A stretch of 53,393 bases of DNA, taken from the NCBI RefSeq assembly GCF_002159975.1, contig NZ_NFJR01000015.1, positions 1-53,393 of the forward strand. The letters are read 5' to 3'. The position numbers and the translations under genes are program-made. The notes beneath the pieces were generated by a model. It was not told where the DNA came from. It worked only from the letters and a program-made list of their open reading frames with translations, and searched no databases. Numbering within the stretch: position 1 is the first letter of the stretch; every line of letters starts with the position of its first letter. The DNA comes from Barnesiella sp. An22. Its GTDB lineage: Bacteria > Bacteroidota > Bacteroidia > Bacteroidales > Barnesiellaceae. Shown here piece by piece: positions 1-53,393 of the stretch.

Positions 1-3
1 ATG

Positions 4-28
4 AAAAAAGGGGCTCCGAAACGGAGCC
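4..28 (-). terminator. Rho-independent terminator reading leftward
   Basis: A 7-bp perfect stem (GGCTCCG / CGGAGCC) with a 3-base loop is followed, on the minus strand only, by six T residues. The plus-strand side has no T run, so it should stop a minus-strand transcript. No minus-strand gene is visible immediately upstream of it, because the next feature is the plus-strand MFS gene, so the transcript it ends is unknown. Confidence 0.5.
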
Positions 29-130
29 GAAAATATAAAAAGATGAGTTCGATCGGAAAAATTACCGGGACAGTCTGCCGATTGACTCATAATGACGGAA
101 TTAAACGACAGTCCCTAAACTATTGACGCC

Positions 131-1744
131 ATGCCTGCACCCATACCATCGCCCGAAGAGGTAGCCTCGGCCCGCCGCATCCAGGTGTGGAAGGAGTTCA
201 TCCCCCTGCCGCTGCGCTTTCCACTCATCCTCTTCATCATCATCGTCTACATGTTTTCGGGAGGCGTATACATGTCGGCCGTCTCGGAGATGTCGGGCAG
301 CCTGTCGTGGATTACCGAAGACATCATGATGGCCGGCTACGCCTCGATGACGGGACTGACCATGGCCTTTCCGCTGCTGTTCCGCATTCTGTTCCGCTTC
401 CAGCCGCGCAGCCTGCTGCTCTTCTCGGCCGGGGTCTTCATCGTGAGCGACTACCTGTGCATGGTCTGCGACTTTCTGCCGCTGGTGGTGCTGCTCTCGT
501 TTGTCAGCGGCTTCTTCAAGATTGTAGGCACCTTTGTCTGCTGGAGCAACGTACAGCTCAAGATTACCCCCAAACGCGACTTTGCCGTCTTCTTCCCCTT
601 CCTCTTCACCTTTGTGCTGGGGAGCGTACAACTGGCCAACATCGTCACGGGGTACAGCCTCTATGCCTTCGACTGGCGGGCCATGCACCGCATCACGATA
701 GGCGCCTTCATCGTGGTCTTTGCCCTGGTCTACTTCGGCATGCGGCGCAACTACCGGCAGAGCCCCTATATCCCGTTCAAGGGCATCGACTATCTGGGCG
801 GCATCCTGTGGAGCCTGTGGCTGCTCTGCATCGTCTTCATCTGCGTATACGGCGACCACTACGACTGGCTCGACGGCGAACCCATACGGGTAGCCCTGCT
901 TTTTGCCGTGGTGCTGCTGATACTGTGCATCCAGCGGGCCGCCACCATACGTCACCCCTACATCAGTCTGGGAGCCTTTTCGCAGCACAACATGCTGTTC
1001 ATCTTTATTCTGTTCGGGTGCATGACCCTGATGTCGGCCACAGCCACCTCGACCCAGAATGTCTTCACCAACTCGATACTGGGGTTCGACGCCCGCCACA
1101 ATGCCGACCTGAACTGGGGTGTACTCACGGGAATAGCGGTGGGTACCGGCATCTTCTACCTGGCATTGACCCGCTGGAAATGGCGGGTAAAGAGTATCGT
1201 GCTTGCCGGCTTCTTCTCATTTCTGCTCTATCAGGTGATGCTCTATTTCCTCATCGACGCCTCGACCGAGAAGTACATGCTCTACCTGCCGCTGGTATTC
1301 AAAGGGGCCGGAGTGAGCCTGGTATACACCTCGCTCACCTATGCACTGACCGGAAGCGTGACCTTCGTGCACTACTTCGAGGCCATGTGTGTCATCGGCT
1401 TTATCCGCACCAGCTTCGGGGCTCCGCTCAACTCGGCCATTCTTGCCCGACTGCTCAAATACGCAAGTCTGGAAAACACGGCCACCCTGGGCGGCGAAAT
1501 CGATGCCATGCACCCCATGGCCCACTCGTTCATGACGCTGTACAGCGAGTTTCAACGGCAGATACTCCTGGTGAGCCTGAAGGAGGTCTACGGCTATGCC
1601 GTCATCGTTGCCATCGTCATTCTACTGGCTATTCTGGCTTCGGACTATCGGTGGCTCATCCGCCCCCGACGCATGTGGCGGCTGGCCCAAATCTGGCGGG
1701 TCGTTCACCGTCAATCGAAACAGCTCGAGACCACTGGCGAATAA
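131..1744 (+). CDS. MFS exporter, DHA2 (EmrB/QacA)-like
   Basis: The 537-residue protein is almost entirely hydrophobic, with about 12-14 predicted membrane helices starting near residue 27 and a basic cytoplasmic tail. Length and helix number suit the 14-helix DHA2 drug:proton antiporter branch of the major facilitator superfamily. The first ATG after an in-frame stop at 116-118 was taken as the start. It converges on the RND efflux operon and is separated from it by a terminator. Related Bacteroidetes proteins export drugs or other small toxic compounds, but no substrate can be read from the sequence. The family assignment is firm and the export role is inferred. Confidence 0.8.
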   Translation: MPAPIPSPEEVASARRIQVWKEFIPLPLRFPLILFIIIVYMFSGGVYMSAVSEMSGSLSWITEDIMMAGYASMTGLTMAFPLLFRILFRFQPRSLLLFSAGVFIVSDYLCMVCDFLPLVVLLSFVSGFFKIVGTFVCWSNVQLKITPKRDFAVFFPFLFTFVLGSVQLANIVTGYSLYAFDWRAMHRITIGAFIVVFALVYFGMRRNYRQSPYIPFKGIDYLGGILWSLWLLCIVFICVYGDHYDWLDGEPIRVALLFAVVLLILCIQRAATIRHPYISLGAFSQHNMLFIFILFGCMTLMSATATSTQNVFTNSILGFDARHNADLNWGVLTGIAVGTGIFYLALTRWKWRVKSIVLAGFFSFLLYQVMLYFLIDASTEKYMLYLPLVFKGAGVSLVYTSLTYALTGSVTFVHYFEAMCVIGFIRTSFGAPLNSAILARLLKYASLENTATLGGEIDAMHPMAHSFMTLYSEFQRQILLVSLKEVYGYAVIVAIVILLAILASDYRWLIRPRRMWRLAQIWRVVHRQSKQLETTGE

Positions 1745-1785
1745 AACGGAAAAACCACTCTTCATCATAAGTAACCCTACACATA

Positions 1786-1827
1786 GAGGGCGCCCGACTG
1801 TGAAGCCGGACGCCCTCGCCTTTTTTT
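1786..1827 (+). terminator. Terminator of the MFS gene
   Basis: A GAGGGCG / CGCCCTC stem with an extended GC-rich loop region is followed by seven T residues at 1821-1827. It lies 41 bases after the MFS stop codon and just before the end of the convergent efflux channel gene. Confidence 0.85.
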
Positions 1828-1845
1828 ATTGCAGGATTCGATGTA

Positions 1846-3204
1846 TCAATATCCGCCGCCCAGGGCATGATAGAGATTGATGACCCCCTGTATTTCGTCG
1901 AAGCGGTCGGAGACGGCCGAGAGCTCGGCCTCGAGCAGTGTCTGCCGGGCGGTGAGCACCTCGAGGTAGTTCTGCGAACTGTGCAGCATCAAGAGCTCGG
2001 AACTGTGCACGGCCGACTGGAGCGACGCTATCTGCTGCTGGTCTATCACGAGCCGTTGCCGGGCCGTCTGCCATTGCAACAGGGCATTGTTCACTTCGGT
2101 ACCGGCATCGAGCAACGACTGGCGGAAAGTGAGCAACGCCTCCTGCTGCTGTGCCTTGGCCACCTTCAGGTTGGCCACATTCTGCCCCCGGTTGAAGAGC
2201 GGCTGCACCAGCGAACCCACAGCCGTGAAGAGCCATTGTCCGGGATTGGTGATGACGGCACCGGCCGCATTGGTCCAGCCGGCCGACCCGCTGAGGGTAA
2301 TCGAGGGGTAGAAAGCGGCATAGGCCTGGTTGGTCACATAGAAAGCGGCAGCCAGGGCAGCCTCGCTCTGACGCACATCGGGGCGCCGCTGCAGCAGTTG
2401 CAGGGGCACACCCACCGACAGGGTGTCGGGGAACGACTGGGCATCGAGCGTAGAGCGCTCAATCTGCCGAGGCACATCGCCCAGCAGCGACGAGATGGAG
2501 TTTTCCATCTCGGTAATCTGCTGTTGCATCGTCAGCAGCGAGGCATCGACCGCCAGCTTGCTGGCCTCGATTTGGGCCACGGCCATCTCGGTCGTCTGTC
2601 CGGCCTCTTTCAAGGCACGCATCACCCGCAGGTTCTCGGCCCACAGTTCGGCCGTCGAGCGGCTTATCTCGTATTGCTTGTCGAGCATCAACAGGGAGTA
2701 ATAGCTGTTGGCAATGGTAGCCACCAACTGGGTCTGCACGGCCTGCCGGTAGGCCTCGCTCTGCTCGAGCACCGCTCTGGCTTCGCGCTTGGCGTTGGTG
2801 ATGCGGCCGAAGAGGTCGATCTCCCAATCGGCCGAGGCGGCCAGGTCGTAGCTTTTGGTAGTGCTACCGCCCTCGACGCTGCGGAGGGTCCCCTGCGGGG
2901 TAAGCGATACCGATGGCAGGTAGGCCAACTTCGAAGCGGTGAGCAACGCCTGCGCCTCTTCCACCTTGAGGCGGGCGATGTTCAGGTCGGTATTATTGGC
3001 GATGCCGCTGTCGATGAGATTCTGCAACAGAGGGTCGGTAAAGAGCTCCCTCCACGAGAGGTCGGCAATCGAGGCGGAATCGGCCGAGGCGGTCGAGCGC
3101 AGGTAGAGGCTGTCGGTCTCGGCAATCGCGGGACGTTCGTACGTCCGATATTGACAACCGGCCAGGCCGGTCAACAGAAACAAACCTATAAATATCTTTT
3201 TCAT
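1846..3204 (-). CDS. Outer-membrane efflux lipoprotein, TolC/OprM (NodT) family
   Basis: This is the outer-membrane channel of a tripartite RND efflux pump. The 452-residue protein begins with a lipoprotein signal (MKKIFIGLF, lipobox LAGC), followed by two repeats of the outer-membrane efflux protein domain: long helical segments rich in Ala/Gln/Glu and the conserved LLQRRPDV motif near the middle. I chose the ATG at 3204 rather than the one 30 bases upstream because it places the signal sequence at the N terminus. It is the last gene of the operon, 26 bases after the pump gene. As a lipoprotein it should be anchored by an acylated cysteine. Confidence 0.9.
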   Translation of the reverse strand: MKKIFIGLFLLTGLAGCQYRTYERPAIAETDSLYLRSTASADSASIADLSWRELFTDPLLQNLIDSGIANNTDLNIARLKVEEAQALLTASKLAYLPSVSLTPQGTLRSVEGGSTTKSYDLAASADWEIDLFGRITNAKREARAVLEQSEAYRQAVQTQLVATIANSYYSLLMLDKQYEISRSTAELWAENLRVMRALKEAGQTTEMAVAQIEASKLAVDASLLTMQQQITEMENSISSLLGDVPRQIERSTLDAQSFPDTLSVGVPLQLLQRRPDVRQSEAALAAAFYVTNQAYAAFYPSITLSGSAGWTNAAGAVITNPGQWLFTAVGSLVQPLFNRGQNVANLKVAKAQQQEALLTFRQSLLDAGTEVNNALLQWQTARQRLVIDQQQIASLQSAVHSSELLMLHSSQNYLEVLTARQTLLEAELSAVSDRFDEIQGVINLYHALGGGY

Positions 3205-3230
3205 ATCGAATGGTGATTCAGGAAGTCGTA

Positions 3231-6200
3231 TCATTTCTTTTCTTCTATCTTGGGCAACTTACGCTCGGGCATGAGCTTCTCCTGCAGGGTTTGGAACACG
3301 ATGAAGAGCACCGGCACGATAAAGAGCAGGGCTATCGTACCGATGAGCATACCGCCCACGGTACCCACGCCAATCGAGATGTTGCCGTTGGCCCCTACGC
3401 CCGAAGCGAACATCATGGGCAACATACCGAATATCATGGTGAGCGAGGTCATCAGGATAGGACGCAACCGCACCTGAGCCGCCGAGATGACTGCCTGCGA
3501 GATGGTCATGCCGTGACGGCGACGCTCCGAGGCATACTCGGTCAAGAGGATGGCCGTCTTCGACAACAAACCGATGAGCATGATCAGACCCGTCTGCAGA
3601 TAGATGTTGTTTTCGAGCCCGAACATCTTGGCAAAGAGGAAACTGCCGGCCAAACCGAAGGGTACCGAAAGAATCACCGCCAGCGGGATGAAGAGGCTCT
3701 CGTAGAGGGCACACAGAATGAGGTAGATGAAGACCACGCAGATGACAAAGACCAGCGTCGTGGTATTGCCCGTGCTGGACTCCTCGCGCGACATGCCGCC
3801 GAACTCGAAGCCGTAGCCCGTAGGCAAGGTCTGGGCAGCTACCTCCTTCACCGCCTGGATGGCCTGGCCCGAGCTGTAGCCCGTGGCCGGTGCACCGTTC
3901 ACCTGAATGGCCGAGAAGAGGTTGAAACGGGTCAACACCTCGGAGCCGTAGATGCGGGTGAGTTTCAGGTATTGGGCGATGGGGCTCATCTCGCCCGCAT
4001 CGTTGCGTACGAAGATGTTGTTGAGCGCCTCGGTGTCGAGCCGGTATTGGGGCGGAGCCTGCACCATCACGCGGTAGAGCTTGGAGAATCGGTTCATGTT
4101 CGACGCATAGTTACCGCCGATGTAGCCCGAGAGGGTGCTGAGCACGTCGGTGGGCGACACGCCGTTGCGCTTGCACAACGCGGCATCGACCTCGACGAGG
4201 TATTGCGGGAACTTGGTATCGAACGAGGTGGTGGCCCGTCCGATTTCGGGCCGCTTGTTGAGCTCGGTAAGGAAGTTGCGGGTGTACTTCAGCAGGTCCT
4301 CAATCGTGCCGCCCTTCTGGTCCTGCACATAGACCTCGAAACCGCTGCTCACGCCATAACCCGGAATCATGGGTCGGGTGAAGGCCATGATGTCGGCACT
4401 CGAGATGAAGGCCGTGCGGCGCTGTATCTCCTCGATGATGGCATCGACGGCATCCTCTTTCTTGGGACGTTCGCTCCAGTCCTTCAACCGGATGGTGAAC
4501 ATACCGTTGCAGGCACCCTGCCCGCTCAGCATCGAGTTACCGGTAATGCTCGAGAGCACCTCGATTTGCGGAATCGTGCGCAGACAGCTATCGACCTGCT
4601 CGATGACCTTGCGGGTCTCGTATATGCTGTTACCCGGCGAGGTACGCACGTCGACAAAGACGGTACCCATATCTTCGTTGGGCACCAGACCGGTCTTGGT
4701 GGTCTTGAGCAGCACGAAGAATCCCACGCAGGCAATCACCAGCAGCACGCCGGCCAGCCATTTGCGCTTGATCATAAAGAATACGCCCCCTTTATACTTC
4801 ATCACCAGCCGGTGGAAAGCCGTATCGAAGGCCATGTGAAAGCGCGACGAGAAGCTGAGCTTCTTGCCGTCGGCCCCGGTCTGGTGGGGTGTCATAATGA
4901 GGGCACACAGGGCCGGACTCAAGGTCAGGGCGTTGAGCAGCGAGATGGCCACGGCCGCCGCCATCGTGAGACCGAACTGCGTATAGAAGGTACCCGTGGT
5001 ACCGCCGATAAAGCTCACGGGGATGAACACCGCCATGAATACAAAGGTAGTCGTAACCAGAGCCGAGGTGATGCCGTCCATGGCATCGATGGTGGCCAGG
5101 TAGGCCGACTTGTACCCCTCGTCGAACTTCGCCTGAACCGCCTCGACCACCACTATCGCATCGTCGACCACCGTACCGATAACCAGCACGAGAGCAAACA
5201 GCGTAAGCATGTTGAGGCTGAAGCCCACCAGATAGAGGAAAGCAAAGGTTCCCACCAGCGACACGATAATGGAGACGGTCGGTATAAAGGTGGATCGGAA
5301 GCTCTGCAGGAAGATATAGACCACCAGTACCACCAGCAGAATGGCCTCGATGAGGGTCTTGACCACGCTCTTGATCGAGGCGTCGAGGAAGTCCTTGGTA
5401 CTCATCAGGTCGACAATCTTGATACCCTTGGGCAGGGTCTTGGAAATCTCGGCCAACGAGCGGTCTATCTCCTCGATAATCTCGTTGGCGTTCGAGCCCG
5501 AGGTTTGCGAAATCATGATGATACAGCCCGGGTGACCGTTCACCTCGCCGATGTAGTCGTAGGAACGGGTACCCAGCTCGATGGTGGCCACATCTTTCAG
5601 GCGCAATACCTCGCCACCGGGAAGCGACTTGATGACCATGTTCTCATAGTCGACCTCGTTTTCGTAACGGCCCCGGTATTTGAGCACATATTGGAAAGTG
5701 TTCTCGGCCTCGGCTCCCAACGTACCGGTAGCGGCCTCGATGTTCTGCTCGTCGAGCACGCCGGTAATGTCGGAGGGAACGAGTCCGTACTTCTTCATCT
5801 TGCTCGGGTCGAGCCAGATGCGCATGGCATACTCGTAACCGAACACATTCACCTCGCCCACGCCGGCAATACGCGACAGGCGAGGCTCGATGTTGATTTT
5901 CATATAGTTGGCCAGGAAAGCCTGGTCGAACGAATCGTCGGGACTGTAGACGGCCAGCTGCTTGATGTTACTCGTCTGGCGCTTGCGCACGTTCACACCG
6001 CTGCGGGTTACCTCGGCCGGCAGCAAACCCTGTGCCGAAGCCAGCCGGTTCTGCACGTTCACGGTAGCCATATCGGGGTCGGTACCTTGACGGAAGTAGA
6101 CCGTGATACGGGCCGAGCCGTTGTTGGACGAGGTAGAGGTCATGTAGGTCATGTTCTCCACACCGTTGAGGGCCTCCTCGAGAGGCACCACCACACTCTT

Positions 6201-6377
6201 CTGCACCGTCTCGGCATTGGCTCCGGTATAGGAGGCCGATACGCTCACCGTAGGCGGAGCAATCTCGGGAAACTGCTCGATAGGCAATTGAGTCAAACCG
6301 ATAATTCCCAGGATAAGAATCAATACCGAGATAACCCCGGCAAAGATGGGACGGTCGATAAAGGTTCTTATCTTCAT
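3231..6377 (-). CDS. RND multidrug efflux pump permease (AcrB/MexB-like, HAE1)
   Basis: At 1048 residues this has the standard length of hydrophobic/amphiphilic exporters. It starts with the typical first helix (MKIRTFIDRPIFAGVIS), has two large periplasmic regions, and in helix 4 carries GTVVDDAIVVVE with the paired aspartates used for proton coupling in AcrB. The trimeric inner-membrane pump would take substrates from the periplasm or membrane and pass them to the TolC-type channel. Its ATG overlaps the stop of the upstream fusion protein gene by 4 bases, indicating translational coupling. Substrates are not predictable from sequence. Confidence 0.95.
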   Translation of the reverse strand: MKIRTFIDRPIFAGVISVLILILGIIGLTQLPIEQFPEIAPPTVSVSASYTGANAETVQKSVVVPLEEALNGVENMTYMTSTSSNNGSARITVYFRQGTDPDMATVNVQNRLASAQGLLPAEVTRSGVNVRKRQTSNIKQLAVYSPDDSFDQAFLANYMKINIEPRLSRIAGVGEVNVFGYEYAMRIWLDPSKMKKYGLVPSDITGVLDEQNIEAATGTLGAEAENTFQYVLKYRGRYENEVDYENMVIKSLPGGEVLRLKDVATIELGTRSYDYIGEVNGHPGCIIMISQTSGSNANEIIEEIDRSLAEISKTLPKGIKIVDLMSTKDFLDASIKSVVKTLIEAILLVVLVVYIFLQSFRSTFIPTVSIIVSLVGTFAFLYLVGFSLNMLTLFALVLVIGTVVDDAIVVVEAVQAKFDEGYKSAYLATIDAMDGITSALVTTTFVFMAVFIPVSFIGGTTGTFYTQFGLTMAAAVAISLLNALTLSPALCALIMTPHQTGADGKKLSFSSRFHMAFDTAFHRLVMKYKGGVFFMIKRKWLAGVLLVIACVGFFVLLKTTKTGLVPNEDMGTVFVDVRTSPGNSIYETRKVIEQVDSCLRTIPQIEVLSSITGNSMLSGQGACNGMFTIRLKDWSERPKKEDAVDAIIEEIQRRTAFISSADIMAFTRPMIPGYGVSSGFEVYVQDQKGGTIEDLLKYTRNFLTELNKRPEIGRATTSFDTKFPQYLVEVDAALCKRNGVSPTDVLSTLSGYIGGNYASNMNRFSKLYRVMVQAPPQYRLDTEALNNIFVRNDAGEMSPIAQYLKLTRIYGSEVLTRFNLFSAIQVNGAPATGYSSGQAIQAVKEVAAQTLPTGYGFEFGGMSREESSTGNTTTLVFVICVVFIYLILCALYESLFIPLAVILSVPFGLAGSFLFAKMFGLENNIYLQTGLIMLIGLLSKTAILLTEYASERRRHGMTISQAVISAAQVRLRPILMTSLTMIFGMLPMMFASGVGANGNISIGVGTVGGMLIGTIALLFIVPVLFIVFQTLQEKLMPERKLPKIEEKK

Positions 6378-7495
6378 AAGGCACTATCGTTTGGCTGGGT
6401 TGTAGACTGTTCTATATCGATGGCGATACCCTCGTGCAGCAGACCGGCACCCTCGGCCACGATTACGTCGCCTACCGTCAGGCCCGAGAGCACGATGTAG
6501 TTCTGCCCGTCGTCGTATTTATAGACGGTGATGGGTGCCGACTGGGTTTTGCCGTCGACTACCTTCCACACGAAGATGCGGTTCTGCAACTCGTAGGTGG
6601 CTGTCTTGGGTATCACAAGGCTGTTCTTGTAGACGGTAGGAATCTCTACCGAACCGCTGCCGCCGTTGCGCAACAGCCCGTCGGGGTTGGCAAAGGCAGC
6701 CCGCAGGCTTACGGCACCCGTACCCTCATCGACCGTACCGCTGATGGCGTCGATTTTTCCCGGCAAGGCATAGGTGCTGCCGTTGCTCATGAGCAGTTTC
6801 ACCTCGGGCATCTGTTCCTTGGCCTTCTGCAGCGAACCATACTGTTGAATGAGGTCGAGTATCTGACTCTCGGTCATGGAGAAGTAGGCATAGACCTCGG
6901 CATCGTCCGAGACGGTAACCAGCGGCTCGGTAATGGAGCTGCTGACCAACGCCCCCACCCGATAGGGAATCATGCTGGCCACGCCGTCGACGGGGCTCTT
7001 CACCTCGGTATAGGAGAGGTTGTTGCGGGCATTCACCTCCTGGGCCTTGGCTTGAGCCAAAGAGGCCTTGGCTTCGGCCAACGTGTTTTGGGCTGTTTGC
7101 AAATCGAACTCCGAGACTACCCGCTCCTTGTAAAGCGCCTCCTTGCTCTCGGCCGAGAGCTGGGCCGTAGCCAGTTGGGCTTCGGCGCTGCGCACGTTGG
7201 CTACCGCTGTCTCGAGGGCTGCCTTGTAGGGCACCTGGTCGATGATAAAGAGGGTCTGCCCCTTGCGCACGACATCGCCCTCGTCGATGCGAATCTCGGT
7301 AATGATGCCGCTCACCTGCGGCCGTACCTCTACGAACTGACGGCCGCGGAGGGTTGCCGTGTAGTCCGATGTCAATGTCTGATTCTTAGGCTCTACGGTC
7401 AGTAGCTTGTACTTTGCACCCTCGCTCGATTTCTGCTCCTTGCATGCCACAAGCAAAGGCAAGACTGCCATAGCCAGAATGATAATCTTTTTCAT
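6374..7495 (-). CDS. RND efflux membrane fusion (periplasmic adaptor) protein
   Basis: The 373-residue protein has a lipoprotein signal ending LLVAC, then the lipoyl half-motif region (RGRQFVEVRPQVSGII and EGDVVRKGQTLFIID), a coiled-coil alpha hairpin around residues 95-165, a second lipoyl half (SPVDGVASM) and a beta-barrel/membrane-proximal domain. These are the AcrA/MexA domains in order. It bridges the inner-membrane pump and the outer-membrane channel. It is the first gene of the efflux operon and overlaps the pump gene by 4 bases. Confidence 0.93.
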   Translation of the reverse strand: MKKIIILAMAVLPLLVACKEQKSSEGAKYKLLTVEPKNQTLTSDYTATLRGRQFVEVRPQVSGIITEIRIDEGDVVRKGQTLFIIDQVPYKAALETAVANVRSAEAQLATAQLSAESKEALYKERVVSEFDLQTAQNTLAEAKASLAQAKAQEVNARNNLSYTEVKSPVDGVASMIPYRVGALVSSSITEPLVTVSDDAEVYAYFSMTESQILDLIQQYGSLQKAKEQMPEVKLLMSNGSTYALPGKIDAISGTVDEGTGAVSLRAAFANPDGLLRNGGSGSVEIPTVYKNSLVIPKTATYELQNRIFVWKVVDGKTQSAPITVYKYDDGQNYIVLSGLTVGDVIVAEGAGLLHEGIAIDIEQSTTQPNDSAL

Positions 7496-7566
7496 TGTTG
7501 CTGTTTTATGTGATAAATACTAAATAATGCGTATGGAATAGAAAATACCTATCTTAAACCAATTCT

Positions 7567-7574
7567 CAAATTTA
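7567..7574 (-). promoter_or_regulatory. Candidate -7 element for the efflux operon
   Basis: On the minus strand the bases read TAAATTTG, a full match to the Bacteroides -7 consensus TAnnTTTG, about 72 bases before the fusion protein start codon. I did not find a good -33 TTTG at the usual spacing, so this is a motif-level call. Confidence 0.45.
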
Positions 7575-7659
7575 TAAACTATCTCACAATATCGGAACAT
7601 TTATTGATAAACGGCAAAAAAGTGATGCCTAACGGCACGGCAGATTCTTAAAAATAAAC

Positions 7660-7667
7660 TACCTTTG
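7660..7667 (+). promoter_or_regulatory. Candidate -7 element for the histidine kinase operon
   Basis: TACCTTTG matches TAnnTTTG and lies 45 bases before the histidine kinase ATG. Together with 7567-7574 it makes a divergent promoter region of under 100 bases between the efflux operon and the two-component genes, allowing shared control. Confidence 0.5.
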
Positions 7668-7712
7668 TGATAATGCGAGGGGCCGCCTTCGCACCACGCA
7701 AATACCAGAGCC

Positions 7713-8723
7713 ATGACCAACTACACACGCATCAGCATCTATATCGACTTGATTTTCAGCTTTATCATCTTGCCACTCCTCATCATGCTGGTACCGGTAG
7801 AGAAGTGGATTATTCACCACACCTACTTCATGCTCCTGCTCATTGTCTACGTCTATCTGCTCTATTTCACCTACCGCAAGGTGAATATACCGGGGCTCAT
7901 CATGCAGCGGCAGTTCAGGCTCGTCGTGCTGCTCATGGTGGTCCTCATCTTTATCACCTGGGCCATCAGCCAGATACCTATCCCGAAAGACGACTTCATC
8001 GAGTCGCCTCGCGACTGGGGCATACGCCAGCACATCCGGAGCCTGAGCGTTTGGTTTTTCTTTTTCGTAGTCACGGGGTTCAGCCTGGCCATCGAGCTGA
8101 TGTTCGAGCTCTTCAAGCAGATACTCTCGAAGCAGGAAATCGAAGCCGAGAAGAACAAGGCCGAGCTGGCGCTCTACAAGGCACAGATCAACCCGCACTT
8201 CCTCTTCAACACGCTCAATGCCCTCTACGGGCTGGTGCTCACCAAATCGGACAAGACGGAGTCGGCCTTTATCCAGTTCTCCGACATCCTCAAGTACATG
8301 TACACCCAGACTACACTCGACACCATACCCATCTGCAACGAAATCGAATACATCAGGCAGTATGTCGACCTGCAGTCGCTGCGCCTCAACCGCCATACCC
8401 ACATCGACTTCCACACCGAGACCGACGACGAGCAGGCCCAGATACCGCCCATGATTCTCATCACCTTTGTCGAGAATGCCTTCAAGTACGGCACCTCGTC
8501 CGATGTCGACTGCACCATCTATATCCAGATTGCCGTGAAGGAGGGGGTGTTGCACTTCGAGACCGAAAACACCATTATGAAGGAGAAGAAGGAGCCGACC
8601 CCGGCCATCGGCATCGAGAACTGCCGCAAACGGCTGGAGCTGCTCTACCCCGGCCGCTTCTCGCTCACGACCGGCCGGGAAGGCAACCAGTTTAAAACCC
8701 GACTGACTATTCAACTACAATGA
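7713..8723 (+). CDS. Membrane sensor histidine kinase, LytS/YehU (HisKA_7TM-less, PF06580) type
   Basis: The 336-residue protein has four predicted membrane helices (about residues 10-30, 38-52, 67-85 and 108-130), a short coiled coil, then the His_kinase motif QINPHFLFNTLN with the phosphoacceptor at His162, and an HATPase region with NAFKYG and GIGIENCRKRL-type sequences. It has no large periplasmic sensor, so the signal is probably sensed in or at the membrane. Its stop overlaps the start of the response regulator by 4 bases. It is transcribed divergently from the efflux operon, which suggests, but does not prove, that it controls efflux. Confidence 0.9.
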   Translation: MTNYTRISIYIDLIFSFIILPLLIMLVPVEKWIIHHTYFMLLLIVYVYLLYFTYRKVNIPGLIMQRQFRLVVLLMVVLIFITWAISQIPIPKDDFIESPRDWGIRQHIRSLSVWFFFFVVTGFSLAIELMFELFKQILSKQEIEAEKNKAELALYKAQINPHFLFNTLNALYGLVLTKSDKTESAFIQFSDILKYMYTQTTLDTIPICNEIEYIRQYVDLQSLRLNRHTHIDFHTETDDEQAQIPPMILITFVENAFKYGTSSDVDCTIYIQIAVKEGVLHFETENTIMKEKKEPTPAIGIENCRKRLELLYPGRFSLTTGREGNQFKTRLTIQLQ

Positions 8724-9442
8724 AAAAAGCCACCTGCATAGCCATCGACGACGAGCCTCTGGCTCTGCTCGTCATCACCCAGTTCTGCGAACGATTCGGC
8801 GGGCTGGAGCTGACCACCTTCAGCGAACCCCTCGTGGGGCTCGAGGAGATACGCCGCCGCAAGCCCGACCTGGTGTTTCTCGACATCGAGATGAACAGCA
8901 TCAGCGGCCTCGACATAGCCCGCGACCTGCCCGAGGAGTGCTGTTTCATCTTCACCACGGCTCACGCCCAGTATGCCCTCAACGGCTTCGAGCTCGACGC
9001 CGTCGACTTCCTGCACAAGCCCTTTGCCTACGAGCGGTTCGAGAAGGCGGTCGAGAAGGCCATCCGCCGCATCGAGACCGAGCGCGACCGCACCCCCGAC
9101 AGCATCGTGGTCAAGCAGGAATACAACAACGTGACCATCCCCACCAACGATATTCTCTATATCGAAGCGATGGAAAACTACACCAAGATTTTCCGCGAGA
9201 GCGGCGGCTACATCCTGTCGCGCACCAACATGAAGGCCCTTCAGGAGATTCTGCCCGAGGAGAGTTTCCTGCGCATACACCGCTCTTACATCGTACCGAT
9301 AGACCGCGTGGAGATGTTTTCCAAAAAGAAAATCAAACTCGCCGGGCAAGAGACACTGCTGCCCGTGGGCCGGCAGTTTGCCAACCACATCTACGACCTA
9401 CTCATTGCCCGCAACTCGGGGGGCAGCCGGACCAATCTGTGA
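8720..9442 (+). CDS. LytTR-family response regulator
   Basis: The 240-residue protein has an N-terminal receiver domain (IDDEP at the start, phosphoacceptor Asp55 in LVFLDIEM, TTAH and HKPF for the conserved Thr and Lys) and a C-terminal LytTR DNA-binding domain (roughly residues 135-235, with YIEAMENYTKI and FLRIHRSYIV). LytTR regulators bind direct repeats as dimers. It is translationally coupled to the histidine kinase in front. The likely targets include the adjacent efflux operon (inference from position). Confidence 0.93.
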   Translation: MKKATCIAIDDEPLALLVITQFCERFGGLELTTFSEPLVGLEEIRRRKPDLVFLDIEMNSISGLDIARDLPEECCFIFTTAHAQYALNGFELDAVDFLHKPFAYERFEKAVEKAIRRIETERDRTPDSIVVKQEYNNVTIPTNDILYIEAMENYTKIFRESGGYILSRTNMKALQEILPEESFLRIHRSYIVPIDRVEMFSKKKIKLAGQETLLPVGRQFANHIYDLLIARNSGGSRTNL

Positions 9443-9550
9443 CGGTTCCCTGCCCGGGTTCACCAACGACCGCCGGTGCCTCTTCGTCCCCCCTACTCGA
9501 TTTTATCCGACGAAGTCTCCCCTCGCTCTGTTTTCTTTGGACAAAAACAT

Positions 9551-9558
9551 TATCTTTG
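9551..9558 (+). promoter_or_regulatory. Candidate -7 element for the GH29 gene
   Basis: TATCTTTG matches TAnnTTTG, 26 bases before the fucosidase ATG. It shows that the fucosidase probably has its own promoter rather than depending on read-through from the response regulator gene. Confidence 0.55.
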
Positions 9559-9584
9559 TGACCATAAACAACGAATTACCCGCA

Positions 9585-11453
9585 ATGAAACACACCTGCA
9601 TCACCGCTGCTTTACTGGGGCTGCTGCTCATGGGCTGCCAGTCGAGCAAAACCCAGTATTACGAAAAGCATCTCGTATTTCCCGAAGGAGCCACCCTCGA
9701 ACAGAAAGTCGACATGGCCTCGCGCCTGACCCCGTCGCCCCAGCAGTTGCAATGGCAGCAACTGGAGCTGACCGCCTTCCTGCACTTCGGCATCAATACC
9801 TTCACCAACAAGGAGTGGGGCGACGGCCAGGAAGACCCCCGCCTCTTCAACCCCACCCAGCTCGACGCCGAGCAATGGGCCCGCACGCTCAAGGAGGCGG
9901 GCTTCAAGATGGTCATCCTCACGGCCAAGCATCACGACGGATTCTGCCTGTGGCCCACGGCAACCACGCGCCACTCGGTAGCCTCGTCGCCCTGGAAAGA
10001 GGGTAAAGGCGATGTGGTGAAAGAGCTGAAGGAGGCTTGCGACAAATACGGTCTGAAGTTCGGTGTATACCTCTCGCCCTGGGACCGCAATGCCGAGTGC
10101 TACGGCGACTCGCCCCGCTACAACCAGCTGTTCATCCAACAGCTCACCGAGCTGCTCACCCACTACGGCGAGATTCACGAAGTGTGGTTCGACGGTGCTT
10201 GCGGCGAAGGCCCCAACGGCAAGAAACAGGTCTACGACTGGGATGCCTTCTACAAGACCATACAACGGTTGCAACCCAACGCCGTGATGGCCATCATGGG
10301 CGACGACGTGCGGTGGGTAGGCAACGAGAAGGGATTCGGCCGGGAGACCGAGTGGAGCGCCACGGCTCTCGTGCCGGGCATCTATCAGCGGGCCGACAGC
10401 GTGAACCAGGCTCTGGGACTGGCCAACAAGAGCGAAGACCTGGGCAGCCGCGAGCTGCTGGCCCGGGCCAACGAGCTATTCTGGTACCCGTCGGAGGTCG
10501 ACGTCTCCATCCGTCCGGGGTGGTTCTATCACCCGGCCGAGGACAATCAGGTGAAATCGCTCGCCCGCCTCGTCGACATCTATTTCGAGTCGGTGGGCTA
10601 CAACTCGGTGCTGTTGCTCAACATCCCGCCCGACACCCGGGGCCTCATTCACGAGAACGATGCCCGGCGGCTGCATGAACTGGGGCAGTACATCCAACGC
10701 ACCTTCGCTACCGACTACAGCCTCGCCGGCAACCGCACGTTTACCGGCCGGGAGGGCGACTCGTTCGAAATCGAGATACAGGACAACGTCCCCGTCAATA
10801 CCCTGATGCTGCAAGAGGACATCGAGCAGGGGCAACGCATCGAAGCCTTCACCGTAGAGGCCTCGATCGACGGCACTTGGCTCCCGATTGCCCAAGGTAC
10901 CACCGTGGGCTACAAACGACTCGTGCGGTTCGACAACCTCGTGGCCGACAAACTGCGGGTAACCATCGACCGCTCGAGGGCCGACTTCTCGATTGCCCGC
11001 GTGGGTCTCTACTATGCACAACCCATCATCGAAACCACCGACACCGAGGGGTTGAACCTCATCACCCCCAAGAGCTGCCGGTTGGGCAACCAGCCCGCCC
11101 CCCAGGCCATCGACGGCAACAGCACTACCGCCGCCCGTGGCGAGGGCCTCGTGCCCATCGTCGTCGACCTGGGCGAACCCAAGGCGATAACAGGATTCTG
11201 CTACACCCCCGTAGCCGAAGGCAACACCGAGGGAACCCTGTTCCGCTACCACCTCTACCGCAGTAACGACGGCCAGACGTGGGAGCGCATTGTCACAAAC
11301 GGCGAGTTCAGCAACATCAAGAACAACCCCATCCCCCAGGTGGTCGCGCTGGAGAATATCCCCCAAACCCGATACCTGAAACTCGAGCCCCTCGAAGAGA
11401 TCGACGGCCGAGCCCAGACCTCGGTAGCCGAGCTGGGCGTCGTGGCTCCCTGA
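9585..11453 (+). CDS. Alpha-L-fucosidase, GH29, lipoprotein
   Basis: The 622-residue protein starts with a lipoprotein signal (lipobox LLMGC). The GH29 barrel follows: FLHFGINTF, LTAKHHDGFCLWP, and EVWFDGACG, in which Asp203 is the expected nucleophile. The C-terminal third looks like two beta-sandwich modules of the F5/8 type C (CBM32) kind. The FDGACG form resembles GH29 subfamily B enzymes, which prefer alpha-1,3/1,4-linked fucose on branched glycans (family knowledge). The open frame extends 207 bases further upstream into the response regulator gene; the ATG at 9585 was chosen because it opens the signal sequence and follows a promoter element. It is not needed for raffinose or sucrose use, so its place beside that locus may be coincidental. 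Confidence 0.92.
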   Translation: MKHTCITAALLGLLLMGCQSSKTQYYEKHLVFPEGATLEQKVDMASRLTPSPQQLQWQQLELTAFLHFGINTFTNKEWGDGQEDPRLFNPTQLDAEQWARTLKEAGFKMVILTAKHHDGFCLWPTATTRHSVASSPWKEGKGDVVKELKEACDKYGLKFGVYLSPWDRNAECYGDSPRYNQLFIQQLTELLTHYGEIHEVWFDGACGEGPNGKKQVYDWDAFYKTIQRLQPNAVMAIMGDDVRWVGNEKGFGRETEWSATALVPGIYQRADSVNQALGLANKSEDLGSRELLARANELFWYPSEVDVSIRPGWFYHPAEDNQVKSLARLVDIYFESVGYNSVLLLNIPPDTRGLIHENDARRLHELGQYIQRTFATDYSLAGNRTFTGREGDSFEIEIQDNVPVNTLMLQEDIEQGQRIEAFTVEASIDGTWLPIAQGTTVGYKRLVRFDNLVADKLRVTIDRSRADFSIARVGLYYAQPIIETTDTEGLNLITPKSCRLGNQPAPQAIDGNSTTAARGEGLVPIVVDLGEPKAITGFCYTPVAEGNTEGTLFRYHLYRSNDGQTWERIVTNGEFSNIKNNPIPQVVALENIPQTRYLKLEPLEEIDGRAQTSVAELGVVAP

Positions 11454-11486
11454 CCTCCCGACCCATCCATACATCCAACGCATACC

Positions 11487-11523
11487 GCAGCACCCGCTCA
11501 CACCCCGTGAGACCGGGTGCTGC
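11487..11523 (+). terminator. Long hairpin after the GH29 gene
   Basis: GCAGCACCCG pairs with CGGGTGCTGC, with an inner CTCAC / GTGAG stem, 33 bases after the fucosidase stop. The following sequence has only a weak T run (CGCTTTAAAT). It probably ends the fucosidase transcript. Confidence 0.55.
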
Positions 11524-11551
11524 CGCTTTAAATGGCCCGCTCCAAGACTAT

Positions 11552-11616
11552 TAAAAATGTTACATTCACTATCAACGAGGTTTCGTGCAACATTTTTAGG
11601 AGCTTTCGCAACATTT
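11552..11616 (+). promoter_or_regulatory. Repeated motif, candidate HTCS operator
   Basis: A perfect 10-base inverted repeat (TAAAAATGTT at 11552-11561, AACATTTTTA at 11589-11598) overlaps two near-identical direct repeats, TTTCGTGCAACATTT at 11581-11595 and TTTCGCAACATTT at 11604-11616. Their shared ACATT cores are 21 bases apart, that is two helical turns. The array ends 29 bases upstream of the -7 element of the receptor gene. AraC-type HTCS regulators bind repeats of this spacing, so this is a plausible binding site for the HTCS at 20894-23659. Confidence 0.4.
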
Positions 11617-11644
11617 GTTCTATGTACCGGCGTGAACCATTTTC

Positions 11645-11652
11645 TATTTTTG
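11645..11652 (+). promoter_or_regulatory. Candidate -7 element for the receptor gene
   Basis: TATTTTTG matches TAnnTTTG, 53 bases before the receptor ATG and directly downstream of the repeated motif at 11552-11616. Confidence 0.5.
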
Positions 11653-11705
11653 CTCTCGCTAAGCCAAAAACAAGAACTTAACACAAATTTTATTTTTATG
11701 CTACC

Positions 11706-14075
11706 ATGAAAAAAGGTATTGTAAATCAAATTCTACTAAAAGCAGGCACAGCCCTGTTGCTCGTGACCCTGACTTGTGGAAGCGCAATGGCACAAGAACA
11801 AGAAAAAGGAGATGCCAACCAGAGCGAAAATGCTTCTACCTCTAAAGAGGAGGGCAACCGCAATGTGATGCTCAACGCAGCCAGCGCCAACGGGCCCCGC
11901 GAAATACAAATAGGTTTACCCTCGGCCGATGTCAACGTGCTCGAAAACGGCATGCTCGTGACCTACGCCACCAATCCCCACTCCGTCAACTCGCTGTGGC
12001 GTGCCGACGCCAGCCTCAGCCATGTGGGACTTCTCAAAATCTCGGAGACGGCCATCACGACCGGTAACATCGGCTATGCCGTCAACTCCTTCACGCAACT
12101 GGGCGAAAAGGGATTCCACGGCACGCTCAACTACAAGAGCAACCACTTCGGCATGCAGGAGTTCTCGCTCAACGTCAACGGCGGCATTGGCAAAGACTGG
12201 TACTACAGCGGCAGCATCTACCAGGATTTCGACCCGGGAACCTTCAAAATCAAATCGACTCCTTTCCAGGACCGTACCCAAATCTACAAGGTAGCCCTCA
12301 CCAAGAAGTACAATGACAACCGGGGCGAACTGACCGCCATCTACCACTACAGCAACAGCCACCCGGTTTACAACTATGCCACGCAATCGGCCCCCTTCAT
12401 CTATGTAGGCGACGGTAGCGTGCGCGAGTTCGGCGACTTTGCCCTGGGTACCACCTCCTACCTGCCTGTCGACAACGAGATGGTATATCGCGACATGCGC
12501 ACCGGCGAGGTTAAGAAGACCAACCTCTACGACGCCACCCAAAACCTGGGAAGCATGGTTACGCTGATGAACAACTACACGTGGGACAACGGACTCAACT
12601 GGAAAGCCATCGTCAAGTACGACCACTCGACCGGTTCGTGCGTGTACCAGACGCCCATGTCGCTCGACCAGAACGAAGCCGGCATCAACTACCAGTACGA
12701 AGCGGCCGACGGCAGCCTGCAACCCTACACCGGCGACTATGTGCAGAGCCGTATGTCGTGCCTCAACCGCGGTTTCATCAACTCGCTGATGTTTACCAGC
12801 GAACTCTCTCGCCAAACGGCCAACAGCACGTGGAGGCTGGGTGTGAACGAGTGGTACTACCACATCGACTATACCTCGTCGACCACCATGTATGACCAGT
12901 CGGTACCCATGGACGGCAGCTATCCCGTGCGCCTCTTCAACTCCGACTTTGCCACATACGCCGACCGTGCCTATGCCGGTAACGGATACTACTACGACTT
13001 CAACAAAAACGCTTCGGAGTATTACAAGGGATTCGAAAACAAGGTAGCCCTCTACTTCACGCACGACTGGAACATCACCGACCGGTTGAACCTCTACTAC
13101 GGTGCCCGTCTCGAATACCAGGCTCTGCGCGGTGAGAACGCTGCCGTAAAGGATGCCTCCGGCAATTATGTGGGACGTTTTGCCAACTACTACCTGGGTG
13201 CTACGGCCCCCGACGGTGTGACGCTGATTGCCCCCACCAACATCGACCACGACTGGTTCAACTATGCCCTCACCGCCGCTGTCACCTACAAACTGAACAA
13301 GCAGTTCGGATTCACGGGCGACTTCACCTACATCACCCAGCACCCCAAAATCGAGAACTTCGCTCCGGCCACGCTCCCCAACGTGGGTGAGATTTCGGTA
13401 CCGCTGGGCCGCGCCGGTATCTACTACAACAACAGCTGGTTGAGCCTGACTTCGCTCTTCTCCTACATCTCGAAGACCAACAACAACTCGACACTGAACC
13501 TGCAGCACAAGACCCCGGCCGGACAAACCGAGATTATGGCCGCACCGCTCAACTTCGACATACAGACGCTGGGCTGGACCACCGACGTGGTAACCACACC
13601 GTTCAAGGGCTTCGACCTGCACTTCCTCTTTACCTACCAGCAACCTACCTACAAGAAGTACGAGACTTCGGTCACCTTCTCCGACGGTTACGTGGGTAAA
13701 ATCAACGCCACGGGCAACATCGTAGCCGAGATTCCGCAAATCATCATCGAGATCGACCCCAGCTACATGATTACCGACTACCTGAAGATCTGGACCAGCT
13801 TCCGCTACTTCAGCAAGACCTACGCCAACATCAACGACGCCTACTACTTCAACGGCCGCTGGGAGACCTTCGGCGGAGTAAACTGGCAGGTAAACAAGAA
13901 GCTGGCTCTGGGTTGCACCGTAGTCAACTTCCTCAACCAAACGGGTGCCAAGGGTAGTATCGCCGGTGCCGAGCTCATCGAGAAAGAGGATGCCGGGCAA
14001 TATGCCGGACACGTCATGGCCGGCAGCTACATACGGCCGTTCACCGTAGAGTTTACCGCCAGTCTCAAATTCTGA
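11706..14075 (+). CDS. TonB-dependent receptor-like outer-membrane protein without a SusD partner
   Basis: The 789-residue protein has a signal peptide (cleavage near SAMAQ, residue 30), a short plug-like region (about residues 55-125, with LPSADVNVLENGMLVTYA) and a long run of alternating aromatic/polar strands ending in a terminal Phe (FTASLKF), the pattern of a beta-barrel outer-membrane protein. It has no N-terminal carboxypeptidase-regulatory domain and no SusD gene follows, so it is not a standard SusC. It stands ahead of the GH32-GH36-permease-kinase genes and behind its own promoter. The likely job is uptake of the oligosaccharide that these enzymes cut (inference). The barrel class is well supported; TonB dependence is less certain because I did not see a clear TonB box. 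Confidence 0.75.
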   Translation: MKKGIVNQILLKAGTALLLVTLTCGSAMAQEQEKGDANQSENASTSKEEGNRNVMLNAASANGPREIQIGLPSADVNVLENGMLVTYATNPHSVNSLWRADASLSHVGLLKISETAITTGNIGYAVNSFTQLGEKGFHGTLNYKSNHFGMQEFSLNVNGGIGKDWYYSGSIYQDFDPGTFKIKSTPFQDRTQIYKVALTKKYNDNRGELTAIYHYSNSHPVYNYATQSAPFIYVGDGSVREFGDFALGTTSYLPVDNEMVYRDMRTGEVKKTNLYDATQNLGSMVTLMNNYTWDNGLNWKAIVKYDHSTGSCVYQTPMSLDQNEAGINYQYEAADGSLQPYTGDYVQSRMSCLNRGFINSLMFTSELSRQTANSTWRLGVNEWYYHIDYTSSTTMYDQSVPMDGSYPVRLFNSDFATYADRAYAGNGYYYDFNKNASEYYKGFENKVALYFTHDWNITDRLNLYYGARLEYQALRGENAAVKDASGNYVGRFANYYLGATAPDGVTLIAPTNIDHDWFNYALTAAVTYKLNKQFGFTGDFTYITQHPKIENFAPATLPNVGEISVPLGRAGIYYNNSWLSLTSLFSYISKTNNNSTLNLQHKTPAGQTEIMAAPLNFDIQTLGWTTDVVTTPFKGFDLHFLFTYQQPTYKKYETSVTFSDGYVGKINATGNIVAEIPQIIIEIDPSYMITDYLKIWTSFRYFSKTYANINDAYYFNGRWETFGGVNWQVNKKLALGCTVVNFLNQTGAKGSIAGAELIEKEDAGQYAGHVMAGSYIRPFTVEFTASLKF

Positions 14076-14170
14076 TACAGATTCTTCTATACATGATAAA
14101 ATCATAGGTGTTTATTTTCCGGGACAGAAAGATTCAATCCAAGGACAGCAGTAGAGACAAAGAGGCGTTT

Positions 14171-14243
14171 CGGCGAGGCCAGAGGTTACAAGCCTCGCCG
14201 AGACCCCAACCCGGAACAAGGCGAGCCCACTCTGCTCGGGCTC
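14171..14243 (+). other. Two hairpins between receptor and GH32 genes
   Basis: CGGCGAGGC (14171-14179) pairs with GCCTCGCCG (14192-14200), and GAGCCC (14223-14228) pairs with GGGCTC (14238-14243). Neither is followed by a T run on the plus strand. They may terminate weakly, or stabilise and process the transcript between receptor and enzyme genes so that the receptor mRNA is more abundant. The rest of the 254-base gap shows an AT-rich leader before the GH32 gene. Confidence 0.4.
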
Positions 14244-14329
14244 TGAAAAAATAGGGAGAGGTAAAAAAATTGTTTTAGGTTATTATTTACAAGTACGATT
14301 TTTCAAACATTTCATAAATAAAAACGACC

Positions 14330-16216
14330 ATGAAAATAGATTTCAGACATTCGACAAAAGTGCTGGCAACAGCAGCCGCAGTGGCCGCTCTCGCAGCTTG
14401 CCAACCGCAAAAAGGCAGTATCAGTCTCGAACACCAGGGCGATACGCTCACCATCGTTCACATCACCAATCCCTCGAAATACCTGATTCTCCCCATCCAG
14501 GAGTCTCGTCCCGAAGGTAAAGTGAAACTCGACACCGGCAGTCCTGCCGATGTAACCATGGACATCCGTCTGGCCGTAGACAGCGTAGACTACTATGTGC
14601 CTTTCGCCTTGCCCGAGGGTACCAAAGAGGCTACCGTAACTATAGGACAGGTTGCCGCCAACGCCATGTGCTGGGACAGCCTGCGTCTGGCCGACACGTT
14701 CGACACGACCAACACCGACTACTACCGCCCCGTCTATCACCACACCCCGCTCTATGGCTGGATGAACGATGCCAACGGTCTGGTATACAAAGACGGTGAG
14801 TATCACCTCTATTTCCAATACAACCCCTACGGTTCCAAATGGGGCAACATGCACTGGGGCCACTCGGTGAGCAAAGACCTCATCCACTGGGAACACCTGG
14901 CACCGGCTATCGCCCGCGATACGCTGGGTCACATCTTCTCGGGCAGCTCGGTAGTCGACCACTTCAACAGCGCCGGCTATGGCAAAGATGCTCTGATTGC
15001 CTTCTATACCTCGGCCAGCGACAAGTACGGTCAGATTCAGTGCATGGCTTACAGCACCGACAACGGCCGCACCTACACCAAATACGAGGGTAACCCCATC
15101 CTCACGCCGTTCGACGGACTGAAAGACTTCCGCGACCCGAAAGTATTCTGGTACGAACCGGCTCAGAAATGGTACATGATTGTATCGGCCGACAAAAACA
15201 TGCGCTTCTACAACTCGACCGACCTGAAACACTGGGAATACCTGAGCCAGTTTGGCGAAGGCTACGGCGTACAGCCCAACCAGTTCGAATGCCCCGACTT
15301 CATCCAACTGCCTGTCGACGGCGACAAGAACCACATGAAATGGGTGATGATTGTCAACATCAACCCGGGTTGCCCCTTCGGCGGTAGCGCTACCGAATAT
15401 TTCGTAGGCGAGTTTGACGGCAAAGAGTTCAAATGCGACAACGACAAGAGCGTGACCAAATGGCTCGACTTCGGTAAAGACCACTATGCTACCGTATGTT
15501 TCTCCAACACGGGCGACCGCACCATTGCCGTGCCCTGGATGAGCAACTGGCAATATGCCAACGCTACCCCCAACCTCCAGTACCGCAGCGCCAACGCCCT
15601 GCCCCGTGAGCTCTCGCTCTACACCAAGGACGGCGAAATCTACATGGCTGCCAATGCCGTGAAAGAGACCCAAGGCTTGCGCAAAGGTACCACGACCATC
15701 GCCGACATCGACCTGAAGGACGAGTATACCGTAAACCCGATGAAGACCGGACCCGAAGGTGCCTGCGAACTGGAGATGGACATCACGCCGAATAACGCCG
15801 ACACCGTAGGCTTCGCTCTCCTCAACGACAAGGGCGAAAAGGTAGACATCTACCTCGACCTGAAGGGCGGCCGCATCGTCATGGACCGTACACAAAGCGG
15901 TATCACCGACCTGAGCCGCTACGGCGAAGTGACCGTACACGCCAAGGAGACCGACGACCACCGCAAGAAACTGTCGGTAAACTACGTGAACGACTTTGCG
16001 CTGGGTACCTGGGCACCCCTCTCGCTGTGCAACGGCAAGACTTACCACCTCGATGTATTCGTAGACAAATGCTCGATCGAGATTTTCGTAGACGGTGGCC
16101 GCATTGCCATGACCAACCTCGTGTTCCCCACGGCTCCTTACAGTGCACTGCGTTTCTATTCCAAGGATGGTGAAGCCCAAATCAAAAATTTGAATATATA
16201 CCAACTGAGTCTGTAA
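14330..16216 (+). CDS. GH32 beta-fructofuranosidase / fructanase
   Basis: The 628-residue protein has a lipoprotein-type signal (AALAAC) and an N-terminal accessory region of about 120 residues, then the GH32 five-bladed propeller. All three catalytic motifs are intact: WMNDANG (nucleophile Asp147), RDP (Asp269) and ECPD (acid/base Glu320). A C-terminal beta sandwich (about residues 480-628) ends the protein, as in this family. It would release fructose from sucrose, raffinose-type sugars or fructans at the cell surface or in the periplasm. It is 19 bases ahead of the GH36 gene, in one operon with it. Whether it is exo-acting on short sugars or on fructan polymers cannot be told from the sequence. 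Confidence 0.93.
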   Translation: MKIDFRHSTKVLATAAAVAALAACQPQKGSISLEHQGDTLTIVHITNPSKYLILPIQESRPEGKVKLDTGSPADVTMDIRLAVDSVDYYVPFALPEGTKEATVTIGQVAANAMCWDSLRLADTFDTTNTDYYRPVYHHTPLYGWMNDANGLVYKDGEYHLYFQYNPYGSKWGNMHWGHSVSKDLIHWEHLAPAIARDTLGHIFSGSSVVDHFNSAGYGKDALIAFYTSASDKYGQIQCMAYSTDNGRTYTKYEGNPILTPFDGLKDFRDPKVFWYEPAQKWYMIVSADKNMRFYNSTDLKHWEYLSQFGEGYGVQPNQFECPDFIQLPVDGDKNHMKWVMIVNINPGCPFGGSATEYFVGEFDGKEFKCDNDKSVTKWLDFGKDHYATVCFSNTGDRTIAVPWMSNWQYANATPNLQYRSANALPRELSLYTKDGEIYMAANAVKETQGLRKGTTTIADIDLKDEYTVNPMKTGPEGACELEMDITPNNADTVGFALLNDKGEKVDIYLDLKGGRIVMDRTQSGITDLSRYGEVTVHAKETDDHRKKLSVNYVNDFALGTWAPLSLCNGKTYHLDVFVDKCSIEIFVDGGRIAMTNLVFPTAPYSALRFYSKDGEAQIKNLNIYQLSL

Positions 16217-16235
16217 TTCCTATCACTCGTATTCC

Positions 16236-18431
16236 ATGAAACACAATCTGGTTTTAGCAGCAGTTTCGCTACTTGCCATAACGACACTGAATGCCAGTGA
16301 TATGAAACAGATACGCATCTCGACCGACCGCACCGACCTCGTGCTGCAAGTAGCCGAGAACGGGCGCCTCTACCAGAGCTACTTCGGCGAAAAGCTGCTC
16401 AACGAGGCCGACCTGAAGGAGCTGGGGTGGAGCGTGCACGCAGCATCGGACGGCAGTGTATGCCGCCGCGGATGGGAAGTGTACAGCGGCTCGGGTAACG
16501 AAGATTTCTTCGAACCGGCCCTGGCCATCACCCACAACGACGGCAATCCCTCGACGTGGCTCTACTACGTCTCTTCCTCGACCCATGCGGTCGAGGGGGG
16601 CGTGCAGACCGACATCGTGCTGCGCGACGACAAGTATCCCGTAGAAGTGACCCTGCACTATGTGGCTTACCCCCGCGAGAATGTCATCAAGACCTGGAGC
16701 GACATACGTCATGAGGAGAAGAATCCCATCGTGCTCTCGACCTATGCCTCGACCATGCTCTACTTCAGCCGACCGGCCTACTACCTGACCGAGTTCAGCG
16801 GCGATTGGGCCAAAGAGGCGCAGATGAGCTGCCAGCCCCTGCAATTCGGCAAGAAGGTGCTCGACACCAAGCTGGGCAGCCGGGCCGCCATGCACACCCA
16901 CCCCTTCTTTGTCGTCGGGCTTGACCAGCCTGCACAGGAGCGTCAAGGCGAGGTGCTCATGGGTACGCTGGCCTGGACGGGAAACTTCCGCTTCACCTTC
17001 GAGGTGGACAACGTGGGCAACCTGCGCGTGATTCCCGGCATCAACCCTTACGCCTCGGCCTATAAGCTCAAGCGCAACGAGACCTTCACGACGCCCGAGT
17101 TCATCTTCACCCTCAGCACCGAGGGCATGGGGCAAGGCAGCCGCGACCTGCAGGCCTGGGCCCGCAACTACCAGTTGAAAGAGGGCAAGGGGCCGCGCCT
17201 CACGCTGCTCAACAACTGGGAAAACACGGCCTTCGACTTCGACCAGGAGATGCTGGCCGAGCTGATGCGCGAGGCCAAAGAGCTGGGCGTGGACATGTTC
17301 CTGCTCGACGACGGGTGGTTCGGCAACAAATATCCCCGCGAGAACGACCGCGCCGGACTGGGCGACTGGGAGGTGACTCACGACAAACTGCCCGGCGGTA
17401 TCCCCGCCCTCACAAAGGCAGCCCGCGAGGCGGGTGTGAAATTCGGCCTGTGGATCGAGCCCGAGATGGTGAACCCCAAGAGCGAACTCTTCGAGCGTCA
17501 CCCCGATTGGGCCATCCACTACCCCAACCGCGAAACCTACTACTACCGCAACCAGCTGGTGCTCGACATGAGCAACCCCGCCGTGCAGGAGTATGTATAT
17601 GGCATCGTCGACAACCTGCTGAAGGAGAACCCCGACATCGCCTACTTCAAGTGGGACTGCAACAGCCCCATCACCAACATCTACTCGCCCTACCTCAAGG
17701 CCGACCAGGGACAACTCTACATCGACCATGTGCGGGGCATATACCGGGTGATGCAACGGGTGCACGACAACTACCCGCAGGTGGCCATGATGCTCTGCTC
17801 GGGCGGCGGTGCCCGCTGCGACTACGAGGCGTTGAAATACTTTACCGAATTTTGGTGCAGCGACAACACCGACCCCGTGGAACGTGTTTATATACAGTGG
17901 GGCTTCTCGCACTTCTTCCCGGCCAAGGCCATGTGTGCCCACGTGACGAGCTGGAACAAAGAGGCGTCGATCAAGTTCCGCACCGATGTGGCGTCGATGT
18001 GCAAGTTGGGTTTCGACCTGGGGTTGAAGGAGTTGAGTGCCGACGAACTGCTCTACTGCCAGGAGGCTGTGGCCAACTGGAAACGATTGCAACCGGTTAT
18101 TCTCGACGGCAGTCAGTATCGCCTGGTTTCGCCCTACGAGAGCAACCACATGGCCGTGAACTATGTCGGGGCCGACAGCCGCAAGGCGGTGCTCTTTGCC
18201 TATGACCTCTACCCGCGCTACCAGGAGAAACTGCTCCCCGTGAAGCTGCAGGGCCTCGACCCGCACAAGCGCTACAAGGTCGAAGAGATAAACCTCATGC
18301 CCGGTGTAGAGTCTACCCTGCCGGCCAACGGCAAAGAGCTCTCGGGCGACTATCTGATGAAGGTAGGCCTCGACGTGCTGGGTTTCACCCCCATGCGAAG
18401 CCATGTAATAGAAATTACCGCGATAGATTGA
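16236..18431 (+). CDS. GH36 alpha-galactosidase
   Basis: The 731-residue protein has a signal peptide (cut near TLNAS), an N-terminal beta-sandwich domain, a TIM barrel with LLDDGWFG, and the catalytic motifs YFKWDCN (nucleophile Asp474) and WCSDNTDP (acid/base Asp543), plus the LCSGGGARCDY signature. These fit GH36 enzymes that remove terminal alpha-1,6-galactose from raffinose, stachyose or melibiose. Full length for the family. It sits between the GH32 gene (19 bases upstream) and the sugar permease. The combination of alpha-galactosidase with beta-fructofuranosidase is what is needed to break raffinose-family oligosaccharides fully. Confidence 0.94.
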   Translation: MKHNLVLAAVSLLAITTLNASDMKQIRISTDRTDLVLQVAENGRLYQSYFGEKLLNEADLKELGWSVHAASDGSVCRRGWEVYSGSGNEDFFEPALAITHNDGNPSTWLYYVSSSTHAVEGGVQTDIVLRDDKYPVEVTLHYVAYPRENVIKTWSDIRHEEKNPIVLSTYASTMLYFSRPAYYLTEFSGDWAKEAQMSCQPLQFGKKVLDTKLGSRAAMHTHPFFVVGLDQPAQERQGEVLMGTLAWTGNFRFTFEVDNVGNLRVIPGINPYASAYKLKRNETFTTPEFIFTLSTEGMGQGSRDLQAWARNYQLKEGKGPRLTLLNNWENTAFDFDQEMLAELMREAKELGVDMFLLDDGWFGNKYPRENDRAGLGDWEVTHDKLPGGIPALTKAAREAGVKFGLWIEPEMVNPKSELFERHPDWAIHYPNRETYYYRNQLVLDMSNPAVQEYVYGIVDNLLKENPDIAYFKWDCNSPITNIYSPYLKADQGQLYIDHVRGIYRVMQRVHDNYPQVAMMLCSGGGARCDYEALKYFTEFWCSDNTDPVERVYIQWGFSHFFPAKAMCAHVTSWNKEASIKFRTDVASMCKLGFDLGLKELSADELLYCQEAVANWKRLQPVILDGSQYRLVSPYESNHMAVNYVGADSRKAVLFAYDLYPRYQEKLLPVKLQGLDPHKRYKVEEINLMPGVESTLPANGKELSGDYLMKVGLDVLGFTPMRSHVIEITAID

Positions 18432-18531
18432 TAGAAGCAAGAGGGGACGAGAGAGGTGACCGCTCTGTGTGGCGGCCCTTCTCTCTCCCTCTCTTCAGAA
18501 AACGAAACAACAATTACTCTATATAACGATT

Positions 18532-19695
18532 ATGACAGCTAAACAACAAATAAAATACGGCCGACTTATCCCCGTCATGCTCTGCTTCTTTGCCATGGGT
18601 TTCGTCGACCTGGTAGGTATCGCCTCGAACTATGTGAAGGCCGACCTGGGCCTCACCGATTCGCAGGCCAATATCTTCCCGTCGCTCGTCTTCTTCTGGT
18701 TCCTCATCTTCTCGGTACCCACGGGCGTATTGATGAACCGCATCGGGCGGAAACGCACCGTGTTGCTGAGCCTCGTGGTGACCGCCGTCTCGCTGCTGTT
18801 GCCCCTCTTTGGCGACGGCTACGGACTCATGCTCTGCTCCTTCTCGCTGCTGGGCATCGGCAATGCCTTGATGCAGACCTCGCTCAACCCACTGCTGAGC
18901 AACATCATCTCGGGCGACCGTCTGGCCAGTTCGCTCACCTTCGGGCAGTTTGTCAAGGCCATCGCCTCGTTCCTGGCCCCCTATATCGCCATGTGGGGTG
19001 CCACGCAGGCCATGCCTACCTTCGGGTTGGGGTGGCGCGTGCTCTTCCCCATCTACATGGTCATTGCCATCATCGCCATCCTGTGGCTCTCGTCGACCCC
19101 CATCGATGAAGAGAAACCCGACAAGGCTTCGGGATTCCGCGAATGCCTGCGCCTGCTGGGCAAGCCCTTCATCCTGCTCTGTTTTCTGGGTATCATGTGC
19201 CACGTAGGCATCGACGTAGGTACCAACACCACGGCTCCCAAGCTGCTGATCGAGCGGGTGGGCATCACCCTCGAGGAGGCCGGCTTTGCCACCAGCCTCT
19301 ACTTTATCTTCCGTACGGCCGGGTGTCTGCTGGGAACCTTTATCCTGCGTCACCTTTCGGGCCGTAAATTCCTGGCCATCAGTGTGGCCTGCATGCTGGT
19401 AGCCATGATCGGGCTGCTCTCTACCGAGTCGCTCCCCGTCATCTACGCCTGCATCGCCCTCATCGGCTTCGGCAACTCCAACGTCTTCTCCATCATCTTT
19501 GCCCAGGCTCTTACCGCCGTTCCCGACAAAAAGAACGAGGCTTCGGGACTGATGATCATGGGCCTCTTCGGCGGCACCATATTCCCGCTGCTGATGGGTG
19601 TGGCCAGCGACGCCGTGGGTCAGGCCGGTGCCATAGCCGTGATGACCGTAGGGGTTCTCTACCTGATTGTATACACCATCAAACTGAAAAAATAA
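18532..19695 (+). CDS. MFS sugar permease, FucP/GluP-like
   Basis: The 387-residue, twelve-helix transporter has the MFS loop 2-3 motif (GVLMNRIGRKRT) and a pattern similar to the Bacteroides permeases that take up free hexoses next to fructan loci. The ATG at 18532 was chosen; an in-frame start 63 bases upstream would add a non-membrane leader with no family support. It follows GH36 by 100 bases that include an imperfect hairpin (18447-18489), and precedes the kinase by 39 bases. It would import fructose, glucose or galactose freed in the periplasm; fructose is the best guess because of the kinase next door. Confidence 0.88.
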   Translation: MTAKQQIKYGRLIPVMLCFFAMGFVDLVGIASNYVKADLGLTDSQANIFPSLVFFWFLIFSVPTGVLMNRIGRKRTVLLSLVVTAVSLLLPLFGDGYGLMLCSFSLLGIGNALMQTSLNPLLSNIISGDRLASSLTFGQFVKAIASFLAPYIAMWGATQAMPTFGLGWRVLFPIYMVIAIIAILWLSSTPIDEEKPDKASGFRECLRLLGKPFILLCFLGIMCHVGIDVGTNTTAPKLLIERVGITLEEAGFATSLYFIFRTAGCLLGTFILRHLSGRKFLAISVACMLVAMIGLLSTESLPVIYACIALIGFGNSNVFSIIFAQALTAVPDKKNEASGLMIMGLFGGTIFPLLMGVASDAVGQAGAIAVMTVGVLYLIVYTIKLKK

Positions 19696-19734
19696 CTTAT
19701 CGACTTATTAAATTCAAACACTAATTATAACGCC

Positions 19735-20631
19735 ATGAACAATAACGACCATATCATCGTAGGAATGGGCGAAGCACTGTGGGACGTGCTGCCCGAAGGA
19801 AAGAAACTGGGTGGAGCTCCTGCAAACTTTGCCTATCACGTATCGCAATTCGGCTTGAACAGCCGGGTAGTAAGTGCCGTAGGCCAGGACAAGCTGGGCA
19901 CCGAAATACTCGACAACTTCCGCGAGAAACGGCTGCAAGGGATTATCGAAACGGTACCCTACCCCACCGGCACCGTGCAGGTTACGCTCGACAACGAGGG
20001 TGTGCCCTGCTACGACATCAAAGAGGGAGTAGCCTGGGACAACATACCCTATACCGAAGAACTGGACCAACTGGCTCGCCAGACACAGGCCATCTGCTTC
20101 GGGTCGCTGGCACAGCGCAGCATCGTTTCGCGCGAGACCATAGCCCGATTCCTCGCCACCATGCCCGATACACCCGAGACGTTGAAAATCTTCGACATCA
20201 ACCTGCGCCAGAGCTTCTACACCAAAGAGATTCTGTGCGACTCGTTCAGCCGCTGCAACGTGCTGAAGATAAACGACGAGGAGCTGGTAACGGTAAGCCG
20301 TCTGTTTGGCTACCCCGGCATCGACCTGCAAGACAAGTGCTGGATTCTGCTGGCCAAGTATAACCTGAAGATGCTCATCCTCACCTGCGGCGTAAACGGC
20401 AGCTATGTCTTTACCCCGGGTCATGTGTCGTTTGTAGAGACTCCCACCGTACAGGTGGCCGACACCGTAGGTGCGGGCGACTCGTTCACCGCCGCCTTTA
20501 CCGCCGCCATCATCCGCGGCCGTTCGGTACGTGAGGCCCACCAGCTGGCCGTCGACACCTCGGCCTACGTGTGCACGCAGCAAGGAGCCATGCCCGTGCT
20601 GCCCGAGAGCCTCACCAGTCGGTTGGCTTAA
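19735..20631 (+). CDS. PfkB-family sugar kinase, probable fructokinase
   Basis: The 298-residue protein shows the ribokinase/PfkB fold: GEALWDVLP and GGAPANFAYH near the N terminus (substrate binding) and DTVGAGDSF near the C terminus, with Asp249 as catalytic base. Family members beside GH32 genes in Bacteroides phosphorylate fructose to fructose 6-phosphate. It is the last gene of the GH32-GH36-permease-kinase run and is followed by a strong terminator. Other hexoses are possible but less likely given the GH32 partner. Confidence 0.88.
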   Translation: MNNNDHIIVGMGEALWDVLPEGKKLGGAPANFAYHVSQFGLNSRVVSAVGQDKLGTEILDNFREKRLQGIIETVPYPTGTVQVTLDNEGVPCYDIKEGVAWDNIPYTEELDQLARQTQAICFGSLAQRSIVSRETIARFLATMPDTPETLKIFDINLRQSFYTKEILCDSFSRCNVLKINDEELVTVSRLFGYPGIDLQDKCWILLAKYNLKMLILTCGVNGSYVFTPGHVSFVETPTVQVADTVGAGDSFTAAFTAAIIRGRSVREAHQLAVDTSAYVCTQQGAMPVLPESLTSRLA

Positions 20632-20652
20632 TACTACTTTTTCTTTTATTTT

Positions 20653-20714
20653 GACGAGGGCGATCCTCCCGATACGAACCGGGGCGGTCGTCCTCGTCGT
20701 ATAACCGTTTTTTT
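20653..20714 (+). terminator. Terminator of the sugar operon
   Basis: GACGAGG (20653-20659) pairs with CCTCGTC (20692-20698), and the stem continues inward with a few interruptions. A seven-T run follows at 20708-20714. It separates the catabolic operon from the regulator gene. Confidence 0.75.
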
Positions 20715-20857
20715 CTCATATCCAGCATTTAACAGGCTACCCTACGCCACTCGCGCAACAGCCGAAACCCGGCCGGGGCAACCCCGAAGGCAGCTCGACA
20801 AAGGGGCTGTACCGCAATTCTTTCACTTGGCAGGCGTGCTCTTCTCATTAAATTTTT

Positions 20858-20865
20858 TATCTTTG
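20858..20865 (+). promoter_or_regulatory. Candidate -7 element for the HTCS gene
   Basis: TATCTTTG matches TAnnTTTG and lies 28 bases before the HTCS ATG, so the regulator appears to have its own promoter. Confidence 0.55.
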
Positions 20866-20893
20866 CCTATCTTAATCCTCAAAATGAGAAGCT

Positions 20894-23659
20894 ATGAGAC
20901 GCCTACCTTTTCTTTTGCTCCTCGCCTCGTGCACTCTCGTGCTGTTGCTTACCGCCTGTACCCAGGAGAAAAACCGTTTTCTCATAGGGGTATCGCAATG
21001 CAGCGACGACGAGTGGCGCACCCAGATGAACAAGGAAATCCGCCGCGAAGCGCTCTTCTATCCCGGATTGGATGTGGAGATTCGGTCGGCTAACGACGAT
21101 AACCAACGCCAGATTGCCGACATCGAATACTTTATCGACGAGGGGGCCGACCTCATCGTGGTGGCTCCCAACGAGGCCGAAGCCATTGCCCCCATCGTGG
21201 AGAAGGCTTACAGCCAGGGAATACCCGTCGTACTGGTCGACCGCAAAACCGACTCGGACCACTATACCGCCTATATCGGAGCCGACAACTACGACATGGG
21301 CTACCAGATAGGTACCTACATTGCCAGCCGCTTGCACGGACAGGGCAACATGGTAGAACTCACAGGATTGAAGGGCTCTACCCCGGCCCGTGACCGCCAC
21401 CAGGGATTGGTCGACGCCCTCTCGCATCATCCCGGTATCCGCATCGTAGCCACGGCCGATGCCGGTTGGTTCCAACAGTCGGCCGAAGAGGCTTTCGACT
21501 CCATTCTGGCCCGGCAACCCCGCATCGATCTCGTCTTTGCCCACAACGACCGCATGGCCGCCGGAGCTCACGAGGCAGCCGTGCGCGAGGGCCGTGCCGG
21601 CCACATGCTCTTTGTGGGAGTCGATGCCCTGTCGGGTAAAGAGATGGGCGTGGGACTGGTTGCCGACAGCATACTCGATGCCACCTTTATCTACCCCACG
21701 GGGGGCGACCGGGTGGTGCAGGTAGCCATGGATATACTCGAAGGGCGCGACTTCCCGCGCGAAACGCTGCTCTCGACGGCACTGGTCAACCATCAGAATG
21801 CCCGCATCATGCAGATGCAGAATGCACACATCAGCACCCTCGACGAGAAAATCGAGCGGCTCAACAGTCAGCTCGACGCCTTCCTGATGCGCTACTCGGC
21901 CCAACGCATGTTCCTCTATGCCTGTATCGTGATTCTGGTGCTGGTGGGTATCCTGCTCGTGATTGTCGTGCGGGCCTTCTGGACCAAAAACCGGCTCAAT
22001 ACCGAACTGTCGGACCAGAAACGGCAACTCGAGGAACAGCGCGACCAGCTCATCACCCTCTCGCGCCAGCTCGAAGATGCCACCCATGCCAAACTGGCTT
22101 TCTTCACCAACGTGTCGCACGACTTCCGCACACCGCTCACACTCATTGCCGACCCGGTAGACCAGCTCGGCCAGAGCCAGCACCTCGACAAGCACGAGCG
22201 CTTTCTGCTCAACATCATCCACAAAAACGTAACGGTGCTGTTGCGGCTCGTCAACCAGGTGCTCGACTTCCGTAAATTCGAGGATGGCAAACTGCAATTG
22301 CGCCTGAGCCAGTTCGACCTGCGCAACTCGCTTGCCGAGTGGAGCGACGCCTTCCGCACCCTCTCCTACCGCAAGCACATCCACTTCGACATCCAGGCCG
22401 AAGAAGATACCGACTTTACCGTCACGGCCGATGCCGAGAAACTGGAGCGCATCGTCTACAACCTGCTCTCCAACGCCTTCAAGTTCACACCCGACAATGG
22501 CTCGATTCGCATCACCCTCGCCCGATACGACCACGAGGGCGAGCCCTACCTGCGGCTGCAAGTCGCCGATACCGGCGTGGGCATGCCGGCCGAGCATGTG
22601 CAGCACATCTTCGACAGCTTCTACCAGATAGACGTCCACCATGCCGGCTCGGGTATCGGGCTGGCTCTGGTCAAGGCCTTTGTCGAAATGCACCACGGCA
22701 CCATACGCGTGGAGACGACCGAGGGGCAAGGTACCTGCTTCACCATAGAGATGCCGGCCCGGCAGTCGGGAGCTCTCGACCCCGACACTACCCGCAGTGC
22801 CGTGCTTACCAACCTGAAAGAGGGGGCCGTACTGGCTGCCGACCAGGAGACGTTGCAGGCCCAGCCGCGCGAGACGACGCCCGACGACAAACCGAGTGTG
22901 CTCGTTATCGACGACAATCAGGACATACGCGACTATGTGCGGACCATACTGCAAGACCAATATCAGGTTATCGAGGCGGCCAACGGCCAAGAGGGCATAC
23001 GCCTGGCCATGAAGTACGTGCCCGACGCCATCATCTGCGACGTGATGATGCCCGTGATGGATGGGCTGGAGTGTTGCCGCCGGCTGAAGTCGGAGCTGCA
23101 AACCTCGCACATCCCCGTGATGATGCTCACCGCCTATGCCATGGACGAGCAGAAAATCAAGGGTTATGAGTGCGGAGCCGACTCGTACATTGCCAAGCCC
23201 TTCAGTGCCCGGCTGCTCACCGTGCGCCTGCACAACCTCATCGAGAACCGGCACCGCCTGCAAAACATCTTTACCGAGAACGGCAATACGCCTCTCTCCC
23301 CGGCAAAGACTCCGGTAAGCGACGTAGACAAGGGCTTTGCCGAAAAGCTGCGCCGCATCATCGACGAGAATCTGTCGAATGCCAACTTCAGCGTCGAGGA
23401 GCTGGGCGAACAGATTGGGCTGAGCCGCGTGCAGCTCTACCGCAAGACCAAGGCGCTGTATGGCTACTCGCCCAACGAACTGATGCGCATCGCACGCCTC
23501 AAACGGGCGGCCTCGCTGCTGGCCTCGACCGAGAAGACGGTGGCCGAGATTACCTACGAGGTGGGCTTCAGTTCGCCCTCGTACTTCACGAAATGTTACA
23601 AGGAGTATTTCGGCGAGATTCCTACCGAATTTCTCAAACGGAAAAAAGGCGAAAGCTGA
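20894..23659 (+). CDS. Hybrid two-component system (HTCS) with periplasmic sugar-binding domain
   Basis: The 921-residue protein joins an entire two-component pathway. In order: lipoprotein-like signal (LTAC), a type I periplasmic binding protein domain (about residues 28-310, e.g. GADLIVVAPNEAEAI and FAHNDRMAAG), a coiled coil, one membrane helix (339-363), HisKA with His409 in NVSHDFRTPLTLI, HATPase, a receiver with Asp716 in CDVMMPVMDG, and an AraC-type DNA-binding domain at the C terminus (FSVEELGEQIGLSRVQLYRK). Unlike most HTCS, which sense with two-bladed-propeller repeats, this one uses a sugar-binding domain, as the fructose-sensing regulator of the Bacteroides levan locus does (family knowledge). 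It should induce the GH32/GH36 operon and receptor in response to a monosaccharide, probably fructose (inference). Confidence 0.93.
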   Translation: MRRLPFLLLLASCTLVLLLTACTQEKNRFLIGVSQCSDDEWRTQMNKEIRREALFYPGLDVEIRSANDDNQRQIADIEYFIDEGADLIVVAPNEAEAIAPIVEKAYSQGIPVVLVDRKTDSDHYTAYIGADNYDMGYQIGTYIASRLHGQGNMVELTGLKGSTPARDRHQGLVDALSHHPGIRIVATADAGWFQQSAEEAFDSILARQPRIDLVFAHNDRMAAGAHEAAVREGRAGHMLFVGVDALSGKEMGVGLVADSILDATFIYPTGGDRVVQVAMDILEGRDFPRETLLSTALVNHQNARIMQMQNAHISTLDEKIERLNSQLDAFLMRYSAQRMFLYACIVILVLVGILLVIVVRAFWTKNRLNTELSDQKRQLEEQRDQLITLSRQLEDATHAKLAFFTNVSHDFRTPLTLIADPVDQLGQSQHLDKHERFLLNIIHKNVTVLLRLVNQVLDFRKFEDGKLQLRLSQFDLRNSLAEWSDAFRTLSYRKHIHFDIQAEEDTDFTVTADAEKLERIVYNLLSNAFKFTPDNGSIRITLARYDHEGEPYLRLQVADTGVGMPAEHVQHIFDSFYQIDVHHAGSGIGLALVKAFVEMHHGTIRVETTEGQGTCFTIEMPARQSGALDPDTTRSAVLTNLKEGAVLAADQETLQAQPRETTPDDKPSVLVIDDNQDIRDYVRTILQDQYQVIEAANGQEGIRLAMKYVPDAIICDVMMPVMDGLECCRRLKSELQTSHIPVMMLTAYAMDEQKIKGYECGADSYIAKPFSARLLTVRLHNLIENRHRLQNIFTENGNTPLSPAKTPVSDVDKGFAEKLRRIIDENLSNANFSVEELGEQIGLSRVQLYRKTKALYGYSPNELMRIARLKRAASLLASTEKTVAEITYEVGFSSPSYFTKCYKEYFGEIPTEFLKRKKGES

Positions 23660-23734
23660 CTCCGCCCTCGCCTCTAATCTATCTCTATTTTTCCCGGTAT
23701 CCTCACAGACATGCCAGACAGCGGCCTGCGCCGG

Positions 23735-24532
23735 TTACAGCACGTGCCAATGCTCGAGAGCACGCTTCACCCCGTCGTCGTCGACCGAGGTCGTCACATA
23801 GTCGGCCACAGCCTTCAGCGGTTCGTTGGCGTTGCCCATGGCCACCCCGATGCCGGCTACCTGCAGCATGCGGGTATCATTGCCCCCGTCGCCGAAAGCC
23901 ATGGTGGCCTCGACGGGGAAACCGAAGTGACGGGCTACGGTCTTCACCCCCTCGCCCTTATCGACCCCGCGAGCGGTCACATCGGCAAAGGCGGGATACC
24001 ACCGGCTCGACTCGCACGAGGGGAGCAGCGGCATAATCTCGGCCTCGACATCGGCCGTAATGATAGGGGTCATCTGGGTGATGCGCTGCTGCAACAGGGT
24101 GTCGAGCGATACGGGGCTCGAAATCTGTTGCAGGTCGAGCAGACGGTGGAAAAACTCCTCGACCTCGTGCGTAGCGTTGTAGAGCAAGGCATCGGTCTCG
24201 CCCACTAGAATGCAGGGGAAATGACGCTCGTCGGAGAAGCGCATCATCGTGCGCACATCGGCTTCGGGTATCGCATGGCAGGCCACCACCTGCCCGTCGA
24301 TGACGATGCAGGCACCGTTGGTGGTCACATAGCCATCGACGAGATGGGCTATGTCGGCCAGGTTGTTAATGTAGACCAAGGGGCGGCCCGTGGCGATAAA
24401 AATCTTGATTCCCTTCTGCTTGGCCGCCTCGATGGCCTCGATGGTCGAGCGGGGAATACGGTGGGTATTGAAACTGACGAGCGTGCCGTCTATATCGAAA
24501 AACAGGGCTTTAATTTCTCTTTCCTTTTCCAT
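23735..24532 (-). CDS. HAD-superfamily hydrolase, Cof type
   Basis: The protein of 265 residues has HAD motif I (FFDIDGTL), motif II (IATGRP) and the C-terminal motif IV (GDGGNDTRML), with a large type IIB cap between them. Cof-type enzymes dephosphorylate sugar phosphates or cofactors such as pyridoxal phosphate or FMN; the substrate here is unknown. The frame could begin at 24550 (MMYLCRMEKE), but the ATG at 24532 sits directly after a TAnnTTTG element, which favours the shorter form. It converges on the HTCS gene. Confidence 0.88.
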   Translation of the reverse strand: MEKEREIKALFFDIDGTLVSFNTHRIPRSTIEAIEAAKQKGIKIFIATGRPLVYINNLADIAHLVDGYVTTNGACIVIDGQVVACHAIPEADVRTMMRFSDERHFPCILVGETDALLYNATHEVEEFFHRLLDLQQISSPVSLDTLLQQRITQMTPIITADVEAEIMPLLPSCESSRWYPAFADVTARGVDKGEGVKTVARHFGFPVEATMAFGDGGNDTRMLQVAGIGVAMGNANEPLKAVADYVTTSVDDDGVKRALEHWHVL

Positions 24533-24536
24533 ACGG

Positions 24537-24544
24537 CAAAGATA
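24537..24544 (-). promoter_or_regulatory. -7 element abutting the HAD start codon
   Basis: On the minus strand TATCTTTG (a full TAnnTTTG match) ends 5 bases before the ATG at 24532. Transcription would then start at or within a few bases of the start codon, so the mRNA would be nearly leaderless. Confidence 0.45.
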
Positions 24545-24612
24545 CATCAAAGCGCGCAGACTCGAGCCGGATATAACCTTTTTTCACGAGGCTCCCGACT
24601 CTGCCGGGCATG

Positions 24613-24644
24613 AAAAAATCCGCCTGAACGAGCAGACGGATTTT
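24613..24644 (-). terminator. Terminator of the hemerythrin-regulator operon
   Basis: AAAATCCG and CGGATTTT form a long stem with inner CTG / CAG pairing. On the minus strand it runs into six T residues, 38 bases after the regulator stop codon. It may work in both directions. Confidence 0.75.
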
Positions 24645-24682
24645 CCCAAAAACAACATCAAATAACTTATATAACGAAGTAA

Positions 24683-25300
24683 TCACTCCTCACGGTTATA
24701 AATGGAATCCTTTATGTCGTTGATATCGACAAACTTGTTGACTATGGCGTAGATGGTGAGCCCGGCCGGACTGTGTATCTGCAACTTGCCGGCAATGTTG
24801 CGCCGGTGGGTGATGACCGTATGGGCCGACAGGCACAGCTGCTCGGCAATCTGCTTGTTGGTCATGCCCTTGACTACGCCGATGATAATCTCTTTCTCAC
24901 GCTCGGTGAGGGGCTCCTGGCGCACCGTCTCCTCGGGAGCGGCGTGTACCAGGCGGTCGAACTTCTCGCGTATCTGCTCGGCCGTGTCGTAAATCGAGAT
25001 GACCTCGTCGTACAGTTTCAGGACCGAGGCATCGACCAACGAGTTTTGCAGGGCGATACACTTCGGGGCCGGTCCGTCGGCACCCTTCTTGATCTGCGCT
25101 ACCGAGACCACTCCCGCCAGCCCGGGATTGACGATGAACACATCGGGCTTGCGCCACGCCAGCGAGGCGGTGAGCTGCTGCACGTCGGCCACCTCGGTCG
25201 TCTCGATATTGATGGTGGTCAACTTCTTCAGCACCGAGAGCAACCCCTTGCGGATAATCAACGAGGGCTCGGCTACAATCACTTTTACGACAGGCTTCAT
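24683..25300 (-). CDS. LuxR/NarL-type regulator with degenerate receiver domain
   Basis: The 205-residue protein has a receiver-like N-terminal domain (about 1-120) and an intact LuxR-type helix-turn-helix (LTEREKEIIIGVVKGMTNKQIAE, split by about 10 residues from HTVITHRRNI). The receiver lacks key residues: the acidic pair is Ala10-Glu11 and the phosphoacceptor position is Asn58 (FIVNPG) instead of Asp. It therefore probably is not switched by ordinary phosphorylation. Its ATG overlaps the stop of the hemerythrin gene by 4 bases, so both are made together. The frame stays open far upstream, but that part overlaps the hemerythrin gene and has no family likeness. Confidence 0.88.
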   Translation of the reverse strand: MKPVVKVIVAEPSLIIRKGLLSVLKKLTTINIETTEVADVQQLTASLAWRKPDVFIVNPGLAGVVSVAQIKKGADGPAPKCIALQNSLVDASVLKLYDEVISIYDTAEQIREKFDRLVHAAPEETVRQEPLTEREKEIIIGVVKGMTNKQIAEQLCLSAHTVITHRRNIAGKLQIHSPAGLTIYAIVNKFVDINDIKDSIYNREE

Positions 25301-25992
25301 CTCGTTTCGTCTATTTGGTTTTCCAGCTCCTGAATGGCCGGGACAAACAGGTAATCTTCTATATAGTTGTGCGAGGCCAGGTCCTGCTCGCAGGTAAAGA
25401 TGTCGAACAAGACACTGTTCAACTCGTTGCTGCTCGTGGCCGGGTAATACTTGATGAGTATATTTTTCAGCTCGGTGAGCTTGGCCTCGACCTGGTCGTG
25501 CCGCTTGCGAAAGACGGCAATGCTGTACTCGCCGGGATGCACGCCGTTGAGCAGGGCCGTCACGTAGGGAAAGACCGTGCGCTCTTCGTAGCGCATGTGC
25601 TTCTGCACCTCGGCCACATACTCGTCGAAAAAGCGGAGTATGGCAATGGCTATATCCTTGGCCCCGCAGTCGATGGCCCCCAGCAGATTGCGCCGGATGG
25701 CCGGCAGCCTGAAGTTGAGGAAATAGTCGTGCGAGTTGTGCAGATAGCCCAGCAGGGCCCCCACCGATATGTCGCTCTTGTACTCCTCGGGGTCGCCCTC
25801 GTCGAGCAACAGATTGACCACAGCCAGGAAGGTATCGGTATGCACGCCGTTCTCGTCGCACACCTGCCCTATGCTTTTGTCGCCGAAACCCAGGGCGATG
25901 CCGAAGCGGCTCATCACCAGCAGCACGGGATAGTTGTCGCACACCAAATCGCTCATGCGATTGTCTCGATTATAGGCTCCCAGTTTATACAT
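25297..25992 (-). CDS. Hemerythrin-domain protein, possible di-iron oxygen or NO sensor
   Basis: The 231-residue protein has the spaced ligands of a hemerythrin four-helix bundle: His85 and His88 in LHNSHDYF, His132 and Glu136 in HMRYEERTVF, His165, and His208 with Glu212 in HNYIEDYLF. Such proteins hold two iron atoms and bind or sense O2 or NO; relatives of the ScdA/YtfE kind repair damaged iron-sulfur proteins. It is co-translated with a DNA-binding regulator that lacks the phosphorylation site, so it could pass an oxygen or NO signal to that partner (inference). No signal peptide: cytoplasmic. Confidence 0.85.
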   Translation of the reverse strand: MYKLGAYNRDNRMSDLVCDNYPVLLVMSRFGIALGFGDKSIGQVCDENGVHTDTFLAVVNLLLDEGDPEEYKSDISVGALLGYLHNSHDYFLNFRLPAIRRNLLGAIDCGAKDIAIAILRFFDEYVAEVQKHMRYEERTVFPYVTALLNGVHPGEYSIAVFRKRHDQVEAKLTELKNILIKYYPATSSNELNSVLFDIFTCEQDLASHNYIEDYLFVPAIQELENQIDETR

Positions 25993-26021
25993 TCTATTCT
26001 CTTTTTTCGTTCATGAATACA

Positions 26022-26029
26022 CAAAGATA
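26022..26029 (-). promoter_or_regulatory. Candidate -7 element for the hemerythrin operon
   Basis: The minus strand reads TATCTTTG (TAnnTTTG), 30 bases before the hemerythrin ATG. Confidence 0.55.
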
Positions 26030-26222
26030 GTCATATTCTCACAGTCACAAAATCGTTGCCGGTTTCGACACTACAAAGAAACAGCATTCGTACCACCTGC
26101 ACAATCCCCTTTTTAGATGAAACCAACGCACATCCCTACCTAATTGTTGGGAGTCTGTATCGTCATGCCACAAACGGAGCTGACAACCGACCTAATTTTA
26201 CGCCGTAAAAAGAACGGAAAAG

Positions 26223-26792
26223 ATGATAACGATACTACTCGACAACGGCCACGGCTGCGACACGCCGGGCAAACGATCGCCCGTGTGGCCCGACGGGCGC
26301 CAACTGCTCGAATGGGAGTTCAACCGCGACATCGTTTCGCGCATGGCTCAACAGCTCGACCAGGCGGGCATCGCCTGCCGTCGCCTGGTTCCCGAAGATA
26401 CCGACATCGCCCTGTCCGAGCGGTGCCGACGTGCCAACCAGTGGGCCCGCCAGGGCGACTGCCTGCTGGTCTCGGTCCACGCCAACGCCGGCGGCGGGAG
26501 CGGCGGCGAGGTATACAGCTACCCGGGTGCCGACAAGAGCCGGCAGTATGCCCACCTCTTCGACGAGGTGTGGCCCCTCGTCTTCCCCGACCTGCGTTTC
26601 AGAGGGTGCAAGGAGGCCAACTTCGCCATCTTGCGCGAGAGCCTCTGCCCCGCCCTGCTCACCGAAAGCCTATTCATGGACAACGAGCACGACTGCCGGA
26701 TACTGCTCTCGCCCGAGGGGCGCGACCGGATAGCCCGCTGGCATGTCGAATCGATACGACGCATTCTGCAACAATTTTTTCCCAATCGGTAA
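26223..26792 (+). CDS. N-acetylmuramoyl-L-alanine amidase (Amidase_3)
   Basis: The 189-residue protein is a bare Amidase_3 catalytic domain. Zinc ligands and catalytic residues are visible: His10 in LDNGHG, a Glu in LLEWEFN, His in SVHANA and the Glu in LLTESLFMDNEHD. It would cleave the bond between MurNAc and the stem peptide of peptidoglycan. There is no signal peptide or membrane segment, which is unusual for a housekeeping amidase and suits an endolysin-like or otherwise exported enzyme. The neighbours give no phage context. Confidence 0.87.
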   Translation: MITILLDNGHGCDTPGKRSPVWPDGRQLLEWEFNRDIVSRMAQQLDQAGIACRRLVPEDTDIALSERCRRANQWARQGDCLLVSVHANAGGGSGGEVYSYPGADKSRQYAHLFDEVWPLVFPDLRFRGCKEANFAILRESLCPALLTESLFMDNEHDCRILLSPEGRDRIARWHVESIRRILQQFFPNR

Positions 26793-26841
26793 ACTTTTCG
26801 CCGCCACGCATGTTATAGGAGAAAACCAATTATACAACGAT

Positions 26842-27348
26842 ATGAAAAAAATTGTTTTTACAGTTCTTGCTGCGGCGGCACTCATAGCCTGCCAATCGAA
26901 CAATAACAAAAATCAAATGATCGACGAAGGCGAAGCCGTAGAGATGATGGGTACCGACTCGACCGGTATGGTGGACATCTTTGCCTACGAAGGCGTGGTA
27001 CCGTCGGAGTCGGGCCAAGGCGACAGCATCGACTACATGGTGATTATCACCCAGCAAATCGACACGGTAAACGGGGTGTACCAGATGACCCAAACCTATG
27101 TGACGGCCGACGGCAAAGCCGGCCAGCAGATGAAGAGCAAGGGTAAGAAGCTGTTCCAGCGAGGCACCCCGCAGAACAAAACGGCCAAGGTGTATAAACT
27201 GGTTCCCGACAGCGGTTCGAACCAGACGGTAAACCTGTGGGTCGAGACCGATACGACGGTCGTATTGCTCGACGACCAGATGAAGGCCCCGGCCAAACCC
27301 GACAAGCATCGGCTCAAAGCGGTAAAACATCACAAGCACCACCTGTAA
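26842..27348 (+). CDS. Small lipoprotein of unknown function
   Basis: The 168-residue protein begins MKKIVFTVLAAAALIAC, a clear lipoprotein signal with the acylated Cys at residue 17. The mature part has short beta-rich stretches (DSIDYMVIITQQIDTVNGVYQMTQTYV) and a basic, His-rich tail (KAVKHHKHHL). The start at 26842 was chosen for the signal sequence; the open frame begins 99 bases earlier inside the amidase gene. I recognise no family. It follows the amidase by 49 bases and ends at a strong terminator, so the two may be co-transcribed. Confidence 0.8.
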   Translation: MKKIVFTVLAAAALIACQSNNNKNQMIDEGEAVEMMGTDSTGMVDIFAYEGVVPSESGQGDSIDYMVIITQQIDTVNGVYQMTQTYVTADGKAGQQMKSKGKKLFQRGTPQNKTAKVYKLVPDSGSNQTVNLWVETDTTVVLLDDQMKAPAKPDKHRLKAVKHHKHHL

Positions 27349-27382
27349 TCTTGCAATATTGTTTTAGGTTTATAGAGAGGAA

Positions 27383-27429
27383 GACGGGAGACCCGGTTGT
27401 CAAAAACCGAATCTCCCGTCTTTTTTTTT
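27383..27429 (+). terminator. Strong rho-independent terminator
   Basis: GACGGGAGA and TCTCCCGTC pair around a further GGTT / AACC stem, followed by nine T residues. It ends the amidase-lipoprotein transcript and faces the end of the convergent secreted-protein gene. Confidence 0.92.
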
Positions 27430-27484
27430 CAGGCTTTCATCATAACCGGCGGGAGAGGCGGTTGCCTCCCCGTCGTTGTCGCGG

Positions 27485-30106
27485 TTACTTCACAACCACT
27501 TTGTAACGTGTACCCTCCACATCGACTACATAGATGCCGGGGGCTGCGTCGACAATAGCCTCGTCCCCTTGTGTAGCATATACTTTCTGTCCACCGATAC
27601 CATAGACATCAATCGAGCATTCGCTACCGGGTTGTGCCTTCACGACAATCTGACCCTCGGTTGTGGCATATACCCGATACTTGTCTACTCTGTTGTCGGC
27701 AATACCTACCACCGAGCGCTCCTGTACCTGGATATTGTCGATATTGATGTTGGTCGTACCGTCTACAGCCTCGCCCACGAACGAGAGGCGCAAAGCCGTC
27801 TCGCCCTGATAGGCGTCGAGCGGAATCACCTTCTTCACCCAACCTTCGGTTTCGTTGCCCGATGCGTAGAGGGGCCCGGCTACGGCCACAAATTCACCGT
27901 TGTTGCGCGAAACCTCTACGGTGAGGTTGTCGTTGCTCTTCTCGCCCGTGGTCTGATAGATATAGAATCCCAGAGCCGGCTCGGACAGGTTGCCGATGTT
28001 GATCTTGGCACTGGTCAGGCGGGTCTTGGTACCCACGTTCACGTTGGTAGCCATGAACGAAGCGAGACCGCCATCGCCATCCTGCGGCTGGGCGTCGGGC
28101 GAATAGGCCTGCTCGCCTATACCCCAACCGCTGTCGAGTCCTTCGAGTTTATCGGAGAGCCACATGGTGTTCATGGCACCGCCGGCAAACGATTCGGCAT
28201 AGGGTGCCGAATAGGGAGCTCCGATAAAGTAGAGTTCGGAGTAGGTGCGGCGACCTTCGCCCGAGAGGTTGCTCGACAGAATCGTATAGAATACCGGTGT
28301 TTGTCCGTACTCACACGGTATGGTATTGTCGACTACCGAAGTCCCGGTGACGGCATTGGCCACAATGGTTTCGTTGTTGCGGATAACGGTGTAGTAGATG
28401 GGGCAGTCGTACATCTCGCCGCCATCGATACCCTCGGGTTTGTCCCAGGAGATGACACACGAGTAGTCGGCCTGCTCGACAATCGAGAGGTTACGCACCT
28501 CGGCCGGACGGGCGTAACCGGCCACTACCAGGATGGTAGCCGGGTCGCTCTTCTGCCCGTTGGCATAGGCATATATCTCGTAGGTATTCTCACCCTTCAC
28601 CGCATGGGTATCGACCCAGCGGGTTACCAGCGAGGCACCCACCTCTTCGGTGGTGTAGACCGGTTCGGCCGAACCGTTACGGTAGACCTCCATCTTGTCG
28701 ACACTACCCAGTACATCGCCTCCGATGGTATAGACCGGAGCGTAGAAGTCGATTTGTACCTGCAGCGACTGGTCGTTGGCGGCAATGGCACTCAAGCCGT
28801 AAGGCTCCATGGGGGTATTGGAAGGCCGGTAGTTGTAGACCGTGAGCGTGTCGATGGCCACCTGCGAGCCCACGAGGCTGTTGTTGAAGCAGATACCTAT
28901 GCGGAAGGCTCCGTTTTGGGGGGCAATGATATATCCCTCGATTTCACTGCCTTCGCCCGGCTCGATGGTGTGAATGTTGCCGACAGCACCCAGCGGGGTG
29001 AGCTCCTCGTCGTTGCTGCACAGAATCATCTGTATCTGTGCCGAATCGCAGTCGTTGGCCAGGCGGGCGTTGAAGACAATCTTTACCTCGGTATCCGAAG
29101 CCATGTTCAACGGCGGCAGATAGAGAATATCGGGAGCTTCGGAGGCCGTGCTCGAGGAGCAGACCAAAGCCCCGTTTTCGATACGCCAGGTCGACCCGTC
29201 GGCATTGCCGTCGACCGCATCGGTAGCCTCGAGGGCCCCCGACTGTGCATAGTCGCGTGTATAGGGCAGGTCGTAGGTATCGGTGTCGGCCAGGTAGTGG
29301 TTCTCGTAGGTGAGCGTCGACCCCGACATCCAGTCGTCGGTCCAGTCGTCCCAACGATACGAAGTCTTGGTGGCGATATTGCCATACTCGTCGTAAGTAT
29401 ATTCATACTTCAGGCGTTCGCCGTCTACCCACGAATCGATGTACATGAAGGAGGACTGCTCGGTAATGTTGCCGTGGTCGTCGTAGCTGTACACCACACT
29501 GTCGGTAGGGGTATAGACATAGTCGCCCACCTCGAAACTGAAGGCCCCGTTGCTGTACCGCACATAGGTGACGAGGCGGCCTGCGTCGTCGTATTCGTAG
29601 CGACGGCGGTCGGCGGTAGAGAACTTGTCGTTGAGCCACCGTTCCCGGTCCTCGATAGCGACGTTGCCGTCGTAGGTATAGACCCCGTGCAGGTATACGT
29701 GCTCGCCCCACTTCTCGATGGAACTGTCCCATTTGTAATAGTCGACCTCGGCAATACGGTTCTGGTCGTCGAAGGTCATGTGCTTCTTGGCATCCTCTTT
29801 GGGACTGCCCAGCCACGACATCGACGAGGCGTGCCACACATAGCTCTCATAGTCGTTCATGCGGCCCTCGGCATCATAGCCATACACCTCGCGCGAGTTG
29901 TTGGTCAGCACACCGTCGTTGTTGAGCATCATGGTCTCCATAGACTGCAAAGAGCCGTCGCTGTTGTAGATGTAAATAATCTTCGAACTCACCTCGCTGC
30001 CCGCATACACAAATACATGGTCGAGCCTTTTCCCCGAATCAGCATCGGCGGCAAATGCCAGCCCTGCCATCAAGGAAAACACAGCAAACAAGTAAAACTT
30101 TCTCAT
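27485..30106 (-). CDS. Large secreted protein with YD-like repeats and T9SS-like C-terminal domain
   Basis: The 873-residue protein has a signal peptide (cut near AFAAD). Residues about 25-270 contain at least five copies of a Y-D-x-x-G-R/N pattern (YDAEGRM, YDDAGRL, YDDHGNI, YDEYGNI, FDDQNRI), the YD/RHS-like repeat type. The centre holds beta-sandwich and fibronectin III-like stretches and an adhesion-type domain. The last 75 residues (IDVYGIGGQKVYA, PGIYVVDVEGTRYKVVV) look like a type A sorting domain of the type IX secretion system. The upstream in-frame codon is GTG; the ATG at 30106 opens the signal peptide. Function unknown; binding to a surface or polysaccharide is possible. Confidence 0.82.
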   Translation of the reverse strand: MRKFYLFAVFSLMAGLAFAADADSGKRLDHVFVYAGSEVSSKIIYIYNSDGSLQSMETMMLNNDGVLTNNSREVYGYDAEGRMNDYESYVWHASSMSWLGSPKEDAKKHMTFDDQNRIAEVDYYKWDSSIEKWGEHVYLHGVYTYDGNVAIEDRERWLNDKFSTADRRRYEYDDAGRLVTYVRYSNGAFSFEVGDYVYTPTDSVVYSYDDHGNITEQSSFMYIDSWVDGERLKYEYTYDEYGNIATKTSYRWDDWTDDWMSGSTLTYENHYLADTDTYDLPYTRDYAQSGALEATDAVDGNADGSTWRIENGALVCSSSTASEAPDILYLPPLNMASDTEVKIVFNARLANDCDSAQIQMILCSNDEELTPLGAVGNIHTIEPGEGSEIEGYIIAPQNGAFRIGICFNNSLVGSQVAIDTLTVYNYRPSNTPMEPYGLSAIAANDQSLQVQIDFYAPVYTIGGDVLGSVDKMEVYRNGSAEPVYTTEEVGASLVTRWVDTHAVKGENTYEIYAYANGQKSDPATILVVAGYARPAEVRNLSIVEQADYSCVISWDKPEGIDGGEMYDCPIYYTVIRNNETIVANAVTGTSVVDNTIPCEYGQTPVFYTILSSNLSGEGRRTYSELYFIGAPYSAPYAESFAGGAMNTMWLSDKLEGLDSGWGIGEQAYSPDAQPQDGDGGLASFMATNVNVGTKTRLTSAKINIGNLSEPALGFYIYQTTGEKSNDNLTVEVSRNNGEFVAVAGPLYASGNETEGWVKKVIPLDAYQGETALRLSFVGEAVDGTTNINIDNIQVQERSVVGIADNRVDKYRVYATTEGQIVVKAQPGSECSIDVYGIGGQKVYATQGDEAIVDAAPGIYVVDVEGTRYKVVVK

Positions 30107-30321
30107 AATCACAAAAATTTAGTTCAATCCTATATATTTTAATAAAATGTCGATAATTTCTTACAAAATAAAAGAAAATTGTCGACAAAACAATTAACAT
30201 ATGATAAAAAGATATTTATCACACCATATAAAATAACAGGAAATACTATTTGTCCCCGACAGCCATATTCCCCCTCGGTCGGGGGCAATATAGAGGCTCG
30301 AGACTCGTGTAAGTGTATTGT

Positions 30322-30910
30322 TTACTGGTTCTTAATCGAAGCGCGCAACCGGCTCAACGATTGCTGGGTGATGCCCAGATAAGAGGCTATATGCTTGAGA
30401 GGCACCTCCTTGACAATTTGCGGGCGCACCTTTATCAGGCTGATGTACCGGCTGAGGGCGTCGTCTTTCCCGAAGATCTTGCATTTGCGTTCCAGGCAAT
30501 AAAGTTCTTCGATGCAGATGGTACGGAAGAGGTTCGAGATAGCCAGATTCTGCCGGCAGAGCTCCTCCAAATCGTCTTTACGGATAGAATAGAGCACCAT
30601 TTGGGTCACCGCCTCGTATTGCAGAAAAGCCGGCTCGCCCTTGAAGTAGCAGAACATCGAGGCAAACAGGTCGCCGCTCACCCCCGAAACACTCGGTGAC
30701 CTCGTTGCCTTTGGTATCCCAGAAGTAATCGCGTGTAAGACCGCTCTCGACCAGAAAAATCTCGTCGGACAACCTGTCGGCTCCGATAATGATTTCGCCC
30801 TTGGCATACTCTACCCGACGGAATTTCGAAAAGAGCAGTTCGAAATCCTTCTCCTCTACCTAATAGTTTTTCAAAAACAAGTCTCGTATCTCTTCTCGAA
30901 TCGGTTGCAT
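30322..30910 (-). pseudogene. Crp/Fnr-family regulator, broken by a nonsense codon and a frameshift
   Basis: Conceptual translation from the ATG at 30910 gives MQPIREEIRDLFLKNY and then TAG at 30862-30860. Downstream the same frame continues with cyclic-nucleotide-binding-type sequence (FELLFSKFRRVEYAKGEIII, SDEIFLVESG, YFWDTKGNEVTECFG) up to about 30686, where the homology moves to another frame (GDLFASMFCYFKGEPAFLQY). The switch falls at a run of five G on the coding strand (30681-30685 on plus); four G would restore the frame. The C-terminal helix-turn-helix (LKHIASYLGITQQSLSRLR) is intact. With two lesions the gene is very likely dead. Confidence 0.85.
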
Positions 30911-30966
30911 CTTGTATAAAATTACTGGTATCTACTATACTGTCTTTTATTCCGGGAGCATCGGTC

Positions 30967-31710
30967 CTAAACCTCGGACATCCGCTGCCGCACCACTTCG
31001 TACATCATCACCCCGGCTGCTACCGAGACGTTGAGCGACCCGATATTTCCCACCTGGGGAATGGCTACCATCTCGTCGCACAGGCGCAGGTTGTCGGGGT
31101 CGACACCGGTATCCTCGGCCCCCATGACCAGTGCCACGGGCAGCGTGTAGTCGGCCCGGGTGTAGTTGAGGGCGGCCTTCTCCGACGCGGCTACGACCTG
31201 TATGCCGCTATCCTTGAGGTAACGGATGGCACTGTGTATCGACCGCTCGCGGCATACGGGAATGTGCAGCAGGGCACCAGCCGAGGTCTTCACGGCATCG
31301 GCGTTGACACTGACGCTGCCCCGCTCGGGCACCACAATGGCATCGACGCCGGTGCACTCGCAGGTGCGGGCTATGGCGCCGAAGTTGCGCACGTCGGTCA
31401 CCCCGTCGAGCAGCACGATGAAGGGCACCTTACCCTCCTCGAAGAGGGTGGGCACGATGTCGCCCAGCCGCTGGTAGGCAATCGACGAGATGAAGGCGAC
31501 CACCCCCTGATGGTTCTTGCGGGTGATGCGGTTGAGCCGCTCGACCGGCACCCGCTGTACCAGGAAGCCACGCCCCTTAATCAGGTCGAAAAGCTCCTTG
31601 GCCAGGTCGCCCTGCAGCTCTTTGCGTATCAGAATCTTGTCTATCTCCTTACCGGCTTCGATGGCCTCGATAACGGCCCGAATGCCAAATATCATTTCAT
31701 TCTTTTCCAT
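30967..31710 (-). CDS. rlmB: 23S rRNA 2'-O-ribose methyltransferase RlmB-like (SpoU/TrmH family)
   Basis: The 247-residue protein has an N-terminal substrate-binding domain (about 1-75) and a SPOUT methyltransferase domain with the three SpoU motifs: DVRNFGAIARTCE, LVMGAEDTGV and IPQVGNIGSLNVSVAAGVMMYE. It would methylate the 2'-hydroxyl of a guanosine in 23S rRNA with S-adenosylmethionine. Which rRNA position is inferred from family likeness only. It is the last gene of the dnaN-led run and its start overlaps the recN stop by 14 bases. Confidence 0.9.
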   Translation of the reverse strand: MEKNEMIFGIRAVIEAIEAGKEIDKILIRKELQGDLAKELFDLIKGRGFLVQRVPVERLNRITRKNHQGVVAFISSIAYQRLGDIVPTLFEEGKVPFIVLLDGVTDVRNFGAIARTCECTGVDAIVVPERGSVSVNADAVKTSAGALLHIPVCRERSIHSAIRYLKDSGIQVVAASEKAALNYTRADYTLPVALVMGAEDTGVDPDNLRLCDEMVAIPQVGNIGSLNVSVAAGVMMYEVVRQRMSEV

Positions 31711-33379
31711 TGTTCTGTTCGTTACGGTTCAACAATTCGCGGGCGTTGTCGAGGGCCGCAGCCGTGAGCGACGAGCCGCTCAGCATGCGGGCAATCTCCT
31801 CGACCCGCTCGCTATCGGTAAGGCGCACCAGATGGGTGGCCGTAGCGGTGGCGGTGTCGCTCTTGTAGACGCGGTAGTGCGTCTGTCCCCACGCAGCCAC
31901 CTGGGGCAGGTGGGTGATGCTGATGACCTGCATGCAGCGGGACATCTCGCGCATGATGCGGGCCATCTTGTCGGCAATCTCGCCCGAGACCCCGGTATCT
32001 ACCTCGTCGAACACGATGGTAGGCAGGGCCATGGCGTGTGCTACCAACGCCTTGAGCGAGAGCATCAGTCGCGAAATTTCACCGCCCGAGGCAACCTCCG
32101 ACACGGGTTGCAGGGGCTGGTTCTTGTTGGCCGAGAAGAGGAACCGGATGGCGTCGCCGCCCGTCTCGTCGAACTGCGGTCGGGTCGAAACCTCTATCTC
32201 GAATTGCAGGTGAGGCATACCCAACGGTTTGACCCGCTCGGTGAGAGTGCTCGAGATGTTGGCGGCCGACTGCCGGCGCACCCGGGTGAGCTGCTCGGCC
32301 AGGTTGCGCACCTGGCTCTCGGCCTCGTCGACCTCGTGCTTGAGGGCAGCCAGCTCTTCGTCGTAGTTTTCGATGCGGGTGAGCCGCTCGGCAAACGAGT
32401 CGCGCAGGGCCAGCAGCTCGGCGGCACTGGCGAGGCGATGCTTCTGTTGCAGCGAATAGTAGGTGTCGAGCCGGTTCTCGACCCAGGCCAGCCGCTCGGG
32501 GTCCATGTTGAGGTTCTCTTGCGAACGGTCTACAGTCGAGGCAATATCCTTGAGGTCGATGTAGTCCGACTCGAGGCGCCCCGCCCACTCGTCCACCTCG
32601 GGATAGAGGCGCGAGAGGGCCCGCATGCGCGAGAGGGTGGCATTGAGCAACGACACGACGCCGGTCTCCTCGGCGTGCAGAAATTCCTGCAGCACGGCCA
32701 GCTCGTTCTTGATCTCCTCGGCATGCTGCAGCGTCTGCAACTCGACCTCGAGCTCCTCCTGCTCACCCTCCTGCAGATGGGCCTCATCGAGTTGGGCCAA
32801 CTGATAGCGCAGGTAGTCCTCCTCTTCGCGTCCCGAGCGATTCTCCTCCTGCAGGCGGGTATAGGCCTGCAACCGCTCGCGCCACCGGCGGTAGTGCTCG
32901 CGGTAGTCGGCCAGCAGAGCGGCATCGCCGGCCATGGTATCGACCACCCGCAGTTGAAACCGCGAGTCGGCCAGCAGCATGTTCTGGTGCTGCGAATGTA
33001 TGTCGATGAGCTGTTCGCCCAAGGTTTTCAGTTGAGCCAACGACACGGGCGTATCGTTGATGAAGGCTCGCGATTTGCCCGAGGGCAGAATCTCGCGGCG
33101 CAAGATGCACTCGCCCTCGTCGTAGTCGAGCTCGTTCTCGTCGAAGAAATCGCGCAGGTGATACGATGCGATGTCGAACACCCCCTCGATCACAGCCTTC
33201 TCGTCGCTGCGACGCAACGACTTGAGGTCGGCCCGCTGGCCGAGTATCAGCGACAGAGCCCCCAGAATAATCGACTTGCCGGCTCCCGTCTCACCCGTAA
33301 TGACCGAGAAACCGGCCGAGAAGTCGATGTGGAGCTCGTCGATGAGCGTATAGTTGGAGACACTCAGTTTCTTTATCAT
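31697..33379 (-). CDS. recN: DNA repair protein RecN
   Basis: The 560-residue SMC-like ATPase has Walker A (GETGAGKS, residues about 30-37), a long coiled-coil centre, the ABC signature VASGGEISRLMLSLK and Walker B IVFDEVDTGVSG. RecN acts in the repair of double-strand breaks. The frame is open for 126 bases before the chosen ATG, but MIKKLSVSNYTLIDELHIDF at 33379 is the family N terminus. It lies 16 bases after the DUF4835 gene. Confidence 0.95.
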   Translation of the reverse strand: MIKKLSVSNYTLIDELHIDFSAGFSVITGETGAGKSIILGALSLILGQRADLKSLRRSDEKAVIEGVFDIASYHLRDFFDENELDYDEGECILRREILPSGKSRAFINDTPVSLAQLKTLGEQLIDIHSQHQNMLLADSRFQLRVVDTMAGDAALLADYREHYRRWRERLQAYTRLQEENRSGREEEDYLRYQLAQLDEAHLQEGEQEELEVELQTLQHAEEIKNELAVLQEFLHAEETGVVSLLNATLSRMRALSRLYPEVDEWAGRLESDYIDLKDIASTVDRSQENLNMDPERLAWVENRLDTYYSLQQKHRLASAAELLALRDSFAERLTRIENYDEELAALKHEVDEAESQVRNLAEQLTRVRRQSAANISSTLTERVKPLGMPHLQFEIEVSTRPQFDETGGDAIRFLFSANKNQPLQPVSEVASGGEISRLMLSLKALVAHAMALPTIVFDEVDTGVSGEIADKMARIMREMSRCMQVISITHLPQVAAWGQTHYRVYKSDTATATATHLVRLTDSERVEEIARMLSGSSLTAAALDNARELLNRNEQNNGKE

Positions 33380-33395
33380 AATTGCGTTTCTCTCT

Positions 33396-34292
33396 TTATT
33401 CAGTCTGTTTAATCTTGTCGAGAATGGTTCTATCGGTGGGATACATACCGGTGAGTATATCGTAGACGGTCTCCTTCTCCGAAGTGGGAGCTTTGGAATA
33501 GACATTCACCAGTTCGTCGAGTTTGGCATCGCGGAAGAGGGTAATCACCACCGACATGGGCGAAGCCTCGTAGACCTTCTGCAACTGTTGCAGCGACTCG
33601 GTAATCTTGGCCCGTCCCTTGTCTACACTCAGAGCCATCTCGTCGAGGCCGCCACGGTGATAGTCGTACCACAACTGGCGGAACCCGGCCGTGCTCTGCT
33701 CGACAAAGGCCGACAGCAGTGCGTGTCGGTTGCGGTTGTCCTCAAAGGCTTTCCAACCGGTCTCCATCGACGATTGCCCCAGGTTGACCACCTGGCGAGC
33801 CAACTCGTAGAAGGGGGTCCCGCCCATGGGCGAGAAGCTGTCGAAGTCGACCCCGAGAATCATATAGACATAGAAGTTGATGACGGCCGTGAGGTTGCTC
33901 TCGATACTGGTTTCGGAGAAGACCAGCGGCTCGTACTCCTGATAATTGAACTCGACCTGCGTATCCTTGAAGTTGATCAGCGTCGTGGTGTAGGAGCTGT
34001 TGTAGACCGGACGGCGCGACTGCACCTGCAACTCGCACACAAAGCGGTTGTCGGCATACTCCTTGACGGTAAAGAGCATCGAGCAGTCTATCCGTTCGAC
34101 GGGCGAAATTTGTGCCGTAGACCATTTACGGTCATTGATGTACTCGGTAATGGCCTCCTTGAGGGTGGTAAACACCTCCTTGTTCGTGCCCTGTATCTGG
34201 TCGCTGTTCACCTCGACACGGCAGTTCAGTTCCTGGGCTACCGACAGGAAGGGACAAAGGAGGAGCAGCACATACAAGAGATTTCTTTTCAT
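33396..34292 (-). CDS. DUF4835 family secreted protein
   Basis: The 298-residue protein has a signal peptide (cut near LSVAQ). The mature part (LNCRVEVNSDQIQGTNKEVF, YNSSYTTTLINFKD, INFYVYMILGVDFDSFSPMGG) fits the DUF4835 family, which in Bacteroidetes lies regularly between coaBC and recN. It is periplasmic or cell-envelope located; its function is unknown. The ATG at 34292 opens the signal peptide, whereas the frame begins at 34322. Confidence 0.85.
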   Translation of the reverse strand: MKRNLLYVLLLLCPFLSVAQELNCRVEVNSDQIQGTNKEVFTTLKEAITEYINDRKWSTAQISPVERIDCSMLFTVKEYADNRFVCELQVQSRRPVYNSSYTTTLINFKDTQVEFNYQEYEPLVFSETSIESNLTAVINFYVYMILGVDFDSFSPMGGTPFYELARQVVNLGQSSMETGWKAFEDNRNRHALLSAFVEQSTAGFRQLWYDYHRGGLDEMALSVDKGRAKITESLQQLQKVYEASPMSVVITLFRDAKLDELVNVYSKAPTSEKETVYDILTGMYPTDRTILDKIKQTE

Positions 34293-34344
34293 ATTCTCAT
34301 CGTTTGAAACAGGGTTACGCAAATGGTTTCCGACCCGCAGCCCG

Positions 34345-35553
34345 TCAATGGCTGTCGGTCAGATAGCGGGCCAGGATGTCCACAATATCGGCGGCCACCT
34401 CGGTCTTGAGCTTGCAGGGAATCTCGACCGGCTCGCCCTCGCGCCCGATGACGGTCACCTTGTTGGTGTCGCAACGGAATCCGGCGCCTGCGTCGCGCAG
34501 CGAATTGAGCACGATGAAGTCGAGATTTTTCTTTTCCATCTTCAGGCGGGCGTTGCTCTCCTCGTCGTTGGTCTCGAGGGCAAAACCTACCAGGCACTGC
34601 CCGGGGCGCTTGCGGCGACCCAACTCGGCAGCGATGTCGGGGTTGGGTTTGAGGCGCAACACACGCTCGTCGCCGCTCCGTTTCAGCTTCACGTCGCTCA
34701 CCGTTTCGGGAGCGTAGTCGGCCACAGCGGCACACATGATGGCGGCATCGGCCCGGTCGTAGGCATCGACGGCGGCCCGGTACATCTCGGCAGCCGACTC
34801 CACATCGACCCGATGTATCGACGCATGCGAGGTCGTCAGGCTCACCGGCCCGGCCACGAGAGTCACTTCGGCTCCGGCTTCGGCACAGGCCTCGGCCAGG
34901 GCAAAACCCATCTTGCCCGACGAGTAGTTGCCGATGAATCGCACCGGGTCTATCTTTTCGTAGGTGGGCCCGGCCGTCACAAGTACCCGCTTTCCGGCCA
35001 GCGGCTGCGGGCGGTCAAAGAACCGGTCGAGCACGGCCACAATCTGCTCGGGCTCTTCCATGCGGCCCTTGCCGGTGAGGTGGCTGGCCAGCTCGCCGGT
35101 TGCCGGCTCGATGATGTGGTTGCCATAGGAGCGCAACAGCTCGAGGTTGTGCCGGGTCGACGGATGGGCATACATATCGAGGTCCATGGCCGGAGCCACA
35201 AACACCGGCGCCTTGCACGACAGGTAGGTGGTCACGAGCATGTTGTCGGCTATGCCGTGGGCCATCTTGCCGATGGTCGAGGCCGTAGCGGGGGCTACAA
35301 TCATGGCATCGGCCCACAGGCCCAGGTCTACGTGGCTGTGCCACTCGCCGGTATTGGCGGTAAAAAATTCGCTCACCACAGGCTTCCCGCTCAACGACGA
35401 GAGGGTGACGGGTGTGATAAACTCTTTGCCCGCAGGGGTCATCACCACCTGCACCTCGGCGCCCTGCTTGATGAACAACCGCAGCAGATAGGCGGCTTTG
35501 TAGGCAGCGATGCTGCCCGTAATACCCAGTATGATATGTTTGCCTTTCAACAT
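34345..35553 (-). CDS. coaBC: Bifunctional phosphopantothenoylcysteine decarboxylase / phosphopantothenate-cysteine ligase
   Basis: The 402-residue protein carries both steps of coenzyme A synthesis that join cysteine to 4'-phosphopantothenate and decarboxylate the product. The N-terminal flavoprotein half (CoaC, about 1-185) has GSIAAYKAA, His in WHSHVDL, APATASTIGKMAHGIADN and the APAMDLDMY loop. The C-terminal half (CoaB) has VTAGPTYEKIDPVRFIGN and the lysine-rich VSDVKLKR region. It sits between the exonuclease gene and DUF4835 in the conserved cluster. Confidence 0.96.
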   Translation of the reverse strand: MLKGKHIILGITGSIAAYKAAYLLRLFIKQGAEVQVVMTPAGKEFITPVTLSSLSGKPVVSEFFTANTGEWHSHVDLGLWADAMIVAPATASTIGKMAHGIADNMLVTTYLSCKAPVFVAPAMDLDMYAHPSTRHNLELLRSYGNHIIEPATGELASHLTGKGRMEEPEQIVAVLDRFFDRPQPLAGKRVLVTAGPTYEKIDPVRFIGNYSSGKMGFALAEACAEAGAEVTLVAGPVSLTTSHASIHRVDVESAAEMYRAAVDAYDRADAAIMCAAVADYAPETVSDVKLKRSGDERVLRLKPNPDIAAELGRRKRPGQCLVGFALETNDEESNARLKMEKKNLDFIVLNSLRDAGAGFRCDTNKVTVIGREGEPVEIPCKLKTEVAADIVDILARYLTDSH

Positions 35554-35586
35554 AGTTTCGAATCTTTGGAGAGAGACCCGGGCACC

Positions 35587-36387
35587 TCAGAAGCGACGGC
35601 GTGCGCGGGTGTATATCTCGGTAATCACATTCTTGGTATTCAGGGGGAAATCGCCCTGCATCATCCAACTGTAATAGCTGGGCTCGAGCTGGAACACCTC
35701 CTCGACCGAACGCCCCTTGTACTTGCCGAAATTGAATACCGGCACATCGTGCTCGTTGAGAATGATGCGGCCCGAGAAATCGACGTTGCGGTTTTGGGTC
35801 GAGAACGATACCCACGAGTCGATGTCGTTAGTGAGGTATTTTCCCTCATACTCGTCTTTCACCGCCTCGGTATAGCGGTCGAGCTGCGCCTTGAAGACCT
35901 CGTAGGTGGCCCGGGTATCGGCCAGAGCCGAATGGGCATCGACCAGCGGCGCGCCACAATAGAACTTGTAGGCGGCCTTGAGGGTGCGGGGTTCCATGAT
36001 GTGGTAGATGGTCTGCACGTCGACGAACTTGCGTTTCGAGATGTCGAGATTGACGCCGGCCCGCAGCAGCTCTTCGATAAGGAAAGGCACATCGAAGCGG
36101 TTGGAATTGAACCCGGCAATATCGGCCCCCTCGAACACCTTGGCGATGTTGCGGGCTACCTCCTTGAAAAGAGGCTTGTCGGCCACCATCTCGTCGGTAA
36201 TGTGATGCACCGCCGTCGAAGCGGGCGGAATGGGCATGCCGGGGTTGACAAATATGTCTTTCTCTTCCACCTCGCCATTAGGGAACACCTTGACATAGGC
36301 CAGTTCAATAATGCGGTCGGTGGTAATATTGGTACCCGTCGTCTCCAGGTCGAAGAAGACGAGCGGGTTCTTCAAGTTCAGTTGCAT
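35587..36387 (-). CDS. DnaQ-like 3'-5' exonuclease (DNA polymerase III epsilon-type)
   Basis: The 266-residue protein has the DEDDh exonuclease motifs: FFDLETTG (Asp13, Glu15), NSNRFDVPFL and HSALADTRATYEV. Beyond the nuclease domain it carries a C-terminal module of about 70 residues (FNFGKYKGRSVEEVF, SYYSWMMQGDFP) typical of Bacteroidetes homologues and similar to the exodeoxyribonuclease X tail. It could act as polymerase proofreader or in repair; being next to dnaN supports a replication role. Confidence 0.9.
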   Translation of the reverse strand: MQLNLKNPLVFFDLETTGTNITTDRIIELAYVKVFPNGEVEEKDIFVNPGMPIPPASTAVHHITDEMVADKPLFKEVARNIAKVFEGADIAGFNSNRFDVPFLIEELLRAGVNLDISKRKFVDVQTIYHIMEPRTLKAAYKFYCGAPLVDAHSALADTRATYEVFKAQLDRYTEAVKDEYEGKYLTNDIDSWVSFSTQNRNVDFSGRIILNEHDVPVFNFGKYKGRSVEEVFQLEPSYYSWMMQGDFPLNTKNVITEIYTRARRRF

Positions 36388-36414
36388 GATTTACTGTTCA
36401 ATAGCTTGGGTTGA

Positions 36415-37542
36415 TTAAAAATCGCTGAGCATCATGGGCATCAACAGCATGAGCAGGTCTTCGTTCTCCTTGTTCTCCAGCGGTACGATGATACCGGCAC
36501 GGGTGGGATCGGAGAGCTCGACCAGCACCTCGGTAGAGGGGATATTGTTGAGTATCTCGATGAGGAACGACGCCTTGAAGCCGATGGTGAGGTCGTCGCC
36601 TGTGTAGTTGCAGGCCACCTTCTCCTCGGCCGAGATGGAGTAGTCTTTGTTTTCGGTCGACACGAGCAGCTCGCCGTTCTTCAGCTGCAGCTTGGCCAGA
36701 CCCAAAGCGGCATCGGCAAATACCGACACACGACGCAGCACATTCACAAACAGGGAGCGGTCGATGATGAGTCGGTTGGTATTGTTGGTAGGGATTACCG
36801 AGTTGTAGTTGGGATAGTGCCCCTCGATAAGGCGGCAGTTGAGTACGAAATCGGAGAGCTTGAAGCAGGCATTCTTCGAATCGAACGAGAGCTCTACGTT
36901 GCCGTTCTCCTTGGGCAGAATCGACTTCAACAGATTGGCCGGTTTCTTGGGCAGGATAAACGAGGCACGCACCCCGGGAGCCACGGCCTGATTTTTGAAG
37001 CGTACCAGCTTGTGAGTATCGGAAGCCACGAACGAAATACTGTCTTCGAAGATGTCGAGATAGATACCGTTCATAATGGGGCGCAACTCGTCTTCGGCCG
37101 TGGCAAACAGCGTGCAGCCTATGCCGCCGAGCAGCTGTTGCGCATCGAGCGAGAGGGTTACGGCCGAGGTATCCATCGGCATCTTGGTGGGATATTCGTC
37201 GCCATTCACGCCGATAAAGTTGTAACGGCCATTCTGGAAATAGAGGAAAATTTCCAGATTATTGTCGTCGATTTCGAAAGTCAGCGGTTGGTCGGGCAAC
37301 TCTTTGAGGGGTTCGAGCAAGATTTTGGCATTCACGGCAAAGACGCCTTCGCCCTCGGCCTCCATCACGTCGATAGCCGTAGTCATGGTGGTCTCCTGGT
37401 CCGATGCGGTCATCGAGAGGCGCGTGCCCTCGAGGCGGAACAGGAAGTTGTCGAGGATAGCCATCGAGTTTTTCGAGTTAATTACCCGGCTGATAGTCTG
37501 CAAATGTGATAGCAACAAGGTGCTGGATACGATAAATTTCAT
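36415..37542 (-). CDS. dnaN: DNA polymerase III beta subunit (sliding clamp)
   Basis: The 375-residue protein has the three clamp domains and ends with the conserved LLMPMMLSDF-type tail. It encircles DNA and tethers the polymerase. First gene of the run dnaN / exonuclease / coaBC / DUF4835 / recN / rlmB, all on the minus strand with gaps of 16 to 52 bases or a short overlap. Confidence 0.97.
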   Translation of the reverse strand: MKFIVSSTLLLSHLQTISRVINSKNSMAILDNFLFRLEGTRLSMTASDQETTMTTAIDVMEAEGEGVFAVNAKILLEPLKELPDQPLTFEIDDNNLEIFLYFQNGRYNFIGVNGDEYPTKMPMDTSAVTLSLDAQQLLGGIGCTLFATAEDELRPIMNGIYLDIFEDSISFVASDTHKLVRFKNQAVAPGVRASFILPKKPANLLKSILPKENGNVELSFDSKNACFKLSDFVLNCRLIEGHYPNYNSVIPTNNTNRLIIDRSLFVNVLRRVSVFADAALGLAKLQLKNGELLVSTENKDYSISAEEKVACNYTGDDLTIGFKASFLIEILNNIPSTEVLVELSDPTRAGIIVPLENKENEDLLMLLMPMMLSDF

Positions 37543-37661
37543 AGATATATCTTTTTGTTTATTTGTTTCTTAGCCTGTTTTCCCTGCAAAAGGACAGCGC
37601 CCTGCAGGCCCGAGCAGGCGAACCGCCGTCAGGCCGAACGGTTCCCCATCTCTTTAACGAA

Positions 37662-37669
37662 CAAATGTA
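37662..37669 (-). promoter_or_regulatory. Candidate -7 element for the dnaN operon
   Basis: The minus strand reads TACATTTG (TAnnTTTG), about 120 bases before the dnaN ATG. It lies left of the point where the base composition changes, so the operon promoter seems to have survived the insertion of the conjugative element. Confidence 0.5.
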
Positions 37670-38036
37670 ATGAAAATTTTTGGCTCGACCGACTAATTCG
37701 CAAGAATAAATGAATAAGTTATCAACACCGTTATACCCGCCCTGCCCGAAATGCTTTTCACCCCCTCGACCGTTCATTTTTCGAATATTATCGTTATATT
37801 TGTTGTAATCAGGTAGGTTTTATTTGACTATCAACAGATTGGATAAAACTCGCACGAGAACGGGCAATGGATAAGAAAAAGCCGGACTGTTCCGAACCGC
37901 CATATTTCTCATGCTTTCAAATAACTCTTTATCTCACTTGCAAAGATAACATTTCTTTCTGAAAAGGCCATATAAACGGCTGCAATCTTACGGAATAAAA
38001 ACATATCGGGAAAAACGAGCATACCGTAGCCGAGTC
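37670..38036. other. Intergenic junction between housekeeping DNA and the conjugative element
   Basis: The gap between the dnaN start and the first element gene is about 700 bases. This portion holds no plausible gene, RNA gene or long repeat. It contains the orphan -7 element and, at 37940-37949 on the minus strand, TTATCTTTGC, nine of ten bases of GTAnnTTTGC, the core recalled for CTnDOT-type integration. I take the element end to lie near here, but the second copy of the core would be outside the window. Confidence 0.4.
37795..37802 (+). promoter_or_regulatory. Orphan plus-strand -7-like element
   Basis: TATATTTG matches TAnnTTTG on the plus strand, divergent from dnaN, yet no gene begins for over 400 bases. 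It may be the promoter of a gene displaced by the element to the right. A chance match in AT-rich sequence is possible. Confidence 0.25.
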
Positions 38037-38198
38037 CCCATAACCACAGGCAAAGGTAATTCGTGTTCTTCCCGTACAAGCAAGGCCAAGCCCTTCGGGT
38101 TCGTGGAAAAAATCATCCTCGCCCCGGAGGGCTTGCGGTATTTTTTCCCGAAGCCTTGCATGTACGGAACACGACCTTTTTAGGCCTGTAGTTATGGG
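38037..38198 (+). ncRNA. Structured element, copy A (leader of 38241 gene run)
   Basis: The two ends pair over most of their length: CCCATAAC with GTTATGGG, ACAGGC with GCCTGT, AAAGG with CCTTT, CGTGTTC with GAACACG, CCGTACA with TGTACGG, and GCAAGGC with GCCTTGC. Inside lie a CCC-TTC-GGG mini-hairpin and a perfect 9-bp stem GGAAAAAAT / ATTTTTTCC that closes the loop CATCCTCGCC...GGCTTGCGGT. The same layout recurs with different stem sequences in copies B and C. A small hairpin (TCCGGC / GCCGGA, 38202-38220) and the start codon at 38241 follow. RNA leader or single-strand DNA promoter; strand taken from the downstream genes. Confidence 0.8.
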
Positions 38199-38240
38199 AA
38201 CTCCGGCCCCAGAAGCCGGACTAACAAAAAATCAAATGTT

Positions 38241-39071
38241 ATGTTACAGGCAACAAAGAACAAGTACACGGTGGAAACACTCAAACCACTGAACATTCTG
38301 TACGATCATGAACACTGGCTGACACAGCAGGACGTGGATATGGCCAACGGCTATGTGGAACTGATAGAAAGGACACGCTCGGAAAAGACTCCACAGATAG
38401 GTGACAGACTCATCTATGTGGACAGATACGGGAAATATTACGGCAATGCCCTTATTGAAAACAATGATGAAGAGAGCGGTCGGATTTCCATCTGTGAAGA
38501 ACCTTATATTCCCTTTGTATGGGAGCAGGACGCCAATATCCGGCTGAGCGTCAGCGGAGGGGCCTTCCACCATATTGACCCCAAGCAATTGAAATTCGTC
38601 AGATGGACGGAAGGTGCATTCAAGGACTGGGGAAACTGCGGAGCGTGTGCCAACGGTGCCGTCACATTCACGGCAAAAGTACCGTTATGGTCCTATTCCG
38701 AACCTGATCCGCTCTACGGTGATTTCACCACGGAAACATGGAGACAATATTATTTGACCAAGGACACGGGTCCGGACGCACGCAACCTGTACCAGGGCTA
38801 CGACATAGCTTTCAGGACCGAAGAGAACTTCCGGCAGTTCCTGAAGGACTATGAAGGGACTGTGTTCAAGGGCAACTGGGAAAACCAGATCGTACTCTGG
38901 TGTTTCCGACATGAAAACCGGTTCCTGCCGCAGCACGAATGGGACAAGATAGATGCCCCGGCCATGGAACGGCGTCTCAACTTCCATCCCGAACAGGTCA
39001 AGCTGGTCAAGGACATGGACAGCCACATCACCTACTGTTACCGTATCAAACCCGAAATTGACAATCTCTAA
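38241..39071 (+). CDS. Conjugative-element accessory protein, DUF4121-like
   Basis: The 276-residue soluble protein has no signal peptide or membrane segment. It is rich in aromatic and acidic residues (VPLWSYSEPDPLYGDF, WRQYYLTKDTGPDARNLYQG, FCFRHEN-type strings). I associate it with DUF4121, found in Bacteroidales conjugative elements, from memory only. It is the first gene after structured copy A and ends 12 bases before the next gene. Function unknown. Confidence 0.65.
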   Translation: MLQATKNKYTVETLKPLNILYDHEHWLTQQDVDMANGYVELIERTRSEKTPQIGDRLIYVDRYGKYYGNALIENNDEESGRISICEEPYIPFVWEQDANIRLSVSGGAFHHIDPKQLKFVRWTEGAFKDWGNCGACANGAVTFTAKVPLWSYSEPDPLYGDFTTETWRQYYLTKDTGPDARNLYQGYDIAFRTEENFRQFLKDYEGTVFKGNWENQIVLWCFRHENRFLPQHEWDKIDAPAMERRLNFHPEQVKLVKDMDSHITYCYRIKPEIDNL

Positions 39072-39083
39072 AACAATACAGTT

Positions 39084-40025
39084 ATGCAGACAACAGCAAC
39101 AAGAACAGCAGGCAGCCACACTGACCTGCTTACAGGTATCCTGAACGTGCAAGTAAGGAACGAGGACAAGATTACAGAACAGGACCGGCAGTATTGCCAG
39201 CTACAGCAGGACCAGCTCTACAGGACACTTGACCGTATCGACCGATGGTATGACATCTTCAAGGAAGAAGCGGAACGGTATCGGGAAATCAAGAGCTTCA
39301 AGTATGAGGATAACGGTAAGGTCTCCATACGGAATTTCTATTTCAACAACAGCGGGGAGGATGACTATACCCACAACGAATTCAAACCGTTTGACCTCAT
39401 CAACGAGCTTGCGGACAACAACTGCAATGCCAACGCGAATTTCGCGAGTCGCATCATTTCCTATTTCAACAGGACCTACAATGTAGATGTACCCATTCCT
39501 GTAATCGACGAGAAGGCCATGCGCATGGGATTCCGTCCGGTCTACCAGACTTACGTGGACATGGTCATCGAACACCTCGGCGGAAAAAGTTTCCGTGAGA
39601 CCGCAGAGGAAGAACTGCTGGCCCGTTTCCTGAAAACGGTACAGCCTTCCCGCTGGAGCAAGGTGAAGCCCGAACTGAAAAAGGACAAGATAACTTTCCC
39701 TGACATCGTATCCTGGGACAGCATCCATCTGGAATACCACAAGGAATATGAGTTCTCGTATGACTGCGGAAGGAAAGTGGACATTTTCTGCGAAGGTATC
39801 GCATACGGGGCAGATGACGTGATAAACGGTTCAAGCGGTATGGTCATCGGCCTTGACAGACGCGATGTGGATATAACCGAATGGTACAACCTCACCCTGA
39901 GCAACGCAGAACAGATCAAGTTCTATAAGAACGGACGCATCGACGTACGCTTCAAGGACAGCCAGGCCGCAGAGTACTGCTACAGAAGGCTGCGGCTGGA
40001 TGAAATCACACTCAGAGAAGAGTGA
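39084..40025 (+). CDS. Conjugative-element protein of unknown function
   Basis: The 313-residue soluble protein has a charged, coiled-coil-prone N-terminal third (QDRQYCQLQQDQLYRTLDRI, KEEAERYREIKSFK), a middle part with FASRIISYFNRTYNVDVPIPVI and a beta-rich C terminus. I recognise no catalytic motif or family. It follows the DUF4121-like gene by 12 bases and is likely in the same transcript. Confidence 0.65.
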   Translation: MQTTATRTAGSHTDLLTGILNVQVRNEDKITEQDRQYCQLQQDQLYRTLDRIDRWYDIFKEEAERYREIKSFKYEDNGKVSIRNFYFNNSGEDDYTHNEFKPFDLINELADNNCNANANFASRIISYFNRTYNVDVPIPVIDEKAMRMGFRPVYQTYVDMVIEHLGGKSFRETAEEELLARFLKTVQPSRWSKVKPELKKDKITFPDIVSWDSIHLEYHKEYEFSYDCGRKVDIFCEGIAYGADDVINGSSGMVIGLDRRDVDITEWYNLTLSNAEQIKFYKNGRIDVRFKDSQAAEYCYRRLRLDEITLREE

Positions 40026-40044
40026 TTCATGAAATACTTATTCA

Positions 40045-40075
40045 GACACCCCGTAAGACATCCTTGCGGGGTGTC
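40045..40075 (+). terminator. Hairpin between gene 39084 and the methylase-helicase gene
   Basis: GACACCCCG pairs with CGGGGTGTC around a 13-base loop. The sequence after it (TCCGTTTCC) is only weakly T-rich, so termination may be partial. The next ATG is 31 bases further on. Confidence 0.5.
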
Positions 40076-40105
40076 TCCGTTTCCAACCATTAAAAAAGAA
40101 AAGAC

Positions 40106-43100
40106 ATGTATGCCATCATACCCCAACAGATTCCCCAGGACAGGCGTGCCGAGATCAACGAGAAAATCCTTTTCGCCATAGACTCGGGCAAGGACCTCGT
40201 TCCGAAGGAAAGCATCTACAACTGCTACACGGGAATCGGAGGACTGCACAACCTCAGACAGTCGGATTTCACCAGCTACCATGAATACGCCGAGGCCAAG
40301 AAGGAATTCGAGATGGGACAGTTCTTCACCCCGCACGACATATGCCGGAGCATGGTGGAGACCCTTTCTCCGACATCGGCGGAAATGGTACTTGACATGT
40401 GCTGCGGCATGGGCAACTTCTTCAACCATCTGCCCAACCTGCACAATGCCTACGGATTCGACATTGACGGCAAGGCGGTGGCCGTTGCCAGATACCTCTA
40501 CCCGGAAGCTCATATCGAGAAATGCGACATACAGCTGTACAATCCCGAACAGCGTTTCGACATCATTGTCGGAAATCCGCCCTTTAACCTGAAATTTGAT
40601 TACAGGCTGTCGCAGGAATTCTACATGGACAAGGCCTATGACGTGCTCAACCCTGCCGGAATCCTGATGGTCATCGTCCCTCTCTCCTTCATGCAGAACG
40701 AGTTCTGGGAAAAGACACGCGTGGCGAAAATCAACTCGAATTTCTCCTTCATCGGCCAGACCAGGCTGGAACATTCAGCCTTCTCTACGGTGGGCGTGCA
40801 GAATTTCGCAACAAAAATCATGGTATTCCTCCGCCGTTCCCTCCATATTGAAATGCAGCCCTACAACGCGGAAGAGTTTGTCAGCATGGATGAGCTGAAG
40901 AAACGCATAGCCGAAGTGCGGAAAATGAAACACCGGCTGCGCCTCCAGCTGATGCGGGAAACCAACCGGATAGACCGTGAGGAGCTGGAAGCGTTCGAGT
41001 ACAGACTTGCCAAGTACATGTACGAGCTGAAGGCCCATGCCGTGCTGAACAGGCATGTCGAAAAGGCGGAGGCGCTGGTGTCCAAATTCCGCAACCAGAA
41101 ACCGCCGGAAAATGCCACCCGGGAACAGATAAAGGAATGGGAACGCAAGAAACTGACCACCGGCAAGGTTCTCGGCATCATCCGCAGGTACATCACCTCG
41201 CAGAACGTGGTGCCGCGCAAGGAAGTGGCATTAGTGAAGACATCCTACGGCTTCAAGCTGAAGCAATATGCCCCGCGTCTGCTTGACAAGGTCACGCACA
41301 AGGCCGCAGGCATCAACGACCTCATACTCGGAAGGGCCGAACTCCCGATGCCGGAAAACGTCACAGAAAAGAACATGCGGCAGATCCGTGCCGCCAGTAA
41401 ACTGATACGGCGCAAACAGAGGCAATACGAGACCCAGAATCTCCAGTTTGCGGATATGCGGGAAGATGCCGGCCTGAAGGAATACCTGGACCGCACCACA
41501 TTCATCAACAAGGACGGTGAAGTCTGCGAATTCACGGACTTGCAGAAACACGACCTGAACCTCGTGTTGCAGAAACGCTACGCCCTGCTGAACTGGCAGC
41601 AGGGTTCAGGCAAGACTGCCGCCGTCTATCACAGGGCGAAATACCTGCTCAAGTTCAGAAAGGCAAAGAACGTCATCATACTTGCCCCAGCCATCGCCAC
41701 CAACATGACCTGGATACCGTTCCTTACCATAAACAAGGAACGCTTCCGTACAATACAGACCGCCGGCGACCTCAACAACATACCGGAAGGGACATTCCTT
41801 GTCGTCTCCACCTCCATGCTCCGGAAACTGAAAAGAGGACTGATGCGTTTCGTGAAACGCACTTCCGGCAAGCTGTGCCTTGTCTTCGACGAGTCGGACG
41901 AAATCACCAATCCCACATCGCAGCGTACAAGAAACATCCTGTGCATATTCAGGAGGCTCAGGTACAAGATCCTCGACACGGGAACAACCACCCGCAACAA
42001 CATCGCGGAACTGTACAGCCAGTTCGAACTACTCTACAACAACTCCGTAAACATGATATGCTGGAGCCCGCAGGTCTACCACGAAAACAGGGACCACGAG
42101 ATAGAGGAAGAGAACAACCCGGATTACGGAACACCGTTCCCCGCCTTCAGGGGGCATGTCCTTTTCCGTGCCTGCCACTGTCCGGGGAAAGCCACTGTAT
42201 TCGGCATCGAGAAACAGAACCAGGACGTGTACAACAAGGACGAACTCTCCGAACTTATCGGCAAGACGGTCATCACGCGTAAATTCAGGGACTTCGCAGG
42301 AGAGAAATACCGGGTACGTACGCATACCGTCCGCCCCTCGGAAGGAGAACACGAGGTGTACCGTGTCATCATCGAGGAGTTCTGCCGCATCTGCGAACTG
42401 TACTACAACAGCACGGGAGACACGAAAAAGGATGCGGGGCTGAGACTCATGAGGCAGATCAAGCTGCTTATCAAGGCCTGTTCGGTCCCGCACCTGATAG
42501 AGGGATATTACGGCGACGAATATCCCTCCAAGACCCGCTATATCGAAAGGCTCGTGAGGACAATACCGGGCAAAGTGGCCATCGGGTGCACCACGCTGGC
42601 GGCCTTCGACCTCTACGAGAGCTATATCCGGGCACATTTCCCCGACAGGCCGGTATTCGTGGTCAAGGGAGACGTGGCCTTCAGGAAACGTCAGAAAATC
42701 GTGACGGAGTTCGACTCCACCATCAACGGTATCCTGATATGCACGCAGCAGAGCCTGAGCAGCTCGGTGAACATACCTACCTGCAATGACGTGATACTGG
42801 AATCCCTGCAATGGAACATCCCACGTATGGAGCAGTTCTATTTCCGTTTCATCCGTCTGGACTCCAGAGAGATGAAGAACGTCCATTACGTCACCTATGA
42901 AGACTCGGTCGAACAGAACCTGATGGCCTTGGTGCTGACCAAGGAGCGTCTGAACGAGTTCATCAAGACGGGTGAGGTAAAGGAGCAGTCCGAGATCTTC
43001 GAGGAGTTCGACATCACGATGTCCGTCATAGACAGCCTGCTTGTCCGCACGCAGGACAGCGAAGGCAAGATACACATCAGCTGGGGAAGCCAGCGAATAA

Positions 43101-43108
43101 CAGAATGA
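40106..43108 (+). CDS. N6-adenine DNA methyltransferase fused to an SF2 helicase
   Basis: The 1000-residue protein has two enzymatic halves. Residues about 60-300 form a gamma-type N6-adenine methylase: QFFTP, the AdoMet motif DMCCGMGNFF (Asp97) and the catalytic VGNPPF (Asn157). A basic, coiled linker (about 300-480) follows. Residues about 480-960 look like a Snf2-type helicase: Walker A QQGSGKT (Lys503), Walker B VFDESD (Asp595) in place of DEAH, TGTTTRN as motif III and a C-terminal RecA-like domain. A methylase-helicase fusion on a mobile element resembles phage P1 DarB, which protects incoming DNA from restriction (family knowledge); that role here is inferred. A restriction or defence role is the alternative. 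Confidence 0.85.
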   Translation: MYAIIPQQIPQDRRAEINEKILFAIDSGKDLVPKESIYNCYTGIGGLHNLRQSDFTSYHEYAEAKKEFEMGQFFTPHDICRSMVETLSPTSAEMVLDMCCGMGNFFNHLPNLHNAYGFDIDGKAVAVARYLYPEAHIEKCDIQLYNPEQRFDIIVGNPPFNLKFDYRLSQEFYMDKAYDVLNPAGILMVIVPLSFMQNEFWEKTRVAKINSNFSFIGQTRLEHSAFSTVGVQNFATKIMVFLRRSLHIEMQPYNAEEFVSMDELKKRIAEVRKMKHRLRLQLMRETNRIDREELEAFEYRLAKYMYELKAHAVLNRHVEKAEALVSKFRNQKPPENATREQIKEWERKKLTTGKVLGIIRRYITSQNVVPRKEVALVKTSYGFKLKQYAPRLLDKVTHKAAGINDLILGRAELPMPENVTEKNMRQIRAASKLIRRKQRQYETQNLQFADMREDAGLKEYLDRTTFINKDGEVCEFTDLQKHDLNLVLQKRYALLNWQQGSGKTAAVYHRAKYLLKFRKAKNVIILAPAIATNMTWIPFLTINKERFRTIQTAGDLNNIPEGTFLVVSTSMLRKLKRGLMRFVKRTSGKLCLVFDESDEITNPTSQRTRNILCIFRRLRYKILDTGTTTRNNIAELYSQFELLYNNSVNMICWSPQVYHENRDHEIEEENNPDYGTPFPAFRGHVLFRACHCPGKATVFGIEKQNQDVYNKDELSELIGKTVITRKFRDFAGEKYRVRTHTVRPSEGEHEVYRVIIEEFCRICELYYNSTGDTKKDAGLRLMRQIKLLIKACSVPHLIEGYYGDEYPSKTRYIERLVRTIPGKVAIGCTTLAAFDLYESYIRAHFPDRPVFVVKGDVAFRKRQKIVTEFDSTINGILICTQQSLSSSVNIPTCNDVILESLQWNIPRMEQFYFRFIRLDSREMKNVHYVTYEDSVEQNLMALVLTKERLNEFIKTGEVKEQSEIFEEFDITMSVIDSLLVRTQDSEGKIHISWGSQRITE

Positions 43109-43138
43109 ACATGAACCGTATGGAGATGCCCGGAAGTC

Positions 43139-43296
43139 CCATTCCCACCGACAAAGGTAGTCCGCGTCCAGCTCGGCTGAGCAAGGTCATGCCGCAGGCG
43201 GTTTTCGGGAAAATCATCCTTGCCGGTGGCTGCGGTATTTCCCCGAAAAACCCAGCACAGCCGGGATACGGCACCTTTGGGGAGTCGGAGGAATGG
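43139..43296 (+). ncRNA. Structured element, copy B (leader of ardA gene run)
   Basis: Pairings at the same places as copy A but with other bases: CCATTCC with GGAATGG (outermost), CCGAC with GTCGG, AAAGGT with ACCTTT, then CTCGGCTG with CAGCCGGG, and inside TCGGGAAAAT with ATTTCCCCGA (one A-C mismatch). The loop CATCCTTGCCGGTGGCTGCGGT is nearly identical to the others. The ArdA-like gene starts 36 bases after its end, with a further short TGGA...TCCA hairpin between. Confidence 0.8.
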
Positions 43297-43332
43297 AACC
43301 CCCGGGCTCCATATACATAACAGGAAAAGAAT

Positions 43333-43824
43333 ATGGATCTGAACAATGCAGAGGTTGCCGTGACCACACAGCATCTCATGGACATAAAGGATTACAGGGA
43401 CTACTGGCTGCACCTGTCCGACTACAGCGGCATGAGCGAGTTCCTGTGTGCCTGTTCCGACCTGTTCCCCGGGGAAAAGGAACCGGAATACCGGTATCCC
43501 AGATGGGAGAACATCCCGGACACGCTGATCAGCCGTGAATGGCTCTGTCCCAACTTCTTCGAGATCAGGGACGCCCTTGAAAGGCTCGAAGAGGAAGAAA
43601 CGGAGTTTTTCATAAACTGGAGCAGGCATTACGGCTATGACATCACCACGGATGACCCGCACATGATGGTATCACATTACCACGACCTGTACGGGGACAC
43701 CGTCACGGAAGCTGAAGAAGACGCGGACACAGGAGAAGACGCCCTGATATACACGGGGGTATCGAGCTGCTACTGCGACACGCTTCCCTTCCGGTACGAA
43801 ATATTTGATGACAATTATGACTAA
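43333..43824 (+). CDS. ardA: ArdA-family antirestriction protein
   Basis: The 163-residue acidic protein matches the pattern of Bacteroides ArdA proteins as I recall it: DYWLHLSDYSGMSEFLCACS, then YPRWENIPDTLISREWL, then FFEIRDALERLEEEETEFF and the C-terminal YEIFDDNY. ArdA dimers mimic bent B-DNA through surface acidic residues and block type I restriction enzymes. It lies directly behind structured copy B and after the methylase-helicase gene, which fits an anti-restriction module that acts early in a new host. Confidence 0.75.
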   Translation: MDLNNAEVAVTTQHLMDIKDYRDYWLHLSDYSGMSEFLCACSDLFPGEKEPEYRYPRWENIPDTLISREWLCPNFFEIRDALERLEEEETEFFINWSRHYGYDITTDDPHMMVSHYHDLYGDTVTEAEEDADTGEDALIYTGVSSCYCDTLPFRYEIFDDNYD

Positions 43825-43836
43825 AAGACAAAAGAT

Positions 43837-44148
43837 ATGGAAATCAACTTCAAAGGACCTGTAATGCCCATCGACCCGTATTCGCAGCTGGCATTCGTGG
43901 AGATACTGAACATCATTTTGACGGCAGGACACATCGTGGACGTGAACCGCTCCCTCATAAGCAGGAACGTCAATCCGCAGTTCGGTTCGCTGTCAGGCTA
44001 TTTCAGATGGTCGTTCGCCGGAGACCGCTTCACGCTCTGGCAACGCACGGACTACAATTCAACGCTGTGTTTCAACCACAGGATACTCGACCTGCCTTTC
44101 GGTGTCCTGGCAGCGAACGGCAACGGGAAAGAGACAAAAACAAACTGA
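43837..44148 (+). CDS. Small conjugative-element protein, unknown
   Basis: The 103-residue soluble protein reads FKGPVMPIDPYSQLAFVEIL near its start and FRWSFAGDRFTLWQRTDYN near the middle. No known domain recognised. It begins 13 bases after ardA, after a purine-rich stretch, so it is likely co-expressed with it. Confidence 0.6.
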   Translation: MEINFKGPVMPIDPYSQLAFVEILNIILTAGHIVDVNRSLISRNVNPQFGSLSGYFRWSFAGDRFTLWQRTDYNSTLCFNHRILDLPFGVLAANGNGKETKTN

Positions 44149-44175
44149 AAGAGAGACAACAGAAAAATAAACACA

Positions 44176-44203
44176 TGTACGGGAAACGGAATCCTGCCGT
44201 ACA
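44176..44203 (+). other. Hairpin before gene 44217
   Basis: TGTACGG pairs with CCGTACA around a 14-base loop, 13 bases before the start codon of the next gene. It could reduce or control ribosome access. It is unrelated in sequence to structured copies A-C. Confidence 0.4.
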
Positions 44204-44216
44204 CAGGTAACGGAAT

Positions 44217-45149
44217 ATGGGAGAACAAAAAAGACTGACCATGGAATTCGTGAAATCGCTTATGGACAAGTCCTACACGCTGGTGTGGGTGGGCTACAAC
44301 GACAACTTCGACAACTGCCATGACACCATTCAGAAGTGTCTGGAAGAAAGGAGTTGTGAAAGTCTATGGGAGAAAGTGGACGAGTGGTACGATGACGCGG
44401 AATGGGAAGCAGTCCATGAAATCGTCTCAAAGCTGAAGAATGAATGCTCCGGCTCCCACGGCTTTGAAGAAGAGGAGGTGGAAGAGTTCTTCGAGGAACA
44501 TGAGGAAGAAATCAGGGAGGAAATCTACAACCGAAACGATTCAGACATCTTGAAAGAACTGATTAAGAACACGGATGACATTCCCGTGCGTGTCGAGATG
44601 CTCTCCAACTACGACTGCATCAATTCCAACTGGCTGGAATCGCAGGAAGGTTACCGGTACAAGGAGTCCTATTTCGGGGACATGGTCGATGCCCTGAATC
44701 TCAATCCTGCCAAGGTGAAGAAAGTTTTGGTGGAGAATGGTTACACGGTGTACGGTCGTTTCCCCGACAAAAAATACAGGGACGGCAAGGAACAGATATC
44801 CTACGAACAATTCTACCAGGAACTCATTAACTCCTGTTGTGGTGCCAACCTGCTGACCTATATCGGCAAGGTAAGCCTGACGGAACTCTATGACGCTGGA
44901 TTCTCGCTCGGGGAAGTCATTATTCCCAAAGGCAACTGCTGCGGCATATTCAGCTCCATGTACGGTGGGGGAAGTCTCCTGGAGATGGAGCTCAAAAAGG
45001 ATATCAGGCTGAAGCTGGAAGTCAGGGACTATCACGGATTCCGCTTCCGTCTTGACAGCGAGAACTCAAAATATGAATGCTCCATCAAGCATGTGTACGG
45101 GGTATGCGATTCCTTCTTCGGAGAAAAGATAGGTCTTGTCGCTTCATAA
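44217..45149 (+). CDS. Acidic conjugative-element protein, unknown
   Basis: The 310-residue protein has a very acidic segment around residues 80-105 (EEEEVEEFFEEHEEEIREEI) and a C-terminal half with ELYDAGFSLGEVIIPKGNCCGIF. A second possible start is the ATG at 44241. No membrane segment and no catalytic motif recognised. The strong acidity is reminiscent of DNA-mimic proteins but that is speculative. Confidence 0.6.
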   Translation: MGEQKRLTMEFVKSLMDKSYTLVWVGYNDNFDNCHDTIQKCLEERSCESLWEKVDEWYDDAEWEAVHEIVSKLKNECSGSHGFEEEEVEEFFEEHEEEIREEIYNRNDSDILKELIKNTDDIPVRVEMLSNYDCINSNWLESQEGYRYKESYFGDMVDALNLNPAKVKKVLVENGYTVYGRFPDKKYRDGKEQISYEQFYQELINSCCGANLLTYIGKVSLTELYDAGFSLGEVIIPKGNCCGIFSSMYGGGSLLEMELKKDIRLKLEVRDYHGFRFRLDSENSKYECSIKHVYGVCDSFFGEKIGLVAS

Positions 45150-45180
45150 ATCAAGTATGGTCACTTAAAGATATCAAATC

Positions 45181-45669
45181 ATGGAAAAGAAATATGCAAT
45201 CATCCTATTCAAGGGAAAAGAATACCTGTGCGGACACGAAGACGGCTGCCATTACGATGTGTCCTGCCCGGTGAGGACATTCACTGAAGGAGAAGACGAC
45301 TTCAAAATTCAGGAATCCGGAAAAGACCGTTCAGAAAAGACATTCCGATATCATGGAAAGGAATTCAGGCTTGTCACCGGCTTCTACCCGAACGGATGGC
45401 CGGTTCTGAGTCTGGAATCACCGGACAACGGGGAACTATACACGGTACTTACCGTCAATCTGGAAGACTCCCCGGCATTCGGGATTCCCGACCAGGCATT
45501 CATTGACATAAACAACAATCCGGAAGCGATGGAATTCCTCATAAGGAACAGCCTTGCCGAAGATACGGGATACAGACGCAAAAGCGGATGGGTGGAATAC
45601 CCGATGGCCAAACTGAACCTGGCTGAACTGTACCGGTTGTCACCGGAATCGTTCGAGAACCAAGAATAA
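45181..45669 (+). CDS. DUF4313-like conjugative-element protein
   Basis: The 162-residue protein ends with LTVNLEDSPAF, FIDINNNPEAMEFL and GYRRKSGWVEYPMAKLNL, a pattern I associate with DUF4313 proteins of Bacteroidales mobile elements. The first third is beta-rich with CGHEDGCHYDVSC. Function unknown. Separate start 31 bases after the preceding gene. Confidence 0.65.
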   Translation: MEKKYAIILFKGKEYLCGHEDGCHYDVSCPVRTFTEGEDDFKIQESGKDRSEKTFRYHGKEFRLVTGFYPNGWPVLSLESPDNGELYTVLTVNLEDSPAFGIPDQAFIDINNNPEAMEFLIRNSLAEDTGYRRKSGWVEYPMAKLNLAELYRLSPESFENQE

Positions 45670-45708
45670 GAATCAACAATAGAAATCATTAACCAAATCA
45701 TAGGAATT

Positions 45709-46290
45709 ATGGCAAAGTACGAAGTAAGAGTAAGGTACGCCTTCGAGGGTACCTACAAGGTCGTTGCGGAAGACCGCGACGAGGCGGAAAGAATTGTAAC
45801 AGAAGACTGCGGTCTGGTATTGGGCGGAAACATCCACACTACCCGCGATGATGACGAGGTGACAGACTGGAGATTCGGCAGTCACCCTGACATGCAGATC
45901 CTTTCTTTCAGGGAACGGGTTGGCAAAGGCAAGGTCAGATACACGTCCATGTGTTTCAGCGACAGGATTGAAGAACTGAGAAAGGACATAATCGAAGCCA
46001 TCAGGCAACTGCTCGATGCGCACGGCCTGAAAAAAATCACGTTTACCGACAACGAAAAAGACCCTGTATGGATTATCTGGTTTGACGATAATGCAGAACC
46101 ATACGAGTGTTATGTTACAGGAATTGAGGTTACTGACAAGCACATTACCGTGTTGGCAACAATAAAGGACAGTATGGAAGAGGTTTTCTGTCAGAGTCCT
46201 TTCGAACTCGGAGCCAGCAACATTGATTGGCTTAATCAAATGTACGAAGCAGTAAGGCTTCAACTTGAAAATACAAAAGGAAACTCTTGA
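45709..46290 (+). CDS. Conjugative-element protein with DpnD/PcfM-like N terminus
   Basis: The 193-residue protein starts MAKYEVRVRYAFEGTYKVVA followed by EDRDEAERIV, a short beta-beta-alpha pattern seen in DpnD/PcfM-type proteins of mobile elements (tentative). The rest is alpha/beta with no catalytic motif. Soluble. It may be co-transcribed with its neighbours at 13-39 base spacing. Confidence 0.6.
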   Translation: MAKYEVRVRYAFEGTYKVVAEDRDEAERIVTEDCGLVLGGNIHTTRDDDEVTDWRFGSHPDMQILSFRERVGKGKVRYTSMCFSDRIEELRKDIIEAIRQLLDAHGLKKITFTDNEKDPVWIIWFDDNAEPYECYVTGIEVTDKHITVLATIKDSMEEVFCQSPFELGASNIDWLNQMYEAVRLQLENTKGNS

Positions 46291-46303
46291 AACGAAAGAC
46301 AAT

Positions 46304-46534
46304 ATGGCAACAAAAATCAATATGGACAGATACGTCTGGGAAGGATGGACTGTCGGAGCGTTCATCAGGGAACTGGCCCCGCAGGTGGAAATGATCATGA
46401 GCGGGCAAAGCTGGAGGGAACCTTTCAGGAACAAACAGGAACTGGCGGACTGGTGCAGGGACAACCAACCCTATTACAAGAAAAGGATCCCTGAAGTGAA
46501 CAGCCATTTTGCAAGGATGTATAACCTTAAATAA
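46304..46534 (+). CDS. Small conjugative-element protein, unknown
   Basis: The 76-residue protein reads MATKINMDRYVWEGWTVGAF and has LADWCRDNQPYYKKRIPEVN near its end. The ATG at 46304 was preferred over 46265, which would overlap the preceding gene by 26 bases. No family recognised. Confidence 0.55.
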   Translation: MATKINMDRYVWEGWTVGAFIRELAPQVEMIMSGQSWREPFRNKQELADWCRDNQPYYKKRIPEVNSHFARMYNLK

Positions 46535-46544
46535 AAACAACATT

Positions 46545-47141
46545 ATGAAATATCAAGCGGAAAATGCAGTCTCCAGCTTCTTCTACTATATGTGGAATGC
46601 CTGGTGCGAGGAAGAGTGCAGGACAGTATTCAAGGAAATGCACCCACACTTTTGGGAAAAATGGTCTCTGATGACGGACAAGGGAATATTCGGAGCCGCT
46701 GAACGGTTCTATGCGGAACTGACGGACCGTTACAGGGAAAAGCTGGTGGAACGGGCCGTCAGCCTGTATGACGGCAAAGCCAGACGCAAACACCCGGACG
46801 ATTCCGAAATCAAGGTGTGCAATGATTGCGGTTCAACGGAGATTGAAATCCAGGCATGGGTGGATGTAAACACGAATGAATACCACAGTGACGTGGACGA
46901 TGACATCTGGTGTTCCCGGTGTGAGGACAATGTGGAGACCTGCTCCAAACAATCCTTTCTGGAAAAGATGCAGGAATGGTGGAAATCCAACAGCACCGAT
47001 AACCTTGAATACCTGACCGGATTCAAGACATCCGATTTCCCTTCAGCCAATTCCGGACAGACATTCGCCGAGGCCGCCGACGAATGGTGGAACGGCAAAA
47101 ACTATGACGAGAAGAGGAACATATACCTGACAAACAATTAA
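46545..47141 (+). CDS. Conjugative-element protein with zinc-ribbon-like cysteines
   Basis: The 198-residue protein has a CNDCG pair at about residue 90 and CSRCEDNVETC about 35 residues later, giving a CxxC...CxxC arrangement like a zinc ribbon. The N-terminal part (FFYYMWNAWCEEECRTVF) is helical. The start at 46545 was chosen because the ORF's upstream ATG overlaps the previous gene. Function unknown; nucleic acid or protein contact is a reasonable guess. Confidence 0.6.
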   Translation: MKYQAENAVSSFFYYMWNAWCEEECRTVFKEMHPHFWEKWSLMTDKGIFGAAERFYAELTDRYREKLVERAVSLYDGKARRKHPDDSEIKVCNDCGSTEIEIQAWVDVNTNEYHSDVDDDIWCSRCEDNVETCSKQSFLEKMQEWWKSNSTDNLEYLTGFKTSDFPSANSGQTFAEAADEWWNGKNYDEKRNIYLTNN

Positions 47142-47152
47142 AGACAACGGCT

Positions 47153-47362
47153 ATGGCACGGAACATCATTGACCTGATCTGCAACTCATGCAGTTGCGGC
47201 AAGGAAGAGGCACAGGAATACCTGGACGACGAGATAAGAAACCTGCAGGAACTTCAGAAAGACAACGACCTGAGAAGCGAAGACTTCGAAATCGCGTGCA
47301 GCAACCTCGGACTCGACCAGGACTGGCAGATATATTTCATCAACCGTCTTGCGGGACTTTAA
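47153..47362 (+). CDS. Small conjugative-element protein, unknown
   Basis: The 69-residue acidic protein (NSCSCGKEEAQEYLDDEIRN, GLDQDWQIYFINRLAGL) is predicted helical. It is 11 bases after the previous gene and 10 bases before the J-domain gene, so it belongs to the same transcript. No family recognised. Confidence 0.55.
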   Translation: MARNIIDLICNSCSCGKEEAQEYLDDEIRNLQELQKDNDLRSEDFEIACSNLGLDQDWQIYFINRLAGL

Positions 47363-47372
47363 TATCTACACT

Positions 47373-48443
47373 ATGACTTATTTTCAGAACATACACTCAC
47401 TGGCGGAGCTGAAAAAAGAATACCGCCGTCTGGCAATGCTTCACCACCCGGACAAGGGTGGTGACACTGCCCTCATGCAGCAGGTGAATACCGAATTCGG
47501 AAAGCTGTTCGAGGTCTGGAAAGACAAGCCTTGCGTTTCCACAACCCCGACAGGCTACGAACACGACTTTCAGGATGCCACCGCAAAGGAATACACCGAA
47601 TACGTGTACAATGAATACCGCTGGAAAGGGCGCAACTACAACGGGCAGTCCGCGCCGGAAATCACGGAACTGGTCAGGGCATGGCTCAAGGAGACCTATC
47701 CGAGATACACCTTCTCGGTCCGCAGGGACGGATACAACTCAATCCTTATCCGGCTGATGAAAGCGGACTTCGAGGCTTTCACCAGAGAATCCGGCAAGGT
47801 ACAGGGAGACATCAACCACTACAACATCCAGGCATCGGACAGTCTGACCGACCGGGCCAAGGAGGTGATGACAAACGTCAGGGATTTTGTGATGTCATAC
47901 AATTTCGATGAAAGCGACCCCATGACCGACTATTTCCACACCAACTTCTACCTCACGCTCGGAATCGGCAGCTACAGACAGCCGTACCGGATGGAACTGC
48001 CGAAGATTACGGGAAAAGACACTCCTGAAGTGTTCAGGTATCCTGAAGGACCTGCACACAAGGCTATGCGACAGGCACTGGGCAAGGCGCGTTTCGGCTT
48101 CATCGAGAGCCGGAAGCATATCGGGGAAATGATACTCGGAGAAGACTTTTACGGCTCACAGGGAGAACATTATTTCTGGCCCAAGGAGTATTCAAGCGCG
48201 AAGACGGCACAGAAACGCATCGGAAAACTGGAGGCAGCCGGAATGCACTGCGAACTGACAGGCTGCAACGGCGGATACATACGCCTGCTCGGATATACTC
48301 CGGAGACGGAAAGCAGTCTGGAACGGGAAAGGCAGGAATATGCCACGGCATACCGGAAGTGGGTGTCAGAACACGGCATATCCCCAAATACGGGAACAGT
48401 ACACCAGAACATTTCAAATCCAATCAGACAGATACAATTATGA
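47373..48443 (+). CDS. J-domain protein of a conjugative element
   Basis: The 356-residue protein opens with a J-domain: ELKKEYRRLAMLHHPDKGGD, with His25-Pro26-Asp27 as the HPD motif that stimulates the ATPase of Hsp70/DnaK. The glycine/phenylalanine and zinc-finger parts of DnaJ are absent. The middle resembles the LPD29-type domain of large polyvalent proteins (AWLKETYPRYTFSVRRDGYN, tentative). Such a partner could recruit the host chaperone to DNA transfer or to a defence target (inference). The start at 47373 is used; an ATG 24 bases upstream overlaps the previous gene. Confidence 0.75.
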   Translation: MTYFQNIHSLAELKKEYRRLAMLHHPDKGGDTALMQQVNTEFGKLFEVWKDKPCVSTTPTGYEHDFQDATAKEYTEYVYNEYRWKGRNYNGQSAPEITELVRAWLKETYPRYTFSVRRDGYNSILIRLMKADFEAFTRESGKVQGDINHYNIQASDSLTDRAKEVMTNVRDFVMSYNFDESDPMTDYFHTNFYLTLGIGSYRQPYRMELPKITGKDTPEVFRYPEGPAHKAMRQALGKARFGFIESRKHIGEMILGEDFYGSQGEHYFWPKEYSSAKTAQKRIGKLEAAGMHCELTGCNGGYIRLLGYTPETESSLERERQEYATAYRKWVSEHGISPNTGTVHQNISNPIRQIQL

Positions 48444-48787
48444 CAAACAGGGAAATTATCAGAGAACTGAAACGCTGCGGCTACAGCCGGGTGGACATTG
48501 ATACGGACAGTAGAGCCGCAAAGACTTTCTACACCTACCGTGGCGGGCTTCATATCAACGGTACGGAAGATCTGTCATTCCATATCGTACCGCCACAGGA
48601 CAGTCTCGGACTGGGACGGTTTGCAATATGCGCCACCCGTAACGGGGAAAGCTCACAGCTGGGGACAGACCAAGCCCCGTTCTTTTTCCGGTGGCTGCTT
48701 GCCTTCCTCAAAGGTGAGAGAAAAGAGAAAGAGATAATAGATGAAATAATCTACAAAGCGGATTCACATGAAAACGGCACAATTTAG
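48440..48787 (+). CDS. Conjugative-element protein, unknown
   Basis: The 115-residue protein starts MTNREIIRELKRCGYSRVDI. Its ATG overlaps the stop of the J-domain gene by 4 bases, implying coupled translation. The rest is mixed with a helical, charged C terminus (FLKGERKEKEIIDEIIYK). No family recognised. Confidence 0.6.
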   Translation: MTNREIIRELKRCGYSRVDIDTDSRAAKTFYTYRGGLHINGTEDLSFHIVPPQDSLGLGRFAICATRNGESSQLGTDQAPFFFRWLLAFLKGERKEKEIIDEIIYKADSHENGTI

Positions 48788-48831
48788 CCATAAACCTAAT
48801 AACACAGATATAAGTTTGATGACCCTGAATT

Positions 48832-48998
48832 TTTATTTTCCTCCCTGCAAAGGTAGTCCCGTGTCCAACGTACCCGGACAAGGTCAGGCCCCTATGGGGT
48901 TGGCTGAAAGAAAATCATCCTCGCCGATGGCTGCGGTATTTTCTTTCGCCAAACCTTGCGGGTACGGTCACGGGACAGTCAGGCAGGTGAAAAATAAA
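48832..48998 (+). ncRNA. Structured element, copy C (leader of DUF4120 gene run)
   Basis: Third copy of the same layout: TTTATTTT pairs with AAAATAAA at the base, CCTGC with GCAGG, GTCCCGTG with CACGGGAC, GTACCCG with CGGGTAC and CAAGG with CCTTG, a CCC-CTAT-GGG hairpin, and a perfect 10-bp stem GAAAGAAAAT / ATTTTCTTTC closing CATCCTCGCC...GGCTGCGGT. A 7-bp hairpin CCGGCTC / GAGCCGG (49004-49020) and the ATG at 49051 follow. An open frame across it (48768-49037) is judged not to be a gene. Confidence 0.82.
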
Positions 48999-49050
48999 AA
49001 ATACCGGCTCCCGGAGCCGGACGTGTTTAACAGATAAAATACAATGAGTC

Positions 49051-49341
49051 ATGAAAATCCTGAATGAAGAACATTTCCAGAATGTAAAGCGTTACGCCGA
49101 ATCCATCGGTGACACATCACTCCAGAATTGTCTGGACAGACTGAAAAAATGGGAGGAGAATCCAGACCATCCAAGCGAAATCTCGCTCTATTATGATCAT
49201 GCCCCGTACTCGTTCGGCTTCACGCAACGCTATCCAGACGGAAGCATCGGCATTGTAGGCGGTCTGCTCTATCACGGAATACCCGACCAATCCTTTGCCG
49301 TGACACTTGAACCGTTCCACGGATGGCAGATACATACCTAA
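49051..49341 (+). CDS. DUF4120-like conjugative-element protein
   Basis: The 96-residue protein (ESIGDTSLQNCLDRLKKWE, GSIGIVGGLLYHGIPDQSF, EPFHGWQIHT) fits DUF4120, a small family of Bacteroidales mobile elements, by recall. Function unknown. First gene after structured copy C. Confidence 0.75.
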   Translation: MKILNEEHFQNVKRYAESIGDTSLQNCLDRLKKWEENPDHPSEISLYYDHAPYSFGFTQRYPDGSIGIVGGLLYHGIPDQSFAVTLEPFHGWQIHT

Positions 49342-49385
49342 AAAAAATAGACAATCATAGTATTAACTTTATAAAATTCAAGATT

Positions 49386-50309
49386 ATGGAAGCAATGGCA
49401 GTATTGGAAAAACAACAGCAGTTTGATTTTCAGAACAACGGAATCGAAGTAATGAACTTCGAGACTCTCCAGCGTACCTACAAGGAGAATGATATCTACG
49501 GCAAGCCAGTCCAGGGCATTTATCACTACCAGGTCCTGCAGCGTATGATGGACATTTGCGAGAAGTACAACCTCGATTACGAGGTGGAAGAAATCTTTGC
49601 GGCACAGAACAGGAACAAGACACAGCCGGGAGTGAGCATTCTCCCGCAGGTGGAACAGACACTTGGTGAAAAAGCAGTGGAAGCCCACATCCTCCGACGC
49701 ATCTTCGCTACCATCCGGATCAAGGACTGGGAAACGGACGAGCTGACAACTACGCTGGTTGTCGCCTATCATCAGGACGGCATACAGGCTGCCATAGGCC
49801 CGTGCGTGAAAGTATGCCATAACCAGTGTATCCTCTCGCCGGAAAGGAGCATCTGCAATTACGGAAAGAACAAGGTGACAACGGAAGGGGTATTCGAGAC
49901 GGTGGACGGATGGCTGGCAAACTTCGAGGTGAACATGAACGAGGACATCGCAAGGATTCAGCGACTGAAACGCAGAATCGTCTCACTGGAGGAAGTGTAT
50001 ATGTATATCGGGCTGCTGACAGCATTGCGTGTCTCCCATGACAGTTCGGACAGGAACCTGTCATCCTCCGTGGAAACCTACCCACTGAACCAGAGCCAGA
50101 TTTCCATCTTCACGGAAGAGGTGCTGAAACTGGTCCGCGAAAAGGGACAGGTTACCGCTTGGGACTTGTATAATGTAGCGACTGAGATATATAAGCCGGG
50201 CAGAACGGATTTCCCGGCACTGATTCCGCAGAACGGAGCAATGGCGGAACTCCTACTTTCCCGTCTGCCCTCAGAGGTGGAAATACAGGATGCCGTTCTG
50301 GTAGGCTGA
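49386..50309 (+). CDS. DUF3871/DUF932-like conjugative-element protein
   Basis: The 307-residue protein has VSILPQVEQTLGEKAVEAHILRR and TLVVAYHQDGIQAAIGPCVKVCHNQCIL, a pattern I link to DUF3871/DUF932-type phage and plasmid proteins. Soluble. The ATG at 49386 was taken; the frame runs back to 49323. Function not known; families of this kind are often next to antirestriction genes. Confidence 0.65.
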   Translation: MEAMAVLEKQQQFDFQNNGIEVMNFETLQRTYKENDIYGKPVQGIYHYQVLQRMMDICEKYNLDYEVEEIFAAQNRNKTQPGVSILPQVEQTLGEKAVEAHILRRIFATIRIKDWETDELTTTLVVAYHQDGIQAAIGPCVKVCHNQCILSPERSICNYGKNKVTTEGVFETVDGWLANFEVNMNEDIARIQRLKRRIVSLEEVYMYIGLLTALRVSHDSSDRNLSSSVETYPLNQSQISIFTEEVLKLVREKGQVTAWDLYNVATEIYKPGRTDFPALIPQNGAMAELLLSRLPSEVEIQDAVLVG

Positions 50310-50378
50310 ACAGCTACAGAATGAAATATTCATATTATTTTTGCATAGAAACAAACCAATGACATATCAACAACCCGG

Positions 50379-50403
50379 ACAGGCGTTCATAACCGACGCC
50401 TGT
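50379..50403 (+). terminator. Terminator after gene 49386
   Basis: ACAGGCGT pairs with ACGCCTGT around a 9-base loop and is followed by CTTTACT. It lies 24 bases before the DUF1848 start, so the DUF1848 gene may have its own promoter. Confidence 0.55.
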
Positions 50404-50426
50404 CTTTACTATATAATCTTAACAAT

Positions 50427-51491
50427 ATGACTTGGAAAAAAGCAAATATCATCATAGACGGCCGAAAGATGGAAATCCCGGCCCCCGACATCATATCGGC
50501 AAGCCGCAGCACGGACATCCCGGCATTCTATGCGGACTGGTTCTTCCATCGGCTCGAAACCGGCTATTCCGTGTGGAACAACCCGTTCAACGGAAAAAAG
50601 AGCTATATCTCTTACCAGAATACAAGATTCATAGTGTTCTGGTCGAAAAATCCCAAACCTCTTCTTCCTTATCTGCCGATCCTGAAAGAAAGAGGTATCG
50701 GTTGCTATATCCAGTTCACTTTGAATGATTATGAGGAAGACGGACTGGAAACCGGTGTCCCTCCGCTGACAGAACGTATTGAAACATTCAGGACTCTTTC
50801 CGATATATTGGGCAAAGAAGCCGTAATATGGCGGTTCGATCCGCTGATACTCACAGACAACATATCCGTGGATACTCTGATTGAAAAGATCGAACGTGTA
50901 GGAACGGAGATACACAATTGTACGGAAAAGCTGGTTTTCAGTTTTGCAGACATAGACTCGTACAGAAAGGTCAAGGCCAACATGACAGACAGCGGAATCC
51001 CATATCATGAGTGGAATAAAGAAAAAATGGAGGAGCTTGCCGGAAAACTGACGGTACTGAACCGTAACAGAGGATGGAATCTGGAGCTGGCTACCTGCGG
51101 CGAAAATCTGGATCTTGGCAAATACAGGATATCCCGTAACCGCTGCATCGACGGTGACCTTATAGCACGTCTGGCATGGAAAGACAAGGAGCTGATGTCC
51201 GCATTGGGCGTCATCATACAGGAAATGCCGTCTCCAGCCTTTTTCGACATGAATGACCTTCCTTACGGTGCCGTGATTCTCCCTGGCAACAAATACTTCG
51301 TCAGCAATCACAAAAAGGATCCGGGACAACGCACCTCATGCGGATGTATGGCAGCCAAGGATATCGGGGAATACAATACCTGCCCCCATCTCTGCGAATA
51401 CTGCTATGCAAATTCAAGTAAAAAATCGGCAATCATGAACTGGGAAATGCACCGGCAGAACCCTATGGCGGAAACGATAACCGGAAAGTAA
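50427..51491 (+). CDS. DUF1848 family protein, iron-sulfur type
   Basis: The 354-residue protein starts with SASRSTDIPAFYADWF and ends with a cysteine cluster (CGCMAAKDIGEYNTCPHLCEYCYA), the marks of DUF1848. The spaced cysteines could hold an iron-sulfur cluster, and the barrel-like body resembles radical-SAM-fold proteins, but no reaction has been established that I know of. It ends 10 bases before a convergent terminator. Confidence 0.8.
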   Translation: MTWKKANIIIDGRKMEIPAPDIISASRSTDIPAFYADWFFHRLETGYSVWNNPFNGKKSYISYQNTRFIVFWSKNPKPLLPYLPILKERGIGCYIQFTLNDYEEDGLETGVPPLTERIETFRTLSDILGKEAVIWRFDPLILTDNISVDTLIEKIERVGTEIHNCTEKLVFSFADIDSYRKVKANMTDSGIPYHEWNKEKMEELAGKLTVLNRNRGWNLELATCGENLDLGKYRISRNRCIDGDLIARLAWKDKELMSALGVIIQEMPSPAFFDMNDLPYGAVILPGNKYFVSNHKKDPGQRTSCGCMAAKDIGEYNTCPHLCEYCYANSSKKSAIMNWEMHRQNPMAETITGK

Positions 51492-51501
51492 AACAAAAGA
51501 C

Positions 51502-51543
51502 GAGGAAGAAACTGACAGTCAAAAGACTGAAAGATTCTTCCTC
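51502..51543. terminator. Bidirectional terminator between DUF1848 and the tra operon
   Basis: GAGGAAGAA pairs with TTCTTCCTC, with an inner CAGTC-AAAA-GACTG hairpin. T runs follow on both strands (ATTTTTC on plus, CTTTTG on minus). It ends both the accessory block and the tra operon. Confidence 0.85.
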
Positions 51544-51548
51544 ATTTT

Positions 51549-52061
51549 TCATTCCTCAAAAAGCAGCATGTATTCCACCTTCCTTCTCCGTTCAATGCTC
51601 GGCACTACCTTGCCTTTGTAACACCGGAAAGAAACATACTCCTTATAGATATTCCGGTCTCCTGCCTCCAGTTTCTTCAACAATTTACTTTTGGGCATCT
51701 TGCCGTAACCTTTCAGACGGTATGCCCCGACATTATAGCTCAAAACAGCGGCAATCAGCGAATCACGTCCCAGGTAACTGAACATACGGCACAGCTTGCG
51801 TAAATCCGCTCTCAGGATTGAATCCCCCTGTTCTTTTGAAATGTCATTGGTCAGCCTTTCCCCGGGAAGGACCTTATGCCCGTACCCGACATAAGGCCAG
51901 TGTCTTTTTTCTCCATGCCAGCCCTCATAGCGCTTGATACACTCTACGGCAAGGCTGAACCTGTCCTGTTTCTCCTTTACCGGATTCTCCGCCCGCAACG
52001 GTATGCTCCCGAAGCAGGCTATGGCGAAAAACGCCGCAAACAATTTTGCTTTTATTCCCAT
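51549..52061 (-). CDS. Lysozyme-like peptidoglycan hydrolase of the transfer system
   Basis: The 170-residue protein has a signal peptide (cut near PLRAEN) and a phage-type GH24 lysozyme pattern: CIKRYEGWHG, PYVGYGHKV and RLTNDISKEQGDSILR. It would open the wall locally for the conjugation machine. Last gene of the visible tra operon, 13 bases after traQ. The GH24 catalytic Glu is in KRYEGWH. Confidence 0.82.
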   Translation of the reverse strand: MGIKAKLFAAFFAIACFGSIPLRAENPVKEKQDRFSLAVECIKRYEGWHGEKRHWPYVGYGHKVLPGERLTNDISKEQGDSILRADLRKLCRMFSYLGRDSLIAAVLSYNVGAYRLKGYGKMPKSKLLKKLEAGDRNIYKEYVSFRCYKGKVVPSIERRRKVEYMLLFEE

Positions 52062-52074
52062 AGGCAGGTCAGGT

Positions 52075-52584
52075 TCATTGTGATACGATAACGACAGGTA
52101 ATTCCTTGCCGCCGGAAGTAACCACGGTATCCTCGTCCTCCGTCTCGTTGTTGAAATCGAAGGTCAGCTGGAAAAGCTGTGCCGGCTCGCTGTTATCCTC
52201 AAAATAGATGTCGATACTCTGCTGGTCTTCACACTCTGAGGTGTAATAAAGACGGAACACCTCCCTGTCCAGAGGATAACGGTCGTTGGGCAGCAGCACC
52301 ATCCCGTCATCCATGCGCAGTTTACCTTCGCCGTCCGGCTGGAAATAGCGGATGGTATAGCGGGCGTCGGAGAACCGTCCTTCCCGTTTCAGTTCACAGC
52401 GTATTTCCACGGTCTCGCCTTTCACGATACGCTTGGGTACAGGCATCGTCTCCACCTTAAAGGGATAGGACTGCTGCACGTCAAGGTCATCGCTGCACGA
52501 GGTCAATATACTGAAGGTCATGCCCATCAGGGCGCATACAAGGGCAAACAGCCCTTTCTTGTTCATAATCGGTTTCATATTCAT
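52075..52584 (-). CDS. traQ: Conjugative transposon protein TraQ (DUF3872)
   Basis: The 169-residue lipoprotein has lipobox LTSC and a beta-rich mature domain (FKVETMPVPKRIVKGETVEI, ARYTIRYFQPDGEG, FQLTFDF), typical of DUF3872/TraQ of CTnDOT-type elements. Start codons at 52584, 52578 and 52566 are possible; the lipoprotein signal works with any. Envelope component of the mating apparatus; exact role unknown. Confidence 0.85.
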   Translation of the reverse strand: MNMKPIMNKKGLFALVCALMGMTFSILTSCSDDLDVQQSYPFKVETMPVPKRIVKGETVEIRCELKREGRFSDARYTIRYFQPDGEGKLRMDDGMVLLPNDRYPLDREVFRLYYTSECEDQQSIDIYFEDNSEPAQLFQLTFDFNNETEDEDTVVTSGGKELPVVIVSQ

Positions 52585-52611
52585 TTCTTGTTTTAACGGT
52601 TTATAAAATAA

Positions 52612-53393
52612 TTACTGTTCAGGCGGAAAATTGCTTTCCAGATATTCGTTCAGGTCCTTGCATCCGGCATACAGGTCGGAACAGTCGTCAATCCTGTCAC
52701 CGTAGCGTTTCCGAAGGACGGCCAGTGTCCTTTTTCCGGCATCGTCATTGTCCAGGTAGCACCGGATCCTCCCGTAATTGTCCAGAAAAGGGAACGAACG
52801 TTCAAGCAGGGCCACCGAATTGAGGACCAGATAATCCTCACCGCGGCTGATGCCGAGTACCTTCCATGAAAGAAAGTCGATAAAGCCCTCAAAAAGGTTG
52901 CAGGTAAGCGATCCGTTGCGGATGACGGAGATGTCCTTGGGCGGCAGGCACCATTTCATGAACCTGGTCCGCAGCTCATAGCCTCCGCCCATGTTCCTGA
53001 AGCCGACGGCGAAATACCGCTTGCCGTACAGCCGGAACCGTACTTCCTCGCACTCTGCACGGGCAATTTCCGCAGGTATGCCGCGTCCCTTCAGATAGCC
53101 GAGCAGGGCATTACAGCGCAAGGGACCGCAAACCACCTCCTCGAAGCGGGAAGGCTCTTTGCGCTTTTCTGTCCTGACACTTTCCTTTTCTCTTTTCTGT
53201 CCGGCATATTCGGGGACTGTTCCTCCATATACTCCGGCGATGAACCTCGCCTGCGCCATGAAGCCGTCGCTTCCTGAAAGTTCCCCCGCAAGGGTGAAGA
53301 TGTCGCCTCCATGCCCGGTGCCGAAGTCATGCCATACGCCCTTACGGGTGTTCACATGGAACGAAGGTGTCCTTTCCTCACGGCACGGGGAGA
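52612..53393 (-). CDS. traP: DNA primase TraP (CHC2 zinc finger and Toprim), 5' end outside window
   Basis: The open frame runs off the right edge of the window: upstream of an internal GTG at 53355 it continues as SPCREERTPSFHVNTRKG, which is the end of a CHC2 zinc-binding primase domain. The Toprim part shows NLFEGFIDFLSW (Glu) and YLDNDDAGKRTL (DxD). It makes primers on the transferred strand. It is 27 bases ahead of traQ. Partial; the first cysteines of the zinc finger are missing here. Confidence 0.85.
   Translation of the reverse strand, partial: SPCREERTPSFHVNTRKGVWHDFGTGHGGDIFTLAGELSGSDGFMAQARFIAGVYGGTVPEYAGQKREKESVRTEKRKEPSRFEEVVCGPLRCNALLGYLKGRGIPAEIARAECEEVRFRLYGKRYFAVGFRNMGGGYELRTRFMKWCLPPKDISVIRNGSLTCNLFEGFIDFLSWKVLGISRGEDYLVLNSVALLERSFPFLDNYGRIRCYLDNDDAGKRTLAVLRKRYGDRIDDCSDLYAGCKDLNEYLESNFPPEQ

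Follow-up and report, generated by a model that had tools for sequence, protein, structure and literature searches.

Minus-strand hairpins heading gene runs in a Bacteroidales conjugative element as candidate single-stranded DNA promoters

Three hairpins and the gene runs behind them

The window (the whole stretch of 53,393 nucleotides that was analysed) carries three copies of a long hairpin, here called A, B and C. The initial annotation had placed three copies sharing a number of fixed short strings at these positions, and a sequence check recovers both the copies and the strings. The features are given below; boxes were located by sequence and tips by the tip pattern.

38037..38198, minus strand: copy A, whole hairpin from one outer-stem arm to the other, heading the DUF4121 / N6-methyltransferase run
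38051..38058, minus strand: -7 box of copy A, TACCTTTG, predicted to be largely paired
38081..38085, minus strand: -33 box of copy A, CCTTG, pairing with the other arm; gap to the -7 box 22 nt
38112..38143, plus strand: conserved tip of copy A, ATCATCCTCGCC...TGCGGTATTT
38241..39071, plus strand: DUF4121 gene, first of run A (E 1.1e-65)
39084..40025, plus strand: gene of run A whose protein matches no family in the family search
40106..43108, plus strand: gene of run A for a 1000-aa protein with N6 DNA methyltransferase and helicase domains (domain searches)
43139..43296, minus strand: copy B, whole hairpin, heading the run that starts at 43333
43152..43159, minus strand: -7 box of copy B, TACCTTTG, predicted to be largely paired
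43182..43186, minus strand: -33 box of copy B, CCTTG; gap 22 nt
43213..43240, plus strand: conserved tip of copy B
43333..43824, plus strand: gene for a 163-aa protein, first of run B, without match in family and PDB sequence searches
48832..48998, minus strand: copy C, whole hairpin, heading the DUF4120 / DUF1848 run
48848..48855, minus strand: -7 box of copy C, TACCTTTG, inside an internal loop
48879..48883, minus strand: -33 box of copy C, CCTTG; gap 23 nt
48914..48941, plus strand: conserved tip of copy C
49051..49341, plus strand: DUF4120 gene, first of run C (E 5.6e-57)
50427..51491, plus strand: DUF1848 gene of run C (E 4.7e-90)

The DUF4121 and DUF4120 labels first given to the genes opening runs A and C agree with the family matches. 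The label ardA, proposed for the gene at 43333-43824, finds no support: Pfam, NCBIfam, PADLOC and PDB (searched by sequence and by profile) returned no match for its product, and the AlphaFold model of this protein (mean pLDDT 53) is too poor for use. For the 1000-aa methyltransferase-helicase protein, an anti-restriction role is our guess. In the window, as described, the copies stand at the head of plus-strand runs of genes in a conjugative element, and this arrangement recurs in the family: an ORF of 70 aa or more on the plus strand begins shortly downstream in all 54 copies with sufficient sequence.

Selection on the fold

One strand forms a long, stable and imperfect hairpin, as in the Frpo/ssi type. 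Folded as single-stranded DNA, the minus strand of copies A, B and C has z-scores of -10.0, -5.3 and -7.3, and none of the 200 dinucleotide shuffles made of each was equally good. The plus strand folded as RNA has z-scores of -9.8, -3.0 and -5.9, with 0, 2 and 0 of 200 shuffles equally good.

Selection acts on the hairpin fold, because native arms bind more tightly than swapped arms and covariation exceeds that of shuffled and slid controls. The arm-swap test yields -18.0 kcal/mol for native arms against -6.2 for swapped ones, and in 13 of the 14 classes no arm among the 14 binds better than the native partner. When 22 diverse copies are aligned, changes on both sides occur in 13 of the 25 pairs and the covariation score is 0.399, compared with 0.144 when columns are shuffled and no more than 0.145 when they are slid. 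One of the five covariation measures, further pair types, shows no excess in these 22 copies (31 against 31.5 in shuffles). The element had been described as structured and covarying from its three copies; the arm-swap test and the score sustain this description and the covariation extends to homologues. No family could be named for it at the time and, among the 4227 Rfam models, none reaches its gathering score across the whole window, the lone chance-level match falling outside the copies.

Sigma-factor boxes on the minus strand

The consensus reported for sigma-ABfr, the main Bacteroidetes sigma factor, is TAnnTTTG with a -33 TTTG (PMC7366714). On the minus strand of the copies, 21-24 nt separate a -7 box NAnnTTTG from a CCTTG -33 box that is paired. 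As in the Frpo/ssi type, the outward-pointing arm of the fold, directed towards the genes, carries boxes of the host's main sigma factor; in duplex DNA, the promoter defined by these boxes faces away from the genes. The initial annotation left the purpose of the fold open and does not mention boxes on the opposite strand.

The frequency of the boxes was assessed in copies collected with the tip pattern, which does not contain the box. The 99 matches were reduced to 79 by removal of L001-L006 matches and exact duplicates, and then to 71 copies by discarding L030, L039, L066 and L068 by eye as chance matches and four more for short flanks. The minus-strand NAnnTTTG, with a gap of 21-23 nt to CCTTG, is present in 65 of these 71 copies and absent in 6 by the same box search. 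Among 51 non-redundant copies, which were found with a model that contains the box, A2 is conserved in 50, T5 and T6 in 51 each, T7 in 48 and G8 in 50, while the first T is missing in 16; the gap is 22 or 23 nt in 48.

The mean predicted unpaired probability in these 51 copies is 0.06 for the -33 box, 0.56 for a bulge in the spacer, 0.10 for the spacer stem, 0.57 for the -7 box and 0.07 for the outer stem. The -7 box is more open than both its flanks in 46 of the 51 copies and over half paired in 19; copies A and B of the window look largely paired there. In the pairing assessment that covers copies A and B, box positions in L012, L025 and L034 were assigned manually and L063 was missed.

The full TAnnTTTG was counted in 50 of the 51 copies, one being short of flank. 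Within the element it occurs on the minus strand in 33 of the 50 (shuffles 1.5), 32 of them with a -33 box. On the plus strand, facing the genes, it is found in one copy within the 200 nt upstream, in none between element and gene, and in one inside the element. The 200 nt upstream contain a minus-strand TAnnTTTG in 10 of the 50 copies, against 3.7 in shuffles.

Strand bias and direction of transfer

Among the matches listed, counted against complete, well-scoring mobC and TraG rows in genomes other than that of the window, 116 of 119 copies lie on the same strand as mobC and 124 of 127 on the strand opposite to TraG; 41 of 160 copies are without mobC within 65 kb. The 119 listed copies are divided between the tra side (60) and the mob side (59); of those on the tra side, only 11 are within 10 kb of mobC. 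Several elements have copies at comparable distances from mobC.

Two lines favour the minus strand as the putative transferred strand. The first is the strand that mobC shares with 116 of the 119 copies, taken with the relaxase-lagging rule described from other plasmids. The second is the oriT, between traA and mobA, which contains two mirror-image CTTG^C nick candidates. Conservation is higher at the minus-strand candidate, both over 12 nt on the 5' side (21.5 against 18.4 bits) and over 8 nt on the 3' side (14.3 against 11.5 bits), a sequence difference that is suggestive of minus-strand transfer. Base skew at four-fold sites of 17 elements (GC +0.016, sd 0.030; TA +0.057, sd 0.067, towards the minus strand) gives no clear direction. 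One account may contradict this polarity. The oriT core is common to CTnDOT-like and hairpin-bearing elements, which would therefore probably have the same polarity of transfer. RteC, a neighbour of tetQ, lies on the mob side in CTnDOT-like elements. An excision-deficient CTnERL is reported at second hand to have moved a marker only 20 kb from oriT (PMC5729914). If that marker was tetQ, the mob side would lead, which would rule out the minus strand as the transferred one.

A proposed single-stranded DNA promoter

We consider it probable that each copy is a single-stranded DNA promoter for sigma-ABfr, Frpo-like in action. The element would enter the recipient as a single strand, here the minus strand, of which some 160 nt would fold back into the long imperfect hairpin. 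This would rebuild the paired -33 box and, in most classes, hold the -7 box (NAnnTTTG) of the non-template arm already open as a bubble. From a start near the hairpin base, predicted for copy A near 38180-38195, RNA polymerase would use the incoming strand as template, giving an mRNA of the plus-strand genes directly downstream, which may have an establishment or anti-defence role; the transcript might additionally prime second-strand synthesis. Once the second strand is made, the duplex promoter would face the opposite way and the genes would go silent or use other promoters. Several observations count against this proposal: the second-hand CTnERL account; the listed copies on the mob side, which would be the last to enter; the further minus-strand TAnnTTTG in the 200 nt upstream; the stability of the plus-strand RNA fold; and the copies in which the -7 box is over half paired or absent.

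For the family as a whole, we lean towards the view that Bacteroidales integrative conjugative elements bear a set of such promoters (about seven per element in several), of sigma-ABfr type and with a pre-opened -7 region, that activate establishment genes only in the incoming strand. If true, single-stranded DNA promoters would occur in a second phylum and with a different sigma factor, and would constitute an element-wide programme of zygotic induction. A widespread Bacteroidales set would bring the question of single-stranded DNA expression within reach in abundant gut bacteria and would flag genes first expressed in the recipient (DUF4121, DUF4120, the 1000-aa methyltransferase-helicase and others). 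Hairpins that differ in sequence would also provide a natural library for what polymerase requires to start on folded single-stranded DNA.

Comparison with known systems

In the open-licence literature, Frpo-like expression from single-stranded DNA is described as worked out for enterobacterial plasmids (PMC9849209, PMC11541004). According to these sources, Frpo/ssi of plasmid F and ColIb-P9 are likewise long hairpins in which a single strand recreates the promoter boxes; they precede early genes and occur more than once per element. Compared by description only, they rebuild sigma-70 -35/-10 boxes, whereas the copies studied here are of the sigma-ABfr type with a gap of 21-24 nt. Unlike Frpo/ssi, these copies exhibit a mid-spacer bulge and a conserved tip and belong to integrative elements of another phylum; half of them lie on the mob side, whereas Frpo shows a tight leading-region pattern. 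No word starting with Bacteroid occurs in the main text of PMC11541004.

The EGeRS of the pLS20 family are likewise conserved structured sequences before establishment operons. Their authors, however, report finding no promoter within the folded sequence, and in that family it is the non-template strand that is nicked (PMC8708921). Identity with the EGeRS type was considered and set aside, since that fold is described as promoter-free and the copies carry promoter boxes.

Alternative explanations

The copies could instead be cis-acting RNA leaders in the plus-strand mRNA (antiterminators, attenuators or protein-binding sites) that control the runs jointly; put-type RNAs are an example of such leaders. 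We regard this as unlikely. It accounts for the placement of copies ahead of gene runs and on a single strand per element, for the stable plus-strand RNA folds and for the conserved tip. RNA helices tolerate G-U far better than A-C and, over all model pairs, G-T cells exceed A-C cells (70 against 21), in agreement with a leader. However, when only pairs with over 60% Watson-Crick cells are counted, the two are about equal (26 against 21 of 1238 cells), contrary to the expectation for RNA. The near absence of plus-strand TAnnTTTG from the 200 nt upstream also argues against a leader, although more distant transcripts would still be possible, and a sigma box on one strand at a fixed distance from CCTTG is left unexplained. 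The pLS20 regulatory sequences give the RNA leader a precedent, in that their authors do not regard them as single-stranded DNA promoters (PMC8708921).

A single-strand initiation site (sso/ssi-like), with a primer RNA for the second strand rather than mRNA as its chief product, would suit the scattering of several copies across an element, and Frpo itself is described for both transcription and primer synthesis. The sso/priming sites of rolling-circle plasmids and ICEBs1 resemble the proposed promoters in that folded single-stranded DNA is used by the host polymerase, but they yield a primer and not mRNA of an adjacent gene run. Priming alone needs no ORF on the same strand directly behind the site, whereas all 54 testable copies have one, and it requires the same transferred strand as the single-stranded DNA promoter; we regard this explanation as very unlikely.

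Slightly less probable again is an ordinary duplex promoter that fires leftwards to make an antisense or small RNA, the palindrome serving as operator. In the duplex, the minus-strand boxes do form a good sigma-ABfr promoter, and the further minus-strand TAnnTTTG upstream in 10 of 50 copies would fit. The outer stem, however, joins sequence past the predicted start to sequence far behind the -33 box, and its arms change together, for which a duplex promoter offers no reason.

A recombination site read as a folded single strand (attC-like or REP/IS200-like) is scarcely credible: sites of this kind typically combine a conserved fold with variable arms, but the similar distances from mobC across several elements make the copies look position-stable rather than shuffled.

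Occurrence of the family

A covariance-model scan of 295 sampled genomes from the order, a check proposed with the initial annotation, detects the family in 50, and a single genome has as many as 23 copies among the matches listed. In the genome of the window, an exact pattern adds three copies on contig C16 to copies A, B and C, and the model gives 11 copies in all. The tip pattern matched just 2 of 393 genomes of the order, and the comparison indicates that exact patterns under-count the family. The main text of PMC8040213, which reports thousands of candidate RNAs from human microbiomes, does not contain the motif keywords, although its supplements may list the motif. Copy A has no match in the plasmid collection. 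In the phage collection, one record matches copy C and four match copy A, all of them unannotated faecal 'Bacteriophage sp.' entries.

Hairpin architecture and distribution

The initial annotation described three structured elements in the window, here copies A, B and C. All are present as described, and each is a long imperfect hairpin ahead of genes on the plus strand (the strand of the genes after the hairpin):

38037-38198, followed by a plus-strand gene run, copy A
43139-43296, followed by a plus-strand gene run, copy B
48832-48998, followed by a plus-strand gene run, copy C

The three copies fold more strongly than shuffled sequences, in agreement with the structured character attributed to them, and an Rfam search with the copies found no family near. 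In each, an outer stem and a box (CAAAGGTA) are followed by a bulged spacer stem, CAAGG and a minor side hairpin, then by an inner stem and the conserved tip (ATCATCCTYGCC...TGCGGTATTT). Copies A and C have, in addition, a short hairpin rich in G+C, CCGGC...GCCGG, at 38203-38219 and 49004-49020 respectively, in the stretch that separates the outer stem from the start codon; it is also visible in relatives. It would lie close to the 5' end of the mRNA predicted here and might stabilise it.

A search pattern restricted to the tip, with the box left out, gave 77 loci among the genomes searched and 2 among the viral sequences. According to the record titles, 71 of the 77 belong to Bacteroidales or unresolved Bacteroidetes. 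The non-Bacteroidetes matches L030, L066 and L068 are chance hits. Loci L074, L077 and L078 carry real copies in assemblies labelled Clostridia (Acetatifactor, Clostridium, Lachnospiraceae), corresponding either to mis-binned contigs or to spread to Firmicutes. Once duplicates had been removed, along with four chance hits and any copy whose flanks were short, 71 copies were left, forming 14 classes at 85% identity. A scan with a covariance model, an approach that the initial annotation proposed, was positive in 50 of 295 genomes from a sampling of the Bacteroidales. With the same model, 27 genomes picked for holding a locus contain 1 to 23 copies each, and the genome of Barnesiella sp. An22 contains 11. 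A second contig of this genome (G000:C16, locus L101, 6488-14833) has its own copies A, B and C. The element is also present in four faecal records without annotation, MT836551, MT837091, MT836373 and MT840077, which carry the name Bacteriophage sp. and may be misfiled conjugative elements.

Selection on the fold

The hairpin fold is under selection. In a set of 22 diverse copies, changes on both sides occur in 13 of the 25 consensus pairs (10.2 in shuffles), and in 92 cells against 31 in shuffles. The covariation score is 0.399; shuffling lowers it to 0.144, and sliding the partners gives no more than 0.145. In these copies, further pair types are no more numerous than in shuffles. The outer arms diverge strongly from class to class, but each pairs with its own partner: native arms give -18.0 kcal/mol and swapped arms -6.2 (sd 3.1), and in 13 of 14 classes none of the 14 arms does better than the native one. 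The covarying stems first noticed in the window are borne out by these controls.

Promoter boxes within the hairpin

On the minus strand the box CAAAGGTA reads TACCTTTG, the -7 box TAnnTTTG of sigma-ABfr, whose consensus has TTTG at -33 (PMC7366714, in the part cited). In the 71-copy set, found without the box in the search pattern, the TTG within CCTTG lies 22 nt (47 copies), 23 nt (16) or 21 nt (2) from the -7 box, 65 copies in total; by this search, 6 of the 71 have no -7 box. Classes with other first letters (CAACTTTG, GACCTTTG, AACCTTTG) retain the A at position 2 and TTTG. In 51 non-redundant copies, which are not free of selection for the box because the covariance model includes it, conservation is T1 35, A2 50, T5 51, T6 51, T7 48 and G8 50. 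Loci L034, L063 and L076, titled Alistipes, form a divergent class keeping the tip and a TATCTT-type box, CCTTG being absent at its usual place.

Genes downstream

All 54 testable copies (those with 900 nt or more of sequence after the hairpin) are followed by a plus-strand ATG ORF of at least 70 aa whose start is no more than about 280 nt from the end of the hairpin (median 20 nt), which upholds the view that the elements lead plus-strand runs. The longest open stretch is on the plus strand in 44/54 cases in the next 900 nt and in 21/46 in the 900 nt upstream. The window runs encode the two families named initially, DUF4121 and DUF4120, together with a 1000-aa N6-methyltransferase/helicase, DUF4313, an LPD29 protein and DUF1848. 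The ardA label given to the second run was negative in every test run. Judged only by resemblance, an anti-defence role of the N6-methyltransferase/helicase is plausible. In a related element, the genes behind further copies are a YpsA/SLOG gene and PRTRC genes.

Single-stranded promoter or RNA leader

Sigma factor reads the -33 box as duplex and the -7 box as a single non-template strand. In predicted folds of the minus strand as single-stranded DNA (51 copies), the mean unpaired probability is 0.06 for the -33 box, 0.10 for the spacer stem, 0.56 for its bulge, 0.57 for the -7 box and 0.07 for the outer stem. In 46/51 copies the -7 box is predicted to be less paired than either flank, but in only 32/51 is it more than half open. 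In the window, copy C has a clear predicted internal loop at this box, and copies A and B are predicted to be largely paired there. In duplex DNA the boxes would point transcription away from the genes. On the folded minus strand, the polymerase would exit at the hairpin base and follow this strand, yielding plus-sense mRNA.

Near the copies, TAnnTTTG seldom faces the genes: 1/50 in the 200 nt upstream (2.1 expected), 1/50 inside the element (0.8 expected) and 0/50 between hairpin and gene (0.9 expected), a statement covering this motif and these distances, promoters further off being possible. Inside the element the minus strand carries it in 33/50 (1.5 expected), 32 of them with the -33 box. 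Minus-strand TAnnTTTG in the 200 nt upstream is also above expectation (10/50, 3.7 in shuffles).

Alternatively, the copies could act as an RNA leader. On its own strand, a functional RNA should favour G-U. Over all model pairs, G-T (70) does exceed A-C (21), the excess coming from pairs that fall outside a filter of >60% Watson-Crick; within it the two are about equal (26 and 21 of 1238 cells). This parity, judged without a control RNA, and the missing plus-strand boxes favour a DNA element and make an RNA leader less likely.

Promoters of the Frpo type are known from F, ColIb-P9 and relatives (cited parts of PMC9849209 and PMC11541004). The pLS20 authors weighed a single-stranded DNA promoter for their sequences and, in the part of their paper cited, rejected it because the fold held no promoter and because the strand that is nicked was the non-template one (PMC8708921). 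Of these two points, the first does not apply to the Bacteroidales hairpin, whose fold holds promoter boxes. Searches of open-licence papers listed no report of single-stranded DNA promoters in Bacteroidota.

Transferred strand

The relaxase gene is reported to lie, as a rule, in the lagging region and to enter last (PMC11541004, in the part cited). With this polarity, the transferred strand would be the template of the mob genes and of the hairpin-led runs, that is the box-bearing strand, and half the copies would enter last. The CTnERL partial-transfer work, as far as the cited part goes, used a marker only 20 kb from oriT (PMC5729914). In CTnDOT-like elements (e.g. G394:C7, G408:C9 and G401:C1, genome:contig), RteC is located 10 to 14 kb from mobC, on the mob side. 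Next to RteC lies tetQ; if the CTnERL marker was tetQ, transfer would proceed through mob first and the reading of the copies as single-strand promoters fails. Among the matches listed, these CTnDOT-like elements have no hairpin copy within 65 kb of mobC, and the identity of their mobA and mobB to the mobA and mobB of one element with hairpins is only about 45-50%. Transfer polarity is probably the same in both kinds of element, since the oriT core is common to them.

Position relative to transfer genes

Among the matches listed, 119 of 160 copies have mobC (PF14293) within 65 kb, in 28 elements; because these elements are related, the strand and position counts are not independent events. Of these copies, 116 are on the same strand as mobC and 3 on the opposite one, 60 lie on the tra side, 11 of them no further than 10 kb from mobC, and the other 59 lie on the mob side. 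Again among the matches listed, copies are opposite to TraG in 124/127 cases, and 1 of 33 contigs with at least two copies is mixed in strand. The only scored copies opposite to the nearest mobC, among these matches, are G410:C23:12848 and G398:C80:38397 and 38964. Measured from mobC, sites recur in several elements at about -32, -27, -20 and -6 kb and again at +2 to +4.5 kb and +8 to +18 kb; other elements differ, with extremes of -53 and +53 kb.

An oriT-like region between traA and mobA aligned in 17/17 elements taken. It includes two mirror-image CTTG^C candidates, the minus-strand one being more conserved. The oriT hairpin (e.g. L136, about 7694-7844) is conserved, its arms varying between elements yet pairing, and has outward-facing CTTGC on both sides, possibly a double nick site. 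In the G292 element (L095-L098 joined end to end), traG and mobB are each in two pieces, and the ORFs that separate the pieces, at local 54700-56400 and 64254-66059, run in the direction of the gene concerned and resemble, on inspection by eye, reverse transcriptases of group II introns.
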